Program-made: the position numbers and the translations under genes
Part shown: positions 1-64,000 of the stretch, one piece after another
Layout of the letters: every line of letters starts with the position of its first letter
How positions within the stretch are numbered: the stretch's first letter is position 1
Notes under the pieces: generated by a model
Told to the model about the DNA's origin: nothing
Database searches by the model: none
What the model saw: the letters and a program-made list of their open reading frames with translations, nothing else
Origin: an uncultured Thermoproteales archaeon
GTDB taxonomy: Archaea; Thermoproteota; Thermoprotei; Thermoproteales; Thermoproteaceae
Assembly: GCA_938027595.1 (NCBI GenBank)
Contig: CALJAK010000001.1
Location: 1 to 64,000 of the forward strand
Length of the DNA: 64,000 bases
Direction: 5' to 3'

Positions 1-146
1 CCAGTGCCGGGAGGACCATAGAAAAGCAAATGAGGAAGCGCACCACTCTTCACAAACTCCAAAAGCCTAAACTTAACCTCCTCAAGCCCCACCACCTCCC
101 CAAAACTCCTAGGCCTATACTTCTCAAACCAAAACAACTCACTCAT
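1..146 (-). CDS. rfcS: Replication factor C small subunit, N-terminal part (runs off window)
   Basis: Clamp-loader ATPase subunit that loads PCNA onto primed DNA. Only the first 48 or so residues are in the window. They begin [20 protein letters not shown], the standard RFC box I, and continue to FYGPPGTG, the start of the Walker A motif; the gene is cut there by the window edge. The ATG overlaps the stop codon of the upstream gene in an ATGA arrangement, so the two are probably translated in tandem. The family assignment is secure; completeness cannot be judged. Confidence 0.93.
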
Positions 147-568
147 ATGTAGAACTCCTCCGCCAAGTCAGTTTTAATATATTGATTACCCTTCGTCAAA
201 ACATACCCCAGTCTGTTCAACATTTGTAGAAGTTCATAACTTCTCTCGTCCAGCTCCCCCACTTGCTGGGAAGTCATGGGCAGTTTGTCTAACAACTGGC
301 GGACTGCCTCTTTAAGTACTACAACTTCTCTGTTGGCACCCTCGTCGCGGAGAATTGTGACCAATCCCCTCTCCATGGCTTGCCTTAGAGCTTGTCTAGA
401 CTTCACTTCAGACAGTGGGATGTACTTACGTGTCTTCAAGATTTCTATGAAGGGCTCCCTCTTGGGGGAGCCTCTCTTTAACTCTCTCACCTCCTCTAGT
501 AGTGTGTTCAACACGATCTCCAACTCGTCTAACCGCTCTAGAACTCTCTTGAGGTTCTCACACTCCAT
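143..568 (-). CDS. Unknown coiled-coil protein upstream of rfcS
   Basis: About 141 residues, not recognised. The frame is open further upstream, but the ATG at 568 ([17 protein letters not shown]) avoids overlap with the preceding GTPase gene and starts a leucine/glutamate-rich helix of about 30 residues that looks like a coiled coil. The remainder is charged and helical, with a C-terminal segment (residues about 95-141, [20 protein letters not shown]) that could be a winged-helix-like fold. It lies 20 bp after the Obg-like GTPase gene and overlaps the rfcS start, so it sits in one transcription unit with a replication gene. Function is unknown. Confidence 0.7.
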
Positions 569-588
569 GGGCGTCACAAAGTCTATAT

Positions 589-1755
589 TTAAGCGTGTAT
601 CTCTAACACGTCGCCATCTGACAAAACGTAATCCAACCCAACGCGTTTTGGTCTGTTTGGAAACAACTCCCTCCGCCACACGACGGCGTATTTAAACGTA
701 GCTAACAACGAGGAGTGCACTTGCTCTGCCACATCTCTCACGGTAGAGCCGACTTTAGTCACAATGGGCTTCTCTACATACGTCCGGGAGTGTATGGGTT
801 TTGTGAATATCCTTATCCTCTCCGTGATTTTCAACAAATCCTCTAACAACCTCCTCCTGTCTAACTCACACTTCGACAAGTTTGTAAAATAATAAATCAC
901 GCCCATTTCAGACAGAAGTTCCTCCACATCTCTACCGGGTTTGTACAAATCGCATTTAGACACCACCACGACAGTTGGTTTATGTTGTCTCTCTACGTAG
1001 AGAGCTTCCTCTACGTCGTCTAGCGTGACTACTCCATTTATTGTCACAACGGCGTGATAAATTCCATAGCCATTCAGAAGCTTCTTGACGTCGTTTAAAG
1101 TGCCCTTAGCAATTTGCCCAGACCCCACTACTTGAATCCCGCCGAGGCCCTTCCTCTCGATTTTTACATAATTCCCGGCTCGACGTAGGTATATACCCTC
1201 CTCCTCAAAAAATTGAAAGAGGCGACGCAATTGCTCCACCCCCACGTCAGACCCCACTACTAACATCACGGCATCTGCGTTTCTCACAATAGCCAAAGTG
1301 GCGGAGGTTAAGTCACTCCGCTGCTCCAACAAGCTGGGTGTTTTGACTAACTGCACGTAGACTCCATCTTCGACAAACATGGAGGGGACTGGCTCCACTG
1401 TGGAGAAGGGCAAGTCGTCTGGTCTCAAAACAGTGTTAGTGAGGCAGCGGAGCAACGCCGATTTTCCAGAACTGGGGGGACCCACGACGGCGATTTGTAA
1501 ATCGCCATCTTTAGACACATAGAAACGGCTCCCCCCACTCCTCCTCAACGTTCTCTCCTTCTCCTGCCTCTCTTGAATCTCTCTCCTAAGCTCAGCCACT
1601 CTCCTCTTGATGTGTTTAACTAACTTCTCAGTGCCCTTATGCTTGGGGACTGACGAGAGGAATTCCTCCATGGCTCTTATCTTCTCCTCGGGCGTCTTGG
1701 CCTCCATCACTTTGAGCCAAGCAGCTTTGGCCTCCGCGGGTAAATTTGCAGGCAC
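589..1755 (-). CDS. Obg/DRG-type GTPase with C-terminal TGS domain
   Basis: About 388 residues, the usual size for DRG-like GTPases. Residues 1-80 are a charged helical region. The G domain follows, with P-loop GPPSSGKS near residues 92-99, a switch segment ending in PFSTVEPVPS typical of the Obg/DRG group, and SKCDL as the G4 base-recognition motif (usually NKxD). The last 70 residues end in GLDYVLSDGDVLEIHA, a TGS-domain signature thought to bind RNA. DRG proteins associate with ribosomes; the exact archaeal role is not settled. It is the first gene of a run continuing into the unknown coiled-coil gene and rfcS. A TATA-like TTTTAAAA lies near 1772-1779. Confidence 0.85.
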   Translation of the reverse strand: MPANLPAEAKAAWLKVMEAKTPEEKIRAMEEFLSSVPKHKGTEKLVKHIKRRVAELRREIQERQEKERTLRRSGGSRFYVSKDGDLQIAVVGPPSSGKSALLRCLTNTVLRPDDLPFSTVEPVPSMFVEDGVYVQLVKTPSLLEQRSDLTSATLAIVRNADAVMLVVGSDVGVEQLRRLFQFFEEEGIYLRRAGNYVKIERKGLGGIQVVGSGQIAKGTLNDVKKLLNGYGIYHAVVTINGVVTLDDVEEALYVERQHKPTVVVVSKCDLYKPGRDVEELLSEMGVIYYFTNLSKCELDRRRLLEDLLKITERIRIFTKPIHSRTYVEKPIVTKVGSTVRDVAEQVHSSLLATFKYAVVWRRELFPNRPKRVGLDYVLSDGDVLEIHA

Positions 1756-1822
1756 AAATTGTATAAACTACATTTTAAAAACGCTGATGGGATACTTTAT
1801 TATATAGGTTTATTTAAGAGAC

Positions 1823-3109
1823 ATGAGAGACATACCTAACTTAGTTAAGTATGTAGATAAATACGTAGAGCCCCCAGAGGGAGAGTACGTAGAGTATATA
1901 GCTCCAGGTCAAGTGAAGGTACCCAACAAAGTGATTATAGGCTACATAGAGGGAGATGGAATTGGCCCGGAGGTAGTTTACGCAGCGATAAGAGTAGCAA
2001 ACGCCGCGGTGGAGAAAGCATACGGCGGCGCGAGAAAAGTAATTTGGTACGAAGTGGTGGCTGGAGAGAAGGCGGAGAAACTCACTGGCAGCAGACTGCC
2101 GAGAGAAAGCATCGCTACTTTGGAGAAGATTAGAGTGTTTCTAAAGGGGCCTCTAGAGACGCCCGTGGGGTCTGGCTTTAGGAGTGTCAATGTGACTCTA
2201 CGTCAAATGTTTGATTTATACGCCAACGTGAGACCTGTTAGATATCTCCCAGGTCTGCCCTCTCCCCTAAAGAAACCCGAGGCAGTGGATCTAGTGATAT
2301 TTAGAGAAAATACTGAAGACGTATACGCCGGCATAGAGTGGCCTCACCACAGTCCAGAGGCGGCTAAACTCAGAGAATTTCTAAAGAGAGAGTTTGGGAT
2401 AAGCATTAGGGAAGACGCTGGGATTGGGATAAAGCCAATCAGTAAGTTCGGAACGCAGAGAATAGCGAGACTCGCGTTGAAATTCGCCATTGAGAACAAG
2501 AGGCGGGTAGTCACGGTAATGCATAAGGGCAATATACAGAAATACACCGAGGGCGCCTTCAGAGATTGGGCGTTTGAAGTGGCTAGAGAAGAATTCAGAA
2601 ACTTTGTGATATTTGAAGATGAGTTAATCCAGCACGGTGGCCAAATACCGCCGGGGAGAGTGTTAGTCAACGACAGAATTGCAGACAACATGCTTCAACA
2701 ACTCTTAACTCGCACTAGCGAATACGACGTAATTCTAGCGCCTAACTTGAATGGAGATTATGTTTCAGACGAAGCGGCGGGTTTAGTAGGTGGGTTAGGC
2801 GTCGCGCCTGGAATTGACGTAGGCGACTGGGGCATGATGGCGGAGCCAGTTCACGGCACTGCTCCCAAATACCGGGGGAAAAATTACGTCAACCCCACAG
2901 CCACAATCCTAGCGCTGGAGCTCATGTTTAAGTTCCTCGGCTGGCGGGAAGCCGCCAGTTTGATACTAAAGGGAGTGGAGACTGCATATAGAGAGGGGTA
3001 TTACACTGGAGACTTAGTTAGGCAGATGGATGAGGGGGAAAGGGAGAAAGTAAAGGAAGTTCTGGGCACGCAGGAATTTGCAGATAAAGTTGTTGAGTGC
3101 ATGAAGTGA
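1823..3109 (+). CDS. icd: Isocitrate dehydrogenase (NADP-type)
   Basis: Converts isocitrate to 2-oxoglutarate and CO2 in the TCA cycle; cytoplasmic. About 428 residues, full length for the homodimeric prokaryotic enzyme. The N-terminal fold carries GYIEGDGIGPEV; the substrate loop is seen in GSGFRSVNVTLRQMFDLYANVRP, whose phosphorylatable-type serine and arginines bind isocitrate; RENTEDVYAGIEW is the family hallmark; the metal and cofactor regions are NLNGDYVSDEAAGLVGGLG and EPVHGTAPKYRGKNYVNP. A TATA-like TTATTATATAGG about 26 bp before the ATG supports this start. The next gene is convergent. With citrate synthase and malic enzyme in the same window, it fits a TCA-type carbon metabolism. 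Confidence 0.95.
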   Translation: MRDIPNLVKYVDKYVEPPEGEYVEYIAPGQVKVPNKVIIGYIEGDGIGPEVVYAAIRVANAAVEKAYGGARKVIWYEVVAGEKAEKLTGSRLPRESIATLEKIRVFLKGPLETPVGSGFRSVNVTLRQMFDLYANVRPVRYLPGLPSPLKKPEAVDLVIFRENTEDVYAGIEWPHHSPEAAKLREFLKREFGISIREDAGIGIKPISKFGTQRIARLALKFAIENKRRVVTVMHKGNIQKYTEGAFRDWAFEVAREEFRNFVIFEDELIQHGGQIPPGRVLVNDRIADNMLQQLLTRTSEYDVILAPNLNGDYVSDEAAGLVGGLGVAPGIDVGDWGMMAEPVHGTAPKYRGKNYVNPTATILALELMFKFLGWREAASLILKGVETAYREGYYTGDLVRQMDEGEREKVKEVLGTQEFADKVVECMK

Positions 3110-3147
3110 CGTGGACTCTAAGCGCTGCGCGACGTGGTTTGAAAACT

Positions 3148-3606
3148 TTAGGTCTCTTTTGCAAATAGATACTCCACAGGTCTGAAGCCCAGCTTTCTGT
3201 AGAAGTTAATGGCGATCTCGTTGTGCGCTGGGAAGGAGGCCATGATGACTTCTGCACCTCTCTTCCTCAATTGGTTCATTCCCTCTACTATTAACCTCTT
3301 CCCAATTCCCTTCCTCCTGTATTCTGGCAATATGTAGAACTCTTTTATGACACCCACGTGTCTCGGTTTGTAGAATAATCTGTCCTCTACGCTGGCTTTA
3401 AGCACAGCCACCACTTTTTCGCCCTCCACAGCCACTAGAACTATTGCTTGTGGATTATCCAGAGCGTCTTCTAAATATTTCAAAGCCACGCTCTCCAAGT
3501 CTGGGACTACCTCCAGCAGTGGGTCAAACTCGGCGTTTAGGCGTTTGAGTCTAACCAAGAGGGGGACAATGGATTTGAGGTCTTCTCTAGACGCTTGTCT
3601 TATCAC
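3148..3606 (-). CDS. GNAT-family N-acetyltransferase
   Basis: About 152 residues. The fold is recognisable from the N-terminal IRQASREDLKSIVPLL strand-helix, the central FYILPEYRRKGIGKRLI acetyl-CoA-binding motif (R/Q-x-x-G-x-G/A), and the C-terminal INFYRKLGF motif. Substrate unknown; it could be a protein N-terminus, an amino acid or a small amine. I chose the GTG at 3606 rather than more upstream ATGs because a TATA-like TTATATATG at about 3622-3630 is the right 26 bp away for a leaderless transcript; the upstream ATGs fall inside the promoter. Convergent with icd. Confidence 0.85.
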   Translation of the reverse strand: MIRQASREDLKSIVPLLVRLKRLNAEFDPLLEVVPDLESVALKYLEDALDNPQAIVLVAVEGEKVVAVLKASVEDRLFYKPRHVGVIKEFYILPEYRRKGIGKRLIVEGMNQLRKRGAEVIMASFPAHNEIAINFYRKLGFRPVEYLFAKET

Positions 3607-3674
3607 TATAGTGGGGTACATACATATATAAGTCAATTACGTTTTTAAGAGTTTTTATTAGTAATGTTGAAACT

Positions 3675-4502
3675 TTATTCTACGAGTAGGACATCTCCTT
3701 TTAGTATGTCTACCAGAGGTATGTTTCGGAAGGTTTTTGTCTCCACCTCCTCCACCTCTATATATCTCTTTGTTATATCCACCACTCTCCCCTCTACACC
3801 TCTAACTTTAACCAGATCTCCAACTCTATAGGTGAATATACGTAGAGAGTAAGTCACGTGATACATCCTGCGCCCGCTCCTCGCCCCCATCGACTTAGCG
3901 CTCTCTATTAAATAACTTGGGAACTCTCTGTGTAATACATAAGCTAGGTGTCTAGCGAAATTCACAGTATTTGTATATATGTCAAAACCACTCTTCACTT
4001 CTTCGATCCGGTTGATGCGTCCAACTTTCTCTCTATACTTGAACATTTCCTGACGTATTATGTGGAATATTTTCTCTCTATGACTGTCGTCTATGGGTCT
4101 CGGGACTGCGCGTATTTGTACAAGTCCCAGTTCTCTCTCGCTCAACAATTCTCTGCACTTACTGCAGACCTCTGGCGTGTATTTAACCTCTACTACGTAC
4201 TTCGCAATGCGGGGTGGAATGTCTAAACGTGGCGACCACAATATGGACAACGTGGCTTTCGCACCTCCCGGCACCTCCACAGTCTCCACCCCCACTACGG
4301 AGGCTTCTCTTTTCATGAATTTGTAGAAATTTATCTCTCTCGCCCACTCTCCCCTCACAAACACAGCTCCACAGTGTTTACACTTCAAGACTTCGATTTC
4401 TTTGGGGAGTGGGGGATGTCTCTCTAGAAAACAATCCACGCACATACCCTCGACGAGTTTATCTACAGTCTTTCCACAGTGGGGGCAAGACACTTTAGCC
4501 AC
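3675..4502 (-). CDS. NMD3-family protein
   Basis: About 275 residues. The N-terminus holds two Cys4 clusters: CPHCG...CVDC (residues about 6-23) and CKHCG...CSKC (about 41-115), the zinc arrangement of NMD3. In eukaryotes NMD3 is the adaptor for export of the large ribosomal subunit; the archaeal homologue lacks the export part and probably acts in late 50S assembly. The C-terminal stretch (VGDLVKVRGVEGRVVDIT) is a small OB/SH3-like barrel. It begins 3 bp after the stop of the C5-methyltransferase gene, so the two are probably co-transcribed, which looks accidental rather than functional. Confidence 0.85.
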   Translation of the reverse strand: MAKVSCPHCGKTVDKLVEGMCVDCFLERHPPLPKEIEVLKCKHCGAVFVRGEWAREINFYKFMKREASVVGVETVEVPGGAKATLSILWSPRLDIPPRIAKYVVEVKYTPEVCSKCRELLSERELGLVQIRAVPRPIDDSHREKIFHIIRQEMFKYREKVGRINRIEEVKSGFDIYTNTVNFARHLAYVLHREFPSYLIESAKSMGARSGRRMYHVTYSLRIFTYRVGDLVKVRGVEGRVVDITKRYIEVEEVETKTFRNIPLVDILKGDVLLVE

Positions 4503-4505
4503 GAA

Positions 4506-5447
4506 TCACACTGTGGAGTCTAAATATTTTCTCACCTCCAGAGCAATTAGATGAGCCAACGGTGGGGGGACGCTTTCTCCCACTTGGTTATATTGAGAAT
4601 CTCTAGAGCCTAGGAAGTGATAACTGTCTGGATAACCCATCAACCTGGCTTGTTCTCTCACTGTCAAAACTCTGTGCTCCTCTGGATGTACAAATCGCCT
4701 AGAGCCCATCACAGTGGGTGCGACGTCGTCCCAAATGAGTCTAATGAAATTGCCGTAGGAGCCCTCGGCCCCCCTGAATTTAGACAAACTCTCGCCGGGC
4801 TTTAGCTTGGCGATTTTTTCCAACTTCCGCACGCTCAGCGTGACTGTTTCGTGGTTGGGCAAATCGCCGCCGTCTGGGGGCGGCATGTTAGAGAGAGCTT
4901 CTCTCACGGTAGTCGTTTTACGCCTCGGCGGTTTTAGCTTGATGTTTGAGATAAACACACGCCGCCTCCTGCTGGGAACTCCGTAATCCTCCGCGTGGAG
5001 GACGTTGAAGTAACTTACGTACCCAGCTAGTCTAAACTCTCTCTCGACGTATTGCCTCAAGGGCTCCTCCGCCAGCGGAGCCACGTTCTCCAGTATGAAC
5101 ACCTTAGGCTTCAGCGCTTTCACAAGTCTCACAAACTCCAACGTCAACTGGCCGTTGGGGTCTAGGTACAGTCTATCCACTGGGTCTTCTAACCTATTCG
5201 GGTTAGCTGCAGTGAAGGGTTCGCATGGGGGGCTGCCTATGACTACGTCTGGCTCGCCAAATCTCGACAAGTCTCTATGATCCACATTCCGAATATCCTC
5301 TTGAATTACCACAGTGTTGTGATTAGCGCTGTAAGTCCGCGCTGCGTCTCTGTCTAACTCCACGGCGGCGATTATTCTAAAACCAGCCATCCTAAACCCA
5401 AGCCCGAACCCACCGCCGCCGGCGAATAAATCAAACACGTTATACAC
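4506..5447 (-). CDS. DNA (cytosine-5) methyltransferase
   Basis: Transfers methyl from S-adenosylmethionine to C5 of cytosine in DNA. About 313 residues, short for the family. Motif I FDLFAGGGGFGLGF at residues 5-18; motif IV SPPCEPFT near 72-79 with the catalytic cysteine (usual PCQ is PCE here); motif VI ENV at 120-122; motif VIII RRRRVF near 160; motif IX RVLTVREQARLMGYPD near 260; motif X QVGESVPPPLA near 288. The target-recognition region between VIII and IX is only about 90 residues, so a short recognition site is likely. Start is GTG at 5447 with a shared A/T-rich promoter. It is divergent from a PD-(D/E)XK protein, suggesting a type II restriction-modification pair. Confidence 0.92.
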   Translation of the reverse strand: MYNVFDLFAGGGGFGLGFRMAGFRIIAAVELDRDAARTYSANHNTVVIQEDIRNVDHRDLSRFGEPDVVIGSPPCEPFTAANPNRLEDPVDRLYLDPNGQLTLEFVRLVKALKPKVFILENVAPLAEEPLRQYVEREFRLAGYVSYFNVLHAEDYGVPSRRRRVFISNIKLKPPRRKTTTVREALSNMPPPDGGDLPNHETVTLSVRKLEKIAKLKPGESLSKFRGAEGSYGNFIRLIWDDVAPTVMGSRRFVHPEEHRVLTVREQARLMGYPDSYHFLGSRDSQYNQVGESVPPPLAHLIALEVRKYLDSTV

Positions 5448-5491
5448 AAATCACTAAGGAAATTATTTAAATGCTATATTTAAGACTCTCC
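5448..5491. promoter_or_regulatory. Overlapping divergent promoters of the methyltransferase and the PD-(D/E)XK gene
   Basis: A 44-bp A/T-rich spacer. AATTATTTAAATG (about 5461-5473) can serve as TATA element for both genes: it lies about 26 bp from the GTG at 5447 on the minus strand and about 26 bp from the ATG at 5492 on the plus strand. Expression of the two genes would therefore compete for the same DNA. Confidence 0.6.
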
Positions 5492-6073
5492 ATGGGGTTT
5501 CGTAAGTTGAAAGTGCGACTTAGCGATTTGATGAAGTTAGAGAAACCAGATAAATTGAGTTCTAGATATGGAAAGGCATTTGAAAAAGCCGTCTTGACGT
5601 TAATAAAGGCGAAAGACACAGTGACGGCATTTCGGACGTTTATAGAAAACTACGGCGAGCCACACACCGGTGCCTTCAGCAAATTGTTTAAACTACTCCC
5701 GTGGGCTAAGAGAGTTGTAGAAATAGAGCCGGCGCCGCCCGTCGCCCTCCAGTTGAGTGACGTGACTATAAGCGCGCAGGCGGATTTCGTAGTCAAGTAC
5801 TCAGACGGTAGGAAAGAACTCATTGAGTTAAAGTCACACATAATAAAAAATGGGGAGTGGAAAACCAAAGCCGAGTGGTCACTGGCCACTAAAGTCATGC
5901 GAATGCTCTACCGGAAAGCTGGTTACAACTACCCACTCCGGTTGATATACTTCACAGAAAAGGGGGGGAAGGTAACTCCAGAGGAAGAAGTCTTCATGTA
6001 CCCCAAAGACGAGAGAGATGACGAGGTAGTTTTGGCAGTTCTACAAGACAGAATTAGGAAGATAGACAAGTAA
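5492..6073 (+). CDS. PD-(D/E)XK superfamily nuclease, candidate restriction endonuclease
   Basis: About 193 residues. Not recognised as a named enzyme, but the segment QADFVVKYSDGRKELIELKSH (Asp near residue 98, Glu-Leu-Lys at 112-114) is the catalytic core of a PD-(D/E)XK nuclease: the Asp and Glu bind the metal and the Lys activates water. The following helix is rich in Lys/Trp. An ATG at 5471 is in frame, but the promoter spacing favours 5492. It is transcribed divergently from the C5-methyltransferase; this head-to-head layout and size fit a type II restriction enzyme. A Holliday-junction or repair nuclease is possible but less likely in this context. Confidence 0.7.
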   Translation: MGFRKLKVRLSDLMKLEKPDKLSSRYGKAFEKAVLTLIKAKDTVTAFRTFIENYGEPHTGAFSKLFKLLPWAKRVVEIEPAPPVALQLSDVTISAQADFVVKYSDGRKELIELKSHIIKNGEWKTKAEWSLATKVMRMLYRKAGYNYPLRLIYFTEKGGKVTPEEEVFMYPKDERDDEVVLAVLQDRIRKIDK

Positions 6074-6344
6074 ATTTCTCCAACGCCGCTTTGTGGATCT
6101 GTTTAACTATAGACGTGGCTAAGTCTAATTTATCTACATGTCTAGACTGAATTATGGCATTATCGTCCCCCACCATGTACTCCACTGAACACTCGCCGCC
6201 GTGCCAAGAGAATACTAGAAAGACGTAGAAATCTTCTTCTATTTCTATCTGGACTAGAGCTTCTTGTCGCCTCCACTCCACACTAAGGCTAATCCCCAAC
6301 TCGCTCTCGAGATTTTTAAAGAATTGCTCCAACTCACGCCTCAC
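6054..6344 (-). CDS. Unknown small acidic protein
   Basis: About 96 residues (MRRELEQFFKNLESELGISL...). Not recognised. It has an N-terminal helix, a central beta-rich part (VQIEIEEDFYVFLVFSW) and a C-terminal helix, so it looks like a compact alpha/beta domain. The ATG lies about 26 bp from the A/T-rich promoter shared with pheT. Its 3' end overlaps that of the PD-(D/E)XK gene by 20 bp in convergent orientation. Confidence 0.65.
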   Translation of the reverse strand: MRRELEQFFKNLESELGISLSVEWRRQEALVQIEIEEDFYVFLVFSWHGGECSVEYMVGDDNAIIQSRHVDKLDLATSIVKQIHKAALEKFTCLSS

Positions 6345-6382
6345 AGATAGTAGTTTTTTTATACATATATATTTCTCACGTT
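6345..6382. promoter_or_regulatory. Shared divergent promoter of the small unknown gene and pheT
   Basis: The 38-bp spacer contains TTTTTTTATACATATATAT, which is nearly symmetrical and sits about 26 bp from both starts (6344 minus, 6383 plus). It reads as two back-to-back TATA boxes for leaderless transcripts. Confidence 0.6.
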
Positions 6383-7930
6383 GTGCCCACTGTCGAAGTG
6401 GCGAAATTCGACATGGAGAGATTGACGGGGCTTTCTTATAGAGAAGTCGAAAAGTTTTTAGAATATGTAAAGTGTCAAGTAGAGGAGGATTTGGGCGATA
6501 GAGTGAAGTTGGAGGTTACTCACGACAGGCCGGACCACTTTTCTGCAGAGGGACTGGCGCGGACTTTGAAGGGAATGGCTGAAGTGGAGTTGGGTTTGCC
6601 CAAGATCAAGCTCGCCGAGTCTAGCGTAGAGTTGAAGACTGAACACATAGAGGAGAGGCCATACATCACTATGGCTATAGTTAGAGACGTGAGGCTAGAC
6701 GACGAGGCAATAAGGCAAATGATTCAACTACAAGAGAAGCTACACGATACGTACGGCAGGGGTAGGAGGAGGGTAGCCATTGGCTTTTACGACTTGGCAA
6801 AGATAAAGCCCCCCATTTACTACCGGCGTGTGTCGCGAGAGGCGGAATACACGCCGCTTGGGTTTGAGAAACCCATGCCGGTGGGGGAGATGTTTGAAAA
6901 GACAGAACAGGGACGGAAATACAGCTATTTGATATCTCGCGAGACTCCGCCTGCTTTGGTAGACTCGGAGGGACAAATCATGGTGATCGTCCCCGTGTTG
7001 GCTTCTGAATGTTGCAAAATCACAAGTAGCACTAGAGACGTATTGATAGACGTGACGGGGACGGAGCTGCGGTCTGTCACAAACGTGATGTCTGTTTTGT
7101 TATATTCAGTACTGGAGCGCAGTTTGTCTAGAGAAGTGGAGGTAGTGACGGGGGGAAATACCTATAGACATACATATCTACAGTTTGACGTAGATGAAAA
7201 GAGGGCGTCTAGTCTGCTGGGGGTACCGCTGTCTAGACAACAATTCGTGAGGGGGTTGGAGAAGTCGAGACATGAATATACGGGCGTAGTCACCGCAGCT
7301 CCCTACAGGATAAACTTGCTGTCTTGGATTGACGTAGTTGAAGACATAGCGCTGGCGTTGGGTTACAACAACTTCCCCCGAGAGCCGCCGGCGATTATCT
7401 CAGTCGGCAGACGACACGCCGTTGAGGTATTGACGCGGGAGTTTAGGAAAATAATGACGTTCATGGGCTTTACGGAAGTGAATAACTACGTCTTAACTGA
7501 CGAAAGTGTGTCTGACATCTGCAAACCGATAAAAGTGGTAAATCCCATCTCTGAGTTGTACAACAGAGTGAGGTGTACACAAATCACGCAGCTCATAGCC
7601 ACAGCTGCAGTCATGAGACAGAAAGAAGTGAAGCTTTTCGAAGTTGGCGAAGTCGTCAGAGATGGGAAAACTAGAAAAGTCCTCACTTTTTTGGTGAGTA
7701 GAGATGGCGTCACTCTAACAGATGGATTAGCCATATTGAAAGCTTTATGTAAAGCTTCTGGCTACACATGTATCACAAAATCTGCACAAGCCGCCGCTTG
7801 GGCTCTCCAGGGCAGATTTGCGACTATAGATGGAGATATATCTGGATACATCGCCGAGGTGAACCCAGACTTGTTAACCAAACTAGGGCACTACACGCCG
7901 GTGGTTGTGGCTGAACTATTCCTAGCCTAG
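6383..7930 (+). CDS. pheT: Phenylalanyl-tRNA synthetase beta subunit
   Basis: Beta subunit of the alpha2-beta2 enzyme that charges tRNA-Phe. About 515 residues, in the range of the archaeal/eukaryotic short form that lacks the bacterial N-terminal tRNA-binding module. Features: N-terminal B1-like region with VTHDRPDHFSAEGLARTL; B3/B4 editing-site region around residues 95-200 (RVAIGFYDLAKIKPPIYYR); B5 region; C-terminal catalytic-like domain with VVNPISELYNRVR and LFEVGEVV. Start is GTG. No pheS gene is in the window, so the two subunits are encoded apart. Confidence 0.92.
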   Translation: MPTVEVAKFDMERLTGLSYREVEKFLEYVKCQVEEDLGDRVKLEVTHDRPDHFSAEGLARTLKGMAEVELGLPKIKLAESSVELKTEHIEERPYITMAIVRDVRLDDEAIRQMIQLQEKLHDTYGRGRRRVAIGFYDLAKIKPPIYYRRVSREAEYTPLGFEKPMPVGEMFEKTEQGRKYSYLISRETPPALVDSEGQIMVIVPVLASECCKITSSTRDVLIDVTGTELRSVTNVMSVLLYSVLERSLSREVEVVTGGNTYRHTYLQFDVDEKRASSLLGVPLSRQQFVRGLEKSRHEYTGVVTAAPYRINLLSWIDVVEDIALALGYNNFPREPPAIISVGRRHAVEVLTREFRKIMTFMGFTEVNNYVLTDESVSDICKPIKVVNPISELYNRVRCTQITQLIATAAVMRQKEVKLFEVGEVVRDGKTRKVLTFLVSRDGVTLTDGLAILKALCKASGYTCITKSAQAAAWALQGRFATIDGDISGYIAEVNPDLLTKLGHYTPVVVAELFLA

Positions 7931-8011
7931 GCGTCTGATGCTCAAACCCCACCGCCGGGCGCCAACAATGAGAGCACTTAATAGTTTATATACCCACGAC
8001 GCTCTTGGCAT

Positions 8012-8368
8012 GTGGTTGACGACATCGACACAATTCTGAGAAAGAAAGCTCTAGAGTTTGCCAAAACTAGCCCACAGCCACAAGTGGCAAAACCGCAGAT
8101 GAGTGAAGAGGAGGTAGTTAAGTTAATTAGAGAAATCACCAAGGGGGACAGAGCTAGCGAAATTATAGAAATTGCGTTAGAGTTATACAAACCGCATGTA
8201 ATTGCTCTATTCAGAAAAATTGTGGAGCTACACAGGGGGGGAGTTTTGAAAGAGTTGCAAGACTACGAGCTGTATCAACTACTGCAGAGAGCTGGGTTTA
8301 GAATTCCGCTCAAGACACAGATAAAAATTGTGAGACACGGGAGGGAGTTTAGAGTTGGCGAAATTTAG
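8012..8368 (+). CDS. Conserved-looking helical protein, unknown
   Basis: About 118 residues starting at a GTG that is 26 bp after the TATA-like GTTTATATAC (about 7983-7992). It is mostly helical, with a short N-terminal basic helix (TILRKKALEFAK), a proline/glutamine linker, and a C-terminal half (ELYQLLQRAGFRIPLKTQIKIVRHGREF) that looks like a small nucleic-acid-binding fold. A distant link to PDCD5-type DNA-binding proteins crossed my mind but I cannot support it. The 3' end overlaps that of the zinc-ribbon gene by 20 bp. Confidence 0.65.
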   Translation: MVDDIDTILRKKALEFAKTSPQPQVAKPQMSEEEVVKLIREITKGDRASEIIEIALELYKPHVIALFRKIVELHRGGVLKELQDYELYQLLQRAGFRIPLKTQIKIVRHGREFRVGEI

Positions 8369-8621
8369 ACGTGTAGCTAGAATACAACTCTTCCAGCATG
8401 GTGCTCCACATCAGCCTCTTGTGTCTATAGTCGAAAAACTTCGCCACTAGATCTCTCTTCTTCGCCGTGACGTATTTTAGACATCTGCCACACCCAAACC
8501 AGACCAATTCATCATCCTCTAGCATCTCTAGACTGAAGCCACAGAGTGGGCATGTGTGAGAAGTCATAATCTGCGGGGGCTCCATGTTGTTGACGTCTAT
8601 GTCTCCATAAAAGACAGACAT
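8349..8621 (-). CDS. Small zinc-ribbon protein, unknown
   Basis: About 90 residues. CPLCG (residues about 24-28) and CGRC (about 44-47) form a zinc ribbon that covers the first half; the second half is a basic/aromatic helix (RDLVAKFFDYRHKRLMWSTMLEEL). Possibly a transcription or RNA-associated factor, but there is no direct evidence. Start ATG at 8621; divergent from a possible 23-codon gene. Confidence 0.65.
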   Translation of the reverse strand: MSVFYGDIDVNNMEPPQIMTSHTCPLCGFSLEMLEDDELVWFGCGRCLKYVTAKKRDLVAKFFDYRHKRLMWSTMLEELYSSYTSKFRQL

Positions 8622-8665
8622 CTATTATAAACATCGGCGTTAAAAACAAATAATGAACTAACTCC

Positions 8666-8737
8666 ATGAAGTTTTGGAAAATTTGGGATAGAAAGAAGTT
8701 TTTGAAAGAAATGAGAGAAGAATTGGAAGTGATCTAA
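8666..8737 (+). CDS. Possible 23-residue microprotein
   Basis: ATG at 8666 to TAA at 8737, reading MKFWKIWDRKKFLKEMREEL plus three residues. The peptide is amphipathic: aromatic/basic at the start and acidic at the end. The TATA-like TTAAAAAC at about 8640-8647 is about 26 bp upstream, exactly the leaderless promoter spacing seen for the larger genes, so the frame is not just a random short ORF. It sits alone in a 132-bp gap. Without conservation or expression data it remains a candidate. Confidence 0.35.
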   Translation: MKFWKIWDRKKFLKEMREELEVI

Positions 8738-8753
8738 CGCGTTGACGTTGGGT

Positions 8754-9131
8754 TCACCACGCCTTAGCTAACCCCATCTCCACCAAGTCTCTAGGTCTAA
8801 ATTTCAGTAGAGTGTGGTCGTCGCCGCCCCCTCCGTAGACGTAGTCTTCTGACAAGAGTTCTTGGTCTACGTACGTCGGTATGTTGAGGATGGGGGGCAC
8901 GCCGCCTGTTCGATATCCAGTGACGTTGAAGACTTCCTCTGGCGTAGCCATGCGGCAGTCTAGTTTTTCCAAATCAAGCCTCTTGTCCCCCCGCACTATG
9001 TACGCTCTGTATTCCCCGCCGCAGTTGACTACTAGAGTCTTCACTATCTTGCTTTCGCTCACTCCCATAGCTCTCGCCGCTTGTTTGACTGTACGCACTG
9101 GCTTGTCTAATTTGATCAACTCGCCGATCAT
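8754..9131 (-). CDS. YbaK/EbsC-type aminoacyl-tRNA deacylase
   Basis: About 125 residues. Trans-editing domain related to the INS domain of bacterial ProRS; family members hydrolyse mischarged tRNAs such as Cys- or Ala-tRNA-Pro. Seen: [21 protein letters not shown], the invariant lysine region [31 protein letters not shown], and a final [12 protein letters not shown]. The start ATG at 9131 overlaps the archease stop codon (ATGA), so it is translated with archease; both act on tRNA. A longer frame runs back to 9158 but would overlap the upstream gene more. Confidence 0.88.
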
Positions 9132-9562
9132 ATATCTACGACGTACTGAACCGTCCAATACTTCTCTTTCTTGATTTCCATCATGTGAAACGTCATCGCT
9201 TTGACGATGAGACCAGTGAAGCCATGTTTCTCCATGTCGTATTGCTCTCCAAAAACCACCGCCTTGAGTTTATAGTGTCCATAGATAGATATGTCGATGT
9301 GTCTACTGAAGGCGAATTTCTCTCCGTCAAAGAGATATAACAATTCATCAAGCCACTTGAACAACAAGCCCTCTAAGTCTTCATATTCGATATGTACTTC
9401 TCTGGCTTCTTTTGGCTCCACTCTTGCGCTGTAGTACGTCAAGTCTCCCAAAGCTATAGCTGCATTTCTAAAAGCCTCTTCTAGAGAACAACCGTAGGCA
9501 ATCACTACGACATCTGCTGTGTGTTCACCATAACGATAATCCCCCGGCTTGCCGCAATCCAC
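9128..9562 (-). CDS. Archease (RtcB ligase activator)
   Basis: About 144 residues. Archease helps the tRNA ligase RtcB through guanylylation and multiple turnovers in tRNA splicing. The family signature is clear: [16 protein letters not shown] at the N-terminus with the metal-binding [21 protein letters not shown] in the middle, and [14 protein letters not shown] near the C-terminus. GTG start at 9562; a TATA-like CTTTAAAAA about 26 bp upstream is shared with the divergent gene at 9601. It forms a two-gene unit with the YbaK-like deacylase. Confidence 0.92.
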
Positions 9563-9600
9563 GGTTTAGAATGAATAATTTTTAAAGATATCACTATGTC

Positions 9601-10245
9601 ATGAAGCTCCAAGTGGCGTTGGATTTAGTAGATCTATATAAATCTATAGAGCTCACTAGACAGTTGTGTAGAGCTGGGTTGGAGATTGTCGAGGTTGGCA
9701 CACCGTTGATAAAGAGTTGGGGTCTCCCAGCGATTAGCGCTGTAAAAGTGGCGTGTCCCACAGCCGAGGTAGTGGCGGACCTCAAGACTGCAGACGTGGG
9801 GAGGTTGGAAGCGCGACTAGCTAAAGACTTCGGGGCTGACTGGGGCACTGTGCTCGCTGCAACAAATATAGAGACTATAGTGGAGTTCGTGGAGTCCGGC
9901 AGAGAGATGGGTCTTAAGACTGCTGTGGATTTGATTGGCGTGTCTAACTTAGTGGAGAGAGTTAGAGAGATAGCTAAATTAACAAAACCAGACATGTTTA
10001 TAATACACATAGGCATCGACGTGCAGAAGAAGACTGGACTGAACTTGACGCAGTTGCTGCACATAGCTCGCGTGGTGAGAGAAGAAAACCACAGAGTGGC
10101 AGTAGCCGGCGGCATTACTGAGAGGGAAGTGGAAATTCTCGCCAGAGACAAAGTGGTGGATGTAGTCATAGTGGGGAGAGCCGTAGTGAGTGACCCCTCT
10201 CCCGTGGCTAAGTTCACCACCTTGAACAAAATTTTAAAATCTTGA
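9601..10245 (+). CDS. 3-hexulose-6-phosphate synthase-like protein (OMPDC superfamily)
   Basis: About 214 residues, a single (beta/alpha)8 barrel. The LQVALDLVDLYKS start, VEVGTPLIKSWG, and VADLKTADVG with the D-x-K-x-x-D signature identify the orotidine-phosphate-decarboxylase/HPS superfamily, and VAVAGGITE plus DVVIVGRAV are the phosphate-binding loops. HPS condenses formaldehyde with ribulose-5-phosphate; in archaea the reverse reaction, with a PHI isomerase, supplies ribulose-5-phosphate. No PHI gene is adjacent. OMP decarboxylase itself is less likely because of the VEVGTPLI motif. Confidence 0.82.
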   Translation: MKLQVALDLVDLYKSIELTRQLCRAGLEIVEVGTPLIKSWGLPAISAVKVACPTAEVVADLKTADVGRLEARLAKDFGADWGTVLAATNIETIVEFVESGREMGLKTAVDLIGVSNLVERVREIAKLTKPDMFIIHIGIDVQKKTGLNLTQLLHIARVVREENHRVAVAGGITEREVEILARDKVVDVVIVGRAVVSDPSPVAKFTTLNKILKS

Positions 10246-10324
10246 GTTAAACGGGAGCCATGGAGGCGCAGATTGTTGTCCGTCTAGCCACCGCGGCGTT
10301 TGAAAAAAATACAAGGGGGGACGA

Positions 10325-11852
<1,528 letters not shown>

Positions 11853-11872
11853 ATACAGATTTTTAATAAATT

Positions 11873-11921
11873 GTGATGTAGAGGTTTCCGGGGCGATTTG
11901 TGAGCGTGCCGTAGCGTCTGA
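11873..11921 (+). ncRNA. C/D-box sRNA candidate A
   Basis: 49 nt between egsA and the next gene. C box GTGATGT 11873-11879; D' guide AGAGGTTTCCGG; degenerate D' within GGCGA; C' GTGAGCG 11900-11906; D guide TGCCGTAGCGT; D box CTGA 11918-11921. A TATA-like TTTTTAATAAA lies just upstream and AAA/TTT flanks could form the terminal stem. The geometry matches four other candidates in the window. Targets not assigned. Confidence 0.5.
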
Positions 11922-11922
11922 T

Positions 11923-12321
11923 TTAATAGAAATCTACTATAGACACTGGCAGCATTTGCACTATTGGCATATCTATAGGTATAAAATAAGCCTCTGTGTC
12001 TGGGACGTCTGGCGAGGCTAGAATCCCAACGTTTCCACAGAACACGACACCCACTGCATAGTTGAATTTGGGAAATAGCAACCACCCAGATTTCTGTAGT
12101 TGTTTGTCTATCTCTATTTTCCTACCGTCGACATTTATCACATTTACTTTCTCAGTTTTGTCCTCTAGAATTCTGTTGATGTAGACGTCGGACACACGTT
12201 TTGGCATATTCTTTATCAATTGTTTCCCATCTTGTATGTTTTTCACTATAATTAATTCTCTATTCCCCACTACCTTTCTATATATTTCTAGTTTATATTT
12301 CCTGCCGCTATTCATTTCCAC
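11923..12321 (-). CDS. Unknown protein
   Basis: About 132 residues starting MEMNSGRKYKLEIYRKVVG. Not recognised. Predominantly beta-strand pattern with alternating hydrophobics and many Val/Ile; the C-terminal half (LLFPKFNYAVGVVFCGNVGILASP) suggests a compact barrel. Its A/T content is higher than its neighbours (many AAA, TTT codons), which hints at an accessory gene. The A/T-rich spacer to the malic enzyme gene (12322-12361) holds ATTATATATTC, usable as TATA for both. The 3' end abuts sRNA candidate A. Confidence 0.6.
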   Translation of the reverse strand: MEMNSGRKYKLEIYRKVVGNRELIIVKNIQDGKQLIKNMPKRVSDVYINRILEDKTEKVNVINVDGRKIEIDKQLQKSGWLLFPKFNYAVGVVFCGNVGILASPDVPDTEAYFIPIDMPIVQMLPVSIVDFY

Positions 12322-12361
12322 ATATTTCGAAATATTTAATTATATATTCTTTACTTAATGT

Positions 12362-13666
12362 GTGACAGAAAGATGGTACCGCCTCTCTGTAGAAATACAT
12401 AGGAAGTACGGTGGGAAGATATCAATAATTCCAAAAGTTCCAATAAAGTCTCTAGAGGATTTTTCAATTTACTACACGCCGGGGATTGCGGAAGTTTCTA
12501 GACAGATATATAAAGATCCAGAGTCTTCTTTTGAATTAACCTCACGGTGGAATTTGATAGGAGTCATAACAGACGGCACGAGAGTGCTGGGTTTGGGAAA
12601 CATAGGGCCAGAAGCTGCATACCCAGTCATGGAGGGGAAGGCACTGTTATTTAAATACCTAGGCGGAGTAGATGCCATCCCGCTGCCGATAAGAGTGAAC
12701 ACTATAGACGAGTTCGTCTCAGTGACGAAAGCGCTAGAGCCGGCTTTGGGAGGTGTGAATTTGGAAGACATAGAGTCCCCCAAGTGTTTCCACTTGCTAG
12801 AGAGGTTGAGGAGAGAGCTCAAAATTCCAGTGTGGCACGACGACCAGCAGGGGACGGCGACAGCCACATTAGCTGGGTTGATAAATGCTCTAAAAGTAGT
12901 GGGTAAGAAAACGCAGAACGTCACTATTGCGTTAGTCGGCGCTGGGGCCTCTAACATATACACAGCCAACATTTTGATGAAATATGGCGTTAAGCCGGGC
13001 AACATCATAATGGTGGATAGCAAGGGAATTCTACATCCAGAACGTGACGACATAGATAAAATGATGATAGAAAACCCATGGAAATTCAAATACGCCATTG
13101 AAACCAACGCAGAGAGGCGCAGGGGTGGCATAAGAGAGGCCATGAAAGGCGTAGATGTGGTGATTGCGGCTTCGCGCCCAGGACCTGGAATTATAAAAAG
13201 AGAGTGGGTTACAGAAATGAACAAAGACGCCGTAGTCTTCGCCTTGGCGAATCCAGTTCCAGAAATATGGCCATGGGAAGCGAAAGAAGGCGGCGCTAGG
13301 ATAGTAGCCACCGGCAGGAGTGACTTCCCAAACCAGATAAACAACTCTCTAGTCTTCCCGGCGGTCTTCAGAGGCGCGCTGGACGTCCGCGCCTACGCCA
13401 TTACAGACGAGATGTTGATAGCCGCCGCTGAGGAAGTGGCTAAATTTGCAGAAGAGCGGGGAATAAGTGAAGATTACATAATACCCAAAATGACAGAGTG
13501 GGAAGTATACGCCAGAGAAGCGGCCGCGGTGGCTGCGGCGGCTTCTATGCAGAAAGTGGCGAGAGTTCCCAAGTCCTACAGAGAGGAGGTAGAGTTGGCG
13601 AGGGGGATAATCGAGAAGAACATCAAAATAGTCGACTTGTTGATGCGTGAAAAGATACTAGAGTAA
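12362..13666 (+). CDS. Malic enzyme (malate dehydrogenase, decarboxylating)
   Basis: Oxidative decarboxylation of malate to pyruvate with NAD(P). About 434 residues, the short bacterial/archaeal form. Motifs: [10 protein letters not shown] near residue 38; [24 protein letters not shown]; metal/substrate site [12 protein letters not shown] and [16 protein letters not shown]; Rossmann fold VALVGAGAS-type sequence ([10 protein letters not shown] near 197); [14 protein letters not shown] start with upstream TATA-like element. It is convergent and directly abutting with citrate synthase (1 bp apart), so both genes act at the oxaloacetate/malate/pyruvate node though not in one transcript. Confidence 0.93.
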
Positions 13667-14893
13667 TCACCTCTGGTCTAGCGGCACGTAGCGCAAGTCG
13701 TGCGGCCCTATGTAACAACCCCGCGGCCTAAATATCCTGTTGTTTTCCCAATATTCCAACACGTGAGCAAGCCAACCCACAACTCTAGACATGGCAAAAA
13801 TCGACGTGAAATACTCATAGGGTATCCCCATGTAGTAAAACACTATGCCGGACCAGAAATCCACATTGGGGTATAGCTTCCTCTGTTGGAAGTAGGGGTG
13901 GCTCAAGACCTCTTGCTCTATGGCTTCTGCAATTGCGTATAGGTGTTTGGGGTCGCCGAATTTAGCCACGTATTCTCTAGCGAATTCTTTAAAGATCAGA
14001 GCTCTGGGGTCGTACGCCTTGTACACTCTATGCCCCACGCCCATCAATTTGGGGCCGCCTGGCTTGGTGGCGGCCTCCACCACTTCTCTAGCTCTAGATG
14101 GAGAGCCCATCTCTAGATAATTCCTCACAGCCATCTCGTTGGCTCCCCCATGTAGGGAGCCCTTCAACGCAGCCACCGCCGCAGCCACAGTGGAATACAT
14201 GTCACTCAACGTGGAGGCTACAACGTGCGCCGTGAATGTGCTAGCTGGGATTTCGTGGTCTGCATGTAGCGTTAGGTAGAGGTCTACACCTCTGGCGGCT
14301 AGGGGTTGGGGGACACTTCCGAAAAACATGTATAAGAAGTTAGCGGCGTGTGACAAGTCGGGCTTGGGCTCTACCAAACTCAACCCCCGCGAGAGTCTGT
14401 AGTGATAAGCCACGATGGTGGGTAATTTCGCCACGAGTTTCTCAGCGATTTTAAAAGCCAACTCTCTCTCCGCCTCTACATAACGCCCTACTTTAAACGA
14501 CTCCATAAGTCTCAAGTTGTCCACGTCGTGAGCTCCCTCTACAGCTATGGCGGCTTGTAGAGCAAACATTGGATGTGCTGCGGCTAGGTTTTTCAACACC
14601 TCTACTGTGGCTGGGTGTAACGTTCTAAAAGACGCCAATCGATGTTTGTACATCTCTAACTCGTCTCTCGTGGGGAGTCTCCCATGTAGTATCAAATACG
14701 ACACTTCTTCGTAATTGGAGAAACGCGCCAAGTCTTCAATTCTATACCCCCTGTACCACAAGAGTCCCCTCTCGCCGTCTATATCGCTTATGGAAGTCAC
14801 TTTGATCAAGACGTCTTCCAAGCCGTGAATTATGTATCCACAGGGAGTTTGGAGCACTTTGCCGCTTGTCTTTATTTGAACTAAGTGATCCAT
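13667..14893 (-). CDS. gltA: Citrate synthase (possibly also 2-methylcitrate synthase)
   Basis: Condenses oxaloacetate with acetyl-CoA; related enzymes also take propionyl-CoA. About 408 residues. Seen: ISDIDGERGLLWYRGYRIEDLA, LHADHEIPASTFTAHVVAST with the catalytic His, LKGSLHGGANEMAV with the second catalytic His, GVGHRVYKAYDPRA with His/Arg substrate ligands, NVDFWSGIVFYYMGIP with the catalytic Asp, and a C-terminal RPRGCYIGP. Promoter ATATAAATAAATAC lies about 26 bp upstream of the ATG. The window also has PrpB and PrpD, so a role in the methylcitrate cycle is possible. Confidence 0.94.
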   Translation of the reverse strand: MDHLVQIKTSGKVLQTPCGYIIHGLEDVLIKVTSISDIDGERGLLWYRGYRIEDLARFSNYEEVSYLILHGRLPTRDELEMYKHRLASFRTLHPATVEVLKNLAAAHPMFALQAAIAVEGAHDVDNLRLMESFKVGRYVEAERELAFKIAEKLVAKLPTIVAYHYRLSRGLSLVEPKPDLSHAANFLYMFFGSVPQPLAARGVDLYLTLHADHEIPASTFTAHVVASTLSDMYSTVAAAVAALKGSLHGGANEMAVRNYLEMGSPSRAREVVEAATKPGGPKLMGVGHRVYKAYDPRALIFKEFAREYVAKFGDPKHLYAIAEAIEQEVLSHPYFQQRKLYPNVDFWSGIVFYYMGIPYEYFTSIFAMSRVVGWLAHVLEYWENNRIFRPRGCYIGPHDLRYVPLDQR

Positions 14894-14931
14894 ACTGTTG
14901 GTATAGTATTTATTTATATCGTGCGAGTTTT

Positions 14932-14979
14932 TCAGCTAGGATGCCGAACTTCATACATCTGGCGGGTTCTATTCATCAC
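14932..14979 (-). ncRNA. C/D-box sRNA candidate B
   Basis: 48 nt on the minus strand. C box GTGATGA 14979-14973; D' guide ATAGAACCCGCC; D'/spacer AGATGT; C' ATGAAGT 14954-14948; D guide TCGGCATCCTAG exactly 12 nt; D box CTGA 14935-14932. The C box lies in the last codons and the D' guide begins at the stop codon of the upstream gene, so the sRNA would overlap the mRNA 3' end in the sense direction. Perfect consensus C and D boxes make this one of the best candidates. Confidence 0.65.
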
Positions 14980-15538
14980 TCGACTTGAGAAATTCTCCGC
15001 ATTTAAGCTCAATCATGCCTAGAGTATCTACAAACACCTCGCCACATGTGACAATAGTTGTAGAACTGTCAACAGTGCGGTTTCTTAAAATATCTACAAT
15101 ACTCTTGCTGTATTTAGACAGTGGCTCCCCGGAAGGCGGCAGCTTGGGGTTTTCTCCATTTTCAACAATCAACGCGCCGCAGGCCCCCAAACTCACTAAC
15201 TTATCACGTGTCTCTAGCACGTTGTCTACTCTATCCGCAATCACATACGCCATGCACTTCTTGCCACACAGAAGTTCTCTAGCTTCGTTAATTGGGAATA
15301 TGTCTACTATGCCACATAGTTTCAACGCCTCTCTCAAGAAGGAAGTTCCCAAATCCGTGATTTTGACGCCGCCCTTCATGATGTGTAGATGTCTCAACTC
15401 TCTTCCACCCTCTAGGAGAGCTCTGGCGACCCCCTCGCCGACTTTGAGTTCCACTGAGATACTCTTCCTACCTCTAGGCGTTGTGTGAGTGGACAAGAGT
15501 GTAAGCATTTGCAAGTATTTGATGTCTCTCCGCTTCAC
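14969..15538 (-). CDS. Winged-helix protein with C-terminal sensor-like domain (DUF4443-like)
   Basis: About 189 residues. Residues 1-70 look like a winged helix: helix (IKYLQMLTLLS), recognition region (GRKSISVELKVGEGVARALLEGG), wing (LHIMKGGVKITDLG). The rest, with AYVIADRVDNVLETRDKLVSLGACGALIVEN, is an alpha/beta domain resembling DUF4443, seen with such HTH domains in crenarchaea. Probably a transcription regulator; ligand unknown. GTG start; shares an A/T-rich promoter with TIP49. The end of the gene contains a C/D-box sRNA. Confidence 0.6.
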   Translation of the reverse strand: MKRRDIKYLQMLTLLSTHTTPRGRKSISVELKVGEGVARALLEGGRELRHLHIMKGGVKITDLGTSFLREALKLCGIVDIFPINEARELLCGKKCMAYVIADRVDNVLETRDKLVSLGACGALIVENGENPKLPPSGEPLSKYSKSIVDILRNRTVDSSTTIVTCGEVFVDTLGMIELKCGEFLKSSDE

Positions 15539-15582
15539 GGCTCAGACGACATATCGTAATTAAATTTTTATTCTGGATTTTA

Positions 15583-16947
15583 GTGCCAACCATGCCACAC
15601 ATTGGGATTGAAGAAGTGAAAACACAAATGGAGCGGTATGCCGCACATAGCCACATTAGAGGCCTCGGCGTGAGAGACGGCAAGTTAGAATTCGCCGCAG
15701 ACGGGTTTGTGGGGCAGGTGGAGGCTCGGGAAGCTGCTTACATAGTCGTGAAGATGATCAAAGAGGGGAAATTCGCTGGGCGTGGGGTTTTGATAGTGGG
15801 GCCCCCAGGCACTGGCAAAACAGCTCTAGCTCTCGGCATAGCCAGAGAATTGGGGCGCGAGACGCCCTTCGTTTCTCTCTCCGGCGGCGAGATTTATTCC
15901 CTGGAAGTTAAGAAAGCGGAGTTTCTAATGAGAGCCATGAGGCGCACTATTGGCATAAGAACGCGGGAGTGGAGGAAAGTGTACGAGGGTGAGGTTAAGT
16001 CAATTGAATTTAGACAGGGGCGGCACCCCTACAACCCCTACGTTCAGAGAGTGCTTGGAGCCACTGTGAAGTTAGCCACGAGAGACGAAGAGAGGACACT
16101 CCGCGTACCTGCCGAAATTGCACAACAATTGATAGAGATGGGGGTAGAGGAGGGGGACGTAATTGCCATAGACGAGGAAACGGGGGCTGTATCAATCATA
16201 GGCAGGGGTGAGGGGGGAGAACAATACGACGTGTCTACTAGACGCAAGTCTGAAATCCCCAGGGGGGCGGTATATAAGGAAAAAGAGATAGTTAGGTTCT
16301 TCACACTCCACGACGTGGACATGTACTTAGCTAGACAGCGTGGGTTAGCTACGGCGATTTTGTTCGGCTTCGCCGAGGAAATCCGCGAAATTCCAGAAGA
16401 AGTTAGGAGGCAGACGGACGAGTTAGTGAGGAAAAGTGTAGAGGAGGGAAAGGCAGAGTTGATTCCCGGCGTTTTGTTTATAGACGACGTACATTTGCTA
16501 GACGTGGAGAGTTTTTCGTTCTTGATGAGAGCAATGGAGTCTGAGTTTGCCCCCATAATAGTGATGGCTACTAACCGGGGTATGGCGAAAGTGAGAGGTA
16601 GCGACGTGGAGTCTCCCCACGGAATTCCACGAGATTTGTTAGATAGGTTAGTGATTATAAAAACTAAGCCTTACGACGAGAGAGAAGTGAGAGAGATAAT
16701 ATCTATAAAAGCCAGAGAGCAAAACATATCACTTGCCCCGGAGGCTTTGGAAACTTTGACTAAAATAGGCGTAGAGCACTCTCTTAGGTACGCGCTGCAG
16801 ATTTTGACGCCGGCGTACATAATTGCGAAAGAGCGGGGGAAGAATTCCGTAGGTAGAGACGACGTGGAGTACGTGAGACGACACTTCGCCTCCGTAAAGG
16901 AGTCGGTGGAGTACGTAAAAGCGATGGAGGAGAAATTCCTCAAGTAA
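15583..16947 (+). CDS. TIP49/RuvB-like AAA+ helicase
   Basis: About 454 residues (451 if the ATG at 15592 is used instead of the GTG). Homologue of eukaryotic RuvBL1/2, hexameric AAA+ ATPases of chromatin remodelling and snoRNP assembly. Seen: GQVEAREAAYIVVKMIKEGKFAG before the Walker A GPPGTGKTALA (residues about 70-80); an OB-fold insertion around 125-240; Walker B LFIDDVHLLD; sensor I MATNRG; arginine-finger region HGIPRDLLDRLVII. In a genome rich in C/D sRNAs, a link with RNP assembly is an attractive but unproven idea. Confidence 0.92.
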   Translation: MPTMPHIGIEEVKTQMERYAAHSHIRGLGVRDGKLEFAADGFVGQVEAREAAYIVVKMIKEGKFAGRGVLIVGPPGTGKTALALGIARELGRETPFVSLSGGEIYSLEVKKAEFLMRAMRRTIGIRTREWRKVYEGEVKSIEFRQGRHPYNPYVQRVLGATVKLATRDEERTLRVPAEIAQQLIEMGVEEGDVIAIDEETGAVSIIGRGEGGEQYDVSTRRKSEIPRGAVYKEKEIVRFFTLHDVDMYLARQRGLATAILFGFAEEIREIPEEVRRQTDELVRKSVEEGKAELIPGVLFIDDVHLLDVESFSFLMRAMESEFAPIIVMATNRGMAKVRGSDVESPHGIPRDLLDRLVIIKTKPYDEREVREIISIKAREQNISLAPEALETLTKIGVEHSLRYALQILTPAYIIAKERGKNSVGRDDVEYVRRHFASVKESVEYVKAMEEKFLK

Positions 16948-17386
16948 CTCTCCTATAGTTATAAATGGCGTAAATTATCAAAATTTGGCCAATGTCTAAA
17001 TATAGTTGTTTAGCTCCCTTTACATCTATCGTGTAGAATAATGGATATATAGATATACCGTATCCAAACGGAGTTGAGGTAGTTAACAAAGTCAAATAGT
17101 GAGCCACCGCTGTGGCTAGGGAGAGAGCTACAATAGTTAACCTAGCTCGTTTATTCATTGGCGTGAAGAACGTAGCCACTATGGCTGCGAATAGCAACAT
17201 AGTCAAAACCACAGCTGCGCGCCAGGGGTAGAGCCAGAGGGGCACACCGTTTGTTTTCACAACGCCCTCGGGGGATAGAACTTTATCTGGCAGAGGTCTC
17301 AAGGCGTCTGCCACAAATCTCTCCACTGGGACAAATATAGACAAGACGATAGTCACGACCGTTATTAACAGTATTACTCTAATCAT
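16940..17386 (-). CDS. Small integral membrane protein, unknown
   Basis: About 148 residues with four predicted membrane helices: residues about 1-20 (ILLITVVTIVLSIFV), 55-75 (AAVVLTMLLFAAIVATFF), 82-105 (LTIVALSLATAVAHYLTLL) and 125-143. Between helices 1 and 2 lies an extracytoplasmic loop. No known family. It overlaps the M50 protease gene (4 bp), so they are co-translated; it may be a partner or substrate of the protease. Its end overlaps TIP49 by 8 bp in convergent orientation. Confidence 0.7.
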   Translation of the reverse strand: MIRVILLITVVTIVLSIFVPVERFVADALRPLPDKVLSPEGVVKTNGVPLWLYPWRAAVVLTMLLFAAIVATFFTPMNKRARLTIVALSLATAVAHYLTLLTTSTPFGYGISIYPLFYTIDVKGAKQLYLDIGQILIIYAIYNYRRVT

Positions 17387-18894
17387 CTGATCAACTGTAG
17401 TATTCTATATTGCTCACCTAAAACGCCGAGCGTCAGTTGAAATATCAAAATAGCCACAAACACGAGAGAAACGGTTGTGGTTAACTTAGCGCCAACTTTC
17501 TCCCCAAACAACCTCCGGGCTAGGGTAGACAACAACTGCCCACCGTCTAGTGGATATATGGGCAGTATGTTTATCAAAGCCAAGCCGTAGTTGATCACAA
17601 TAAGCCAAAATATCAACCTAGTGAAGTCAGTGTTGTACATTTCACTTCTGGAAATTGCACCCTCGTGAAAACCCCAAAGCGGCAGGCTGCCGAAACCAAC
17701 GCCGAAGTACACTCTCCCATCTCCCACTAGAGACACATTGAACTTGAGGGGGACGCCCCCCCTCTCCACCACCACCTCAACCACGTCGCCGACTCTACAC
17801 GCGTTCCTCAACTCCATCAAGACACTTACAAACTCGCCGCTCCACCTAACCTCTCTAGAGACGCCGCACCCACTTATCTCTTTCACTACGTCGCCTTCTC
17901 TAACTCCACCCAAATATAGAGAACCGTCGGGAAAGAGCCTCAACAACTTCGGTGGGGTTGTGAAATTGGCGAAGTCCACCACAGTTTCGTAACTCCAAAA
18001 CCACCTCCTAGCCACTAGCGTGATTTCATCCCCCGGCCGGCACGCTGCTGGTTTATCCACCCCCAACAGAGGCCCCAAGCCGGACAATACATTTATCTTA
18101 GTGACTAAATCGTCTGGGTTGTACACTCTCTCTGAAACTCCACACCCACTTATCTCAATTACGTAATCGCCTTGTTGTACTCCGTACGCCTCCTTGCCAA
18201 ACACAGCGCCGGACAACCCCAACCAAGCACCCAAAGCGCCCACAATCATCGCCAAAATCGCCAGCGCCACGTTAGCGGCGACTCCGCTAGACAACACAGC
18301 CACCTTCGCCTCTGTCTTTGCTTTCTTGAAATTCTCCTCGTCTGGCTCTACGAAAGCCCCGCTGAATATGTAGAGTAGCGAAAAAACTCCCAAGCTCTTT
18401 ATAGGTATGCCGTACCGCACCGCGGCGTATCCGTGCATCAATTCGTGTAAGACAACCGCCGTGGCGATAGCTATGGCTATGTAGGGCAGTTGATCCCAGG
18501 GCAGCGTGACGCCTGGAATTATCGGCGTTATGCCAGAAGTTTGAGCTGCGGCTTTTTCTACAGACGCCCCGCCGAGGAGTTCTCTAAACGCCCCCACGGC
18601 GCCGTCTAGAAATATGTACAAGAAACCCGCTTGCAGTACCACTCTCCCGTCCATGGTGATCGTCGGTATGAACAACAACAGTGGCATGAACGCTAGGAAA
18701 ACCACAATCGCTAGATACAACCTAAGGGGTAAGAAACTCAATTTTTCTGTGAAGTGATGTACGTATTTCACTAAATTCTCACTTTTCCAATATATCGCTA
18801 TGAAGTACCTCACCGCTTTTCTATTCACTAAGTACACCACTGCGGTGACCGCCAGCCAACTCGCTATAAATACCAACGCTACCTCCACAGTCAC
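17383..18894 (-). CDS. Site-2 protease-type (M50) intramembrane zinc protease with PDZ domains
   Basis: About 503 residues. Cleaves membrane proteins within the bilayer. Zinc motif HELMHGYAAVRYG (HExxH) near residue 162 in one membrane helix and NILPIYPLDGGQ near 460 (the NxxPxxxLDG motif giving the third ligand) are both intact. Several hydrophobic helices at the N-terminus (residues 1-75) and around the active site. Between the two halves of the active site lie two PDZ-like repeats, each starting GVQQGDYVIEISGCGV / GGVREGDVVKEISGCGV, an internal duplication visible by eye. Co-translated with the small membrane protein. Confidence 0.9.
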   Translation of the reverse strand: MTVEVALVFIASWLAVTAVVYLVNRKAVRYFIAIYWKSENLVKYVHHFTEKLSFLPLRLYLAIVVFLAFMPLLLFIPTITMDGRVVLQAGFLYIFLDGAVGAFRELLGGASVEKAAAQTSGITPIIPGVTLPWDQLPYIAIAIATAVVLHELMHGYAAVRYGIPIKSLGVFSLLYIFSGAFVEPDEENFKKAKTEAKVAVLSSGVAANVALAILAMIVGALGAWLGLSGAVFGKEAYGVQQGDYVIEISGCGVSERVYNPDDLVTKINVLSGLGPLLGVDKPAACRPGDEITLVARRWFWSYETVVDFANFTTPPKLLRLFPDGSLYLGGVREGDVVKEISGCGVSREVRWSGEFVSVLMELRNACRVGDVVEVVVERGGVPLKFNVSLVGDGRVYFGVGFGSLPLWGFHEGAISRSEMYNTDFTRLIFWLIVINYGLALINILPIYPLDGGQLLSTLARRLFGEKVGAKLTTTVSLVFVAILIFQLTLGVLGEQYRILQLIR

Positions 18895-18910
18895 AGATAG
18901 ATATCCCTAA

Positions 18911-19477
18911 TTAAAGTTGTGTTTCTTCTCCAGCGCGGAGTCTGTAGACGTTGAATCGTCTCTCTAACTCTCTAACAAACTGAGGCGCCGTGTGAGTGAC
19001 GGCAACACACCGAACGCCTAGGAGTTTGAGTTCAGCCACCACTCTGTGAACCACGTACGGACTGTGCGCAGTGCCGCCCAACGCGCCCACTACACACCGC
19101 GCCTTGACGCCACGCCGCGAAAGTCTGTGGTAGGGAAAAGTGAAGAGTCCACAGGGGGAAATCACCACGTCGCCAGTTATGAGTACGTTCTCTCTGCCAG
19201 CCAAAATTTTATACGTCTCTCCCCGTATCTTCAACTCCATATCCACTGCAGGCTTCACGACAGGTATGTCAAAGTGAGTGAATCCCCCAACGTGGTGGGG
19301 GTTGTCGAAGCCAACTACCCCCAGCAGCGGCTTTATTTCTCTCTTGGATAGAAACAGAGACATTCCCTCTCTGCTGCAGCTGTCAAACAACAAATGGTCG
19401 TTTATCAACATGCCGAAGCCGTGGCTGGGTTCCACACTTCCGGGGTGTTCGGAACACACTGTCAAAACTCTAACCAC
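18911..19477 (-). CDS. Degenerate metallo-beta-lactamase-fold protein
   Basis: About 188 residues. The layout matches the MBL-fold family that includes dihydropterin-related synthase: an opening SEHPGSVEPSHGFGMLI, LLFDSCS for the usual DTG strand, then GFDNPHHVGGF in the place of S-H-G-H-x-D-H-x-G-G, and later VVGALGGTAH and VAVTHTAP in place of the G-G-x-H and H-C-T-G motifs. Most metal-ligand histidines are missing or shifted, so hydrolase activity is doubtful. GTG start with a TATA-like TTTATAAAC shared with the divergent gene. Confidence 0.6.
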   Translation of the reverse strand: MVRVLTVCSEHPGSVEPSHGFGMLINDHLLFDSCSREGMSLFLSKREIKPLLGVVGFDNPHHVGGFTHFDIPVVKPAVDMELKIRGETYKILAGRENVLITGDVVISPCGLFTFPYHRLSRRGVKARCVVGALGGTAHSPYVVHRVVAELKLLGVRCVAVTHTAPQFVRELERRFNVYRLRAGEETQL

Positions 19478-19521
19478 AGCGACGTTTACGAAAGTTTATA
19501 AAACAGTGTAGCGAGGCACAT
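19478..19521. promoter_or_regulatory. Shared divergent promoter
   Basis: AGTTTATAAAAC at about 19493-19504 lies about 26 bp from both the GTG at 19477 (minus) and the ATG at 19522 (plus). It is the only TATA-like element in the 44-bp spacer. Confidence 0.55.
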
Positions 19522-20238
19522 ATGAAGAGAGCTATATTGTCTATATTGTCTGCAGTGGGATTCGCCGCTTTGCTTACACTGTTTCCCGGAGACTACTTCA
19601 CGGTAGTTTTGATATACTTCCTAGTGTTCTTTGGGATAACTATGTTTCTAGGCATTAGGAACTTCAGAAGAGGCATGGCGGCGGCTCACGACGTGGCTAA
19701 AGGAAAGCCCATAATAGAGATAGACGAGAAGGAGGCGATGAAGTTGATGGAGAAAGACAAAGAACTCTTGTCGGAGTTTAGAAAATTCTCGCGAATGTCT
19801 CTAACGTCCCTGTTCTTTATCCCAGTCTTTATGTTGGCATTTATTTTTCTCTTCCCAGTCTTGCCGCCGGCGTTTGTGAACTCCATCGGCCCCCACGTGG
19901 GAGTTCAGTTCGCCACTTTCCTCGGCTATCTAGCAATCTTCGGCACACTCACAGCGATATCACTAGTGGCGTTCAAACCGCCCGTCATACCTAGAATAGC
20001 TAGGTCGGTAAAGATTTACGAAGGTGGCATAGTGATAGACAAAAACCTGGGCCTAAAGACCCCCATTGAGGTGTCTGACTATAGAGTAAATCCAGAGAGG
20101 AAATTCGTAGAGTTCAAGACAAATAACCAAATCTATAGAATTTACTACAAAGACATAAAAGAATTGGACTCTGTCTTGACAAAAATGCTTAAGGTTAAAA
20201 CAGAGAAGCCAGAGAGCCAGCGATCTCCTCCTCGCTAG
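19522..20238 (+). CDS. Membrane protein, DUF2208-like
   Basis: About 238 residues. Four membrane helices: residues about 4-20 and 25-45 (VVLIYFLVFFGITMFLGI), 100-120 (LFFIPVFMLAFIFLFPVL) and 135-155 (FATFLGYLAIFGTLTAISLVAF). The C-terminal 70 residues are soluble and beta-rich (SVKIYEGGIVIDKNLGLKTP). It resembles the archaeal DUF2208 family; function unknown. The C-terminus overlaps the 3' end of the ribosomal L12 gene by 44 bp in convergent orientation, an unusually long overlap with an essential gene. Confidence 0.65.
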   Translation: MKRAILSILSAVGFAALLTLFPGDYFTVVLIYFLVFFGITMFLGIRNFRRGMAAAHDVAKGKPIIEIDEKEAMKLMEKDKELLSEFRKFSRMSLTSLFFIPVFMLAFIFLFPVLPPAFVNSIGPHVGVQFATFLGYLAIFGTLTAISLVAFKPPVIPRIARSVKIYEGGIVIDKNLGLKTPIEVSDYRVNPERKFVEFKTNNQIYRIYYKDIKELDSVLTKMLKVKTEKPESQRSPPR

Positions 20239-20515
20239 GTCCTTTCTTCTCCTCCTCTTCTTTCTTCGCGGGAGCTGCTGGGCGTGAAGTTTGCTCTGGA
20301 GCTGCGGTGGTGGGGGCTGCAGTGGGGGCAGTGGGGACAAACGCTGCGGATTTGATGGCTTCCTCTATGTTTATCTCTTTCAACGCCGCCACGAGAGTTT
20401 TTACTCTCACCTCGTCTGGGGAAATGCCAGCGGCCTCCAACACTTTGGTTAATTTCTCCTCGTCTATCTCCTGCTTCGCGTAGTGCAGTAACAACGCTCC
20501 ATATATGTACTCCAT
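20195..20515 (-). CDS. rpl12: Ribosomal protein L12 (archaeal P1)
   Basis: Acidic stalk protein of the 50S subunit that recruits translation GTPases. About 106 residues with the P1 layout: N-terminal dimerisation domain (MEYIYGALLLHYAKQEIDEEK), IEEAIKSAAFVP, an Ala/Pro/Thr hinge (about residues 65-85) and the charged tail EEEEKKGPSEEE followed by LASLF. The usual L10/L1 genes are not next to it. It is followed upstream by eL38, with which it could form a small unit. Confidence 0.95.
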   Translation of the reverse strand: MEYIYGALLLHYAKQEIDEEKLTKVLEAAGISPDEVRVKTLVAALKEINIEEAIKSAAFVPTAPTAAPTTAAPEQTSRPAAPAKKEEEEKKGPSEEEIAGSLASLF

Positions 20516-20544
20516 GGGAGCGTATGAAGGAGACCTTTAAAAAT

Positions 20545-20751
20545 TTAATCCACCTCTAAAATTTTGACGTTTTTCGCTTTTAGTTCAGAAATTATTTGCT
20601 CCGCTTTTTCTGGAGGCAGTCTTATGGTGTATAGATACTTAGAGAGTCTGGCTTTTAATTTTACAAATTCGCCGTGGCGCTTTACGCGAATCTCCTCCGC
20701 TCTCTCGCCGTATTTCTTCCAGAGTTCTACTAGAAAAACCTCTCTAGGCAT
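20545..20751 (-). CDS. rpl38e: Ribosomal protein eL38
   Basis: About 68 residues from the ATG at 20751. It matches the eukaryotic L38 pattern: MPRE start, central VKRHGEFVKLKARLSKYLYT (K-x-K-x-R-x-S/C-x-Y-L-Y-T is diagnostic), then a helix and KNVKILEVD. eL38 is known from eukaryotes and a subset of crenarchaea. TATA-like GTATATATAAAC at about 20768-20779 is at leaderless distance. The frame continues upstream without stop to 20856, but that part is GC-rich and lies before the promoter, so I exclude it. Confidence 0.85.
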   Translation of the reverse strand: MPREVFLVELWKKYGERAEEIRVKRHGEFVKLKARLSKYLYTIRLPPEKAEQIISELKAKNVKILEVD

Positions 20752-20782
20752 ATCCGCCAAATGGATTGTATATATAAACTTT

Positions 20783-20838
20783 GGCCGGGGTAACCCGCCA
20801 GGCTCATACTCCCCCACCCAGGGGTGTTGCCTAGGGCA
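20783..20838 (-). other. GC-rich island with its own TATA box, possible small RNA
   Basis: A 56-bp segment rich in G+C between two TATA-like elements: TATATAAAG at about 20857-20865 upstream (minus sense), which would start transcription near 20838, and the eL38 promoter downstream. It can fold into two short hairpins (CCCC/GGGG around 20815-20835 and GGG-TTA-CCC at about 20788-20796). In a hyperthermophile such islands often mark structured RNA. No family recognised; alternatively it is an N-terminal extension of eL38. Confidence 0.3.
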
Positions 20839-20874
20839 TATACATTTATAGCACATCTTTATATACTTAACTCT

Positions 20875-20923
20875 GTGATGACGCCGCTGAGCGGCGAGAC
20901 GTGACCGACTTTCAGTCGTCTGA
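20875..20923 (+). ncRNA. C/D-box sRNA candidate C
   Basis: 49 nt upstream of prpB. C box GTGATGA 20875-20881; D' guide CGCCGCTGAGCG (12 nt); D' GCGA; 3-nt spacer; C' GTGACCG 20901-20907; D guide ACTTTCAGTCGT (12 nt); D box CTGA 20920-20923. TTAA flanks on both sides could pair as a terminal stem. The GTG at 20901, an alternative prpB start, is the C' box in this reading. Confidence 0.5.
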
Positions 20924-20948
20924 ATTAATAAACTGCGTAAATATCTAC

Positions 20949-21854
20949 ATGCTTAGGAAAGTTGAAAACTACGGGCCGAGACTTCTGAGAGAAGAATTGA
21001 AGCGCCCCGGCATTGTTTTAGTGCCGGGAGTCTTCAACGCCCTCACGGCGTTAATTGCCCAAGACTTGGGGTTTAAGGCAGTGTACGTCTCCGGGGCGGC
21101 AATCACAGCGTCTATGGCAATGCCCGACTTGGGGTTAATCACAATGGACGAGATGGCTAGAGTGGTGAGGTACATAACCGACGCTGTGGATATACCAGTT
21201 ATTGTAGACGTCGACACTGGCTACGGCGAAGTTCTAAACGTGATGAGGACAGTGCGGGAGTTTGAAAAAGCCGGAGCCGCCGGGGTGCAGATCGAAGACC
21301 AAGTGTTACCCAAGAAGTGTGGACATCTCTCTGGAAAAGTTCTGATTCCAGCTGAGGAGATGGCGAAGAAAATCAAAGCGGCGGCGGAAGCCCGGCGTAA
21401 TCCAGACTTCGTGATTATCGCCAGGACGGACGCGGTCGGCGTGTCGGGTTTTGAAGACGCAGTAGAGCGGGCAGAATTGTACATAGAGGCTGGTGCAGAT
21501 GTGATTTTCCCAGAGGCGCTGAGGAGTGAGGAGGAGTTCAAACAATTCGCCGAGAGAATCAAAGCGCCTCTGCTGGCGAACATGACTGAGTTTGGAGTAT
21601 CGCCGTTGGTATCAGCCAAGAGACTCGAGGAGTTCGGCTACAAATTCGTCATATATCCAGTGACGGCGCTGCGGGTGGCTATGTATTTCGTTAGAGAAGT
21701 CTACAGAGCGATAGCGGTGGAGGGCACTCAAAAGGCTTGGTTAGACAAGATGTTGACTAGGAGTGAGTTGTATCAACTCATAAAATACCACAACTACGAA
21801 GAGATAGATAACCAAATAGCTAAATACATCGCGTTAAAGAGAAGTTATGGATAG
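20949..21854 (+). CDS. prpB: Methylisocitrate lyase (isocitrate lyase/PEP mutase family)
   Basis: Cleaves 2-methylisocitrate to pyruvate and succinate in propionate breakdown. About 301 residues from the ATG at 20949; the frame is open to a GTG at 20901, but that falls in an sRNA candidate and adds nothing conserved. Seen: VPGVFNALTALIAQDLGFKAVYVSGAA, VDVDTGYGE, GVQIEDQVLPKKCGH with the catalytic KKCGH loop, IIARTDA, and a DVIFPEA metal region. The short length (about 300) separates it from true isocitrate lyase (over 430). Overlaps prpD by 8 bp. Confidence 0.9.
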   Translation: MLRKVENYGPRLLREELKRPGIVLVPGVFNALTALIAQDLGFKAVYVSGAAITASMAMPDLGLITMDEMARVVRYITDAVDIPVIVDVDTGYGEVLNVMRTVREFEKAGAAGVQIEDQVLPKKCGHLSGKVLIPAEEMAKKIKAAAEARRNPDFVIIARTDAVGVSGFEDAVERAELYIEAGADVIFPEALRSEEEFKQFAERIKAPLLANMTEFGVSPLVSAKRLEEFGYKFVIYPVTALRVAMYFVREVYRAIAVEGTQKAWLDKMLTRSELYQLIKYHNYEEIDNQIAKYIALKRSYG

Positions 21855-23208
21855 AGTAACGAAAATCCTGGCGGAGTACACTACGTCAATAGAATATTCC
21901 AAAATACCGGCGGAGGTCGTTCACGAGGTAAAGCGGCGCGTGATTGACTCCATAGCGGTAGCGCTCGCTGCATACACCGCAGAGCCCGTGTCGATAGCTC
22001 GGAGAACCCTCTCTCAATTCACCACGGCGCTGGGGGCGAGAGCGCTCGGCACTAGATACCGATTGACTCCCGACTGGGCCACGTTCATAAACGGACTCAT
22101 GATTAGATATCACGACTACAACGACACGTATTTGTCAAAAGAGCCGCTGCACCCCAGCGATTTGATCGCAGCCGCCGTGGCGGTGGGGGAATATGCAAAC
22201 GCCAGTGGGGTGGATTTGATAACTGCAATCGCCATAGGTTACGAGGCGTCAGTCACTCTCTGCGACGGCGGTAGCCTCAGAAGGAGGGGGTGGGACCACG
22301 TCAATTTTCTGGGGGTGGGGAGCGTCCTCGCGGCTTCCAGGCTGTTGAATTTGAGTTCTGAGAAGACTCAACACGCTCTAGCCATATACGCAGTGCCACA
22401 TGGAGCCATGCGCCAGACTAGAGTGGGGGAATTGAGCATGTGGAAAGGCGCCGCGGCTGCTAACTCCAGTAGAAACGCCGTGTTTGCCACTCTGTTGGCT
22501 CAAAACGGTTTTACGGGGCCTCACAAACCCTTCGAGGGAGAGATGGGGTTCTTTAGGCAAATGTTGCAAGGCGATTTTGATTTCTCTACGCTGGGGAGCA
22601 TGGGGGAGAGAAACCCCCCCAGGAGGATATTAGACACTTACATAAAGCCATATCCAGTGGAGTATCACGCACAAGCGGCGGTGGAAGCGGCGTTGAGACT
22701 GAGAGAGAGAGTGAGAATTGAGGAGATAGAGAAAATCGTGATAGACACTTACGAAGCTGCCTACACCATCATCGGGCCTAAAGACCCAGAGAAGTGGGAT
22801 CCACACACTAGAGAAACGGCGGACCACTCGCTCATGTGGATAACTGCGGCGGCTCTAGTGTGGGGACCCATAGAGATAGAACACTACAACGACGTTAGAA
22901 ATCCACACGTCATGTCTCTAGTGAAGAAGATAGAGGTGAACCTAAACAGAGAGTTCGACGCCATGTACCCCCGGGCGTTTCCCACAGAAATCACAGTGAT
23001 TACCAAAAGCGGCGCCAAATACAGCGAGAGAGTTGACTATCCAAAGGGCCATCCGAAGAACCCCATGTCTGACAGAGAGTTGGAGGTGAAGTACGAGAAG
23101 TTAACTAAGTCCGTACTGCCGCAGGAGGTGCAGAGAGAAGCGCTTAGAATCATGTGGCACTTGGAGAAATACAACGTGTTCGATTTAGTAGAGGCGTTAA
23201 CAATCTAA
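21847..23208 (+). CDS. prpD: 2-Methylcitrate dehydratase (MmgE/PrpD family)
   Basis: Dehydrates 2-methylcitrate. About 453 residues. Family motifs: PAEVVHEVKRRVIDSIAVALAA near the N-terminus, NGLMIRYHDYNDTYL (substrate-binding HD region), HPSDLIAAAVAVGEYANASG, GHGAMR-like PHGAMRQTRVGELSMWKG, and a C-terminal ADHSLMWITAAAL. Overlap of 8 bp with prpB shows an operon for the lower half of the methylcitrate cycle; the synthase step may be served by the citrate synthase at 13667. The 3' end overlaps trxB by 4 bp, convergent. Confidence 0.9.
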   Translation: MDRVTKILAEYTTSIEYSKIPAEVVHEVKRRVIDSIAVALAAYTAEPVSIARRTLSQFTTALGARALGTRYRLTPDWATFINGLMIRYHDYNDTYLSKEPLHPSDLIAAAVAVGEYANASGVDLITAIAIGYEASVTLCDGGSLRRRGWDHVNFLGVGSVLAASRLLNLSSEKTQHALAIYAVPHGAMRQTRVGELSMWKGAAAANSSRNAVFATLLAQNGFTGPHKPFEGEMGFFRQMLQGDFDFSTLGSMGERNPPRRILDTYIKPYPVEYHAQAAVEAALRLRERVRIEEIEKIVIDTYEAAYTIIGPKDPEKWDPHTRETADHSLMWITAAALVWGPIEIEHYNDVRNPHVMSLVKKIEVNLNREFDAMYPRAFPTEITVITKSGAKYSERVDYPKGHPKNPMSDRELEVKYEKLTKSVLPQEVQREALRIMWHLEKYNVFDLVEALTI

Positions 23209-24155
23209 CGCCAATCTACCAAAGTGCGGACTGGCTTACCCTTTACTTTAGATACGTAAGCAGTGGCAGACAACGCCGCCGCCACCCCCATGGCGGCTGA
23301 GATCACTGCTTGTTTGTATGGATATGCCACAATATCCCCAGCAGCGAAAACGCCAGGCGTTTTAGTCCTACCCTCCCAGTCAGCTATGATTTCGCCCCTC
23401 TCGTTCAAATCAACTAAATGCCTCACGAAGTCGCTCTTGGTGACGTAGCCAATTTCCACAAACACAGCCGACGCTGGAATTTCTCTCACTTCTCCACTCT
23501 TTCTGTCTCTCACCACGATGGACTTCACCTTGACATCTCCCCTAATCTCAACAACCTCACTGTTCGGCAAGTAGATGGATTTGCCCAACTTCTCTATCTG
23601 TTGTAAAAACTCCTCGTCGTGTATAGGTCTCTCGCCTGGATATATCCAATAGAATTTGTTGACTACTGACGAGAGTATCACCGCCGGTTCTCTAGCCAAA
23701 TCTCCCCAGCTCACTAACGCCACGTCTTGCCCTTTGAAGAACGGAGCGTCGCAAATGGCGCAGTAAGACACCCCCCTGTTTTTGAACTTACTCTCGCCAG
23801 CCACCCCCAGTTCCTTTGGCGTTTTTCCAAAAGCCAACACCACAGCTATAGATCTGTACTCGTCTCCACCCACAGTCTTCAACAAGAAGACATCTCCCCA
23901 CTTCTCCACGGCGTTGACTTCGTCGAAGATTATCTCAGCGCCGAACCCCCTCGCTTGTTGCTCTATCCTCCTCGCCAGCTCCGGTCCGGAAATTTTGGGA
24001 ATTGCCGGATAGTTCTCGATGTGCGTAGTCATATTCAACTGACCACCTATGTCTCTAGCTATGACTAGAGTTTTCAACCGCTGCCGCGCGGCGTACAACG
24101 CTGCGGAGAGACCAGCAATGCCGCCGCCCACTACCACTACGTCGTACGTGTCCAT
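23205..24155 (-). CDS. trxB: Thioredoxin reductase
   Basis: FAD-dependent flavoprotein that reduces thioredoxin-like proteins with NAD(P)H. About 316 residues, normal. FAD site VVVGGGIAGLSAALYAAR at residues 7-24; redox-active CAIC inside GVSYCAICDAPFF near 133-136; second nucleotide-binding part is unusual (ALVSWGDLAREPAVIL in place of GGGNSA), hinting at weak or altered pyridine nucleotide binding; second FAD motif PGVFAAGDIVAYPYKQ near 275. Divergent from rps19 with an A/T-rich spacer. Confidence 0.92.
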   Translation of the reverse strand: MDTYDVVVVGGGIAGLSAALYAARQRLKTLVIARDIGGQLNMTTHIENYPAIPKISGPELARRIEQQARGFGAEIIFDEVNAVEKWGDVFLLKTVGGDEYRSIAVVLAFGKTPKELGVAGESKFKNRGVSYCAICDAPFFKGQDVALVSWGDLAREPAVILSSVVNKFYWIYPGERPIHDEEFLQQIEKLGKSIYLPNSEVVEIRGDVKVKSIVVRDRKSGEVREIPASAVFVEIGYVTKSDFVRHLVDLNERGEIIADWEGRTKTPGVFAAGDIVAYPYKQAVISAAMGVAAALSATAYVSKVKGKPVRTLVDWR

Positions 24156-24208
24156 GGGGCGTCTTGGACTTTACTTTAAATTTTTAAACTAAGCTAAATT
24201 GAGACTCG

Positions 24209-24685
24209 ATGTCTTCAAAAGAGGGGGGAGCTCACAAGGGGAAGCAGGGTTGGATTACGCCAGCTACCATACCAACCGAGGAGTGGGGAGCGTTTAAGTA
24301 CCGGGGTAAAACTCTAGAGGAGTTGTTGTCGATGTCTATGGACGAGTTCATAAAACTGCTGCCAGCACGCCAGCGGAGGAGTCTAAAGCGCGGCTTGAAG
24401 CCAGAACATCGAAAACTCCTAGAGAAAATTAGAAAATTGAAGAAATCAAGTGGCCAGGGCAAGAAGATAGTTGTAAAAACTCACTGCCGCGACATGATAA
24501 TACTGCCCGAAATGGTGGGCGTCACTATACAAGTCTACAACGGAATTACATACATACCAGTGTACATCTCTCCGTGGCACATAGGTCACTACCTCGGCGA
24601 GTTTGCACTTACGACTAGAGTTGTACAACACGGCGAGCCTGGTCTGAAAGCCACAAGGTCGTCTCTACACATAGCTGCAAAATGA
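24209..24685 (+). CDS. rps19: Ribosomal protein uS19
   Basis: 30S head protein. About 158 residues. Archaeal form with an N-terminal extension and an internal stretch [31 protein letters not shown], then the core [23 protein letters not shown] and [21 protein letters not shown]. Its last codons overlap the uS17 start (ATGA), so the pair is co-translated. The usual neighbours L2, L22 and S3 are elsewhere. Confidence 0.96.
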
Positions 24686-25080
24686 CAGTGGTAAAACCCC
24701 AGACAAAGCCAAAGATTGGAGATGAGATAACTCTGCCAAACGGCAAGAGAGTGACGGTGAGAAACGTAGGTATACCCATCGTAGAGCCCCCACCGGCGGT
24801 CTGCGACGATCCACTGTGCCCATGGCACGGACATTTAAAAGTCAGGACGAAGTTAATGGAAGTCACCGTGGAGAAAATGAGAATGCACAAGGCGGCTGTG
24901 GTGATACACGAGTGGACACACTACATACGTAAATACAACCGCTACGAGAGGAGGCGGCGGAGGATAAAAGTCAGAGTGCCAGAGTGTATAGAACTAAAGC
25001 CAGGCGATAGAGTCATAATAGCCGAGACAAGGCCGTTGTCTAAAACAATCTCTTGGGTCGTCATTGGGAAGAGAGAATAA
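24682..25080 (+). CDS. rps17: Ribosomal protein uS17
   Basis: Primary 16S-binding protein. About 132 residues. Archaeal form: [28 protein letters not shown] with the conserved CDDPxCPxHG, then [56 protein letters not shown]. In most archaea S17 follows L29 and Rpp29; here it follows S19 instead, while L29 lies at 43 kb. Confidence 0.96.
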
Positions 25081-25098
25081 ATATGTGGGAAAAGGGGG

Positions 25099-25518
25099 TT
25101 ATCTCAATATCAACACTGAGGTGTTTGCAGCTATAGCCACTGCGATGGAGGTGCTGTTGTATATTAACGCAGATGCGCCGTAGTAACCTCTAGACAGTAG
25201 TAGCACCATGTCGTAACTGTTTTCCGAGAGTTCTTTGACTATTTCAGAAGCTATAGTCTCCCCCTCTCCCAACTTTCTCACTTTGAAGTTGTACCTAACG
25301 CCTTTTCTAGATATGTAGTCATCTATAGATTTCTTTAGTTGAGCTACCGTTTGGTCCTCCCCGCCTATGTATAGAAAAGTTATGTCCGCGCCGTATCTCT
25401 CGCCGAAGTCAGACGCCACGGACAACAACTCTCGCAGTCTAGCTGGGTTCATTGGCGAAACTGGCACAAGTATCTTCCTAAATTTGTAAGCCAATTCGTA
25501 GTAAGGTTCGTCAACCAT
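25099..25518 (-). CDS. Universal stress protein (UspA-like)
   Basis: About 139 residues, Rossmann-like alpha/beta. [39 protein letters not shown] fits the UspA N-terminal half. The ATP-binding G-x2-G-x9-G-S/T motif of many USPs is degenerate ([19 protein letters not shown]), so nucleotide binding is uncertain. The start overlaps the end of the GAPDH gene by 8 bp, so it is the third gene of the pgk-gap transcript. Confidence 0.8.
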
Positions 25519-26545
25519 ATCTCTTCCCCGCCGTGATTAACTTGAGAGTTCTATCTGTCTTCTCAATAGAGCTCCACTTCGGCGCTAGTGAAAACATAGC
25601 CCTAACTACGTCTACGTTTTCGGGAACTACAATAGACTCTTGATGTACGCCGTACATGAGGTAGAGCTCGTTCCCGTTTACAGTGATGGAGTCTCTAAAG
25701 ACCGCCACCTCCTGGAAATCTCCCCTGGCTCTCCCCAAGTCTCTGGCATATTCTATAATTTGAGCCAAGCTCTGGAATCCGCTCCCCACTTCGGCTAGGA
25801 ATATGCGGGGAGTTCTAGCGAGCGCCTCCTCTATAAATTCCCTCCTGTACCCCCCGTCGGTCTCTATGTACATCATGTGCATGTGCATTATTGTGACTGG
25901 CGCAGCCACAGCCATTGTGACAATGTCTATGTCCTTTAGTATAGTCCGCACGTCCGGCCCGTGGTGACTGGGCACGGTGGCTGGGTTGGGAACCACGTCG
26001 TTTATGGGGCCCTTTTTGTGTTCTCTAGGGTCGGCGCCCCTCCTCACTAGGAAAACTCTCACTTTCCTAACCCCAACGCCGTTGTGCATCAACGCCGTCA
26101 GTACTCTCGTGATGCCAGTAGTGTTGCAACTCACCACTCTCACGTATTTCTTCCCCACAGCCTCTTCGTAGTTGGCGAGTGCGTTGAAGCTGACTTCAGC
26201 TACGTCTGCCTCCTCGCCCCCTTGAAACACCGCCGGTTTGTCTTGGTAATACTTCTCCTTGTTTTCTCTACCCACGTCTTCCGGAGAGGCGTCTATCACA
26301 ACGTCAGAAATTTTCACTAAGTCACTTACGTCACCGCTGACCTCTACGCCGGCTTTTCTAAACTTATCCCACTTGTCTGGAGTTGTGTAAATAGGCAAAC
26401 CTCTAGACACTGCGATCTTCGCCTCGTAGTCTGGAGTCATCTTGACTACCCCCACTACTTTCATGTCGTCTTGTAGAGCAATTGCGTCAGCTATACGCTT
26501 CCCAATCGTGCCGTATCCAACTATCCCAACTCTAATCATACTCAA
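25511..26545 (-). CDS. gap: Glyceraldehyde-3-phosphate dehydrogenase, archaeal phosphorylating type
   Basis: Interconverts glyceraldehyde-3-phosphate and 1,3-bisphosphoglycerate, mainly in gluconeogenesis in this group. About 344 residues, the class II archaeal enzyme. Rossmann motif [17 protein letters not shown] at the N-terminus; catalytic Cys in [13 protein letters not shown] near residue 140; [23 protein letters not shown], and the catalytic HHGPDV region. Overlaps pgk by 14 bp; pgk-gap coupling is also known in Thermoproteus. Confidence 0.95.
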
Positions 26546-27758
26546 ACTTCCTAGCCGACGTTAATAAGGCTTTCACTGCGGGCATTTCCTCCCCCCCAAT
26601 TGTCTGTATGAAAGCCCGCCCGCCAGTAGATATGTGGAAAGCTCTGTCTAAAACACCAGCTTTCTCCGCCGCCAGGATTGTATGTCCACCGCCGAGGATC
26701 AACTTCTTGCCAGCCGCATGTCGCAGTAACTCCACCGAACTTGCGGCGAATCTGTCGTCTTCGATATATCCCATGGGGCCGCTGGCTATGACAATTTCGC
26801 TCTGGCTCACCAACTCTCTGTACTGCATCACTGTAGATCGCCCAACGTCCAGCGGCATTTGGTCTAACGAGTATATATCCACGTCTATCCTCCCGTTTTT
26901 GTTCACTGCGTAATCTATCGGCGCTTGGATGCGATCTCCAAATTTGTCTATCAATTGCTTCGCTCTATCTATATATGGCAGATAGCCACTTTTCTCAACT
27001 TCAGACTTAAGCGAACTGTTCATGATTCCGTATTTAGCTAGGGAAAACACGAAACCCACCAAACCGCCGGTGGCTACTCTCTCCACGTGGTTGTTTTTCA
27101 ACAGTTGTTCCATGGCTTTTATAGTGTCTGAAATCTTAGCGCCGCCGGCCAGCAGCAAAACTCCCCTGCCTCTCTTTTCAAAAATTGTGCTTAGCGCCCT
27201 CAACTCTCTCTCAAACACGAGACCCATACAAGAGGGCAGCGCTAGTGGGAATCCCACAACGCTCGGTTGAGATCTGTGAGCTACCGCGAACCCGTCGAAC
27301 ACGAAGTAGTTACACAGCGGCGACAATTTACGCACTAAGAAAGTCTCCGTCTGGGCTTCTGGCACTCTCTCTATGACCTCTTCAGAGAGAATTCTCAAAT
27401 TCTCCAGGAGGAGAATCTCGCCGTTTTTCAACTCTCTAATCATCCTCCTGGCCTCCGGCCCCACCACGTCGTCTACGAATTTCACCTCTCGCTCGAGGTA
27501 TTTCTCTAGGTATGTTTTGTGTATCTCTAGCGACGTGAAGTCCTCCTGTCCCGGCCTCCCTTGGTGCGCCGCCACTACCACTCTCGCCCCAGCTTCCGAA
27601 GCCACGCGCAGAGTTTGAGAATGAGCTCTAATTCTAAAATCGTCGAGTATCTTGCCGTGTGCAATGGGCGAATTTATGTCAATTCTCACCAAAATTGTCT
27701 TTCCGCTTTTGAGACACCGACTTATATTAGGTATTTGTTCAATTACGTCACTTAACAT
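26532..27758 (-). CDS. pgk: Phosphoglycerate kinase
   Basis: Transfers phosphate between 1,3-bisphosphoglycerate and ADP. About 408 residues. Substrate-binding VRIDINSPI and [11 protein letters not shown] near the N-terminus; LLENLRI; hinge region; [19 protein letters not shown] with the nucleotide-binding lysine; catalytic glycine-rich [14 protein letters not shown] and [16 protein letters not shown] at the C-terminus. First gene of pgk-gap-usp. The spacer in front holds a 12-bp palindrome near the divergent nucleotidyltransferase gene. Confidence 0.95.
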
Positions 27759-27801
27759 GTATAAGATATTTTCGATACTAATAAGTTTTACACACTACAC
27801 T

Positions 27802-27813
27802 CACTATATAGTG
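27802..27813. promoter_or_regulatory. Palindrome between pgk and the nucleotidyltransferase gene
   Basis: CACTATATAGTG is a perfect 12-bp palindrome, and the wider segment TTTACAC (27787-27793) with GTGTAAA (27811-27817) forms a second inverted repeat around it. It sits between the divergent starts at 27758 and 27864 and contains a TATA-like core, so it could be an operator. Confidence 0.4.
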
Positions 27814-27863
27814 TAAATATTCGTCGTGTGTTAATTGTTATTAACGGGTGGCACCACTACACT

Positions 27864-28436
27864 ATGCGTCTTGACAAATACAGAGCTGCTCTCAAGACCG
27901 TGGCGGAGGAATTAGACAAGAGAGAAGTTGATTATGTATTGGTGGGCAGCGCCGTTTTGTTGTTTCTATACAAAGTGGAGTACGACCCCAGAGATATAGA
28001 TTTGTTTGTGTTAAACAAATCGACAGTGTTAGACAGCGAGTTTTTTGAAAAAATTGCAGAGGAAAACGACTGGGACGTCGGCACTTCAGACCACGGCACG
28101 TTGTATTACGAGTTGATAACCAAGGGGGAGGTAGTTAGAGTAGACCTCTTGGAAAACATACTAGACATATACATACCTCTCGAGCTTTTCGCCGAACCTC
28201 ACGTGGTCAAGATAGACGGCGTTGAGATAAAATCGATAGGGTTAGAGGAGTTGTTAGTGCTAAAGGCGAAGATAGCTACTAGAGAGGCTGAGAATTTCAT
28301 AAACGAAATTGCTAGAATTACGCTGGAGCGAGGTATAAAACTAAATCACGAGAAGATGAAGAAATACGCAGCGCTTTTCGAAGACCAAGAAGGCATATTG
28401 AAGAGACTGAGGCGAAATGGTATCTACATAGAATAG
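27864..28436 (+). CDS. Nucleotidyltransferase-fold protein
   Basis: About 190 residues from the ATG at 27864. The segment LVGSAVLLFLYKVEYDPRDIDLFVL has the G-S-x(n)-D-x-D catalytic layout of the pol-beta nucleotidyltransferase superfamily, and a third acidic residue may be in VVRVDLLE. The second half, with GLEELLVLKAKIATREAENF, is helical and resembles the AbiEii/MNT-type proteins. Such genes are often antitoxins or toxins with HEPN partners, but no HEPN gene is adjacent. Substrate unknown. Confidence 0.7.
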   Translation: MRLDKYRAALKTVAEELDKREVDYVLVGSAVLLFLYKVEYDPRDIDLFVLNKSTVLDSEFFEKIAEENDWDVGTSDHGTLYYELITKGEVVRVDLLENILDIYIPLELFAEPHVVKIDGVEIKSIGLEELLVLKAKIATREAENFINEIARITLERGIKLNHEKMKKYAALFEDQEGILKRLRRNGIYIE

Positions 28437-28463
28437 TTTTAAAAAGTGTAATGCTATATCGCC

Positions 28464-30281
28464 ATGCGGGTTTTATACATACATACAGAACACTTCGGCT
28501 GGCAAGCGAGAGAACCCGCGGTTGAGATTAGAGACGAACCCAACTCCGGCGCGGTCAAAAACGCTCTGGTGGTGTTTGTGGCAGTGGAGAGAGGCGACGT
28601 AGACAGCGAGGAGTACTTGAGGCAAGTGGCTCAAGACATCGTCAAAACCGCAGAAGGCGTAAAGGCGGAGTCCATAGTGATATATCCATATGCACATTTA
28701 TCCAGCGATTTGGCTAGGCCTTACACAGCCAGGGAGGTGTTAAACAGACTTTACCACTTGGTGAAGGCAGAGTTTAGAGGCGGTGTGTATAAAGCTCCCT
28801 TTGGATATTACAAAGCTTTTGAATTGAAGTGTCTGGGGCACCCACTTTCGGAGTTGAGCAGAAGTTTCAAGCCAGAAGTTAAGCCCGCTAAAGTAGAGGA
28901 GAAGCGCGATGTCTACGTCATATTGACGCCAGACGGGGGGGAATACAAGCCAGAGGAATACACACATGGAGATCCAGATTTCAAAATTTTGGTGGAGAAA
29001 GAAGTGTTCAAGAGAGAGTTAAGTGGAGGGGGAGAACCCAAGTATTTGGAATACCTAAAGAAATTTGGCTTCGAGTGGGAAGGCATGTCAGACGTGGGGC
29101 ACATGAGGTACGGTCCGGAGGCGACGGTCATGATGGAGCTCGTAGAGGATTACTCATACGCAGTAGCCAAGTCGCTGGGGGTGCCACTGTTCAAAATACG
29201 CGGCACTAACATGTTTAAACTCGCCGAACACGCAATAGAAACACACGCCAAGTTGTTTGGAGAGAGGTTGTACATCGTCGAGTCAGATACGGATTTAGTT
29301 CTACGCTACGCCGCGTGTTTTCAACAATTTGCAATGGTTAAAGACTGGGTGATTAGCTATAGACACCTCCCCTTCGGCGTGATAGAGGTGGCGGATTCGT
29401 ACAGACATGAGCAGCCCGGCGAGACGGTGATGCTCTTCCGGCTGAGGCGTTTCTACATGCCGGACCTCCACATTTTCGCGAGAGATCTTGGAGAAGCCAT
29501 AGAGGTCAGCTATAGACTACATGAGTTGATCTTTAGAGAGATAGAGAAGTTGGGTAGGACTTACGTCTCGCTATACAACGTCACTGAGGACTTCTATAGG
29601 AACCATAGGCAGTATCTAACTGAGTTAGCCCGCAGAGAGGGGAAGCCTATCCTAGTCAGAATTCTACCCAGTCAGAAGTACTACTGGGTGTTAAATGTAG
29701 AGTTTCACATTATAGACGCTTTGGGTAGACCTAGGGAAGTCGCCACATTTCAAATAGACGTGGGGAACGCGCAGCGTTTTGGAATTAAATACTTCGACGA
29801 ACAGAACCAACCCAAGTATCCGGTAATTATACACACAGCCATATTGGGCAGTGTGGAGAGGTATCTCTACGCCGTGTTTGACACCGCCGCCAAGCAAGAA
29901 AGCAGCGGCGGCGTCCCGAGACTCCCCACTTGGCTCTCGCCAGTGCAAATACGCATAATTCCAGTCACTGGAGACAACTTGAAGTACGCAGTGGAGGTCG
30001 CCGAGGTGTTGGAAGCGGCGGGGATTAGGGTAGACATAGACGACAGAAACGAGACTTTGTCGAAGAAAGTTAGAGACGCAGAAGTTCAGTGGATTCCCTA
30101 TATATGTGTAGTGGGGGCTAGAGAAGAGAGAGAGAAAACGCTGTCGGTGAGAGTGAGGGGAGCTGCGGTTTACAGAATGTCCGCCAGCGAGTTAGTTGAG
30201 AAAATCAGAGAGGAGGTGGGGGGTTACCCCACTAGACCTCTCTACATGCCCAAATTCCTCAGTCAACGGCCGTTGCGTTAA
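28464..30281 (+). CDS. thrS: Threonyl-tRNA synthetase (archaeal type)
   Basis: Charges tRNA-Thr. About 605 residues. N-terminal 140 residues (RVLYIHTEHFGWQAREPAVE...IVIYPYAHLS) are the archaeal editing domain related to D-Tyr-tRNA deacylase, which removes serine. Class II catalytic core: motif 1 region SYAVAKSLGVPLFKIRGTNMF, zinc-site cysteine in AACFQQF, motif 2 VADSYRHEQPGE, motif 3 near the end of the core. C-terminal anticodon domain begins about residue 485 (WLSPVQIRIIPV). Full length, so no separate editing protein is needed. Confidence 0.95.
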   Translation: MRVLYIHTEHFGWQAREPAVEIRDEPNSGAVKNALVVFVAVERGDVDSEEYLRQVAQDIVKTAEGVKAESIVIYPYAHLSSDLARPYTAREVLNRLYHLVKAEFRGGVYKAPFGYYKAFELKCLGHPLSELSRSFKPEVKPAKVEEKRDVYVILTPDGGEYKPEEYTHGDPDFKILVEKEVFKRELSGGGEPKYLEYLKKFGFEWEGMSDVGHMRYGPEATVMMELVEDYSYAVAKSLGVPLFKIRGTNMFKLAEHAIETHAKLFGERLYIVESDTDLVLRYAACFQQFAMVKDWVISYRHLPFGVIEVADSYRHEQPGETVMLFRLRRFYMPDLHIFARDLGEAIEVSYRLHELIFREIEKLGRTYVSLYNVTEDFYRNHRQYLTELARREGKPILVRILPSQKYYWVLNVEFHIIDALGRPREVATFQIDVGNAQRFGIKYFDEQNQPKYPVIIHTAILGSVERYLYAVFDTAAKQESSGGVPRLPTWLSPVQIRIIPVTGDNLKYAVEVAEVLEAAGIRVDIDDRNETLSKKVRDAEVQWIPYICVVGAREEREKTLSVRVRGAAVYRMSASELVEKIREEVGGYPTRPLYMPKFLSQRPLR

Positions 30282-30320
30282 GCGAAAAATTTATATAGGG
30301 GTGTTAATTTCCCGTGCGGA

Positions 30321-30695
30321 ATGCAAACAACCGCCGTGAGGCCAATAGTTGGGAAACATATATACGGCGAGTTGTACGGCGTGGCTTCAGAGACGTTGTT
30401 TGATGTGGAAAAACTCCGAAAGATAGTCATCGAGGCGGCACACATGGCAAACATGCACCTCGTGGAGGTGAATAGTTGGAAATTCATAGAAAGCGACAAG
30501 GAGGGGGTTTCGGTGATAGCTCTAGTGTTGGAGAGTCACATCGCTATACATACTTGGCCTCGCTATAACTTCGCCACCGTGGACATATACACATGTGGCG
30601 AACATTCAGACCCCATGACTGCATTTCGCTACGTCATTTCACAACTATCGCCAAAGCGATATACAATCAACTACTCCGACCGGTCGTATAAATAA
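30321..30695 (+). CDS. speH: S-adenosylmethionine decarboxylase proenzyme family (or its arginine decarboxylase paralogue)
   Basis: About 124 residues. Pyruvoyl enzyme that self-cleaves between Glu and Ser in VLESHIAIHTWPRYNFATVDIYTCG; Ser becomes the pyruvoyl group, and the His and Cys of the family are present. It makes decarboxylated AdoMet for polyamine synthesis. In crenarchaea a close paralogue has become arginine decarboxylase (shown in Sulfolobus); sequence alone by eye does not settle which this is. TATA-like AATTTATATAGG sits about 26 bp before the ATG. Confidence 0.88.
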   Translation: MQTTAVRPIVGKHIYGELYGVASETLFDVEKLRKIVIEAAHMANMHLVEVNSWKFIESDKEGVSVIALVLESHIAIHTWPRYNFATVDIYTCGEHSDPMTAFRYVISQLSPKRYTINYSDRSYK

Positions 30696-30711
30696 ACTCT
30701 TTGTTTTTCTC

Positions 30712-31599
30712 ATGTCTAACATACTCTTAGTCTCACTCTGGCTGACGCCGGACAAATTGAGTAGCGAAGTGTTGAAAAAAGTCGCCGGTGTGCACGTGGC
30801 GTATTCCGCAGACGCAGTGAACCACATCATTAAGACGCTATACGAAGTCTATACACATGTAGATACAGTGATTGTCTACGGGCCGGACTTTAGAAACGTC
30901 GGCGATTTGATCATAAGCGCGTTGAGAGGCAAATGCAACGAAGCCGTCAGAATTCCATGTAGATATGTAGAGAATCTCAATCTGCATGTAGTAGACATGA
31001 GGTGGAAGAGTGAGGCGGAGTTGAGAGAGGCGTTAGACATGTATAAAGCATACAGAGCGCCAGTTAGACAAAGTGCACACGTAGAGCTGGAGATACCCAA
31101 CCGCCGACATCCACAACGCGGTCCCCACGTGATATACGACACAGATTTAGAAATTTTGAGAATTAAGGCGATTGACTACCTCTTGACCTACGGCGTAGAG
31201 ACGCGAGACGTTATATACAGCGTCATAATGCTACAAGTGGGAGAGGGGAGTTACACAACCTCCACATGCGACTTAGTGAGAGAGTGGCCCTGCGGGTTAG
31301 ATAGATATGCAGTTCTACTCGCCGCCCCAGCTTACGTGCAGAGGGGGGAGAAGCTTCCAGAAATCCCAGTCGAGATATATAAGAGAGATGTGTACGACCC
31401 ACGGGGTAATTTCTACCTAGGCGACAAACTCTATCACTACAGCCCCGCCGGCGTGTTGTTGAGAGTGATAGATATCACAGACGCACAAGTGGAGAGAGAA
31501 GCTTCAAAACTACTACCAGACCACGCCTTCTACCTCGGGCAAGAGTACGCCGCGTATAAACTCCTGAGAGATAGATATATACAAGACAAGTGGCGTTGA
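30712..31599 (+). CDS. DUF4346-like protein with MtrA-like N-terminal half
   Basis: About 295 residues. The C-terminal part, YDPRGNFYLG ... DHAFYLGQEYAAYKLLRDRYIQD, fits the DUF4346 pattern (D-x-x-G-x-F, H-A-x-Y-L-G-x-E, Y-x-Q-D). The N-terminal half (DTVIVYGPDFRNVGDLIISAL) is reminiscent of the MtrA methyltransferase-subunit region often fused to it. Function unknown. It lies 16 bp after the AdoMetDC-like gene, so co-transcription is likely and an AdoMet- or folate-related role is conceivable. Confidence 0.5.
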   Translation: MSNILLVSLWLTPDKLSSEVLKKVAGVHVAYSADAVNHIIKTLYEVYTHVDTVIVYGPDFRNVGDLIISALRGKCNEAVRIPCRYVENLNLHVVDMRWKSEAELREALDMYKAYRAPVRQSAHVELEIPNRRHPQRGPHVIYDTDLEILRIKAIDYLLTYGVETRDVIYSVIMLQVGEGSYTTSTCDLVREWPCGLDRYAVLLAAPAYVQRGEKLPEIPVEIYKRDVYDPRGNFYLGDKLYHYSPAGVLLRVIDITDAQVEREASKLLPDHAFYLGQEYAAYKLLRDRYIQDKWR

Positions 31600-31641
31600 T
31601 ATTTTGTGTGATGGATTTTTAAATTGAACACACATTACGGC

Positions 31642-31929
31642 ATGGCTAGACCCAAATCTGCAAACACATATACACATCCAGATAGGTTAAAAGTGCTAGA
31701 GGCGATAGAGAAGTGGGAGCCAGTGACGCTGGGGCAGTTGGTGACTGGAATTAGCTGGGGGAGGATGCAGTGGCACTTGTACATTCTGGAGAGAGATGGA
31801 AAGATATGGAAATACGTCGAGGGGGGTGTAGTGTACTACCAACGCCGGGGGTGGGATTTGAACCCACGCCCCCTCGCGGGGACGGGATCTCAAGTCCCGC
31901 GCCTTGGGCCGCTCGGCCACCCCGGCTAG
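31642..31929 (+). CDS. Winged-helix protein whose C-terminus is antisense to tRNA-Ser
   Basis: About 95 residues from the ATG at 31642; TTTTTAAA about 26 bp upstream supports it. Residues 1-70 look like a winged helix (LKVLEAIEKWEPVTLGQLVTG, then MQWHLYILERDGKIWKYVEGG). From about residue 68 the frame runs through the whole tRNA-Ser gene on the other strand (GWDLNPRPLAGTGSQ...), ending at a TAG directly after the tRNA 5' end. The C-terminal 26-28 residues are therefore reverse-complement tRNA sequence, either a real read-through or the sign of a lost native 3' end. Confidence 0.55.
   Translation: MARPKSANTYTHPDRLKVLEAIEKWEPVTLGQLVTGISWGRMQWHLYILERDGKIWKYVEGGVVYYQRRGWDLNPRPLAGTGSQVPRLGPLGHPG
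31843..31926 (-). tRNA. tRNA-Ser (anticodon UGA)
   Basis: 84 nt. Acceptor GCCGGGG (31926 side) pairs with CCCCGGC, discriminator G. D-arm GGCCGAGCGGCC region, anticodon loop CTTGAGA with TGA at 31892-31890 on a CGGGA/TCCCG stem, long class II variable arm, and T-arm GGGTTCAAATCCC. No encoded CCA and no intron. TATA-like AGTTTAAAAG is 26 bp upstream at about 31946-31955. The leucine alternative fails because the loop only closes with UGA as anticodon. Confidence 0.95.
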
Positions 31930-31953
31930 GTAGTGTGACGTACGACTTTTAAA

Positions 31954-32382
31954 CTATTTCGGTTTGTGTGACGCAATGGCGGAAAGCAAATGGCAGGGGT
32001 CCACTTCTACACATTTGACTTCTATCGGGGTGGCTTCTGTCAGCCAGAGATCTACGTCGGGAGGTGGGTTGGGACCTATGTGTATTTTGTAACCCACTTT
32101 CAAATGCCGCAAACCCTCCACAATTACGAAATCTGCCTCTAGCTCTCTACAACTGACCCCCCTGCTGTAAAGCACGTAAACATCTCCGTTGTAGAACAAA
32201 ACTCTGTCTGCGCCGACTCTCCTCAACCTAGCGGTGTCTTTATGTGGCGGCTCCGGGTCGTGGTGACTTATCTTGACAGCCACCACAGTGCGACCGCCCG
32301 CCTTCAGTCTCTCCACTAACCACTCTGCCAGGACTGTCTTACCTACGTCTTTGTCTCCAGTTATTTGAATGACGCACGTCAC
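31954..32382 (-). CDS. mobB: Molybdopterin-guanine dinucleotide biosynthesis adapter
   Basis: About 142 residues. P-loop GDKDVGKT at residues 9-16, then VAVKISHHDPEPPHKDTARLRRVGAD, the MobB signature with His/Asp residues, and FVIVEGLRHL (Walker B-like). MobB helps deliver molybdenum (or tungsten) cofactor to target enzymes, which fits an organism with Mo/W oxidoreductases. Overlaps the PadR-like gene by 4 bp. The end of the gene is used as promoter space by tRNA-Ser. Confidence 0.85.
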   Translation of the reverse strand: MTCVIQITGDKDVGKTVLAEWLVERLKAGGRTVVAVKISHHDPEPPHKDTARLRRVGADRVLFYNGDVYVLYSRGVSCRELEADFVIVEGLRHLKVGYKIHIGPNPPPDVDLWLTEATPIEVKCVEVDPCHLLSAIASHKPK

Positions 32383-32681
32383 GTCAATTTGTTGATTAGA
32401 GTTTTCAACTCTTCGATAGCTCTCGCCAAGTTTTCTCTAGCTGTCTCAGACGCCGTGTACAACTTTCTCCCGCCCTCTTCTATTTCCACAAGCACGCCGT
32501 CTGCCACCATGCGTTTCAAAAGTACATAGCCATACACAGTGCTGACGTTAAAACCCCACTTCCTCAACTCTTGTATTATGCCATAACCGTGGAGGGGACC
32601 CCTCTTGTTCAAGAGACTAACTACATACAGCCAGAGGTTGCCTCTACCGATGCAATTTCTAAACCTCTTATATGCCCGCAT
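32379..32681 (-). CDS. PadR-like winged-helix transcription regulator
   Basis: About 100 residues. LHGYGIIQELRKWGFNVSTVYGYVLLKRMVADGVLVEIEEGGRKLYTASETARENL is the PadR winged-helix pattern: helix-turn-helix, then wing with R-x-x-Y-x-x-T/S-x-x-G/A. No C-terminal dimerisation domain beyond one helix. Start and stop overlap the inositol-phosphate synthase and MobB genes, so it is in one unit with both and may regulate that unit. Confidence 0.8.
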   Translation of the reverse strand: MRAYKRFRNCIGRGNLWLYVVSLLNKRGPLHGYGIIQELRKWGFNVSTVYGYVLLKRMVADGVLVEIEEGGRKLYTASETARENLARAIEELKTLINKLT

Positions 32682-33733
32682 TACTTATCCCGCTTGCCCT
32701 CGACGAACTCCAAAACAGCTCTGTAAGCCTCCTCGGGGCTCATGTGTAGAGGTGGGTTTTTGAAACCCCACGCAGATGCGCTGATTAACGGACCCCCCAC
32801 GCCTCTATCAATCGCCAGTTTGGCTAATCTCACTGAGTCCATCACGACAGCTGCACTATTCCAAGCGTCGTGCACGTCTAGAGTTACCTCTAGCCTAATG
32901 GGGAGGCCGCCGAATATCTCCGCCTCTATTAGAGTGTGTGCAATTTTCCTATCTCCAAGGAAGTTTATGTAAGCCACTGGAGATATATACGCATCGAACT
33001 CCTGCCCCGCGGCCATCATTTTGACAGCCGCAGTTTTCGTCTTCTCCTTGTCCCCCCGTCTATGCATTAAATTGACGAAATCTGGCGTGCCCCCCACGTT
33101 TATTTGATAAGTATGCCTCACTCTAACCCCCCGTAGAGCCAACAGCCTCACTAACGTTTTGTGTAGTACAGTCGCGCCAATTTGGTTTTGCGTGTCGTCT
33201 CCCAACAGCGGCACTCCACTTTCTGAAAACTTTCTCTGCCACAAAGCGCTTGTGGCTATCGGAGCTGGCATGGCGTTTACGAACGCCACTCCGGCGCGCA
33301 GTGCGGCTTCTGCGTATGCCTCAGCTGCTTTCACAGCGCCGGTGGGCAGGTAATTCACCAAGACCTCTGTATTTGTGGAATTCAACTCTCTCACCACCTC
33401 CTCCGTCGTGCTTTCCACTATTTTAGACACCAAACCACCCTCCGGCACGCCGTCGAGCGCCGGGCCCGCTCTCACTGTAACCCCCAGTGGCTTCGGTTTA
33501 TACACCACAGTGGCGTTGTTCGGCGTTTGGAAGATGGCCTCAGACAAATCCAGCCCCACCTTCCTGGCGTCTATCTCGAAAGCTGAGGTGAACGTTATGT
33601 CTCTAGGGGTGTATCTACCCACCGTTGGGAACGCCACGGGGGGGTCCAGCTCCGGGTTGGCTTTGTACATCTCCACTCCCTGCACCAACGCCGAAGCGCA
33701 ATTGCCGACGCCCACTACGCCAACTCTAATCAT
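32681..33733 (-). CDS. ino1: Inositol-1-phosphate synthase
   Basis: Converts glucose-6-phosphate to myo-inositol-1-phosphate for inositol phospholipids and compatible solutes. About 350 residues, typical of the archaeal form. NAD site VGVVGVGNCASALVQG at the N-terminus; NYLPTGAVKAAEAYAEAAL; GDDTQNQIGATVLHK; NVGGTPDFVNL; and SVLLDLHDAWNSA-type sequence (TLDVHDAWNSAAVV). First gene of ino1-padR-mobB. Confidence 0.93.
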   Translation of the reverse strand: MIRVGVVGVGNCASALVQGVEMYKANPELDPPVAFPTVGRYTPRDITFTSAFEIDARKVGLDLSEAIFQTPNNATVVYKPKPLGVTVRAGPALDGVPEGGLVSKIVESTTEEVVRELNSTNTEVLVNYLPTGAVKAAEAYAEAALRAGVAFVNAMPAPIATSALWQRKFSESGVPLLGDDTQNQIGATVLHKTLVRLLALRGVRVRHTYQINVGGTPDFVNLMHRRGDKEKTKTAAVKMMAAGQEFDAYISPVAYINFLGDRKIAHTLIEAEIFGGLPIRLEVTLDVHDAWNSAAVVMDSVRLAKLAIDRGVGGPLISASAWGFKNPPLHMSPEEAYRAVLEFVEGKRDK

Positions 33734-33769
33734 AACCTATCTAAACAAACTTGTTAATAAACAATTTGG

Positions 33770-35491
33770 TTAAGTAGAGTGCTCCAACACCACCTCAGCC
33801 ACGTCTCTTATACCTATCTTAACTCCTCTAGTCCTAGCGGCGTCTGAAAGCATGGCGTTGCAGAAGGGACACAGAGTGACCACTGTCGAAGCGCCGGTGG
33901 TTGAGAGTTGTTCAAGCCTCACGTGGCTGATTCTCTTCTCTTCCGGCACGTCGTACCAATAATTCCCACCCCCAGCGCCACAGCAGAAAGTGCCGGCTCC
34001 ACGTCTAGGCGGCTCCCTCAGCCGACCCAGTCTAGAGATTATCTCCCTCTGGGGCTTCACCACGCCGTTGTATCTAGCTAAATAACAAGGGTCGTGTATT
34101 GTGTACAACACGTCGCTCTTCCTCAACGCCAACCTTCTCTCCTCCACTAACTTCTGGAGGAATTGGACGTGGTGATAAACCTCCAACTCCACCCCCAACT
34201 TGCGGTAGTCGTTTTTGAAGACGTTATAGCCATGGGGACATATAGTAATTATCTTCTTCACGCCGTATTTTTTGAACAACTCGCCGTTCTGTATCACAAA
34301 CTCCTGGAAGCGACTCTCTTCGCCCAACCTCCTAAGCGGGTCACCACAGCAAGTCTCCTCGTCACCCAACACAGCCACTTTATCCAACACGCCGGCTCTC
34401 TTCAAAACCTCCACAAACGCTTTCACAATCTCTCTAGACCTCCAGTCGAAACTACCCAAGCAGCCCACCCACAGTAAATACTCAACCCCCTCCGAGGCGT
34501 GTCTAACACCCAATTCACGGAGCCAATTGTGTCTATCTACGTTTGGCGTGGATAAAGTGTTGCCGTATTGCGACGCTGAGAGCAACACATCGCCGATTTT
34601 CTTGTCTACCCTCCCCTCAGCCACCGCAGCTCTCCTAACGCCATATATCACGTCCAAGTGGTTAACTCTAACTGGACACTCGTACAGACAAGCGCCGCAA
34701 GTGACGCACGCCCAAGCTTGCGACTCCAGCCCAGCCAAACTGCCGAGAGCTACAGTCCTAACCACCACCCTAGGCGAGAGGTGTCTCCCGACAGCCACCG
34801 CTGGACATACGGCGTCACATGCGCCGATTTCTCCACAAGATTGACATGAGAACAATACGTCTCTCTCCACGTCTTCTACTTTTGAATATCCAAACTTCAC
34901 CTCAGCTGCATCTATCTTGCCCTCCAACACGTCCCGCAGTACAAACGGCGTTTTGAAGTCCCAAATCTCCCTCTCGAAGTTGGCTAAGAGGTTGGCGGCT
35001 GGCTTGACGTAAAACAAAGCCAACAGGAGGTTTCTAACGATACCTATAGAGAGCGACAGAGCGAAATCAAATATCGATAGAAAAATGTCGAGGAGAGTCA
35101 ACAATATGATCGACAACAGCACAATTTGGAGTTTTGTAGACTCTCGCCCAAACTTTTCCCACTCCAACCTACGGTGTATTTTGGAGCTGCGGATGAAGAC
35201 ACCCACTCGATACACCGCAGCCCACGAGAGGCCGAACATTATCGGCGTGGCGATTATCCACAGAGCCAACGCCCCGCCGGACAGCGCCAGTAGTAGAGAC
35301 AACACTATGCCAGCCACAATGGAGAAATGCATGTACCCAACTCCGCCGCGTTTAGCTTCGTTAAATTCGTAAATCACTAACTTAGCCAAATTTACTCTAG
35401 ACCCATACCCCCTCACTCTCTTTACAAGACTAAAGATAAACAGAGAAAAAGTCAATAGGAATAGTAATAGAAGAATCTCGTGAATCGCCAT
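33770..35491 (-). CDS. Membrane-anchored HdrD-like iron-sulfur oxidoreductase
   Basis: About 573 residues from the ATG at 35491. Residues 1-180 hold four to five membrane helices (HdrE/NarI-like). Two ferredoxin-type clusters follow: CQSCGEIGACDAVCP near 223-237 and CVTCGACLYECP near 265-276. The C-terminal half carries two CCG domains with CCGDPLRRLG and CCGAGGGNYW, as in heterodisulfide reductase HdrD/GlpC. The organism is not a methanogen by any sign here, so the partner thiol or quinone is unknown; a role in quinone-linked thiol-disulfide or lactate-type oxidation is likely. Confidence 0.85.
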   Translation of the reverse strand: MAIHEILLLLFLLTFSLFIFSLVKRVRGYGSRVNLAKLVIYEFNEAKRGGVGYMHFSIVAGIVLSLLLALSGGALALWIIATPIMFGLSWAAVYRVGVFIRSSKIHRRLEWEKFGRESTKLQIVLLSIILLTLLDIFLSIFDFALSLSIGIVRNLLLALFYVKPAANLLANFEREIWDFKTPFVLRDVLEGKIDAAEVKFGYSKVEDVERDVLFSCQSCGEIGACDAVCPAVAVGRHLSPRVVVRTVALGSLAGLESQAWACVTCGACLYECPVRVNHLDVIYGVRRAAVAEGRVDKKIGDVLLSASQYGNTLSTPNVDRHNWLRELGVRHASEGVEYLLWVGCLGSFDWRSREIVKAFVEVLKRAGVLDKVAVLGDEETCCGDPLRRLGEESRFQEFVIQNGELFKKYGVKKIITICPHGYNVFKNDYRKLGVELEVYHHVQFLQKLVEERRLALRKSDVLYTIHDPCYLARYNGVVKPQREIISRLGRLREPPRRGAGTFCCGAGGGNYWYDVPEEKRISHVRLEQLSTTGASTVVTLCPFCNAMLSDAARTRGVKIGIRDVAEVVLEHST

Positions 35492-35509
35492 AAACGTCAA
35501 AATGTAGAG

Positions 35510-36145
35510 CTATATATATCCGTTGACGACGTTTCTACAGATTGTCTCAAATCGACAACGTCCACAAGCAGCCGGCGGCGGTCCAGCCAACGTCTTCCTG
35601 ATCTTGTCTAGAATTTCCAAGGCGGACTCGTCCCCCTGCACAACTTCAACTCTATCTCTATACACGAGGTAGCCGTACCCACTCTCCAACATAGACACGT
35701 AAATCTGCAACTGTCTCTTGTGCGATTCTCTACTGGCGGCTCCACTCTTCACCTCCACCGGTATCAATTTGTCTCCCTTCTTAATCGCCAAATCTACAAC
35801 ACCCACCAAGTCACCCATCTCTATCCTGTACTCCGTAATTACGTTGTCAAACCGAGACAGAGCTCTCTGGTACCGCTCATGTAGCAAAACCCCCTTGACC
35901 GAAGCCAGTAGAGAAGAGGTAGACATGAGTTTAATCCCCAACTTGCTCTGGACCCACAGCAGCCGCGGGCAGAACTCAAAGTCGTTAATCATGGAGGGAG
36001 TCACTCTACTGAAGTCGTACCTCTGGCCATATACGTCTGGCAGTATTTTGAAGAGTCCACTCACCTCCGCCAAGGTGGACTCGTCCACCTTAACCTCGCT
36101 ACAGTTCACTACTCTACAGAGGGGTCTGGGGACCAACAACTCCAT
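35510..36145 (-). CDS. Cas4-like RecB-family exonuclease with Fe-S cysteines
   Basis: About 211 residues. RecB-like PD-(D/E)XK core: HE at 89-90, Asp near 118 in GDLVGVVDLAIKK, EVK at 131-133, QLQIY near 145-149. One cysteine at 59 (FEFCPRLLW) and three at 194, 197 and 203 (CGRCRFETIC) give the 1+3 arrangement for a 4Fe-4S cluster. This is the Cas4 plan, but no cas1 or cas2 is near; the gene starts directly at the base after the stop of a GTPBP-like GTPase gene. Probably a solo Cas4 acting in DNA repair or end processing; adaptation role possible. Confidence 0.85.
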   Translation of the reverse strand: MELLVPRPLCRVVNCSEVKVDESTLAEVSGLFKILPDVYGQRYDFSRVTPSMINDFEFCPRLLWVQSKLGIKLMSTSSLLASVKGVLLHERYQRALSRFDNVITEYRIEMGDLVGVVDLAIKKGDKLIPVEVKSGAASRESHKRQLQIYVSMLESGYGYLVYRDRVEVVQGDESALEILDKIRKTLAGPPPAACGRCRFETICRNVVNGYI

Positions 36146-37672
36146 TTACCACCCTCCCGAAGACTCTCGTCGAGCTATTTCTAAATATGAACTCCACCCA
36201 CCGATGTACCACGGCCTCTCGAAAGTTATCTTCACCACCCCCCTGTCGCCCACCATGAGCTCCCCCCTATCTATATCGCTGATGTACGCACTCGCCCGTA
36301 TGGCTTTGTAGTGAAACACTCCCGAAAAGCCCGGCTTGATCACAGTGGGGTGCCGCAATACCAACACTTCAGCAACAACACTCTCAACTGCGCCGAGGGG
36401 CTTCTTGGAGAGCGCCATGCCCTTCTCCACGGCGTTCACGTCTAGAGCTACAGTGACGAAACTGCCGGCTTTAGCCAAACCCACTGGAGTCCTATTCAAA
36501 TGTATAGACTTAACCACAGTCTGTACCCACTTCCCATCGCCGTAGGGACCGACCCAAACTCGCTCACCCACTCTAACCACTCCCCTCTCCACGAGGCCCC
36601 CAACTACCAAACCCACCCCCCTAACTAGATATATGTCCGATATGTACATGAGGAAATCGCTCGAGAACTCCCACCTCCTCCTACGCGGCAGTAGAGAGAG
36701 AAACTTCTGCAGTAACTCCAACCCGAAGCCAGTGACGCTGGAGGTTAGAAAAACCGGTGCCACCCGACCAGCCGAGACCGCTCTGGCGGCCAAAACCACG
36801 TCCCCCACGTCTCTCACCACGTAGGGGATTTTACTCACGCCAGGCGTCTTCAGCAGCTTCAACACCTCGTCTAGAGTCCTCTGGAGCACCTCCTGAGGCG
36901 CAATGTCTACTCTAGTCACTACCACAAACACCGGCACGCCCATAGCTACAGCAATGCCCAAATGCTCCTTCGTCATTTTCTGCACGCCGGAGTTCGCAGC
37001 CACCACCAACATTACGTAGTCCGGCTGAGAGCTGAAGAAACCCCGCAGAGCAGTACGTAGATACCGCTCGTGACCCCCCACGTCCACAAGCAGAACCAAT
37101 TTGTCGGAGTGTCTATACACCTCAGCCTCGTCAAGTGGATCCACAAGTCTGTGGTTCACCACCACGTCGCCCTGGAACCCCAAAAGCCGCAGAGACACAG
37201 CCGACGTGCGGCCCGTCAGAACTTCATGTCTATACCTAGAGGCGAAAGACCTGGCAGACCCCCTACCGTCGTCTAGCTTGCCGGTAGACAAGACCCCCAC
37301 CAACGTGGATTTGCCCGCGTCTACGTTGCCGAGCGCCACGATTGTGACAGTCGGCGGGGGTTCCTCCCTCGGCGTGAGTCTCGTCAAAACCTCAGCCACC
37401 CTCCCCCTGATGCCCTCGGAAATCCGCAAGATGTGGAGAGACGCCCCCGCTCTCTTCGCCACCTCCGCCAACACCCCCAGCGCTCTGGACAACTCGCCGT
37501 CGGGGAGCCCCACGGGACGTCCGTCGTCTGACACGCCGATTAGGTAAATCGCCTCGCCCCCACCCTCCTGCAACCGGCGCTTGAGTTGACCAGCGAGGCG
37601 ATCTACATCTTGACCATTGAGAGTGAGTTTGTACTCAACATTCCCATCTTCAGACTCTGGAGAAAAATTCAC
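36146..37672 (-). CDS. GTPBP1-like translational GTPase
   Basis: About 508 residues. An N-terminal region of about 105 residues (VEYKLTLNGQDVDRLAGQLKRRL) precedes the G domain: G1 VALGNVDAGKSTLVGVL near 112-128, G3 VDVGGHERYLRTALRGF, G4 VVTRVDI, then EF-Tu-like beta-barrel domains 2 and 3. This is the layout of archaeal/eukaryotic GTPBP1/2-like proteins, which are implicated in ribosome rescue and mRNA decay. It abuts the Cas4-like gene with no spacer. Confidence 0.88.
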   Translation of the reverse strand: MNFSPESEDGNVEYKLTLNGQDVDRLAGQLKRRLQEGGGEAIYLIGVSDDGRPVGLPDGELSRALGVLAEVAKRAGASLHILRISEGIRGRVAEVLTRLTPREEPPPTVTIVALGNVDAGKSTLVGVLSTGKLDDGRGSARSFASRYRHEVLTGRTSAVSLRLLGFQGDVVVNHRLVDPLDEAEVYRHSDKLVLLVDVGGHERYLRTALRGFFSSQPDYVMLVVAANSGVQKMTKEHLGIAVAMGVPVFVVVTRVDIAPQEVLQRTLDEVLKLLKTPGVSKIPYVVRDVGDVVLAARAVSAGRVAPVFLTSSVTGFGLELLQKFLSLLPRRRRWEFSSDFLMYISDIYLVRGVGLVVGGLVERGVVRVGERVWVGPYGDGKWVQTVVKSIHLNRTPVGLAKAGSFVTVALDVNAVEKGMALSKKPLGAVESVVAEVLVLRHPTVIKPGFSGVFHYKAIRASAYISDIDRGELMVGDRGVVKITFERPWYIGGWSSYLEIARRESSGGW

Positions 37673-37699
37673 GATTGAAAAAAACTCTCTTTAATAAAA

Positions 37700-39853
37700 C
37701 TAAAACGGAAGCAGCCCAGCGGGGTATATGCCCAAACTCACGTTGGCGAGTATAATGGCGTAGGCAAACACCACCGATAGGGTGTTCAACACTTTTATCA
37801 ACGGGTTCAACGACGGGCCGGAGGTGTCTTTAAACGGATCGCCCACCGTGTCGCCGATAACTGCAGCTTTGTGCATATCAGTCTTCTTGAGGCCCTGCAG
37901 CTCTATGTACTTCTTGGCATTGTCCCAAGCGCCACCCGCGTTAGCCATCAACAACGCTCTAGGCACACCGGAGACAATGGCGCCTAAGATGAGGCCAGCT
38001 AAGCCATTCCACCCGAGGAATATGCCCACCAACAGAGGCACAACTATGGCAGCTAAACCCGGCACTAGAAACTCGCCGAGAGCTCTCTTGGTGGCTATGT
38101 CTACAACTCTAGCGTAGTCGGGTTGTTCTTTCCACTCGAGAATGCCGGGTTTCTCCCTGAACTGTCTCCTGATTTCCTCTACGATCTCCATGGCGGTTCT
38201 CCCCACTGCTTGTAGAGTTCTGCTAGTGAAGAAGTAGACTATGAGCACCCCGATGAAGGTGCCTATTAGAACACTGGGGTTGATAATCGTGAGGTTAGAC
38301 ATACTCACCTGGATAACTCTAAGCATCTCTTCTCCAAGAATTGTAGCCGCCGAGTAGACAATTTCGAAAATCAAAGCTATGAACAACACTAACGCCGCTA
38401 TGGCGGCGCTGGCGATGGCGTAGCCCTTAGTAGTGGCTTTAGTAGTGTTGCCAACTGAGTCTAAAACGTCGGTGATGTCCCTAACGCTGTCCGGGAGGCC
38501 GGCCATTTCCACAACGCCATTGGCGTTGTCGCTCACGGGTCCGTAGGAGTCTGCAGTTATGATAATGCCGGCGATTATCAAAAGACCCACCGAAGCCATA
38601 GCCGTGCCGAAAATGCCAGCGAGGTATTTGGAAAATTCGCCGAACCCAGTCACCGGTACGAAGTAATATCCAAGTAGGAAAGATATCCCCAAAACGGCTA
38701 GGATGGTAGCCACCACGGGAATTGCGCTAGTGAGACCTATGCCATAGCCAGTGATTATGACAGTGGCTGGGCTTATCTTCGCTTGTTCTGCAATTCTCCT
38801 CACCGGCGCGTAGCTGTAGGAAGTGAAGTAGTCAGTAATTTTGACAATAAACGGCGCAACCCAAGCCCCCAGCGATGTGGCTAAAGCCAGAGCCAGAGCT
38901 TGCCCCATGTCTAACCCAATTAAGAACACACTTCCGAAGAAGAACAGAGTGGTTATGGCGATAGTGAAATATATGGCTTTGTTAATAGCCGACAGTGGTT
39001 GTTTCGTCTTTGTATCCAGTAGGAGAGTCCCTGCGAAAGTAGCCACTAGAGCTAAAGTGGCGAAGAGTATGATCAAATCTACAAACGCCACTGGCAAGTG
39101 CAGGATAGCCGCCAGAAACAACGCAGCAGTCACCGTCACTATGTAAGACTCGTAGACGTCTGCAGCCATTCCAGCCACGTCCCCCACGTTGTCGCCCACG
39201 TTGTCGGCAATGACGCCGGGGTTTCTCGGGTCGTCTTCAGGAATGCCGGCTTCTATCTTCCCCACCAAATCTGCGCCGAGGTCAGCCGCTTTTGTGTATA
39301 TACCACCACCAACTCTCATGAACAACGTGACGAGAGAAGCGCCAAACCCCAACGCCACAAGCGGTACGGCCCACTCTGTAGTCAGAGAGCTAAGTATTAC
39401 GTAGAAACCGGCGATTAGGAGAAGCGCGATGCTAGCTAGCGACACTCCCATCACAGCGCCGGCGCGCCAGGAGATCAACAACGCTTTACCCATGCCAGCT
39501 GTAGCGGCGGCTTGAGCCACTCTAGAGGCAGACCTAGTCGTCACGTACATGCCGAGATAGCCAGCCAACATGCTACCCAAGGCGCCTACTAAAAACGCCA
39601 GAGCTGTAAGCCCCACCGTGCCGCGGGGCATGTCTATAAATGCAAAGATCGCCACTGCCAACACGACGAGGAGGATCGCCAAAGTCTTATACTGCCTGAA
39701 TAGATATGCCCTAGCGCCGGTGGCAATCGCTTGAGATATAAACCGCATTTTCTCAGTGCCGGGGTCTTGTCTCAAAACCCACTTAGCCAACCATATGGAG
39801 TACGCAATACCCAACAAACCCACAATTATTCCTGCGATTGGTATGGCGTACAT
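37700..39853 (-). CDS. hppA: K+-independent H+-translocating membrane pyrophosphatase
   Basis: Pumps protons using pyrophosphate hydrolysis. About 717 residues and about 16 membrane helices. Active-site acidic motifs: GGGIYTKAADLGADLVGKIE and NPGVIADNVGDNVGDVAGM; the second set is DTVGDPFKDTSGPSLNPLIK. The segment GNTTKATTKGYAIASAA has Lys after GNTT, the marker of the K+-independent class (Ala in the K+-dependent class). Full length. Divergent from the A-ATPase subunit I gene, with a palindrome between them. Confidence 0.95.
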   Translation of the reverse strand: MYAIPIAGIIVGLLGIAYSIWLAKWVLRQDPGTEKMRFISQAIATGARAYLFRQYKTLAILLVVLAVAIFAFIDMPRGTVGLTALAFLVGALGSMLAGYLGMYVTTRSASRVAQAAATAGMGKALLISWRAGAVMGVSLASIALLLIAGFYVILSSLTTEWAVPLVALGFGASLVTLFMRVGGGIYTKAADLGADLVGKIEAGIPEDDPRNPGVIADNVGDNVGDVAGMAADVYESYIVTVTAALFLAAILHLPVAFVDLIILFATLALVATFAGTLLLDTKTKQPLSAINKAIYFTIAITTLFFFGSVFLIGLDMGQALALALATSLGAWVAPFIVKITDYFTSYSYAPVRRIAEQAKISPATVIITGYGIGLTSAIPVVATILAVLGISFLLGYYFVPVTGFGEFSKYLAGIFGTAMASVGLLIIAGIIITADSYGPVSDNANGVVEMAGLPDSVRDITDVLDSVGNTTKATTKGYAIASAAIAALVLFIALIFEIVYSAATILGEEMLRVIQVSMSNLTIINPSVLIGTFIGVLIVYFFTSRTLQAVGRTAMEIVEEIRRQFREKPGILEWKEQPDYARVVDIATKRALGEFLVPGLAAIVVPLLVGIFLGWNGLAGLILGAIVSGVPRALLMANAGGAWDNAKKYIELQGLKKTDMHKAAVIGDTVGDPFKDTSGPSLNPLIKVLNTLSVVFAYAIILANVSLGIYPAGLLPF

Positions 39854-39906
39854 GCATGGCTAGCTTCACTACGTTTTAAGTTTTATTCATATTGAGAAAT
39901 GCCAAA

Positions 39907-39918
39907 GTGTACGTACAC
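39907..39918. promoter_or_regulatory. Palindrome between hppA and A-ATPase subunit I
   Basis: GTGTACGTACAC is a perfect 12-bp palindrome, followed at once by AATACGTATACTTTAAA, which contains the TACGTA core again and the TATA-like CTTTAAATA for the plus-strand gene. It lies in the 96-bp spacer between two membrane energy genes and could bind a shared regulator. Confidence 0.45.
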
Positions 39919-39949
39919 AATACGTATACTTTAAATAACTCGACAAGAC

Positions 39950-42262
39950 ATGTATATGCCTCTCGAACGCATTGTTGAGTTTAAAGTGGGGGCCCCCGTA
40001 GAACTACTGCCAGAGTTGATATACTTCGTGGGGAAGACTGGCGCCGCCATGTTTGAAAATAGACACGAAAAACTACCGAAACCCAGAGACCCCCCACTCT
40101 TACAGATGGCGAAGAAGTTAGACGACCTCCTGAACCAAATCGCGCCGTATGTACAACCGCAGATGGTGAAACTACCGCACACGTCGCTAGAGAGGCAGAT
40201 GGAGGAAGCCATAGAGAAACTGGAGGCGATATATAGAGAGGTGTCTTACTACACTCGCCAACTAGACGAGCTGAGGGTTAGGTTAACCACGGCGAGAGAC
40301 GTGGCTAACGTCAAGGCTAGCTTCATCCCCAAGACCGAAACGTTGGAGGTTTACGTAGCGGTCCCCGGCCGGGCTCAGAGAGAGGCGCTGGAGCTGGCAA
40401 AGTCTCTAAACGCCATAGTTGTACAACAAGACAACGCCCTGCTTATAGCGATAGAGCGACAACGCGCCACACACCTCGTCAACGCGTTGGAGAAAATGGG
40501 CGCCAGAGTCTACACCTACAGAGAAGCGGTTGAAACAGAACCTCCCCACGTCATAGAGGAGAAAATCAGAAACGTCGAGAGAGAACTCCAAGCCACACTC
40601 TCCAAGCACTTAGACACCGTGAATTATGCATACACTTTGAAAAACGCCATGTCGACAATCGTCGAGGTGTTTAACAAATCTGCCACCGACGAGGGGACGG
40701 AGACCGGCAGACTATTCTACTCTTTCGAGAGAGAGTTGGAAAAATTAGGTCAACAAATGGCGAACCTCCAGAAAATCAAGACAGTCCTAGAGGGGCTGGC
40801 GGAGAGGGGGAGCGTGAAACTGCCGCAGGGTTTCAAATTCGTGGTGGATCCAGAAACGCCGATAACTTCGCCGCACGTAATTGAAAAGATAAACGGCGTC
40901 ACTGTGGCTTTGGTAAGGGGAGAGGCGAGGGGGTTGGAGGTGCCTCAGGAGTATCTAGCGGACATAGAGAGGGGAGTGAGACTCGTGGAGGAGGCCATAA
41001 AGACCACATACAGCACGATACAACGACTCAGGAGAGATTACGAGAATTTGGAGAAAGCCTACTCGGAGTATTCGCTATATGGAGACCGAAAGTGGGAGGA
41101 GCACAGAGACGTCGCCAGCGTGATGTTCTACGTGCTAGAGAGAGACGTGTCCAAGGTAGACAACGCACTCGTAGAGTTTGTGCGACACAACACGAGAAAA
41201 ATCGACATAGTCAAGAGAGTTAGGTATAAATACTTCGACAGAGTGCCACCCGAGCGGAGACCCACCCTGGAGAGATACCCCACGCCCATTAGACAATTCA
41301 CAAACGTGACGTACATGTACGGAGTGCCCAACCCCAACGAGATAACGCCAGTGCCACTAGTGGCGTTGATATTTCCCCTATTCTTCGGCTGGATGTACGG
41401 CGATTTGGGACACGGATTTTTACTATTCCTACTGGGGCTCCTCCTCACCAAGAAGCTATACGGCGGTAAGTACAGAGATTGGGGCATAGTGTGGACAGTG
41501 ACTGGCCTAGCCTCGATGTTATTCGGCCTCTTTGTGTACCAAGAGGCCTTCGGCCTCCACTTGAAGGAACTGGGGCTGAAGATGCCCACGCCGCCAGTCC
41601 TACACCTCTTCGGCTACGAGCGGCTAGTGGAGGTGGAGGGAGTCATAGCTTCCATAAGAGCAGCTTTCCTACTGGGGTTCCTCTTGATGTTAATGGCGTT
41701 CTTCGCCAAGTTTGTAAACGTGTGGCTCAAGGGCGAGAGAGACATGGCCATAGGGCTAGTGCTACCGCAAGCGTTTCTCTTCCTATCTCTCTCCATGATA
41801 TTCCTCTCACTCCTCAAAGAGGGGTTAGATTTACACTTCCTCAGTCCCATACTCAACCAACCCTGGCCGTTGATCGCGGCGCTGTCGATCGCTTGGAGCG
41901 TAGCTGGCCTCATGGCCATAAAAGCTAGGTACAGACACCACGAGGAAAAACCCCCAGCCGGCGAGGAGTTCATACTGGGCGTGGTGGAGACCTCCATAGC
42001 GGCCTTCGCCAACATACCCAGCTTCGCGCGGTTGGTAATCCTGATATTGATACACGGCGTGTTGACCAAATTGATAAACAGCGCATCCGCCTCAATCGGC
42101 ATGCCGCTGGGGCTAGTGCCGGCTGTGTTGGGTCACGCCCTAATCGCGGCAGCCGAGGCATTCTTCTCGCTAGTGCAAACACTCCGTCTCACTTTCTACG
42201 AAGTCCTCTCCAAATTCTACGAGGGACGCGGCCGCCTCTTCACGCCAGTGACGCTGCCATAA
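39950..42262 (+). CDS. atpI: A-type ATP synthase subunit I (a subunit)
   Basis: Stator/proton-channel subunit of the archaeal A-type ATP synthase. About 770 residues. The N-terminal half (residues 1-430) is cytoplasmic with long helices (RQMEEAIEKLEAIYREVSYY and others) forming the peripheral hinge. The C-terminal half has about seven membrane helices, beginning with LVALIFPLFFGWMYGDLGHGF; channel arginine region near ALIAAAEAFFSLVQTLRLTFYE. The other atp genes are not in the window. TAATG overlap with the next gene. Confidence 0.94.
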   Translation: MYMPLERIVEFKVGAPVELLPELIYFVGKTGAAMFENRHEKLPKPRDPPLLQMAKKLDDLLNQIAPYVQPQMVKLPHTSLERQMEEAIEKLEAIYREVSYYTRQLDELRVRLTTARDVANVKASFIPKTETLEVYVAVPGRAQREALELAKSLNAIVVQQDNALLIAIERQRATHLVNALEKMGARVYTYREAVETEPPHVIEEKIRNVERELQATLSKHLDTVNYAYTLKNAMSTIVEVFNKSATDEGTETGRLFYSFERELEKLGQQMANLQKIKTVLEGLAERGSVKLPQGFKFVVDPETPITSPHVIEKINGVTVALVRGEARGLEVPQEYLADIERGVRLVEEAIKTTYSTIQRLRRDYENLEKAYSEYSLYGDRKWEEHRDVASVMFYVLERDVSKVDNALVEFVRHNTRKIDIVKRVRYKYFDRVPPERRPTLERYPTPIRQFTNVTYMYGVPNPNEITPVPLVALIFPLFFGWMYGDLGHGFLLFLLGLLLTKKLYGGKYRDWGIVWTVTGLASMLFGLFVYQEAFGLHLKELGLKMPTPPVLHLFGYERLVEVEGVIASIRAAFLLGFLLMLMAFFAKFVNVWLKGERDMAIGLVLPQAFLFLSLSMIFLSLLKEGLDLHFLSPILNQPWPLIAALSIAWSVAGLMAIKARYRHHEEKPPAGEEFILGVVETSIAAFANIPSFARLVILILIHGVLTKLINSASASIGMPLGLVPAVLGHALIAAAEAFFSLVQTLRLTFYEVLSKFYEGRGRLFTPVTLP

Positions 42263-42936
42263 TGGAGATAATCGCCGAGATAACCCCCACCCCCCACAGA
42301 GACCTCTTCCTAAAGAGACTGCAGCTCTTGAGACCACTAGTGGAGAGAGTAGACATCCCAGAATCCCCCGGGGGCAAACCCACCGCCCACTCGCTGGCGG
42401 CCGGCGCGTTGGCGAAACAAACCGGACTAGAGCCCATAGTACACATCAGACTAGTGGACCTCAACAAGACGGCGCTCAAGTCACTACTCGGCGGCGCCAA
42501 ACTGCTAGACGTCAAACACGTAGTGTTGCTCCAGGGCGACCCCCCAGCCGAGGGAAAGCCAGTGAACCAAATCACCACAGAAGAGGCGGTGGCAGAAGCC
42601 AAGAAAATGGGCCTCACAGCCGGCGCATTGCTAAGCCTCAAGAGAGAATACAGACAGAGACTACAGATAGGCGCAGACTTCTACCTAGCGCTACACTTCA
42701 CACACCCAAACCAACTGAAAGACCTACCACCGTCAGTCTACCCCTACCTCCTAGTCAAGACAGAGAAAAACGGGCGGTTGATAGACAGACTAAGACAAGA
42801 GGCAGTCACCCCACAAGAGGCGCTACAGCTAGCGAAGCAACTAACCGAAGTGACCCCCGCCGTCGTTCTCACAGTCCCAGGAGATTTCGACACGCTACAC
42901 AAACTAGCGAGAGAACTCAAAAAACTCCACAGTTGA
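42262..42936 (+). CDS. Methylenetetrahydrofolate reductase-like protein, short form
   Basis: About 224 residues. The start IAEITPTPHRDLFLKRLQLLRPLVERVDIPESPGGKP, GLEPIVHIRLVDLNKTALKSLLGGAKLLDVKHVVLLQGDPP and FYLALHFTHP match the N-terminal two-thirds of the MTHFR barrel; the E-x-T/E motif (AEIT) and GDPP loop are present. Usual length is about 290, so the barrel's last part is missing or shortened. Substrate may be a modified pterin. Start overlaps the atpI stop (TAATG). The 3' end overlaps the Rpp29-like frame by 20 bp, convergent. Confidence 0.75.
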   Translation: MEIIAEITPTPHRDLFLKRLQLLRPLVERVDIPESPGGKPTAHSLAAGALAKQTGLEPIVHIRLVDLNKTALKSLLGGAKLLDVKHVVLLQGDPPAEGKPVNQITTEEAVAEAKKMGLTAGALLSLKREYRQRLQIGADFYLALHFTHPNQLKDLPPSVYPYLLVKTEKNGRLIDRLRQEAVTPQEALQLAKQLTEVTPAVVLTVPGDFDTLHKLARELKKLHS

Positions 42937-43171
42937 AAAGCCTCCTATCTCTATACCCCACAAGCCACCTCCCCCACACCAAAACCCCCACATCCCACAG
43001 AAAAAAGCGACACACAGCCTTAGGCACAGACACCACCCCCACCCCACTCAACAAGAGAAAAGTACCAAACGTCTCCCCCACCACCACCCCCCTAACTCTA
43101 TAACTACAGCCATACGTAGATACCTCCCTACCCAAGAGGTCTAGACACCTAGCGCCCCCCCTCCGCCTCAC
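42917..43171 (-). CDS. rnp1: Candidate RNase P protein subunit Rpp29 (very short)
   Basis: About 84 residues from a GTG at 43171 that overlaps the L29 end by 23 bp. The frame has the aRpp29 Sm-like barrel pattern: LLGREV, then RVRGVVVGETFGTFLLL (G-x-V-V-x-E-T-x-x-T-hydrophobic), VPKAVCRFF (V-P-K-x-x-x-x-F), VLVWGRWLVGYRDRRLF (V-x-G-x-x-L-V-G-x-R-x-x-R). In archaea Rpp29 typically sits directly after L29, as here. It is shorter than the usual 95-130 residues. No other member of the pair could explain these motifs. If right, it matters because Thermoproteaceae RNase P is described as minimal. Confidence 0.65.
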   Translation of the reverse strand: MRRRGGARCLDLLGREVSTYGCSYRVRGVVVGETFGTFLLLSGVGVVSVPKAVCRFFLWDVGVLVWGRWLVGYRDRRLFNCGVF

Positions 43172-43355
43172 GCTCGATAGTCAAAATCCTAGCAATAGCC
43201 CGCCTCACCTCCCTAACCCTACCAGACTTCTCCACAAACCCCCTAGCCCTCTGACTCTCCAACTTCAAAAGCTCAGCCCTAAGTTGATTCAACAAATCAA
43301 GCCTCTCCTCCCGAGACATCTCCCGCAAAGCCCTCAACTTCCTCCCCTCAGACAT
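43149..43355 (-). CDS. rpl29: Ribosomal protein uL29
   Basis: About 68 residues from the ATG at 43355 (MSEGRKLRALREMSREERLD). Coiled helical 50S protein: ELLKLESQRARGFVEKSGRVREVRRAIARILTI is the L29 signature with R-x-I-A-R-I-L-T. The frame remains open upstream to 43469, but those residues are hydrophobic and unrelated to L29. Followed by the Rpp29-like gene. S3, which usually precedes it, is at 62.6 kb. Confidence 0.93.
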   Translation of the reverse strand: MSEGRKLRALREMSREERLDLLNQLRAELLKLESQRARGFVEKSGRVREVRRAIARILTIEREAEGGR

Positions 43356-43401
43356 AGCCACAAACACAAACAGATATATAAACATACACACCACACACCC
43401 C

Positions 43402-43450
43402 ATGATGAGGGGTATCAAAAACGAGAGATGACGCCCTCGCGACGAACTGA
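43402..43450 (+). ncRNA. C/D-box sRNA candidate F (weaker)
   Basis: 49 nt with a consensus C box ATGATGA 43402-43408 and D box CTGA 43447-43450; a C'-like GAGATGA at 43425-43431; 12-nt D' guide GGGGTATCAAAA then ACGA. The D-side guide would be 15 nt rather than 12, so the geometry is less regular than in the other candidates. It lies antisense to the L29 promoter and directly before the 5S promoter. Confidence 0.35.
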
Positions 43451-43481
43451 AAAATTTAAAAACACACAAATCATAACAAAC

Positions 43482-43610
43482 GCCCCCAACCCGGCCACAG
43501 GCGCCGGAGACACGCCCGGACTCATCAGAACCCGGAAGCTAAGGCCGGCGCCGCGCACGGAAGTACTGGGCTCCGAGAGGGCCCGGGAACCCGGCGTGCT
43601 GGGAGGGGGC
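43482..43610 (+). rRNA. rrf: 5S ribosomal RNA
   Basis: About 129 nt. GCCCCC at the 5' end pairs with GGGGGC at the 3' end (helix I). The hallmark loop segment CCCGGACTCATCAGAACCCGG continuing into AAGCTAAG is at about 43516-43544, and helix IV/V sequences with TACTGGG and GAGAGG follow. TATA-like AATTTAAAAAC at about 43453-43463 is at the right distance. Lone 5S genes apart from 16S-23S are the rule in crenarchaea. Ends are approximate by a few bases. Confidence 0.9.
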
Positions 43611-43612
43611 TC

Positions 43613-43651
43613 CCGACAATCACTCAACCCGACAATTCCCAAACCGACAAT
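43613..43651 (+). repeat. Three CCGACAAT repeats behind 5S rRNA
   Basis: CCGACAAT occurs at 43613-43620, 43629-43636 and 43644-43651, spaced 15-16 bp; a related GTCAATAAA pair follows at about 43667 and 43692. The spacing is close to one and a half helical turns. Could be a processing or termination region of the 5S transcript, or simple degeneration. Confidence 0.5.
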
Positions 43652-43706
43652 ACCCAAAACCGCTTCGTCAATAAAAATAATTTAATAATTTGTCAATAAA
43701 GAATAA

Positions 43707-44285
43707 TTACTTTCGGAATAAATTCGCTATGTAATCCGCCGCGAGCTCCGCGTGTTCAAACGGCCTACTTTCCACTTTGTTTCTAAAGTCCAAGATGTGG
43801 ACGGTGCTTTCGCTCACAGCCGCCGCGGCAAACGCGAAGTACCTATTCGCTTGTTGATGCTGCTCAATGTCTTCTTCACTCTCAATCTCCCTAAACCTAG
43901 TGGGGTCCTTCCTCCTCCTCTCTAAAATCACTTTGGGGTTGTACTCAATCAACAATATGATATCTGGCTTTAGCCTAGACACAATCCTAGCCGGCAGACC
44001 TGGGTAGAAACCACCGCCGATTTTTATAGAAGCGTGAGTATCCACAATGACATCGCCCGGAATAGAAGCAATACGCTCTGCAGCTTCTTCTTGAATTTTC
44101 CTGTACTCATCAATGGGGATTTTCTTCCTCATCTCATCTCTATTCTCAATGCCGAACTTCTCCTTAGCAATTTCAAACATAAAATCGCCAAAATTCACTA
44201 TCTTCACGTCTTTAACTCTCTCCCTAACATAATTCATAATCGTAGTCTTGCCACTGCCAGCCAACGCCACAACCACAACTCTCAT
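43707..44285 (-). CDS. adkA: Adenylate kinase, archaeal type
   Basis: About 192 residues from the ATG at 44285, with TATA-like GTTTATATT about 26 bp upstream; an open extension to 44396 lies before this promoter and is excluded. P-loop VVVALAGSGKTTIMN at residues 4-17; VNFGDFMFEIAKE; DEMRKKIPIDEYRKIQEEAAERIA; VIVDTHASIKIGGGFYPGLP; ERRRKDPTRFREIESEEDIEQHQQANRYFAFAAA. This is the archaeal trimeric adenylate kinase pattern, unrelated in detail to bacterial Adk. Confidence 0.93.
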   Translation of the reverse strand: MRVVVVALAGSGKTTIMNYVRERVKDVKIVNFGDFMFEIAKEKFGIENRDEMRKKIPIDEYRKIQEEAAERIASIPGDVIVDTHASIKIGGGFYPGLPARIVSRLKPDIILLIEYNPKVILERRRKDPTRFREIESEEDIEQHQQANRYFAFAAAAVSESTVHILDFRNKVESRPFEHAELAADYIANLFRK

Positions 44286-44409
44286 AACCGCCGCAAGCAG
44301 ATTAAATATAAACTTTATTCCCAAAAACAACCAACGCCACAAAAAACGCCGACACAACCCCACCAATTTCGACACGTAAAAACAACCCACCAACACAGAA
44401 CCCCAACGT

Positions 44410-44540
44410 CTAACCCACCCGAGGAAACGCCCCGGTTTCGTTTTCGCGAACTTTCAGGCTTGTTTCCACGTGCCGCGAGCGGTGGCACCGAAAGCGTCTC
44501 TCGGCAAGAGTCTCGAGGGAGGATGGGGGTGTAGTCGCGT
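44410..44540. other. GC-rich, hairpin-forming gap between adkA and a membrane protein gene
   Basis: The 259-bp gap 44286-44544 has no credible gene. Its right half is richer in G+C than the surroundings and holds several good hairpins: GTGCCGC/GTGGCAC around a GAGCG loop (about 44481-44499), GAAAC/GTTTC (44423-44439) and CTCTCG/CGAGGG (about 44509-44530). It may encode a structured RNA on either strand, but I recognise no family. Confidence 0.3.
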
Positions 44541-44544
44541 AGAG

Positions 44545-45036
44545 CTACGTCTCGGAGTTGGCGCTTTGGCTTAATTGTGTAGATGGCGCCTTTCTCTTGT
44601 ACACGACGACGGCGCTGGCGGTTAACATAGCCATGCCCACTATCGCCACTAGGGCTAGGTACGTCGGTACGGCTTCCAGCGTTTCCAGCATGTTGCGACT
44701 TGCTTCAACCACGTCGCGCAAGTCCCGTAGCCAGCTGACTGCCGTCGGCACATAACTTAGATATCGACCTACATCCTGGACGCCAATTATCCAGCCGTAT
44801 TTCTGTATTAAATCAGCTATTTTCTGCACCGTGGGCGATATTTTTTCCAACCCGCTTATTACTTTTGCATATTGTTCCGAGTGCGTCACTCGGTAAACCG
44901 CCTCAATTTTTGTTTTGTACTCCACAAGCGCAGGTTGGTACTGCAGATACACAACAAACCCCAACGCAGCCATGACAACAAACGCCACACCGAACCCCAT
45001 TAGGAAACCTCCCAAAGTGCTCACGCATTTTCCCAA
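44545..45036 (-). CDS. Membrane protein with two helices around a helical domain, unknown
   Basis: About 163 residues. N-terminal membrane helix (FLMGFGVAFVVMAALGFVVYL, residues about 11-31), a helical extracytoplasmic domain of about 85 residues (LEKISPTVQKIADLIQKYG, LRDLRDVVEASRNMLETLEA), and a C-terminal helix (YLALVAIVGMAMLTASAVVVY, residues about 126-146), then a short polar tail. TATA-like CGTATTTAAGG is about 26 bp before the ATG. No known family; possibly a surface or division-associated protein. Confidence 0.65.
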   Translation of the reverse strand: MGKCVSTLGGFLMGFGVAFVVMAALGFVVYLQYQPALVEYKTKIEAVYRVTHSEQYAKVISGLEKISPTVQKIADLIQKYGWIIGVQDVGRYLSYVPTAVSWLRDLRDVVEASRNMLETLEAVPTYLALVAIVGMAMLTASAVVVYKRKAPSTQLSQSANSET

Positions 45037-45130
45037 GTGTTACCTTAAATACGTTACAATTCCAAACGGGACACTCTCGGTAGCACGAACACCGTTTCAT
45101 TGAAGCGTTCGCCTACGCCCTGACACACAG

Positions 45131-45291
45131 CTTTCAATCCTCTTTTTGATATCAAGCTCAACCGCGCTGCCGCTACTAGACCTCCGCGGACACGTATCTT
45201 TCAATCCTCTCTTTGAGATTCTCGTAACACTGTTGAGGAAACCAAGCACTGCAGCCGCGGTAAAGTGCTTTCAATCCCCCTCTTGAGATTC
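45131..45291 (-). CRISPR. CRISPR array 1, three repeats, minus orientation
   Basis: Repeats of 23-24 bp at 45268-45291, 45198-45221 and 45131-45153; in minus sense the middle one starts GAATCTCAAAGAG and ends AGGATTGAAAG. Spacers 45222-45267 (46 bp) and 45154-45197 (44 bp). The terminal repeat (45131) is degenerate (GATATC start), so the leader lies at the 45291 side, facing cas6. The leader-proximal repeat also differs (AAGAGGGGG). Divergence in all but one repeat suggests a small, ageing array. Confidence 0.92.
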
Positions 45292-45376
45292 TGTGGCAAA
45301 AGTAGTGAACAACATTAAAGCGCAAAAATTGTAGACGAAGCTAGAAAAATTTATAAACGGGAATAGCATGATATAG

Positions 45377-45572
45377 TCTATAGACGAAGTTCCGCCGTCG
45401 ATTAGGCGTTTACTCGATCCGACCCCTAAGGATAAGTGGGCGCTGGGCGTACGTGCTCTTCGGCGGTGATTACTATAAAATAGTGCGTGAATTTACTCAC
45501 CTACTCAACAACAACGAGGGGGTTGGGAAAATCTGCGAACAGGAGAAGGTCGCCAAAGTTTTGACCGAGTGA
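45377..45572 (+). pseudogene. Frameshifted gene remnant between array 1 and cas6
   Basis: Two reading frames look like one decayed gene: IDEVPPSIRRLLDPTPKDKW (ending at TGA 45467-45469) and, one frame over, VLFGGDYYKIVREFTHLLNN up to TGA 45570-45572. The switch lies at about 45430-45465. No start codon is left upstream because a TAG precedes the first part. Not recognised; it may be a remnant of a CRISPR-associated or accessory gene. Confidence 0.4.
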
Positions 45573-45582
45573 CGTTAGCGCC

Positions 45583-46353
45583 GTGGTTGTTTTAGTTAGA
45601 GTGGCTTTTAGAGTGTCCAACGCTGTGGTTTTTTCCGGCTTCAGCGGCACTGTGGCTGAATCTCTCGTGGTGAGCATATTGGGCTCTGATTTGCACGACG
45701 CCACTCTTAAGCCTGTGTCAGTCACGCCTTTCTTCCTAAACGGCAAGCCTGTTTTAGACAAAGCGGCGGTGCCGCCCGGCGGGAGGTTGGAATTTCGAGT
45801 GGGCATGGCGTATTCCAGCCTGGCGGAGAAGCCTCTGCAAGAGCTGCCGGGCGTTAAGCTATTCGGCGTTGGGATAGATTTGGAAGAAGTAGAAGTTAGA
45901 CACGTGTTAGAAGAACCCCCGCCGGACGTCCAGTGTTTCAAAATAAATTTCTTAACCCCAACCAGGTTCTCAACCCCGGCATTTTACAAGAGGAAAAACG
46001 CCGTTTTTGACTTCCTCCCGAGACCCCTCTCGCTTTTCAAATCCGCAGTGAAACACGGAAGGGGGCTGGGTTTGGTGAAGCTAGGCGCACCCTTCCTGAA
46101 GTGGATTTATACATACGTAGCGCTGACAGACTTCGGATGTATCAGCAAGTCTTGCGTCAAAACAGTGAAACTACCCGGCGGGGGCATAGCCAGAGGGTTC
46201 GTGGGGTGGGGCTTATACAAATCCTTCAACAAGCGGAGAGTTAGAAACATGTGGACAGTGCTAAAACTCATGGAAGTCTTCAACGTAGGCACAGGCCGGG
46301 GAATGGGCCTGGGAGTTGTGAAAATAACCCCCATCCAATGCGCTAATTCATAA
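45583..46353 (+). CDS. cas6: CRISPR pre-crRNA endoribonuclease Cas6
   Basis: Cuts the CRISPR transcript within repeats to make crRNAs. About 256 residues. Two ferredoxin-like (RAMP) halves; N-terminal strand VRVAFRVSNAVVFSGF; the C-terminal glycine-rich loop VGTGRGMGLGVVKI is the Cas6/RAMP signature that touches the RNA; FINFLTPTRF-type middle motif (KINFLTPTRFSTPAFYKRK) is typical. Start is a GTG. The gene stands alone: no effector or adaptation genes occur in the window. Two CRISPR arrays flank it with leaders pointing inward. Confidence 0.85.
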   Translation: MVVLVRVAFRVSNAVVFSGFSGTVAESLVVSILGSDLHDATLKPVSVTPFFLNGKPVLDKAAVPPGGRLEFRVGMAYSSLAEKPLQELPGVKLFGVGIDLEEVEVRHVLEEPPPDVQCFKINFLTPTRFSTPAFYKRKNAVFDFLPRPLSLFKSAVKHGRGLGLVKLGAPFLKWIYTYVALTDFGCISKSCVKTVKLPGGGIARGFVGWGLYKSFNKRRVRNMWTVLKLMEVFNVGTGRGMGLGVVKITPIQCANS

Positions 46354-46423
46354 CACCATCACTTCTCCCAAACCACCCAACATCCACACAACAATCCGAA
46401 AAACTCTAAGACTCCATTTTAAT

Positions 46424-46461
46424 ATTACGTTAACGTAATTTTTAAATGTAATTGTACATTT
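46424..46461. promoter_or_regulatory. Two adjacent palindromes at the head of the CRISPR leader
   Basis: ATTACGTTAACGTAAT (46424-46439) is a perfect 16-bp palindrome. Five bases later AAATGTA (46444-46450) and TACATTT (46455-46461) form a second inverted repeat with a 4-base gap. Both lie between cas6 and array 2, at the far end of the leader, and look like binding sites for a dimeric regulator such as a CRISPR-leader-binding protein. Confidence 0.5.
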
Positions 46462-46687
46462 GTCAAATTAACTCGCTCTCTCAAAGCGTTTATAAAACGT
46501 CGTGCAACTTTAGCCAGAGCGCAAACGCCGAAGTCGAAATATGCGCCGTTGGACACAAAAAGATAAAAAAGTGCGCCCTCAACAATTGGAAAAAACTCGA
46601 AAGAAAAATGAAACAGTTGCACACGAAAATCGCCAAAATAAATCCGAAAAATTTAAAAACTAGAGAAACAAAACACCAGAAACCCCA
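46462..46687 (+). other. Leader region of CRISPR array 2
   Basis: About 230 bp, A-rich and gene-free, between the palindromes and the first repeat. It contains TATA-like TTTATAAAA near 46491 and AATTTAAAAAC near 46658, the latter about 30 bp before the first repeat and so the likely promoter for the array. Reading frames here contain no recognisable protein. Confidence 0.6.
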
Positions 46688-46897
46688 GAATCTCAAAGAG
46701 AGGATTGAAAGGTCATATGATACCGAGCTTAGATGCGGTGAAAGACGGAGTGGGAATCTCAAAGAGAGGATTGAAAGCACACGTATATCGCCGAGTTCAC
46801 ACATTGCCTTTGTAGCGCCTCGAATCCCAAAGAGAGGATTGAAAGTGCTTATCGCTTCTCAACTCACGCTTCAGAATCTCAAGGAGAGGATTGAAAG
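46688..46897 (+). CRISPR. CRISPR array 2, four repeats, plus orientation
   Basis: 24-bp repeats at 46688-46711, 46754-46777, 46822-46845 and 46874-46897, starting GAATCTCAAAGAG and ending AGGATTGAAAG; repeats 3 and 4 have single changes (CCC and AAGGAG). Spacers: 42, 44 and 28 bp; the last is unusually short. Leader at the 46688 side, facing cas6. The same repeat type as array 1, so one Cas6 can serve both. Confidence 0.93.
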
Positions 46898-47624
46898 CGT
46901 GGCAGCATGGACATATCTCAATCTCTGTCACCAGCTATCTTCCCGGCGGTGGAGCATTCGCCGGGGTGGCGGTGTTAACATTGTTAATGGCGTTGCGGTT
47001 TTATCCCCTCGGCGTGTTTCTATGTCGTGTTAGGACCCCCGGGCTAACACGCTTTTATCCCAAAGGTTAAAAGAGAGCGCCGAAAGAAGAGAAAGCGGCA
47101 GTTTGGCGTATTCAGCGTAGATGTGCGCGGAGAAAAACGCCGAATCCGCCGGCTTGGCAAACCCGCGCCTTGGGCCACTCTTTTTTTGTGCCGCTTTGGG
47201 GATTCAACCCCCCGTGGTCGTTGTGTTTAATAGGCGGCAAGGGGGGACCCCCGGCACTAGGGAGGACGCCGCTTGGGTTGTTTCAAGCGGTTGTCTTTCC
47301 TGGGGTTTGCCGCTCAAACGCCAGCCCCAGCGGCGACGGAGGGCGTCATGCGGCTGTCAGCACGACCCCGTTAGGGGAGTCTCCGGTCAGTGGCGTCGAT
47401 CGCTAACGCCGCCTATCGTCGCCTCTGTCGGCGGAGGTGGCGTCTCTTTCATTTTCTAGTGTTCCCACCTGGGCGGTGAGATGTTGTAGGGCATCTGAAA
47501 TTGTTTTTAAAGGGAGTCCATCATGGCTTTTTACATAGCTAGGGGTTTCTTGAAGGCGACTTGCAATTTTGCTTGGAAAAAATTCAGTGGGCAAAAGACT
47601 TATTTTTTTCTAAATTTTAGATGT
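46898..47624. other. 727-bp stretch without a credible gene
   Basis: After array 2. It holds a strong hairpin, CGTGTTAG (47026-47033) with CTAACACG (47044-47051) around a C/G-rich 10-base loop; a nested hairpin CTGGG/CCCAG with GTTTG/CAAAC inside at about 47301-47331; and a short minus-strand frame 47403-47594 (ending ALQHLTAQVGTLENERDATS) that might be a coiled-coil remnant. Base composition alternates between GC-rich and A/T-rich blocks, as expected of decayed or horizontally exchanged DNA. Confidence 0.5.
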
Positions 47625-48539
47625 ATGAACAAGTCAGCACTAGCGGCGATGATATTTCTAGTGATATCTCTAGCGGCGGCTCTGGTGGTTATTGTGCTGC
47701 AATATACCGACTTGTCGTCGCGGTATGCAGAGTTGTCGAGAAAACATGCAGACTTGTCAGCTCGATATGACAATTTGTAAAACGCATACCTCAAGACGCT
47801 AGATGATTTGAATAAAACCAGACTGCGGTATGTAGAGTTGTCGAGAAAATACGAAACTATTAAGTTGACATATGAAGAGTGGATGAATTACTACCTCTCG
47901 TTTCTATATTTATCGGAATCTTTCCAGAGGGTTCTCAACGACGATGAAATACAGAAGCTCGTGCCCCTCGTGCGGAACATAACTACAAACCCCTACGACC
48001 CCCGGACGAGCGAGTTTGAGCTATATCGATACGTGAGGAATAACATCCAGTATACGCCAGATGTATACGTGCCGATACCGCCGACATTTTGGGAGCTCGA
48101 AAACGGAATCTTCACACGTGAGCTCTGGCAACAAACAGTGCAAGCCCCGAGCGAGACGCTTGAGAGAAAAGCTGGCGACTGTGAAGACCAAGCGATATTG
48201 CTATACGCCATGATTAAAGCGTGGCAGAGATATATCCACGGCAAGGAATACGTCCTCTGGCTTATGTACATAAAGTTTAACGACGGCAGTGCTCACCTCG
48301 CGGTGGCCTTCCCTGTAGAGGGCGGTTACATGGCTATATTGGACCCCGCTGGTGCTTACTACACGGGAAGACCCGGCAGGTTTAGACGTGAAGATCCGCT
48401 TATGGAGTTAAGGAGATATTCAGACTGGTGGTCTGACCACGGGGGGATAAAGAAGATAGCGATCTATGACCCAACTACAGGCGAGAAGCTAGTCGAGGGA
48501 GATATTAACACAGTGGCGCAGTTTATCAAAAGATATTAA
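47625..48539 (+). pseudogene. Transglutaminase-like membrane-anchored protein interrupted by one stop codon
   Basis: Reads as one 304-codon gene with a TAA at 47778-47780 (codon 52). Before it: membrane anchor (MIFLVISLAAALVVIVLQY) and repeats DLSSRYAEL, DLSARYDNL; after it the same coiled-coil style continues (RLRYVELSRKYET) in the same frame. The transglutaminase core has Cys near 186 in KAGDCEDQAILL, His near 224 in AHLAVAF and Asp near 240 in LDPAG, so the catalytic triad is intact. A TAT to TAA change would explain it. A second start at 47808-type codons could still yield a soluble enzyme. Confidence 0.7.
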
Positions 48540-49138
48540 ATCTTTTTCCCACGGCTCTCCATCTCGCCCCCGTACATCGCCAGCTGCTGCCTGCTGACCG
48601 TCTTAAAAGTTCTGGCCGCCGTGAGGGCGTGAGTTCGCGGTGGTGTGTTGGAGTTGCCCGCCGTCGCGCTCGACCCATCACGCCACCGAGTTGACAACGA
48701 TGTTGTTCAACGTAGATGTCCCCAGGCGGGGGGCGGATTTGCGTAAAGAATTTAGGGACCCATGGGGATGTTGGTGTTGTATACGCCCGGCGTAAAGGCG
48801 AGTTTTCAGTTTCCCGTGTGGCTCCGCAGAGTTGACATCTTCGCCTTAGCTACTTCCGACTTTAAAAGTTCTCCGCTGTCTGGGGCTGGCGTGAATCTCT
48901 CCTCGTCTTTTCGCCACGATGCGGTAGAGTTGTGGACGGCAGTTAGACGCCGCCGCGTGGCTCCTCCATGTGACGTGTGTTGACAGACGTGTGAGTTCTC
49001 TCACTCGCGTCGGGCCGACGTTTGCAGCGCCGAAGTTGAGAGTTCTGTGTGGCTGTATGCTGAAATCTGCTGCGCTTTGTCTGTTGTTATTGTTGTGTCG
49101 CGCTGAGAACACGCCGCGTGTTTAACGGTGTCTCTTTT
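48540..49138. other. 599-bp stretch without a credible gene
   Basis: Between the broken transglutaminase-like gene and the broken acetyl-CoA synthetase. I see a bulged hairpin GTTGACAAC/GTTGTTCAAC (48690-48711) and a repeated TTAAAAGTTCT (near 48604 and 48861), but no reading frame with family features and no RNA gene I recognise. Likely remnant DNA. Confidence 0.45.
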
Positions 49139-51050
49139 ATGAAAAGAGATAAATACAGTATGGAGTTGTTTAAAGAGCTTTGGCGTAGTGAAAGAGATAG
49201 TCCCGAGAAGTTTTGGGATAGACGTGCGGAGGAGGCTGTGGTGGATATATATTGGTTTAGGAAATGGGATAGGGTCTTTGAGTGGAGTTTTCCCAAATTT
49301 ACTTGGTTTAGGGGTGGGAAGACTAATGTGGCTTACAACTGTCTAGACTATAAGTTGGAGAGGTTTGCTTCTAAACCTGCTTACATATACGAAAATCCAG
49401 AACTGGGGGTGAGGCGCGTGGTTACATATCGCGAGTTTTATGAAATTGTTAAACAATACGCAGCGGCGCTCCGTGGACTTGGCGTGGGGAGGGGAGATAG
49501 AATTATGCTATATTTGCCGAATTCCATCGAGGCCGCCGCTTTGATATTAGCCGCGGCTAGAATCGGCGCAATTTCTGTCACTGTATTCGCTGGCTTTTCG
49601 CCGAGAGCTGTGGCGGATAGGATTGAACTCACTACGCCCAAGTTGATCTTTACGCAAGACGTCTCTATGCGGAGGGGGAGAGCGGTACCGCTTAAGGAAA
49701 ACGTAGACGCCGCTTTATCTCTAACAAACCACAACGCTAGGGTAGTTGTGAAGAAGACGAAATCCGATGTGGAACTCGGCGAGAGAGATATGACGTTGGA
49801 GGAATTCCTCAAAGAAGGACAGGGGGAAAGCGGTGATTATGTAGAAGTAGACGCTGCGGACCCCCATCTTCATCATGCCCACCTCCGGCACTACTGCAAA
49901 ACCCAAGCCCGTCGTACACGTCTTCGGCGGGTATCAAATATGGAATTACTACGCCGCTAAGTGGGTGTACGGCCTTAATCACAACGACGTTGTTTTCAAC
50001 ACGTCTGACGTTGGGTGGATCGTGGGGCAGAGTTACATCGTCTTTGGTCCATTGTTGGCGGGGGCGACGGCTATATTGTACGACGGAGCTCCGGACTACC
50101 CCAAGCTTGGCGTTTGGTGGGAAGTGGCGTCTAGAAACAAAGCCACGTTGAAATGGACGTCCCCCACCGGCGCGCGTATTATGAGGAAAATCGGCGCCGA
50201 GGCGGCTAGAGAACACGACCTTTCTACAGTGAAGCGGGTGGTTTGCGCCGGAGAGGTGTTGAACCCAGAAGTTTGGCAGTGGCTATATGACCTCTTTGAT
50301 AGAGAGATTCCGGTGATAGACCACATGTGGCAGACGGAGACGACTGGCCCCATATTTGGTTATCCATACGGCATGTTGGGAGACGAAGTAAAGAAATATA
50401 TAAAGCCAGGCTCCGCCGGCCTCCCCCTACCGGGGGTGGAGCCGGTGATATTAGACGAGGGGGGCAGAGAGTTGGGCCCGGGCGAAAAGGGCGTGTTACA
50501 CCTAAGGCGCCCCTTCCCCGGCCTCACGCCAACTCTGTGGGATAGTTTCGAGAGATATGTACAATCCTACTGGGCTCGGGGGATGTACAACACGGGCGAT
50601 TCGGCATATATAGACCAAGACGGTTACGTTTGGTTCGCCGGCAGGGCAGATGAAGTGTTAAAAATCGCTGGGCATAGAATAGGCACTATAGAGATAGAAA
50701 ACGCCTTAGTTAGCCACCCCGCTGTGGCTGAAGCTGGAGTTTGTGGAGTACCCGACGAAATCCGCGGCGAAGTAATCGCGGCTTTTGTAGTACTCAAACC
50801 TGGACACGCGCCGAGTGAACAACTCAAGAAAGAGTTGATAGAACACGTGAGAAAGACTTTCGGCCCCATAGCAGTTTTCAAAGACATACAATTCGTCAAC
50901 ATGCTCCCCAAGACTAGAAGTGGCAAAATAATGAGGAGAGTTATGAAGAGGCTATTCCTGGGACAAGAATTAGGCGATCTCTCCACGCTGGAGGAAGAAG
51001 CTTCAATAGAAGAAATAAGACAAGCAGTAGAGAAGATAAAAATCAGTTGA
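49139..51050 (+). pseudogene. acs: Acetyl-CoA synthetase-type AMP-forming ligase with a frameshift
   Basis: Activates acetate or another short acid to its CoA ester. The first part (ATG 49139) runs RDSPEKFWDRRAEEAVVDIYW, NVAYNCLDYKLERFASKPAYIYE, VTYREFYEIVKQYAAALRGLGV up to VEVDAADP. There the frame breaks at a run of five C at 49861-49865; removing one C joins it to IFIMPTSGTTAKPKPVVHVFGGY, the ATP motif (usual TSGTTGKPKG). The second part is complete: WQTETTGP, YNTGDSAYIDQDGYVWFAGRADEVLKIAGHRIG and the catalytic Lys in PKTRSGKIMRR. Real mutation, phase-variable run or sequencing error are all possible. Confidence 0.88.
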
Positions 51051-51143
51051 TTTTCTCACAGGAAATTCTGTGGTGTAAACTCGTGGTTGTGTAATGCAGT
51101 ATTGAGAAATAGGAGGGGTTTGATTGGTGGTTAATGGATGGGG

Positions 51144-51716
51144 TTATCCGTGCGGCGTTTGGTCTATGTGTACCTCGTACGTGGCTAGTAACATTTTTCC
51201 ATTTACTACATGTGGATGGTCTTGGTACAAGCGCCCGTCTATCACTAACCTAACGCCAATTATTTTACACTGTCCGGGTTGCACCACTGTGGATACGGGT
51301 CCGGGCACCACGTTTCCGTAGTCAACGCCAACGTATTGGCTTGGGTTATCTGCCCAGAACACTTGGAAGCTTCTGATGTATTGTGTGTATGGCCCAGTCA
51401 ACATGCCTATGTATCTCAACTCTAGCGTCATTGTCTTGTCGTATTTGTTACATACGCGGAGCACGTCGTCGTAGGTAGTGGGGTCGCCGACTGGAGCGAC
51501 CACCGAGATTCTAGTGATGTTGTAACCAGTGTTGGGGTCTATGTAGCTAGATACGTTTATGAATGGCGTTTTGGCATCTTCGCCGGCGTATTTCACTACT
51601 TGTGGTTTGATTGCGTAGACGTCCCAATACGTGATGTTTGTGAACGTCACTGTGGCGATTGCCAACGCAGCTATCGCCATTGTCGCCAAGACTAGTGGTG
51701 TCTCTCTCCTCGCCAC
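51144..51716 (-). CDS. Exported or membrane-anchored protein, unknown
   Basis: About 190 residues. N-terminal hydrophobic helix PLVLATMAIAALAIATVTF (residues about 6-25) without a clear cleavage site, then a beta-rich extracytoplasmic domain (ITRISVVAPVGDPTTYDD, VSTVVQPGQCKIIGVRLVID) with two cysteines about 75 residues apart that could form a disulfide. GTG start; TATA-like TATATATATAC is about 26 bp upstream, inside the end of the neighbouring gene. Possibly a cell-surface protein. Confidence 0.65.
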   Translation of the reverse strand: MARRETPLVLATMAIAALAIATVTFTNITYWDVYAIKPQVVKYAGEDAKTPFINVSSYIDPNTGYNITRISVVAPVGDPTTYDDVLRVCNKYDKTMTLELRYIGMLTGPYTQYIRSFQVFWADNPSQYVGVDYGNVVPGPVSTVVQPGQCKIIGVRLVIDGRLYQDHPHVVNGKMLLATYEVHIDQTPHG

Positions 51717-51731
51717 GTGGACTCTCTACAG

Positions 51732-52559
51732 CTACGTATATATATACTGCGTTGTGGTGTTTCGAGGGGGTTTCTCTGCCGTCGATATGTACCTCTCTAT
51801 CTCTCTGGCGTGTGGGAGGACTTCGCTTTTTTCTATCTTTTTCTCTAGATATCTATAGAGTTGTGGCCATAGCTTAATTACGTACTTCATCCACCCACCT
51901 CTGCGTAGAGGCACTGCGTTGATGTACAACGGCGATTGGTTGTACTCCACGTAGGGCGGTGGGTAGGCATAGAAATCTATGTCTCTAGGCTGTTCTCCAA
52001 CCCACGTGAGGCCCCACACGCCGGACATTGTGAATCCCCAGGGGGGAGTGGTTATGGTTACGTCCATTCCCACAACCCACGCCGTCCAAATAACGCCTTT
52101 GTTGTACCTAACGCCGATGCCCTCGACTAACTGTTCCCGGCTTTTGGCGGCGCAGTTGTGCACTTCTCTAGCCACCTCCAGCGCTCTCTCTGCGTCTCCG
52201 TGTTGGAGGTAGAGAGGTAGGTAGAAGTCTGTCACTAACGGCTCTCCGGGTTTCGCCAAGAGGCCGAGACACCCCCTGTCCACTGCGGTTTTGAAATAAG
52301 CCTGCACGTTGCCTAGGATGGGTAACATTCTGCCGCGTAGGTAGTCTAACTGCGGCGGTAGTCTGTGTGGGGGTTCTGGAGCTTGACTCTCTCTATCGAA
52401 AATCCAAGGCTCTTCCACGTAGTAAACCCCCCGCTCTCCGGACAGATACTTCTCGTACAGAGTCATGTAGTCCAGCGCTACGTATCTACATCTCAAGAGA
52501 TACGCCAGCGGTTTTAGAAATTGGGCGTGGTACCCCTCTCTTCCGTATAGGACACACAT
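51732..52559 (-). CDS. Unknown protein rich in aromatic residues
   Basis: About 275 residues. Not recognised. Many Tyr, Trp and Pro residues (WIFDRESQAPEPPHRLPPQLDYL; DIDFYAYPPPYVEYN), no membrane helix and no signal peptide. Repeated helix pairs in the middle (FYLPLYLQHGDAERALEVAREVHN) resemble a tetratricopeptide-like element. Its last codons serve as the promoter of the exported-protein gene. Divergent from the TrpE-like gene with a 26-bp spacer. Confidence 0.6.
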   Translation of the reverse strand: MCVLYGREGYHAQFLKPLAYLLRCRYVALDYMTLYEKYLSGERGVYYVEEPWIFDRESQAPEPPHRLPPQLDYLRGRMLPILGNVQAYFKTAVDRGCLGLLAKPGEPLVTDFYLPLYLQHGDAERALEVAREVHNCAAKSREQLVEGIGVRYNKGVIWTAWVVGMDVTITTPPWGFTMSGVWGLTWVGEQPRDIDFYAYPPPYVEYNQSPLYINAVPLRRGGWMKYVIKLWPQLYRYLEKKIEKSEVLPHAREIERYISTAEKPPRNTTTQYIYT

Positions 52560-52585
52560 ATCTTTAACTCTGCCACTTTTTAAAT

Positions 52586-53629
52586 GTGGCTAGGGCGTAT
52601 TTCAAATCTAGAGAATTAGAAGTGTACCTAGAGGGAGAGGTAGTGACCGATTTGGAAGAAGTGGCGAGGTACGTGAAGAGCGGGGGGTTGGCCGTGGGTC
52701 TCTTCTCGTACCACTTCGCCCCCTGGGAGGAAGTGTCTGTGAGGAAGCGCTGGCCAGACGTTTTGTTCATAGTGGGTAAACCCAGCACGCTGCCTAAAGC
52801 CTCCGGCGGATGCCGCAGTGTTGCAATCGGCGGTGTGGAGCCGAGGAGGTTCATGGAGGCTGTGGAGAGAGCGAAAGATGCGCTGGCGCGGGGAGAGGTG
52901 TTTCAACTCGTCTTGTCGCGTTTTGTGAAATACGAGACTGACTGCACCCCCTTGCAGATTTTCCACGCTTTGAAAACTATGGAGGGTCGGTATTATTTCT
53001 TTCTAGAGGCTGGGGAGTTGGGGCTCGCCGGGGTCTCTCCAGAAATTCTAGCTAGCGTTAAAGACGGCGTGGTGATTAGCGGCCCCATCGGCGGCACTAG
53101 ACCCAGGGGAGCCACCGAAGAGGAGGACAGAGTTTTGGAGTTGGAGTTGTTGAATAGCGCCAAGGAGCGGGCTGAACACATAATGTTAGTGGATTCCGTT
53201 AGAAACGACTTGGGGCGAGTCTGCGCCTGGGGGTCTGTGAACCCCACGGCGGTTTTGACTGTGGAGAAGTACAACTACGTGCAGCATTTGGTGTCTTACA
53301 TACAGTGCCGCTTAGACAAATTGTACAGACCGCTCGACGTAGTGTCGGCGCTGAACCCCACTACTACGGTCGTCGGCGTGCCCAAACCGCGGGCTATGGA
53401 ATTGATCGACGCCCTTGAAGAAGAGCCGCGGGGCCCCTTCGCCGGGAGTTTTGGAGTATTTACGAGAGAGCGGACTGAATTCGCTGTAGTCATTAGAAGC
53501 GTATACATAGAGGGGAGTTATGCCTACGTCTGGGCTGGAGCCGGCATCGTCATGGACTCCACGCCGGAGAGAGAGTTTATGGAGACAGAAGTCAAAATGG
53601 CTCCGTTGAAGAGAGCGCTACACCACTAA
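52586..53629 (+). CDS. trpE: Chorismate-binding enzyme, anthranilate synthase component I-like
   Basis: About 347 residues; the C-terminal catalytic domain of TrpE/PabB is complete but the N-terminal part is short (usual TrpE 420-520). Motifs: ALARGEVFQLVLSRFVKYE, LAGVSPEILASV, ISGPIGGTRPRGATEEED (GP-x-x-GT-x-x-R-G), HIMLVDSVRNDLGRV, VQHLVSYI, AGSFGVFTRE, and VWAGAGIVMDSTPEREFMET. Anthranilate or aminodeoxychorismate synthase cannot be told apart by eye; no glutamine amidotransferase partner is adjacent. Convergent with the AroD-AroQ gene, overlapping by 12 bp. Confidence 0.85.
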   Translation: MARAYFKSRELEVYLEGEVVTDLEEVARYVKSGGLAVGLFSYHFAPWEEVSVRKRWPDVLFIVGKPSTLPKASGGCRSVAIGGVEPRRFMEAVERAKDALARGEVFQLVLSRFVKYETDCTPLQIFHALKTMEGRYYFFLEAGELGLAGVSPEILASVKDGVVISGPIGGTRPRGATEEEDRVLELELLNSAKERAEHIMLVDSVRNDLGRVCAWGSVNPTAVLTVEKYNYVQHLVSYIQCRLDKLYRPLDVVSALNPTTTVVGVPKPRAMELIDALEEEPRGPFAGSFGVFTRERTEFAVVIRSVYIEGSYAYVWAGAGIVMDSTPEREFMETEVKMAPLKRALHH

Positions 53630-54499
53630 CTGCACCGCTTTACACATCTGCACTACTAACTCAAATATCTGCCGAAAGTCGCCGGCACGTTTCAACACCT
53701 GCGTCTCTCTAACGTCGTCGTATATGGGGAGCCCCTGTCTCTTCTTCCACTTGCCCAAGTCTCTACATATCTCTAGCCTCCTCTTCAAGATGTACATAAT
53801 GGCGCCGTCGGCCCAGTCCAGCGCTTCTCTCAACGTCTCTAACTCTCCCCCATACTGCTGCCAACCTATGGAAAGCGCCGCTGTGTAAAACGCCTCTAGA
53901 GATAACTGCCCCGGCGCTGTGGCTTCTCCAAGCGACACGTAGACAATGGGACTGCCCAAAACCACCGAGGCGATTCTAGTGTACACCCCCGCGGGCCCCA
54001 TGGCGAAAGCCACCGTCGGTTTGTCCACTGCGCCAATTAGCGAGAGGACTCTCAACCCCTCTTGCGGCATGTTGGCGTAAGTCACGATCTTCACCAAATC
54101 CCCCACGTCTGCCGCTCGTCGAGCCCACTTGAGTAGAGTCTCCATGGGTGGCGTAGTGGAGAAGTCGTGGTGGCTAGCTATCACTCTCACTCCCCCCCGT
54201 GGCTTCAGTCTGTCAGCCGCCGGCGAGGCGGCCTCTACGTCTATGTAGTGCGGCTCTAAGTCTAGCAGGCGGTTTAACAACTCTATTCTCTCCTCCTCGC
54301 CGCGGGTCCACTGTCCCCCCTCTTCGCGGCGCCTCACTGTGAGTATGGTGGTTTTCTTCTCTATCACTTGCTCTATCTGGGGGATCAACTCATCCACGCC
54401 GCTGGCGTAGTCTAGTCTGAGCTCCACGCAGGGAGTCGGCGCCTCTGTGGCTCTCTCCAAGTCTTTTACAACTCTCACCGGCACCGCGCCACATATCAA
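53618..54499 (-). CDS. aroD: Fusion of 3-dehydroquinate dehydratase (type I) and chorismate mutase
   Basis: About 293 residues. Residues 1-205: type I AroD barrel with CVELRLDYA, LTVRRREEGGQW, the catalytic His in VIASHHDFSTTPPM, the Schiff-base Lys in DLVKIVTYANMP, and FAMGPAGVYTRI. Residues about 215-293: AroQ-type chorismate mutase helices, LREALDWADGAIMYILKRRLEICRDLGKWKKRQGLPIYDDVREDQ-like, with the Arg/Lys residues for chorismate. Both steps belong to aromatic amino acid synthesis; the shikimate kinase gene lies nearby. Confidence 0.92.
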   Translation of the reverse strand: MICGAVPVRVVKDLERATEAPTPCVELRLDYASGVDELIPQIEQVIEKKTTILTVRRREEGGQWTRGEEERIELLNRLLDLEPHYIDVEAASPAADRLKPRGGVRVIASHHDFSTTPPMETLLKWARRAADVGDLVKIVTYANMPQEGLRVLSLIGAVDKPTVAFAMGPAGVYTRIASVVLGSPIVYVSLGEATAPGQLSLEAFYTAALSIGWQQYGGELETLREALDWADGAIMYILKRRLEICRDLGKWKKRQGLPIYDDVRETQVLKRAGDFRQIFELVVQMCKAVQLVV

Positions 54500-54537
54500 T
54501 ACCCCATATAGAAAAGAAGCTATATATATTTCAATCT

Positions 54538-55206
54538 ATGTACGTGGAGCCCACTCCAGTCTTTATTGAGAAAAACAACATCGCGCTAGACATCGGCGAC
54601 CTGGACCTCCCCCCACCGCCGGAGGCTCTCGACACCCCGCCGGGGGGTCTGCGGGAAGAAGCCGCGGCTGAGGCATTCGACGTGGATGAAGCAACCGCCA
54701 CGGCTGGGTTGTCTGCCCCCATGTGGCTCTCTAGAAAGAGGAGGCATACCCCGCCCCCCCATCCCAGTTACGGCGTGTTTGACTCGCGGCTTGAGTTAAC
54801 TCACGCCGAGCTGCAGCGTTGGGTCGAGAGAGAGGCGTACATAGCGAATTACCAAAACGACCACGTGGGACCGCCGGGGGAACACGTTGGCGACGGGGTA
54901 AGAGACATTGTCTCTGGGGACTCCCCCACGGAGCTCTCTCCCTCGGTCTCCAGCTTTTCTAAAACCACGCCGGGCTGGCCCCCAGAGAACAAAGTCACTT
55001 CCCGCCTCCCCACGGCTGTGGCTAGTGCACTAGGGAGGGTGGGGGTTTACAGCCGGAGAGTTGTGGCGGTTGGCGTGTTGAAATTCGCCAAGCCCCGCGG
55101 CGCCGTCGTGGCGGGCGGCGACCGTCGAGTTCTCTCTGTCGTGTCTCCATTCGGCTGGGGTACGGGGGGTCGGGTCACTCTAGGCTGGCGCCGGTGGGGG
55201 ACGTGA
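54538..55206 (+). CDS. Doubtful reading frame upstream of shikimate kinase
   Basis: 222 codons, GC-rich and proline-rich (LDLPPPPEALDTPPGG). No family recognised; I looked for EPSP synthase, chorismate synthase and shikimate dehydrogenase motifs in all frames and found none. For: shikimate kinase just downstream has a Shine-Dalgarno sequence, which in this group is used for genes inside operons, so something upstream is transcribed. Against: the TATA element at about 54519-54530 is too close to this ATG and suits the divergent aroD gene. Could be a decayed gene. Confidence 0.3.
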   Translation: MYVEPTPVFIEKNNIALDIGDLDLPPPPEALDTPPGGLREEAAAEAFDVDEATATAGLSAPMWLSRKRRHTPPPHPSYGVFDSRLELTHAELQRWVEREAYIANYQNDHVGPPGEHVGDGVRDIVSGDSPTELSPSVSSFSKTTPGWPPENKVTSRLPTAVASALGRVGVYSRRVVAVGVLKFAKPRGAVVAGGDRRVLSVVSPFGWGTGGRVTLGWRRWGT

Positions 55207-55222
55207 GGGGGGAGGTGTTTTG

Positions 55223-56038
55223 ATGTGTATGACTTGCGCCTCTGCTTGTGCTTACGGCGGTGGGACGGTGATAAACGCCATCGCTACGGGTTACGGCGCT
55301 GCGTTTCCCATCTCCATGAGAGTGGTGGTTGACGTCTGTCTCTCTCAGAGAGATGAAGTGTCTACATACGCCAATGTGGACGTGAGTCCAATTTACAAAA
55401 TCTTAACTATGGCTAGAGAAATGTGGCGGTTTGGGCCTGTCTCGGTGGTTATACGGGGCGATTTGCCCACGGTGGGTGGTTTGAAGTCCAGTAGTGCCAC
55501 TGTGAATGCGTTGTTGAGAGCTCTGGCTGAGTTGGCTGGGGTGGAGGTAGACCTCTTTGAAGTGGCGCGTCTAAATGCCAAGTTCAGTAGAGAAGTGGGG
55601 ATTAGCGTCACTGGAGCTTTCGACGACGCGGTGGCTAGCGCCGTGGGGAGGAGTTACCTCACGGAAAACTACAGAATGTTGACAATTAGAGAGTTAGACG
55701 TCTCGGGGCGGGCGGTGGTGTTGGTGCCGCCTTACGAGAAGAGGAGGCACAGACTAGAGGAGATGAGAGCAATTGCGCCTGTGATAAAGTCGGCGGTGGC
55801 TCAAGCGGGGTTGGGGATGTGGCGTGAGGCTATGTTGATAAACGCAGTGGCTTACGGCTACGCTCTGGGCTACCCCCCAGACCCCCTCTTGGAGGGGCTG
55901 AGGCTGGGGGCAGTCGGCGGAGTGTCGGGCACGGGGCCGGCGCATGTGTTCATTACAGAAAGGCCTGGAGAGTTGGCGGAGGCGCTCTCTAAATTTGGGC
56001 GGGTTTACACAGTGGACGTACCTGACGGACCTTGTTGA
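55223..56038 (+). CDS. aroK: Shikimate kinase, archaeal GHMP type
   Basis: Phosphorylates shikimate. About 271 residues from the ATG at 55223. GHMP motif 1-2: RGDLPTVGGLKSSSATVNALLRALAELAG with the GLKSSSA ATP loop near residue 94; RGARLNAKFSREVGISVTGAFDDAVAS-type segment (LNAKFSREVGISVTGAFDDAVA); C-terminal motif AVGGVSGTGPAHVF. GGAGGTG lies 6-7 bp before the ATG as a Shine-Dalgarno site. It is unrelated to bacterial AroK. The 3' end overlaps the zinc-protein gene by 34 bp, convergent. Confidence 0.92.
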   Translation: MCMTCASACAYGGGTVINAIATGYGAAFPISMRVVVDVCLSQRDEVSTYANVDVSPIYKILTMAREMWRFGPVSVVIRGDLPTVGGLKSSSATVNALLRALAELAGVEVDLFEVARLNAKFSREVGISVTGAFDDAVASAVGRSYLTENYRMLTIRELDVSGRAVVLVPPYEKRRHRLEEMRAIAPVIKSAVAQAGLGMWREAMLINAVAYGYALGYPPDPLLEGLRLGAVGGVSGTGPAHVFITERPGELAEALSKFGRVYTVDVPDGPC

Positions 56039-56334
56039 ATTTCGTTTGTTAACTTAGCCGCCAGAGCCTCCAATTGTTTGCGTATTTCCACAATTCTACT
56101 TCTCACTCTGTCGCTCGCTATGTGTTCCATTTGCTTCGCCAACACGATGCCCTCATGTATATGGCGGTCTATCCGCAACAACGCCGCTAAATCTACGTCT
56201 TTGTACAACTTGTCGGCGAGTTCTCTCTCTAGACACTCCCAGTGGATAGCTCCCTTGCTGTAGAATGTGAATATTTGCCCCTCTATAATCTCCCCACCGC
56301 ATTGGGCACACTTCCACTTTTTCAATTGACGCAT
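56005..56334 (-). CDS. Small zinc-binding protein, DUF2175-like
   Basis: About 109 residues. The first third, KCAQCGGEIIEGQIFTFYSKGAIHWECLEREL, matches the DUF2175 zinc finger (C-x2-C ... H-x2-C). The rest is helical (VRSRIVEIRKQLEALAAKLTNEIQ). Function unknown. ATG at 56334; shares a short A/T-rich promoter with rpl3. The 3' end overlaps that of aroK. Confidence 0.75.
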   Translation of the reverse strand: MRQLKKWKCAQCGGEIIEGQIFTFYSKGAIHWECLERELADKLYKDVDLAALLRIDRHIHEGIVLAKQMEHIASDRVRSRIVEIRKQLEALAAKLTNEIQQGPSGTSTV

Positions 56335-56387
56335 GGAGTTTGTTGTTTGGTTTTTTAAAATTTATAAATAGAGCGATGTAAAGCGGC

Positions 56388-57374
56388 ATGGGTCTTAAGA
56401 TCAATAGACCACGCCGTGGATCCATGGGAGTGTACCCACGGAAGCGCGCTAGTGATATTGTGCCTAGAGTACGTACCTGGCCAGAAGTCGACAAGTTGTC
56501 TCTAGTTGGCTTTGCGGCTTACAAAGCTGGCATGTTGCACGCGGTGGTGATAGACGACAGACCCACCAGCCCGCTGTATGGCAAGGAGGTGGTGAGGCCA
56601 GTCACTGTGTTAGACGCGCCGCCGTTGTACATCGCTGGGTTTAGAGTGTACACGCTGGACCCCACCAATGGTTACAAGACTGCAGTTGCCGAGGTGTGGG
56701 TGCCGCAGCCGCCGGCGGATTTGAGGCGAGTTATAACTCTGCCCGAGAAGATAGATACAGAAAAACAATTGAAGAAAGTGGAGGAGTTCCTAGATGTGAC
56801 TGTGGACGTGAGGGCGATTGTAGCCACGCAGCCGCGTCTGTCTGGCATTGGCAAGAAGACGCCAGAGGTTTTGGAGATACCGATAGGTGGCGCCGGCGTG
56901 GAGGAGAGAGTTAAATACGCCACTTCAATACTTGGCAAGATTGTGACAGTTGGAGATGTCTTTGCAGCTGGTCAGTTGGTAGATGTGATTGCGGTAACTA
57001 AGGGGAAGGGGTACCAAGGCGTAATTAAGCGCTTCGGCGTTAAAATCTTGCCCAGGTGGCACAAACACAGGAAGGGGCATAGACGCACTGGCACTATAGG
57101 ACCCCAAGCGCCGGCTTTGATGTTCACAACGCCCAGGCCGGGGCAAATGGGGTTCCACCAGAGGACTGAGTACAACAAGAGAATTTTGAAAATTGGCGAG
57201 GGGGACATAACACCCAAGTCTGGCTTTCCACACTACGGAGTTGTCAAGAGTTACGTCATGCTAGAGGGCAGCGTGCCGGGTGCTAGGAAGAGGCTAGTGG
57301 TGCTGCGGCACCCGGTCAGACCGCCCAAGAGAGCGCCTACGGCCGCCGAGCCGCAAGTAGTGTGGGTTGGTTAG
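56388..57374 (+). CDS. rpl3: Ribosomal protein uL3
   Basis: Early-assembly 50S protein near the peptidyl-transferase centre. About 328 residues. PRRGSMGVYPRKRASDIVPRVRTW at the N-terminus; VKYATSILGKIVTVGDVFAAGQLVDVIAVTKGKGYQGVIKRFGVK; GHRRTGTIGPQAPALMFTTPRPGQMGFHQRTEYNKRIL; and PGARKRLVVLRHPVRP at the end. TATA-like AAATTTATAAATA is about 26 bp upstream. First gene of L3-L4-L23. Confidence 0.97.
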   Translation: MGLKINRPRRGSMGVYPRKRASDIVPRVRTWPEVDKLSLVGFAAYKAGMLHAVVIDDRPTSPLYGKEVVRPVTVLDAPPLYIAGFRVYTLDPTNGYKTAVAEVWVPQPPADLRRVITLPEKIDTEKQLKKVEEFLDVTVDVRAIVATQPRLSGIGKKTPEVLEIPIGGAGVEERVKYATSILGKIVTVGDVFAAGQLVDVIAVTKGKGYQGVIKRFGVKILPRWHKHRKGHRRTGTIGPQAPALMFTTPRPGQMGFHQRTEYNKRILKIGEGDITPKSGFPHYGVVKSYVMLEGSVPGARKRLVVLRHPVRPPKRAPTAAEPQVVWVG

Positions 57375-57378
57375 AGCC

Positions 57379-58203
57379 ATGTCCCGCCTGCTGGACTTCA
57401 CTCCATACATTCAACCGCCCGCCGAGAGACCGCCGGAGGTGTTGGTTGTGTTGGATTTGGAGGGTAGGCAAGTGGCCACTTTGGAGCCGCCGCCTCACTT
57501 TCTCGAGGTAGTGAGAGTAGACTTAGTGCGAAGGGCGTACTTAAGTGCACTCAGCGCTAGATTCCAACCCAAGGGCGTGTATGAGGGGGCTGGCAAAGAG
57601 CATAGTTGTGAATCCGCCGGCGTGGGGCTCGGCATTGCCAGAATACCGCGGCACAAGGGGTCGCTGTGGCCCCGCGGTTGTTTTGCTCCAGGCACTAGAG
57701 GCGGCAGGAGGGCACATCCGCCTAGAGTAGAGAAGAAGTTGCACGAGAAGATAAATAGGAAGGAGAAGAACTTGGCTATTAGGTCTGCGATCGCCGCCAC
57801 GGCTTATAGAAGTTGGGTAACCGCCAGGGGGCACTTGGTGGATCGCCAACTACCCCTCGTAGTGGTGGAAGACGTGGAGAAAGTGTCTAAGACGAGAGAC
57901 GTGAGGAAGATATTCCAAGCGTTGGGTTTGTGGAGTGACGTTGAGAGAGCCGCCCGGCGAGTTAGAATTAGAGCTGGGAAGGGGAAGAGACGTGGGAGGC
58001 GCTACAAAGAACCCAAGAGTGTTTTAGTGGTAGTGGGTAACCCAGAGGCGCCGTTGATAAAAGCCGCGAGGAATTTGCCGGGTGTGGACGTTGTGTCTGT
58101 AGATAAATTGAACATACTGCTGCTGGCGCCGGGTGGAGTCCCCGGCAGACTGACTTTGTGGACTTCCGCCGCAGTGGAGAGATTGAGGAGTTTGTATGAT
58201 TAG
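57379..58203 (+). CDS. rpl4: Ribosomal protein uL4
   Basis: Exit-tunnel protein. About 274 residues from the ATG at 57379, 4 bp after the L3 stop. Archaeal signature: VDLVRRAYLSALSARFQPKG, RGAGKEHSCESAG-like (YEGAGKEHSCESAGVGLGIARI), GGRRAHPPRVEKKLHEKINRKEKNLAIRSAIAATA, AARRVRIRAGKGKRRGRRYKEPKSVLVV. Overlaps L23 by 8 bp. Confidence 0.97.
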   Translation: MSRLLDFTPYIQPPAERPPEVLVVLDLEGRQVATLEPPPHFLEVVRVDLVRRAYLSALSARFQPKGVYEGAGKEHSCESAGVGLGIARIPRHKGSLWPRGCFAPGTRGGRRAHPPRVEKKLHEKINRKEKNLAIRSAIAATAYRSWVTARGHLVDRQLPLVVVEDVEKVSKTRDVRKIFQALGLWSDVERAARRVRIRAGKGKRRGRRYKEPKSVLVVVGNPEAPLIKAARNLPGVDVVSVDKLNILLLAPGGVPGRLTLWTSAAVERLRSLYD

Positions 58204-58441
58204 GAGGTTTGTAATTACCGAGAAGACGCTTAGGCTGGCGGAGAGGGAGAACAAAGTGGTGTTGATTGTGGAGAGGTCCGCCACGAAGAAAGAAATTGCA
58301 GACGCCGTGAAGAGACTTTATGGCGTGAGTGTGGAGAGTGTGAATACCTTAATCACACCCAGCGGCGAGAAGAAAGCTTACGTGAAGCTATCTCCCGACC
58401 ACAACGCGATGGATTTGCTGAGTAGAGTGGGAGTTTTGTAG
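58196..58441 (+). CDS. rpl23: Ribosomal protein uL23
   Basis: 50S protein at the exit tunnel; docking site for SRP. About 81 residues, MIRRFVITEKTLRLAERENKV, VERSATKKEIADAVKRLYGV, VNTLITPSGEKKAYVKLSP. The usual next gene, L2, is absent; a C/D sRNA candidate on the other strand directly follows the stop codon. Confidence 0.96.
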   Translation: MIRRFVITEKTLRLAERENKVVLIVERSATKKEIADAVKRLYGVSVESVNTLITPSGEKKAYVKLSPDHNAMDLLSRVGVL

Positions 58442-58490
58442 TCAGTTCGTGGGTTCTTCTTCACAATTCCGAACTAAAGACCTACATCAT
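58442..58490 (-). ncRNA. C/D-box sRNA candidate D
   Basis: 49 nt. C box ATGATGT 58490-58484; D' guide AGGTCTTTAGTT (12 nt); D' CGGA; spacer ATT; C' GTGAAGA 58464-58458; D guide AGAACCCACGAA (12 nt); D box CTGA 58445-58442. The C box is formed by the last two methionine codons and the stop of the csl4 gene (ATG ATG TAG). It exactly fills the gap between the csl4 and rpl23 stop codons. Targets not assigned. Confidence 0.65.
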
Positions 58491-59012
58491 GTAGTGCCCC
58501 ATGGCGATTTTGCGTTTGGCTTCAGCTCCACATTTTGTACACTGCAGCGTCATCCCCCTGCGCTTCATTAGAGAGCCGCAGTGGGGACATCGAGACAACA
58601 CCGAGCCGTAAGTGTATCCCTTGACAGACACCACGAGTGGCGGGCCGTATGTGGAGACTACTTTCCCCCTGACGTAATCGCCAATGCCCAACTCGCCGTC
58701 GGCGAGGAAGTGTGGCAAAACGCCGGAGGTTTGGTATTTGGCGTCCGCTATCTTTCTCTCTTTCTCTGTGGCGAAGCACTTGAGGTGATATACGCGCCGC
58801 CCCTTGGCGACGACTATGCAATACACCACGGAGCCCTGGGGGGGTATTGGGGGCTCTCGCAGTGGCTTCACTACGGCTGTGTGTGTAGATTTGTCAAAGA
58901 GCGCCACGCCAATTGAAGACGCCAGGTACTTATAGTGATTTAGATACACCGCGCCTTTCGTCTCGTACTCCTCTGCGTAAGCCACCACTTCTCCCGGAGT
59001 CACCACTATCAC
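58482..59012 (-). CDS. csl4: Exosome subunit Csl4
   Basis: RNA-binding cap protein of the archaeal exosome. About 176 residues in three domains: N-terminal (VVTPGEVVAYAEEYETKGAVYL), central S1-like barrel (IGDYVRGKVVSTYGPPLVVSV) and C-terminal zinc ribbon CPHCG...CTKCG followed by RKIA. Start ATG at 59012. The last codons carry the C box of an sRNA candidate. Confidence 0.9.
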   Translation of the reverse strand: MIVVTPGEVVAYAEEYETKGAVYLNHYKYLASSIGVALFDKSTHTAVVKPLREPPIPPQGSVVYCIVVAKGRRVYHLKCFATEKERKIADAKYQTSGVLPHFLADGELGIGDYVRGKVVSTYGPPLVVSVKGYTYGSVLSRCPHCGSLMKRRGMTLQCTKCGAEAKRKIAMGHYMM

Positions 59013-59050
59013 ACAGTGGCGAGTTTGTATATATTTAACTCTTGTCTATC

Positions 59051-59587
59051 GTGGAGTTAGCTTTCAAATTCAACACTATAGAAGAAGTGGAAGTCTTTCT
59101 AAACCTACTTGAGAAACACGTAGGTTCGTACATAGTTAAGACAAGATTTACACATGTATATGTACAAATTGATAGAGATGTAGAGTTAGTGAAAGCGTTA
59201 GCTAAAATTGTGAAGGGGAAATCTAGACGTAGAATCCCCCTGTTGGTTCTCTATAGAGAACTAGAGCGACCCCTGCCGCCGGAGGTGTTGACAGACGCTT
59301 TGACTTTCTCTGGGCGAGATTCCAAAGTAGTGAAAGACTCTATAGACACTACCGCATCGCTTGACGAAGTGCTAGCGGCTGCGGTTGAGTTGTCCAGGTT
59401 GTATGGAGAGTTTGAAAAAATTCGCTTAACTCCACCCGCCAAGAGGCTGGCGGTGGTTTATGCATATGTCAAAAAGACGCCGCCCGAGGTGGCTGTGGAA
59501 GAGTTGACGAGAGTCGGCATACTCAGTGGGGGTCGGTTGGGGGTTAGAGATGCCAAGAGACAATTGGCAAAACTTTTAAAAGAGTGA
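59051..59587 (+). CDS. Conserved archaeal protein, DUF2067-like
   Basis: About 178 residues from a GTG at 59051; a TTG at 59042 is in frame, but TATATATTT at about 59029-59037 is the right distance for the GTG. Resembles the crenarchaeal DUF2067 group: an alpha/beta start (FKFNTIEEVEVFLNLLEKHV), then helical (TASLDEVLAAAVELSRLYGEFE; PPEVAVEELTRVGIL). Function unknown. It heads a run with rpoL and nep1, suggesting a link to RNA synthesis or rRNA processing. Confidence 0.6.
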   Translation: MELAFKFNTIEEVEVFLNLLEKHVGSYIVKTRFTHVYVQIDRDVELVKALAKIVKGKSRRRIPLLVLYRELERPLPPEVLTDALTFSGRDSKVVKDSIDTTASLDEVLAAAVELSRLYGEFEKIRLTPPAKRLAVVYAYVKKTPPEVAVEELTRVGILSGGRLGVRDAKRQLAKLLKE

Positions 59588-59599
59588 GGAGAACTCGTC

Positions 59600-59866
59600 A
59601 TGGAGGTAGAGGTCTTGAGGCTCGACGATAAGTATCTAGAACTGAGGGCGAGGGGAGACACTTACACTCTCTTCTCCCCAATTGTGGAGTATTTATCTAA
59701 CGACCCCCAGGTGGAGTACGTCCAGCTAGACGTAGACCACCCACTGATGGAGAGTGTTTACTTCAAAATGAAGACGCGGGGGGGCAACCCCCTGGAGATT
59801 TTACAGAAGACAATAGACACCATCTTAACTCACGTGGAGGAGTTAGAGCGGGGGTTCGTCCAGTGA
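59600..59866 (+). CDS. rpoL: RNA polymerase subunit L (Rpo11)
   Basis: About 88 residues. Assembly-platform subunit that pairs with RpoD. EVEVLRLDDKYLELRARGDTYTLFSPIVEYLSNDPQVEYVQLDVDHPL matches the RpoL pattern (h-x-R-G-E/D-x-H/Y-T-L, D-h-x-H-P). C-terminal helix LEILQKTIDTILTHVEELE. Overlaps nep1 by 4 bp. Confidence 0.9.
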   Translation: MEVEVLRLDDKYLELRARGDTYTLFSPIVEYLSNDPQVEYVQLDVDHPLMESVYFKMKTRGGNPLEILQKTIDTILTHVEELERGFVQ

Positions 59867-60507
59867 TTTTAGTACTAGCTGAGTCTTCTCTCGAGTTGGT
59901 GCCTCGGGAGCTTTGGAGTCACCCAACTGTCGCTAGAGACGTCAAGAGAGGCCGGGGGGTGTTGGATAGAGCTAGACACCACTGGGCTATGCGGAGTTTG
60001 CCAGACAGCCGCCGTAGGGGCCGGCCGGACATAGTGCACCAATCGCTTTTGGCTTTTCAATACAGCCAGTTGGCTAAGTTTGGGAAGATGTATGTACACA
60101 CCATAGACGACCACGTGATAGAGGTGAGACCCGACGTCCGGCCTCCCAGGAATTACAATAACTTCATCTCGCTAGTTGCCCAGCTTTACAAAGTTGGACA
60201 AGCGCCGCCCAGAGGGGAGCCTCTAATGAAGTTAACCAAGTCAGACCTCTACACGCTTCTACAGCGGCTGGGGGGCAGTTGGGTAGTTATGCACGAGAGG
60301 GGTGAGAGAAAGCCCCAAGTGGAATTGGGGCATCTCTTGAGAGACACAGTGGTGGTGGTGGGGGGCTTCCCCCACGGCGATTTTGTAAACAAGTGGCTGC
60401 TGGAGGGGGCCACGGCTGTGTATAGACTGGGAGATGTGGCGATGGACGCGCCGCAAGTGGTCTGCCGCGTTGTGAGCGCAGTGGAGTCAGCCATGGGGCT
60501 CATATGA
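59863..60507 (+). CDS. nep1: Nep1/Emg1 rRNA pseudouridine methyltransferase
   Basis: SPOUT-class enzyme that N1-methylates a pseudouridine in 16S rRNA (helix 35 region) and acts in 30S biogenesis. About 214 residues. ILVLAESSLELVP at the start, RGRPDIVHQSLLAFQYSQL (the R-G-R-P-D-I-x-H signature), VRPPRNYNNFISLVAQL, and GGFPHGDFVN near the knot. Sits between rpoL and a TIM-barrel gene with 4-bp overlaps on both sides. Confidence 0.93.
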   Translation: MILVLAESSLELVPRELWSHPTVARDVKRGRGVLDRARHHWAMRSLPDSRRRGRPDIVHQSLLAFQYSQLAKFGKMYVHTIDDHVIEVRPDVRPPRNYNNFISLVAQLYKVGQAPPRGEPLMKLTKSDLYTLLQRLGGSWVVMHERGERKPQVELGHLLRDTVVVVGGFPHGDFVNKWLLEGATAVYRLGDVAMDAPQVVCRVVSAVESAMGLI

Positions 60508-61244
60508 ATTTCCAGATATACCTCAAGCGTAGGGGCAAGTGGCGCACTTTCCTGAGGCAAGTGGAGCAGTGGGGCTTGCCGTATGTCTTAGAAATTGGCG
60601 AGGTGGATACCTCCCGCTCTCCCATAACCACCGCCGTCGAGTTGGGGGCAGCTCCAGAGGCGTTGGTCATACCCCCAGCCGGCGAAATGTATTGGTATAT
60701 TACGTTAGCCGACGCGTTGGGTGTCAAGAGACTAGTGGCGCCGCCCCCACCCACTTTGGCTGAGTTAGAGTCTGTGTACAGAATTGCGGTGGAGCACGGC
60801 GTTGAGGTGAATTGGCTATACGGCTCGCCTCCGCTGGCTAGAGTTATAGACGTCGAGACGGTGGCGACGGTTGTGAAACCTACGGCGGCTAGGTTAGTTT
60901 ACGACCCGGCGAGAGCTAGGGGAATGAGAGAGATTTACACGACGTTAGTGGCTCTCTCTGGCTACCTTAGGGAGATATATCTATCCAACAGGCTGGGGCC
61001 GCGGGGACCGCGACTGCCGCCGTTTCACCCATCTGGCGTAATTAACTACGTGGAGATAATGCAAGCGTTGTATCTAACGCAGTGGGGTGGGAGAATCACC
61101 ATCCGCCAGTCGCCGGAGTACTTTCCAGAGTTGGAACTACAGCTCCAGATAGCTAGAGAAGTGATGGAGACCGTCAAGGCCGCGGGTCCCTCTAGGAAAG
61201 TGCAGAAGCGTTTGGCAGCTATCTACAACGACTTAAGTATTTAA
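60504..61244 (+). CDS. Possible TIM-barrel protein, unknown
   Basis: About 246 residues. Alternating strand/helix pattern (YVLEIGEVDTSRSPITTAVELGA, AVEHGVEVNWLYGSPPLARVI, ARLVYDPARARGMREIYTTLVALSG) suggests a barrel. The segment YLREIYLSNRLGPRGPRLPPFHPSGVINYVEIMQALYLTQWGGRITI has the look of a xylose-isomerase-like (AP endonuclease 2) active-site edge. Metal ligands not certain. Co-translated with nep1. Confidence 0.55.
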   Translation: MNFQIYLKRRGKWRTFLRQVEQWGLPYVLEIGEVDTSRSPITTAVELGAAPEALVIPPAGEMYWYITLADALGVKRLVAPPPPTLAELESVYRIAVEHGVEVNWLYGSPPLARVIDVETVATVVKPTAARLVYDPARARGMREIYTTLVALSGYLREIYLSNRLGPRGPRLPPFHPSGVINYVEIMQALYLTQWGGRITIRQSPEYFPELELQLQIAREVMETVKAAGPSRKVQKRLAAIYNDLSI

Positions 61245-61265
61245 AGTGAGTCTAGTGTGGTCTAT

Positions 61266-62501
61266 ATGCAGACGTGGACTGAATATATATTCTACAGAAA
61301 GACTGGCAGAAGACCGCAACCCGGCGAGGTGGTGGAGGTGACTCCCGACTTGGTGGGTTTTCACGACCTCACTGGCTACCACGTTTTGGAAGTGCTTGAA
61401 GAAATGGGCGTCGAGGTGTTCGACAGAGAGAGAGTGGTGGTGGCTTTCGACCACTTGTCTCCCCCACCCACTCAGAGAGCTGCGGAGATAATGACTTACA
61501 TACGGAGACACGTCAAGGCGTTGGGGTTGCCGCATTTTTACGACGTCGGCGGCGGAATTCTGCATCAAATTATCCTAGAGAAATACGCCAAGCCGGAGCA
61601 AGTGATATTCGCCGCCGATTCTCACACCAACACCGCCGGCGCTCTGGGGGCATTCGCGCAGGGCATGGGCGCCACGGACATCGCCGCTACGGTCAAACTC
61701 GGCAGAACTTGGCTAGTGATGCCAACGCCGTACGCCGTACGGGTGGAGGGCCGCTTCCCCAAGGGAGTGGGGGGGAAAGACGTGGCGCTTCACTTACTGT
61801 CGCAGTTCGGCGCCGAGGGTTTCAACGGCTACTCGGTGGAAGTTTTCGTGAAAGAGCCGGAGGCTTTCCCCATGGACGACAGAGCTACTGTGGCTAACAT
61901 GTCTACGGAGATGGGTGCCGACGCTCTCATCTTCGTGCCCGATAGAGTCACCTCCGCCTACCTAGAGGAGAGGGGGACGCCGTACTCCCCGCCGGAGATA
62001 CAACTGGGTGGTCACCGAGATAACTACACCGTGGAGCTCGACAGACTAGAGCCGTTGGTGGCTGCGCCTCACAGCGTCGACAACGTGAAGACTGTGACTG
62101 AAGTAGAGGGAGTCGAGGTGGACCAAGTGTTCATTGGCTCTTGTACAAACGGCCGGTTGAGCGACATGGAGATAGCTGCCAAGATCTTGAAGAGGGGGAG
62201 AGTTAGGGCTAGGTGTATAGCCATACCGGCGAGTTACGACGTGTTTAGAAAAGCCCTCAAACTCGGTTACATAGACGTGTTGACTGAAGCTGGTTGTGTA
62301 GTGACGTACGGCACATGCGGCCCCTGCCTAGGTGGTCACTTCGGTCTGGCGGGGCCTGGAGAGACTGTGTTGACTACGTCAAACCGGAATTTTAGAGGGA
62401 GAGTGGGCCACCCAGAGGCTAAAGTGTATCTAGCCAACCCAGCCACCGCGGCGGCTACGGCTCTGGCTGGGAAAATCACGGACCCCAGACTTGTGATGTA
62501 A
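61266..62501 (+). CDS. leuC: 3-Isopropylmalate dehydratase/homoaconitase large subunit
   Basis: Isomerises isopropylmalate (leucine synthesis) or a homologue. About 411 residues, the archaeal short form. [53 protein letters not shown], and the 4Fe-4S cysteines in GSCTNGR (near residue 294) and [12 protein letters not shown] (near 352-363). The small subunit is not in the window. TATA-like TATTTAAAG is about 26 bp before the ATG, better than the upstream GTG at 61257. The last codons contain the C box of an sRNA candidate. Confidence 0.9.
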
Positions 62502-62542
62502 ATTCCTTTAAGGAGATAGGTGACCGCTTCACCCCTTGCTGA
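62493..62542 (+). ncRNA. C/D-box sRNA candidate E
   Basis: 50 nt. C box GTGATGT 62493-62499, overlapping the leuC stop; D' guide AAATTCCTTTAA (12 nt); C' GTGACCG 62520-62526; D guide CTTCACCCCTTG (12 nt); D box CTGA 62539-62542. The D' guide pairs with TTAAAGGAATT, the universally conserved 16S segment (bacterial positions about 910-920), which is a strong independent sign of function. It ends just before the rps3 TATA element. Confidence 0.72.
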
Positions 62543-62573
62543 AAAATTTATATAGCCCAAGTGACGAGGTTTC

Positions 62574-63212
62574 GTGTCGCAGAGGAGGCTGCCGATATAC
62601 AAGAAAATCGTTGAGGAAAACATGAAGAAGTGGGTAATTAGAGAATTTCTAGAGTACAAACTGAGCAAATACGGCTATATAGATTCAGAAATCTTAAAGA
62701 CCCCCCTGGGCACGCGCATTGTCATATACGCGGAGAGACCCTCTAGAATTATCGGTAGGAAGGGGGCAATTGTGAAGGAGGTGAGTCAAATACTCACCAC
62801 GAAGTTGGGAGTGGAGAACCCACAGATAGACGTGATTGACGTCTCCAAGATAGAAGCGCCGGAGATGTTCCCCAAAGTGGTGGCTTATCGCATCGCCAAT
62901 GCCATGGCTAAGGGAGTGCGATTCCGGCGGGTGATGTTCGTGGCGGTGAGGCAACTAGCCGAGGCGGGGGCTAAGGGTTTTGAAATTGTAGTCAGTGGCA
63001 AGTTGGCGACGGAGAGGGCGAAGTTTGAAAAATTGACAGTGGGCAAGTTGTACAAGAATGGACACGACGCCAAGAACAGAGTTAGGCGCGCGGTGACGCA
63101 TGTGTTACTCAAGCCGGGCATATACGGCGTAGAGATCAGAATCACCCCTGGCACGCTCCAGTATTCAGACGAGTTTAAAGTGAAGCCACCCCTCAAGACG
63201 GAGTCCGCTTGA
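62574..63212 (+). CDS. rps3: Ribosomal protein uS3
   Basis: 30S head protein at the mRNA entry. About 212 residues, GTG start with TATA-like ATTTATATAG about 26 bp upstream. N-terminal KH domain: IVIYAERPSRIIGRKGAIVKEVSQIL (GxxG loop IIGRKG). C-terminal part: FRRVMFVAVRQLAEAGAKGFEIVVSGKLATERAK and GIYGVEIRITP. The stop overlaps the RNase H start. L22 usually precedes S3, but here lies on the opposite strand 370 bp away. Confidence 0.96.
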   Translation: MSQRRLPIYKKIVEENMKKWVIREFLEYKLSKYGYIDSEILKTPLGTRIVIYAERPSRIIGRKGAIVKEVSQILTTKLGVENPQIDVIDVSKIEAPEMFPKVVAYRIANAMAKGVRFRRVMFVAVRQLAEAGAKGFEIVVSGKLATERAKFEKLTVGKLYKNGHDAKNRVRRAVTHVLLKPGIYGVEIRITPGTLQYSDEFKVKPPLKTESA

Positions 63213-63595
63213 CTTGTCTAGAGATATATTTCGACGGTTCTTGCAGAAGCGGCGTCGGTTCTTTTGGATACGCCATATATAGAAGCGGGGTGGAGATCCA
63301 CGGCGGTGGGGGACCTCTGGAGCAGTGTACAAACAACACGGCTGAATACACAGCTTTAATAAGAGCGTTGGAGAAAGCGCTAGAGCTGGGGGTAGATTGT
63401 GTACATGTCTATGGCGATAGTCAATTAGTGGTTAGGCAAATGTCTGGACTCTACAGAGTTAAAGCTCCCCACCTAAAGCCACTACACGAGCGAGCTTTAG
63501 AACTCGCTAGAAAATTTAGCCAATTCAAAATCCAGTGGGTGCCGCGGGGGGAGAACAGAGTGGCGGATCGCTACAGTAGGCTACCTCTTGACTAG
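63209..63595 (+). CDS. rnhA: Ribonuclease HI family protein
   Basis: Cuts RNA in RNA-DNA hybrids. About 128 residues; TTG start overlapping the S3 stop. [19 protein letters not shown] (catalytic Asp 9 region), [16 protein letters not shown] (Glu), [14 protein letters not shown] (Asp), and [10 protein letters not shown] (fourth Asp). All four acidic residues are present. It lacks the bacterial basic handle and so is of the short archaeal type. Overlaps the 3' end of L22 by 15 bp. Confidence 0.9.
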
Positions 63596-64000
63596 GTTGA
63601 GTTTGTAACTCTTTGGCGTCACTCCGTTGGGCAACTCCACTGCCACCGCTTCTATGTTGACTGTCTCTTCTACGAAGGGAGTAGCTCTGCCGAAGGCTCT
63701 CGGCATGTAATTCCAAATTTTTATCCCCTTGTGCGCCGCCGCGTGTACAATTACCAAACGCTCTACGTCTAAACCTCTAAACCTGGCGTTGTTTTCTAAA
63801 TTTTCCAACAGTTGGAGATAGCGCTTGGCTACCTTGACTGGCCACCTAGCCGCCGGCCACCCCCGCCAGGGAGTGGCGTGGTGTGCTTGTTTCTTCTTGA
63901 AAGTCTTCATTGGGATGGGTTTTTTCAACTTCACCACGTCCTCTAGCCACTTCTGCGCTTGTCTCAAAGTCATGCCTTTGATAAATCTAGCCACCTCCAC
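63581..64000 (-). CDS. rpl22: Ribosomal protein uL22, C-terminal part (runs off window)
   Basis: At least 139 residues; the start is beyond the window edge. [36 protein letters not shown] is the archaeal L22 pattern, followed by [54 protein letters not shown]. The tail DVELPNG-like ([18 protein letters not shown]) is slightly unusual. Faces S3-rnhA. Confidence 0.94.

What the first reader, a model, noticed from the sequence alone, without database searches (positions are those of the whole stretch)
4506..6073. Candidate type II restriction-modification pair with an unnamed nuclease
A complete C5-cytosine methyltransferase is head-to-head with a 193-residue protein carrying a clear PD-(D/E)XK core (Asp near 98, ELK at 112-114). 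The two share a 44-bp promoter. This is the classic layout of a type II system, and the nuclease resembles none I can name. A cytosine methylase in an organism growing near the boiling point is itself odd, since 5-methylcytosine deaminates to thymine quickly; a T/G-mismatch glycosylase (one is known in Pyrobaculum) would be needed.
Basis: partly seen in the sequence, partly recalled or inferred. Interest (0 to 1): 0.75.

Follow-up and report, generated by a model that had tools for sequence, protein, structure and literature searches.

The report
Fixed methylase-nuclease pair in hyperthermophilic archaea
A DNA methylase that nearly all Crenarchaeota carry without a partner is, in every Pyrobaculum and Thermoproteus genome examined, coupled head-to-head to a small RecB/Cas4-type nuclease, and most of these genomes shun the DNA word GC(A/T)GC as if the pair were a permanently kept restriction system; the window's own genome does not show that shunning.

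Summary
In detail: a C5-methyltransferase (4506-5447, minus) and a 193-residue PD-(D/E)XK protein (5492-6073, plus; D98, E112-x-K114) diverge from a 44-bp gap. This is not an ordinary mobile R-M system. The methylase is the order-wide, vertically inherited MTase (43/45 Thermoproteales) that matches the published persistent 'orphan' HG2 family, two members of which methylate CCWGG. The nuclease occurs in 17/17 Pyrobaculum and Thermoproteus genomes and in no other genome of a 398-genome phylum sample, always head-to-head with this MTase. Its modelled fold is RecB/Cas4/MGME1-like. No family model matches it above its cut-off. GCWGC is the most depleted 5-bp palindrome in all 11 other well-sampled nuclease-bearing genomes (O/E 0.15-0.63) but near 1 in nuclease-lacking relatives (0.83-1.02). 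The depletion is synonymous in all three codon phases, so it looks like selection rather than 5mC decay. In five of these genomes no other candidate C-methylase was found. I therefore favour a fixed R-M pair whose specificity shifted from CCWGG to GCWGC. Against it: the window's own genome (O/E 0.89) and one basal relative lack avoidance, and specificity is inferred, not shown. A Vsr-like repair role is disfavoured.

The parts
4506..5447 (-). C5-cytosine DNA methyltransferase, 313 aa, HG2-like core MTase of Thermoproteales; clade-specific TRD residues P218, W240, E257 (numbering of the trimmed alignment row)
   Evidence: PF00145 E 5e-58; only PF00145 protein of the genome; 43/45 genomes of the order; clade with the other nuclease-linked MTases 99/96; TRD columns
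5448..5491 (.). 44-bp divergent intergenic region with a palindromic TTTAAA box at 5466-5471, about 21-24 nt from both start codons
   Evidence: sequence; an AT-rich TATTTAAATA-like box is conserved in most Pyrobaculum orthologous gaps; promoter function is inferred
5492..6073 (+). 193-aa PD-(D/E)XK nuclease, RecB/Cas4/MGME1-like fold, no cysteines; presumed catalytic residues D98, E112, K114
   Evidence: alignment of orthologues; AlphaFold2 model pLDDT 87.9; Foldseek/VIA matches Z about 11 to MGME1, ACE1, AdnA, Cas4; weak PDDEXK_1 matches in 8 of 13 orthologues

Best explanation
The two genes form a restriction-modification-like pair that became a permanent part of the genome in the common ancestor of Pyrobaculum and Thermoproteus. 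Shown: the MTase is the vertically inherited core enzyme of the order; the nuclease was found only in this clade and is always beside it; the genomes of the clade (not the window's own) strongly avoid GCWGC by synonymous choice in all reading phases. Inferred: after the nuclease was gained, the MTase's target changed from the family's CCWGG to GCWGC (same inner CWG), it now protects host GCWGC by 5-methylation of the inner cytosine, and the RecB/Cas4-type nuclease destroys DNA whose GCWGC sites are unmethylated. The shared divergent promoter region would keep the two activities balanced. In the window's genome the genes look intact, but restriction pressure appears weak or recently relaxed.
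For: Nuclease in 17/17 genomes of two genera and 0/381 others of the phylum sample, with no viral relative found. Head-to-head in all, one with a 992-bp insert, even where flanking genes differ. MTases of nuclease-bearing genomes form one clade, 99/96, and 7 columns split cleanly from nuclease-lacking MTases, three of them in the TRD. GCWGC is the most depleted NNWNN/NNSNN palindrome in all 11 other well-sampled nuclease+ genomes, O/E 0.15-0.63, against 0.83-1.02 in 5 nuclease- relatives, and stands out from all palindromic motifs scanned. Avoidance is synonymous in all codon phases, including W-to-S changes that deamination cannot make. G028, G030, G036, G041 and G042 have no other PF00145 and no PF01555 MTase, yet O/E is 0.19-0.63. 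HG2 alone does not produce CCWGG avoidance in nuclease- relatives.
Against: The window's own genome has the intact pair but no specific avoidance (GCWGC 0.89, GCSGC 0.87); basal G034 is 0.85 in 12.6 kb. The two HG2 members tested in PMC10609329 methylate CCWGG. All avoiding genomes are one clade, so the association is effectively one evolutionary event. The fold family is mostly exonucleases and repair or adaptation nucleases, not classic type II REases. An unrecognised third system could drive the avoidance. Viral support is weak: Pyrobaculum/Thermoproteus globuloviruses avoid GCWGC (17 vs 66 expected) but Sulfolobales viruses used as controls avoid it even more.
Confidence: 0.5

Rival explanations
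1. The MTase is an ordinary HG2 orphan methylating CCWGG; the nuclease is a RecB/Cas4-type repair or processing enzyme that became co-regulated with it, and the GCWGC avoidance is caused by an unrelated, unrecognised restriction system of the clade.
For: HG2 members characterised so far target CCWGG (PMC10609329). The fold is RecB/Cas4-like. The window's genome and G034 carry the pair without avoidance, as expected if a third gene is responsible. Sulfolobales viruses suggest that GCNGC avoidance can arise without this nuclease.
Against: In five avoiding genomes no other PF00145 or PF01555 MTase was found. The endonuclease of the sporadic second C5 R-M locus is in only 4 of the genomes. Strict 17/17 linkage argues that the pair acts together.
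Confidence: 0.3
2. A Vsr-like guard: the nuclease nicks T/G mismatches left when the MTase's 5-methylcytosine deaminates, making methylation tolerable near boiling.
For: Nuclease tightly linked to an MTase of a Dcm-specificity family; no close MIG-type T/G glycosylase in the window's genome; no Vsr family member anywhere in the order, so the post would be vacant.
Against: Fold matches are RecB/Cas4-like. Vsr-type repair should preserve or enrich the methylated word, but GCWGC is depleted and CCWGG/CTWGG are unremarkable. Nuclease-lacking relatives keep the same MTase family without it.
Confidence: 0.1
3. The word is lost by mutation: the MTase methylates GCWGC and hot deamination erodes the sites; the nuclease is incidental.
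For: High deamination rate of 5mC at high temperature is established knowledge, noted in PMC10609329.
Against: The deamination product GTWGC is not specially enriched (0.89-1.11), while GCWGT and TCWGC rise more. Ala-Ala junctions drop GCW in favour of GCS, and G1 of the site is replaced by C, T and A, neither a deamination route.
Confidence: 0.05

Closest known systems
HG2 persistent m5C MTase of Crenarchaeota (M.SuaII, M.Asp7I; PMC10609329)
   Same: C5-MTase found nearly throughout Crenarchaeota; our MTase is the only PF00145 protein of its genome and its orthologues are order-wide and vertical
   Different: HG2 is described as orphan and CCWGG-specific; here it always has a nuclease partner and clade-specific TRD residues, and the avoided word is GCWGC
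ApeKI / M.ApeKI of Aeropyrum pernix (GCWGC, m5C; PMC8557920)
   Same: m5C R-M with GCWGC target in a hyperthermophilic crenarchaeon (the target here is inferred)
   Different: M.ApeKI is 56 kDa versus 313 aa here; the nuclease profile found no relative outside Pyrobaculum/Thermoproteus in the phylum sample
Dcm-Vsr of Escherichia coli
   Same: CCWGG-family C5-MTase with an adjacent small nuclease
   Different: No Vsr family match; different fold; the word statistics go the wrong way for Vsr repair
RecB/Cas4/MGME1/lambda-exonuclease (PDDEXK_1) nucleases
   Same: Predicted fold and D...ExK core (Z about 11, Foldseek E about 1e-6)
   Different: No helicase domain, no Fe-S cysteines, not encoded with cas genes; only about 9-17% identity in the structural alignments; no defined substrate
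SuaI R-M of Sulfolobus acidocaldarius (HG15, GGCC, m4C)
   Same: A persistent R-M pair in Crenarchaeota, the only persistent complete type II system listed in PMC10609329
   Different: Species-level persistence and m4C; ours spans two genera and derives from the m5C core MTase

Membership tests
Type II restriction-modification system | DNA MTase with complete catalytic motifs | tested here: met
   PF00145 full length, TIGR00675 above cut-off
Type II restriction-modification system | Linked nuclease with an intact active site | tested here: met
   17/17 head-to-head; D98, E112, K114 invariant
Type II restriction-modification system | Nuclease and MTase share one recognition site | tested here: inconclusive
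   GCWGC avoidance fits for the clade but not for the window's genome; site not measured
Type II restriction-modification system | Site-specific cleavage blocked by methylation | not testable with these tools
   needs purified protein
HG2 persistent MTase | Orthology to the crenarchaeal core m5C MTase | tested here: met
   sole PF00145 of the genome; 43/45 in the order and 173/398 in the phylum at E<=1e-30; not aligned directly to M.SuaII
HG2 persistent MTase | CCWGG specificity | not testable with these tools
   CCWGG is not generally avoided; clade-specific TRD residues
HG2 persistent MTase | Orphan, without a nuclease partner | tested here: not met
   nuclease always adjacent in this clade; inspected nuclease-lacking relatives have other neighbours
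Vsr endonuclease | Vsr family signature | tested here: not met
   no PF03852 match in the order with controls ringing; none for the protein
Cas4 | Fe-S cluster cysteines and Cas4 family match | tested here: not met
   no Cys in the window protein; no Cas4 family match in Pfam
PDDEXK_1 / RecB-like nuclease clan | Fold and catalytic core | tested here: met
   weak PF12705 matches in 8/13 orthologues
ApeKI-type GCWGC R-M | Homology to ApeKI endonuclease | tested here: inconclusive
   ApeKI sequence not held; no nuclease relative in the phylum sample

The most novel reading that the evidence does not exclude
A RecB/Cas4-fold nuclease was recruited to the ancient orphan 5mC methylase of Crenarchaeota, the methylase switched from CCWGG to GCWGC, and the two made a restriction-modification system that has been inherited vertically across two genera. 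It would be a rare case of an orphan methylase becoming a fixed restriction system, with real 5mC in organisms growing near 100 C.
Probability: 0.42. Interest if true: 0.8.

Novelty: new variant of a known kind. Interest (0 to 1): 0.6.

Why it matters
The published survey calls the persistent m5C methylase of Crenarchaeota an orphan and its presence in hyperthermophiles a conundrum, proposing that it may be silenced. Here is a whole clade in which it has a dedicated nuclease partner and in which most genomes carry a strong word-avoidance signal, implying that methylation and restriction are active. It gives a concrete, cheap test (GCWGC against CCWGG in Pyrobaculum or Thermoproteus DNA), and a possible origin route for restriction systems: an orphan methylase acquiring a RecB-type nuclease. 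A thermostable GCWGC enzyme would be a second one beside ApeKI.

Tried and rejected
Family scans of the nuclease (Pfam, NCBIfam, PADLOC, PHROGs) and PDB sequence searches gave nothing above cut-off. No relatives in phages or viral contigs; weak Listeria phage hits at E 0.02-0.1 treated as chance. No classic type II REase or Vsr appeared among the top fold matches; this absence excludes nothing. The third gene, ORF96 (6054-6344), sits beside the nuclease in Pyrobaculum but is order-wide and unlinked elsewhere, so it is not part of the system. Viral word avoidance as proof: weakened when Sulfolobales control viruses avoided GCNGC too; lambda gave 0.86. The sporadic second R-M locus (about 460-aa C5-MTase, about 350-aa putative REase, MIG-like glycosylase) as the cause of GCWGC avoidance: its endonuclease is present in only 4 genomes. 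Faster decay of the pair in the window's genome as the reason for missing avoidance: its divergence is in line with other genes, so that point stays unexplained.

Full report
Observation. The window holds a complete C5-cytosine DNA methyltransferase at 4506-5447 (minus strand, 313 aa) and, diverging from it across 44 bp, a 193-residue protein at 5492-6073 with D98, E112 and K114. Thirteen orthologues agree on the start at 5492 and on those residues. The MTase is full-length PF00145 and is the only such protein in its 1.24-Mb genome. The gap contains a palindromic TTTAAA box at 5466-5471, roughly centred between the two start codons; a similar box is conserved in most Pyrobaculum orthologous gaps. 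Its use as a bidirectional promoter is inference.

Distribution. The MTase is a core gene: 43 of 45 genomes of the order carry it at about 55-75% identity, and the two misses are incomplete genomes. In the phylum sample 173 of 398 genomes have it at E <= 1e-30. This matches group HG2 of the archaeal survey PMC10609329, found in 99 of 100 Crenarchaeota, described there as an orphan m5C MTase, with M.SuaII and M.Asp7I shown to methylate CCWGG. I did not have M.SuaII to align directly. The nuclease is different: it is in 17 of 17 genomes of the window's genus and the next (Pyrobaculum and Thermoproteus; six of the seven records named belong to these genera and one is an unclassified Thermoproteaceae archaeon) and in none of the other 381 genomes sampled, with no phage or viral relative found. 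It is head-to-head with the MTase in all 17, one with a 992-bp insertion, although the flanking genes differ between genera. In the relatives without the nuclease that I inspected, the MTase lies next to other genes. MTases of nuclease-bearing genomes form one clade with support 99/96. The picture is a single gain of the nuclease next to an ancient core MTase, then vertical retention.

Nuclease fold. No family model scores above its cut-off. An AlphaFold2 model from eight natural sequences has mean pLDDT 87.9. Its best structural matches are human MGME1, Argonaute-associated ACE1, AdnA/AddAB/RecB nuclease domains, Cas4, Exo5 and RecE, at Z about 10-11 and Foldseek E about 1e-6; the viral library returns the same class. 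Eight of 13 orthologues match PDDEXK_1 weakly, best E 2e-4. The window protein has no cysteine, so it is not an Fe-S Cas4. A shared fold does not show function.

Word statistics. If a restriction pair is active, its site is often avoided. Using a maximal-order Markov expectation on 100-200 kb per genome, CCWGG is not avoided in most genomes (0.78-1.22). GCWGC is the most depleted NNWNN/NNSNN palindrome in all 11 well-sampled nuclease-bearing genomes other than the window's: O/E 0.15, 0.18, 0.19, 0.26, 0.28, 0.28, 0.30, 0.31, 0.42, 0.48 and 0.63. The five nuclease-lacking relatives give 0.83-1.02, including the same-family genus g3 at 0.99. Among all palindromic words scanned, GCWGC separates the two groups by far the most. 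The avoidance is synonymous in every codon phase. For example in G029, alanine codons before another GC-starting codon use GCA/GCT 3% of the time against 32% elsewhere. Such W-to-S changes, and replacement of the first G by C, T or A, are not 5mC deamination; the expected product GTWGC is not specially enriched. This points to selection against the site.

Linking the word to this pair. GCWGC shares its inner CWG with CCWGG, so a change in the outer base pair would suffice. Seven alignment columns split nuclease-linked from nuclease-lacking MTases without overlap; three (P218, W240, E257) lie in the target-recognition domain. In G028, G030, G036, G041 and G042 I found no other PF00145 and no PF01555 methyltransferase, so this MTase is the only candidate found to protect GCWGC. 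A second C5-MTase locus, with a putative 343-aa endonuclease and a MIG-like glycosylase nearby, is sporadic and its nuclease is in only four genomes.

What does not fit. The window's own genome has the intact pair but no specific GCWGC avoidance (0.89, with GCSGC at 0.87), and basal G034 also lacks strong avoidance (0.85, little sequence). The pair in the window's genome is not diverging faster than other genes. Either restriction pressure is relaxed there, or another gene drives the avoidance. Globuloviruses of Pyrobaculum and Thermoproteus avoid GCWGC (17 observed, 66 expected; GCSGC 374 vs 370), but Sulfolobales viruses taken as controls avoid GCWGC even more, and GCSGC as well, so the viral evidence is not discriminating. 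All nuclease-bearing genomes are one clade, so the correlation counts as about one event.

Repair reading. A Vsr-like role was attractive because HG2 shares Dcm's site. But no Vsr family member was found in the order, the top fold matches are of another class, and Vsr repair should preserve the methylated word rather than deplete it.

Verdict. I put 0.5 on a fixed R-M-like pair with GCWGC specificity, 0.3 on an unrelated cause of the avoidance with the nuclease doing something else, 0.1 on Vsr-like repair and 0.05 on mutational loss. Species names for genomes other than those named would rest on memory of genome lengths and are not used as evidence.

Noticed in passing
L197, L217, L218, L201 (Pyrobaculum relatives; e.g. 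L218:449-2862): A sporadic second C5-MTase (about 445-477 aa), in most of these loci beside a convergent about 340-360-aa protein (putative REase, no family match) and near a MIG/MutY-like glycosylase: probably the system to which the Pyrobaculum T/G glycosylase belongs.
   Followed up: partly
L220:1138-3064: A different C5-MTase with an N-terminal extension, directly followed by another MutY/MIG-like glycosylase gene (genome G032, same length as P. oguniense TE7 CP003316).
   Followed up: no
window:6054-6344: 96-aa ORF convergent with the nuclease, conserved beside it in Pyrobaculum genomes but present across much of the order elsewhere in the chromosome; no family match.
   Followed up: yes
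window genome G000 (200 kb sample, L074-L083): GGCC (O/E 0.40), CGCG (0.57) and GATC (0.58) are strongly avoided, GATC mainly in this genome; a PF01555 MTase match lies at G000:C17:27862-28035.
   Followed up: no
L246, L247, L248 (SIRV1, AFV2, ATV): Sulfolobales viruses almost lack GCWGC (2 observed vs 76 expected) and are low in GCSGC (14 vs 50), which suggests an unrecognised pressure on this word in their hosts.
   Followed up: no
L016 / G040:C1:1619436-1620427: The only nuclease-bearing genome with a long (992-bp) insertion between MTase and nuclease.
   Followed up: no

What the first reader, a model, noticed from the sequence alone, without database searches (positions are those of the whole stretch)
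42917..43171. Very short Rpp29 in the L29 operon of a lineage with minimal RNase P
The frame behind L29 has the Rpp29 barrel motifs (VVVGETFGTF, VPKAVCRFF, WLVGYRDRR) and the position that Rpp29 has in other archaea. Thermoproteaceae RNase P RNA is described as lacking the specificity domain that Rpp29 and Rpp21 contact, and as I recall these proteins were hard to find there. A short, diverged Rpp29 would change that picture or point to a new partner.
Basis: partly seen in the sequence, partly recalled or inferred. Interest (0 to 1): 0.75.

Follow-up and report, generated by a model that had tools for sequence, protein, structure and literature searches.

The report
Trimmed Rpp29 surviving in minimal RNase P
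A small, diverged gene next to ribosomal protein L29 in a Pyrobaculum-like archaeon is a genuine version of the RNase P protein Rpp29, kept by selection although its usual partner Rpp21 and the RNA domain that the pair binds have been lost, so it can show what this protein does on its own in the smallest known RNA-based RNase P.

Summary
The minus-strand ORF 42917-43171 (84 aa) directly behind L29 is a real gene. It is found in 18 of 19 Thermoproteaceae genomes, sits next to L29 in all 18, and is under purifying selection (pN/pS 0.26; L29 0.20). It is an Rpp29 orthologue. The Thermoproteaceae profile matches solved Rpp29 structures (2ki7, E=1.9e-7) and canonical Rpp29 of neighbouring orders (hhalign E=6e-12; controls 0.03 or worse). 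The window protein alone scores below the Pfam cut-off, but close relatives pass, so Rpp29 in this lineage was already partly detectable. "Very short" is overstated: 84 aa against about 95. The context is the interesting part. All 19 genomes carry the type-T RNase P RNA without a specificity domain. Rpp21 is absent from all 44 Thermoproteaceae and sister-family genomes but present in all 17 outgroups. Pop5 and Rpp30 persist, highly diverged. Rpp29 has lost the canonical N-terminal segment, Rpp21 salt-bridge residues and its C-terminal tail; Rpp30 has lost the tail that docks on Rpp29. The barrel core and proposed RNA-contact residues remain. Best reading: a stripped-down Rpp29 that still serves type-T RNase P by direct RNA contact. 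New variant of a known kind; function untested here.

The parts
42917..43171 (-). Rpp29 (RNase P subunit p29) orthologue, 84 aa, GTG start; basic (13 K/R, 5 D/E)
43149..43355 (-). Ribosomal protein L29 (68 aa from MSEGRK), upstream in the same transcription direction, overlapping rpp29 by 23 nt
   Evidence: Pfam PF00831 E=1.5e-15, TIGR00012 E=4.5e-16
43070..43090 (-). GX4ET motif (G28-VVVG-E33-T34), matching Pfu RPP29 G68/E73/T74
   Evidence: E invariant in 18/18 Thermoproteaceae
43004..43021 (-). K51...F56, matching Pfu RPP29 K91/F96 (salt-bridge partner of E33; proposed RNA contact)
43106..43108 (-). Cys22, present in 36/36 Rpp29 of the Rpp21-less families and 0/17 outgroup Rpp29
43010..43012 (-). 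Cys54, present in 36/36 of the Rpp21-less families and 5/17 outgroups
43145..43147 (-). Cys9, present in 18/18 Thermoproteaceae Rpp29, 0/18 sister family, 0/17 outgroups; it lies upstream of the next in-frame start (TTG), so it supports translation from the GTG at 43171
42262..42936 (+). Convergent neighbour (224 aa; name methylenetetrahydrofolate-reductase-like from memory, not tested), overlapping the rpp29 3' end by 20 nt; the same neighbour lies there in P. aerophilum, WP30 and T. tenax. Not part of RNase P, marks the conserved locus

Best explanation
The ORF is the Rpp29 orthologue of a Thermoproteaceae archaeon (genus Pyrobaculum), translated from the L29 ribosomal-protein operon. It most likely still serves the type-T RNase P, but in stripped-down form. 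Rpp21 and the RNA specificity domain were lost before the two Rpp21-less families split. Rpp29 lost the canonical N-terminal segment, two of its three reported Rpp21-contact side chains and its C-terminal tail, while Rpp30 lost the tail strand that packs on Rpp29. What selection keeps is the barrel and the residues proposed to touch RNA (G28, E33, T34, K51, F56). The inferred role is direct contact with the pre-tRNA and/or the P1-P9 end of the catalytic RNA, beside Pop5-Rpp30, adding substrate affinity without Rpp21. Shown: gene, homology, selection, absence of Rpp21 and S domain, absence of both tails, retained core. Inferred: membership in the holoenzyme, the RNA-contact role and the order of the losses.
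For: Homology: the Thermoproteaceae profile finds only Rpp29 chains in the PDB, apart from one uncharacterised archaeal entry (AF1917, E=0.023): 2ki7 E=1.9e-7, 6k0a 5.1e-7, 1v76 3e-4, human p29 0.016. hhalign against Rpp29 of neighbouring orders gives E=6e-12, against 0.03 or worse for 50 column shuffles and 0.4-0.7 for Rpp21, Pop5 and Rpp30. The profile finds one place in each of 122 of 300 genomes of the phylum, and those compared coincide with the PF01868 place. Synteny S3-L29-Rpp29. Selection. Type-T RNA in the same genome, 182.5 bits. Rpp21 absent. Own Rpp30 and Pop5 genes, whose relatives are in the PDB as 10cw/10cx/10cy. Residue table: E73, K91, F96 and G68 kept 18/18; H46 lost 17/18; D72 to G 18/18; E47 to D 18/18. 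Rpp30 tail absent in 9/9 examined.
Against: No expression, binding or activity data. The window protein alone is below the Pfam cut-off (14.6 of 27 bits). The loss of both Rpp29-Rpp30 docking tails leaves no shown route into the holoenzyme. The AlphaFold model is poor (pLDDT 52), and its best PDB match, Rpp29 of A. fulgidus, is not significant (E=0.69). No Pyrobaculum Rpp29 chain was found in the PDB although Pop5 and Rpp30 of this type are there.
Confidence: 0.8

Rival explanations
1. Rpp29 has left RNase P and now works with a new partner (ribosome assembly, C/D or H/ACA sRNP, another RNA), with no role in tRNA 5' processing.
For: All three known docking partners are altered: Rpp21 absent, S domain absent, Rpp30 tail absent. 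The gene stays coupled to ribosomal protein genes. New conserved cysteines appear.
Against: The residues proposed to contact RNase P RNA or pre-tRNA stay conserved. L29 linkage is ancestral and shared with canonical Rpp29, so it says nothing about a new role. Type-T RNA, Pop5 and Rpp30 are all retained.
Confidence: 0.12
2. Rpp21 is present but has diverged beyond recognition, so the system is a canonical five-protein RNase P with a disguised Rpp21.
For: Pop5 and Rpp30 in this lineage also mostly escape Pfam, so escape from detection is plausible in principle; E47 is kept as D in all 18.
Against: A profile of 12 neighbouring-order Rpp21 proteins finds Rpp21 in 17/17 outgroups at E<=3.1e-32 and nothing in any of 19 Thermoproteaceae at E<=0.05. 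The S domain that Rpp21 binds is gone. H46 and D72 are lost. The literature also reports RPP21 missing (PMC4919917).
Confidence: 0.05
3. A decaying remnant or spurious ORF.
For: The window's pN is somewhat higher than L29's (0.24 against 0.20), and a few motif positions are unusual (FGT for YNT).
Against: Open in 18/18 Thermoproteaceae genomes where found; pN/pS 0.26 and third-position bias; invariant residues.
Confidence: 0.02

Closest known systems
Archaeal Rpp29 (Pfam PF01868; PDB 2ki7, 6k0a, 1v76, 1ts9)
   Same: Barrel with GX4ET and K...F motifs; position behind L29; basic; invariant E-K pair
   Different: Lacks the N-terminal ITPRN..H segment (only the ELIG part survives, as DLLG), H46 and D72 that contact Rpp21, and the C-terminal RLKK..RRW tail; carries four conserved cysteines
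Type-T (also called type-P) minimal RNase P of Thermoproteaceae (Lai et al. 2010, known here through citing papers PMC4919917, PMC7191817, PMC6565675)
   Same: The same genome carries the RNaseP-T RNA (RF02357, 182.5 bits); no Rpp21
   Different: Open papers describe the RNA and the missing RPP21; the state and role of Rpp29 are not described in the papers I could read
Rpp29 of the sister family f2 (Caldivirga and relatives)
   Same: Also without Rpp21 and with type-T RNA; shares C22 and C54
   Different: Lost the DLLG segment as well; in the Caldivirga-like group the gene is no longer next to L29
Pyrobaculum-type Pop5 and Rpp30 (PDB 10cw, 10cx, 10cy)
   Same: Same minimal system; the 10cw Rpp30 sequence equals an ORF of one Pyrobaculum genome searched here
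   Different: Covers Pop5 and Rpp30 only; no Rpp29 chain found

Membership tests
Rpp29 / RNase P p29 | Profile-level homology to Rpp29 over the barrel | tested here: met
   hmmsearch of A1 against PDB; hhalign E=6e-12 with shuffle controls
Rpp29 / RNase P p29 | GX4ET and K(X4)F motifs and core glycines | tested here: met
   G68 18/18, E73 18/18, T74 T or S 18/18, K91 18/18, F96 18/18, G110 18/18
Rpp29 / RNase P p29 | Pfam PF01868 gathering score reached (a detection threshold, not a biological feature) | tested here: inconclusive
   Window protein 14.6 of 27 bits; orthologues in three Pyrobaculum genomes reach it (G007 31.7, G001 27.5, G008 with its neighbours 27.1); 16/16 family members hit it at E<=1
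Rpp29 / RNase P p29 | Ancestral locus behind L29 in the ribosomal protein operon | tested here: met
   L29 adjacent in 47/53 loci, 18/18 Thermoproteaceae; S3-L29-Rpp29 in WP30
Rpp29 / RNase P p29 | Sm/SH3-like barrel fold | tested here: inconclusive
   AlphaFold model pLDDT 52; first Foldseek hits are Rpp29 but E=0.69
Rpp29 / RNase P p29 | Subunit of RNase P, binds RNase P RNA or pre-tRNA | not testable with these tools
   needs biochemistry
Canonical archaeal five-protein RNase P | Rpp21 partner of Rpp29 | tested here: not met
   No Rpp21 in 19/19 Thermoproteaceae or, credibly, in 25/25 sister-family genomes; 17/17 outgroups have it
Canonical archaeal five-protein RNase P | RNA specificity domain | tested here: not met
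   RNaseP-T (truncated form) match over model positions 1-208 of 208
Canonical archaeal five-protein RNase P | Rpp30 C-terminal tail strand docking on Rpp29 | tested here: not met
   Absent in 9/9 Thermoproteaceae and sister-family Rpp30 examined, present in 11/15 outgroups
Type-T minimal RNase P | RF02357 RNA, Pop5, Rpp30 in the genome | tested here: met

The most novel reading that the evidence does not exclude
Rpp29 in Thermoproteaceae works without any of its known docking partners (Rpp21, the RNA S domain, the Rpp30 tail): either it binds RNA directly as a solo subunit of the smallest RNA-based RNase P, or it has been recruited to a different ribonucleoprotein. The newly conserved cysteines may serve as a replacement stabiliser (disulfide or metal site).
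Probability: 0.3. Interest if true: 0.75.

Novelty: new variant of a known kind. Interest (0 to 1): 0.5.

Why it matters
In the archaeal RNase P reconstitutions described in the papers read, Rpp29 acts as half of an Rpp21-Rpp29 pair bound to the specificity domain. A lineage that discarded Rpp21 and that domain but keeps Rpp29 under purifying selection is a natural separation-of-function experiment. It makes directly testable what Rpp29 contributes on its own, and which contacts are the oldest. It also completes the expected parts list (RNA, Pop5, Rpp30, Rpp29, perhaps L7Ae) for reconstituting the minimal enzyme.

Tried and rejected
Pfam, NCBIfam and phmmer on the single sequence gave only weak hits, so the case rests on family profiles. 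The genome-contig scan found a single relative. The PF01868 hit in another contig of the own genome has two stops and E=0.01, and was rejected as chance. The PF04032 hit in G001 (63 aa, E=0.03) was rejected as Rpp21: it did not recur with the stronger profile A5. Weak A5 hits in the sister family lie mostly in ORFs of about 260 aa and look like unrelated zinc ribbons. Lai et al. 2010 and Chan et al. 2012 are not held, so what they say about Rpp29 could not be checked.

Full report
What is there. The minus-strand ORF 42917-43171 encodes 84 aa from a GTG start. It overlaps the L29 stop codon (L29: 43149-43355) by 23 nt and the end of a convergent 224-aa gene by 20 nt. Cys9, invariant in the family, lies upstream of the next in-frame start (TTG), which supports the GTG at 43171.

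Is it a gene? A protein search of 61 genomes found orthologues in every other Pyrobaculum genome (10 of 10, 63-72% identity) and in 7 of 8 other Thermoproteaceae genomes (38-54%); the one missing is 73% complete. In 10 Pyrobaculum genomes the pairwise pN/pS is 0.26 for this frame and 0.20 for L29. Reading the same DNA in the two shifted sense frames gives 1.17 and 1.92. Differences per codon position are 0.26, 0.16 and 0.60. Synonymous sites are near saturation (pS 0.78), so the ratios are rough.

Is it Rpp29? The window sequence alone reaches only 14.6 bits in PF01868 (cut-off 27) and E=0.12 with 2ki7. The Thermoproteaceae family, in contrast, is unambiguous. Its profile finds 2ki7 (1.9e-7), 6k0a (5.1e-7), 1v76, 2zae, 1oqk, 1ts9 and human p29; the only other entry up to E=10 is an uncharacterised archaeal protein, AF1917, at 0.023. 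hhalign with Rpp29 of neighbouring orders gives E=6e-12, while 50 column shuffles give at best 0.03, and Rpp21, Pop5 and Rpp30 alignments give 0.4-0.7. The profile rings in 122 of 300 genomes across the phylum, one place each; the places that I compared coincide with PF01868 hits.

Locus. L29 is directly upstream in 18/18 Thermoproteaceae, 12/18 sister-family and 17/17 outgroup loci. Pyrobaculum sp. WP30 shows S3-L29-Rpp29, and P. aerophilum and T. tenax have S3 just upstream of the pair and the same convergent neighbour downstream. This is the ancestral archaeal Rpp29 position described in PMC4919917. In the window itself S3 has moved to about 62577-63212 on the plus strand.

The RNase P of this genome. 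The type-T RNA is present (contig C6 30302-30509, 182.5 bits, model positions 1-208 of 208); all 19 Thermoproteaceae and 24 of 25 sister-family genomes have it above the cut-off. Rpp21 is absent: PF04032 gives nothing over its cut-off in 44 genomes, and a custom profile of 12 outgroup Rpp21 proteins finds Rpp21 in 17/17 outgroups (E<=3.1e-32) and nothing in the 19 Thermoproteaceae. Rpp30 and Pop5 are present but mostly below Pfam detection. They sit together beside the L15e gene (own genome C1 about 106.6-107.4 kb, L081 1119-1929; the L15e name is from memory). Their profiles match PDB 10cw, 10cx and 10cy, named Rpp30 and Pop5. The 10cw sequence is identical over the aligned 175 residues to the ORF of genome G009, whose type-T RNA coordinates match P. 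neutrophilum in the table of PMC7191817.

What has been trimmed. In Pfu RPP29, H46, E47 and D72 form salt bridges with RPP21 (PMC4919917). In Thermoproteaceae H46 is lost in 17/18, D72 is Gly in 18/18 and E47 is Asp in 18/18. The residues held responsible for the barrel and RNA contact (G68, E73, T74, K91, F96) are kept in 18/18, T74 as T or S. The N-terminal ITPRN..H segment and the C-terminal RLKK..RRW tail are gone. In M. jannaschii RNase P the Rpp30 C-terminal tail forms an edge strand of the Rpp29 barrel, and the Rpp29 tail enters an Rpp30 groove (PMC6565675). The Rpp30 tail is absent in 4/4 Thermoproteaceae and 5/5 sister-family proteins examined, and in the four outgroup proteins from families f6 and f8, whose Rpp29 also lacks its C-terminal tail; the other 11 of 15 outgroups have it. 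The two tails therefore look as if they were lost together, more than once. New conserved cysteines appear: C22 and C54 in 36/36 proteins of the two Rpp21-less families (outgroups 0/17 and 5/17), and C9 in 18/18 Thermoproteaceae. All 18 also have a Cys near the C-terminus, aligned at C81 in 13.

Mechanism. The most likely reading is that Rpp29 remains a type-T RNase P protein that contacts RNA directly. In M. jannaschii, Rpp30, Rpp29 and Rpp21 make a continuous basic surface on the tRNA, and the Rpp29-Rpp21-L7Ae trimer touches the ends of P1 and P9. With Rpp21 and the S domain gone, the tRNA and P1-side contacts are what remains for Rpp29. This last step is inference. The loss of all known docking features also leaves room for recruitment to another complex.

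Novelty. Homology to Rpp29 is not new as a kind. The combination of retained Rpp29 with loss of Rpp21, of the S domain and of both tail exchanges was not described in the papers I could read. Lai et al. 2010, which likely discusses the protein inventory, was not available. The 2016 review cites it only for absence of RPP21.

Noticed in passing
window 62577-63212 (+) and 43149-43355 (-): The S3 gene lies about 19 kb from L29-Rpp29 and on the other strand, while in WP30, P. aerophilum and T. tenax S3 is just upstream of the pair; a rearrangement seems to have split the operon in this genome. The matching frame of S3 was reported with one TGA.
   Followed up: partly
window 43487-43607 (+): 5S rRNA gene (Rfam 56.3 bits) directly upstream of L29 on the opposite strand, followed by an adenylate-kinase-like gene at 43707-44396 (-).
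   Followed up: no
Rpp29 alignment, window residues 22 and 54 (43106-43108, 43010-43012): Two cysteines conserved in all 36 Rpp29 of the two Rpp21-less families; possible disulfide or metal site replacing lost contacts.
   Followed up: partly
L100, L106, L110, L111 (Rpp30 C-termini) and L013-L015, L025, L028 (Rpp29 C-termini): Outgroup families f6 and f8 lack the Rpp30 tail and also the Rpp29 C-terminal tail although they keep Rpp21: apparent coupled loss of the Rpp29-Rpp30 tail exchange.
   Followed up: partly
window 49118-49960 and 49875-51050 (+): An acyl-CoA-synthetase-like gene appears split into two overlapping ORFs, as by a frameshift (name by inspection only).
   Followed up: no
window 45198-45221 (+), 46688-46711 (-), 46754-46777 (-): CRISPR-DR45 repeat matches on both strands.
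   Followed up: no
window 20780-20840 (-): Pyrobaculum H/ACA-like sRNA PyrR205 (84.7 bits).
   Followed up: no
G006:C1:1608078-1608221 (L078): A second weak PF01868 hit (E=0.0024, 87-aa frame) in one Pyrobaculum genome; not examined.
   Followed up: no
own genome G000: The assembly is only 1.24 Mb at 96.5% estimated completeness, while the nearly complete Pyrobaculum genomes searched have 1.8-2.5 Mb; possibly a reduced genome.
   Followed up: no
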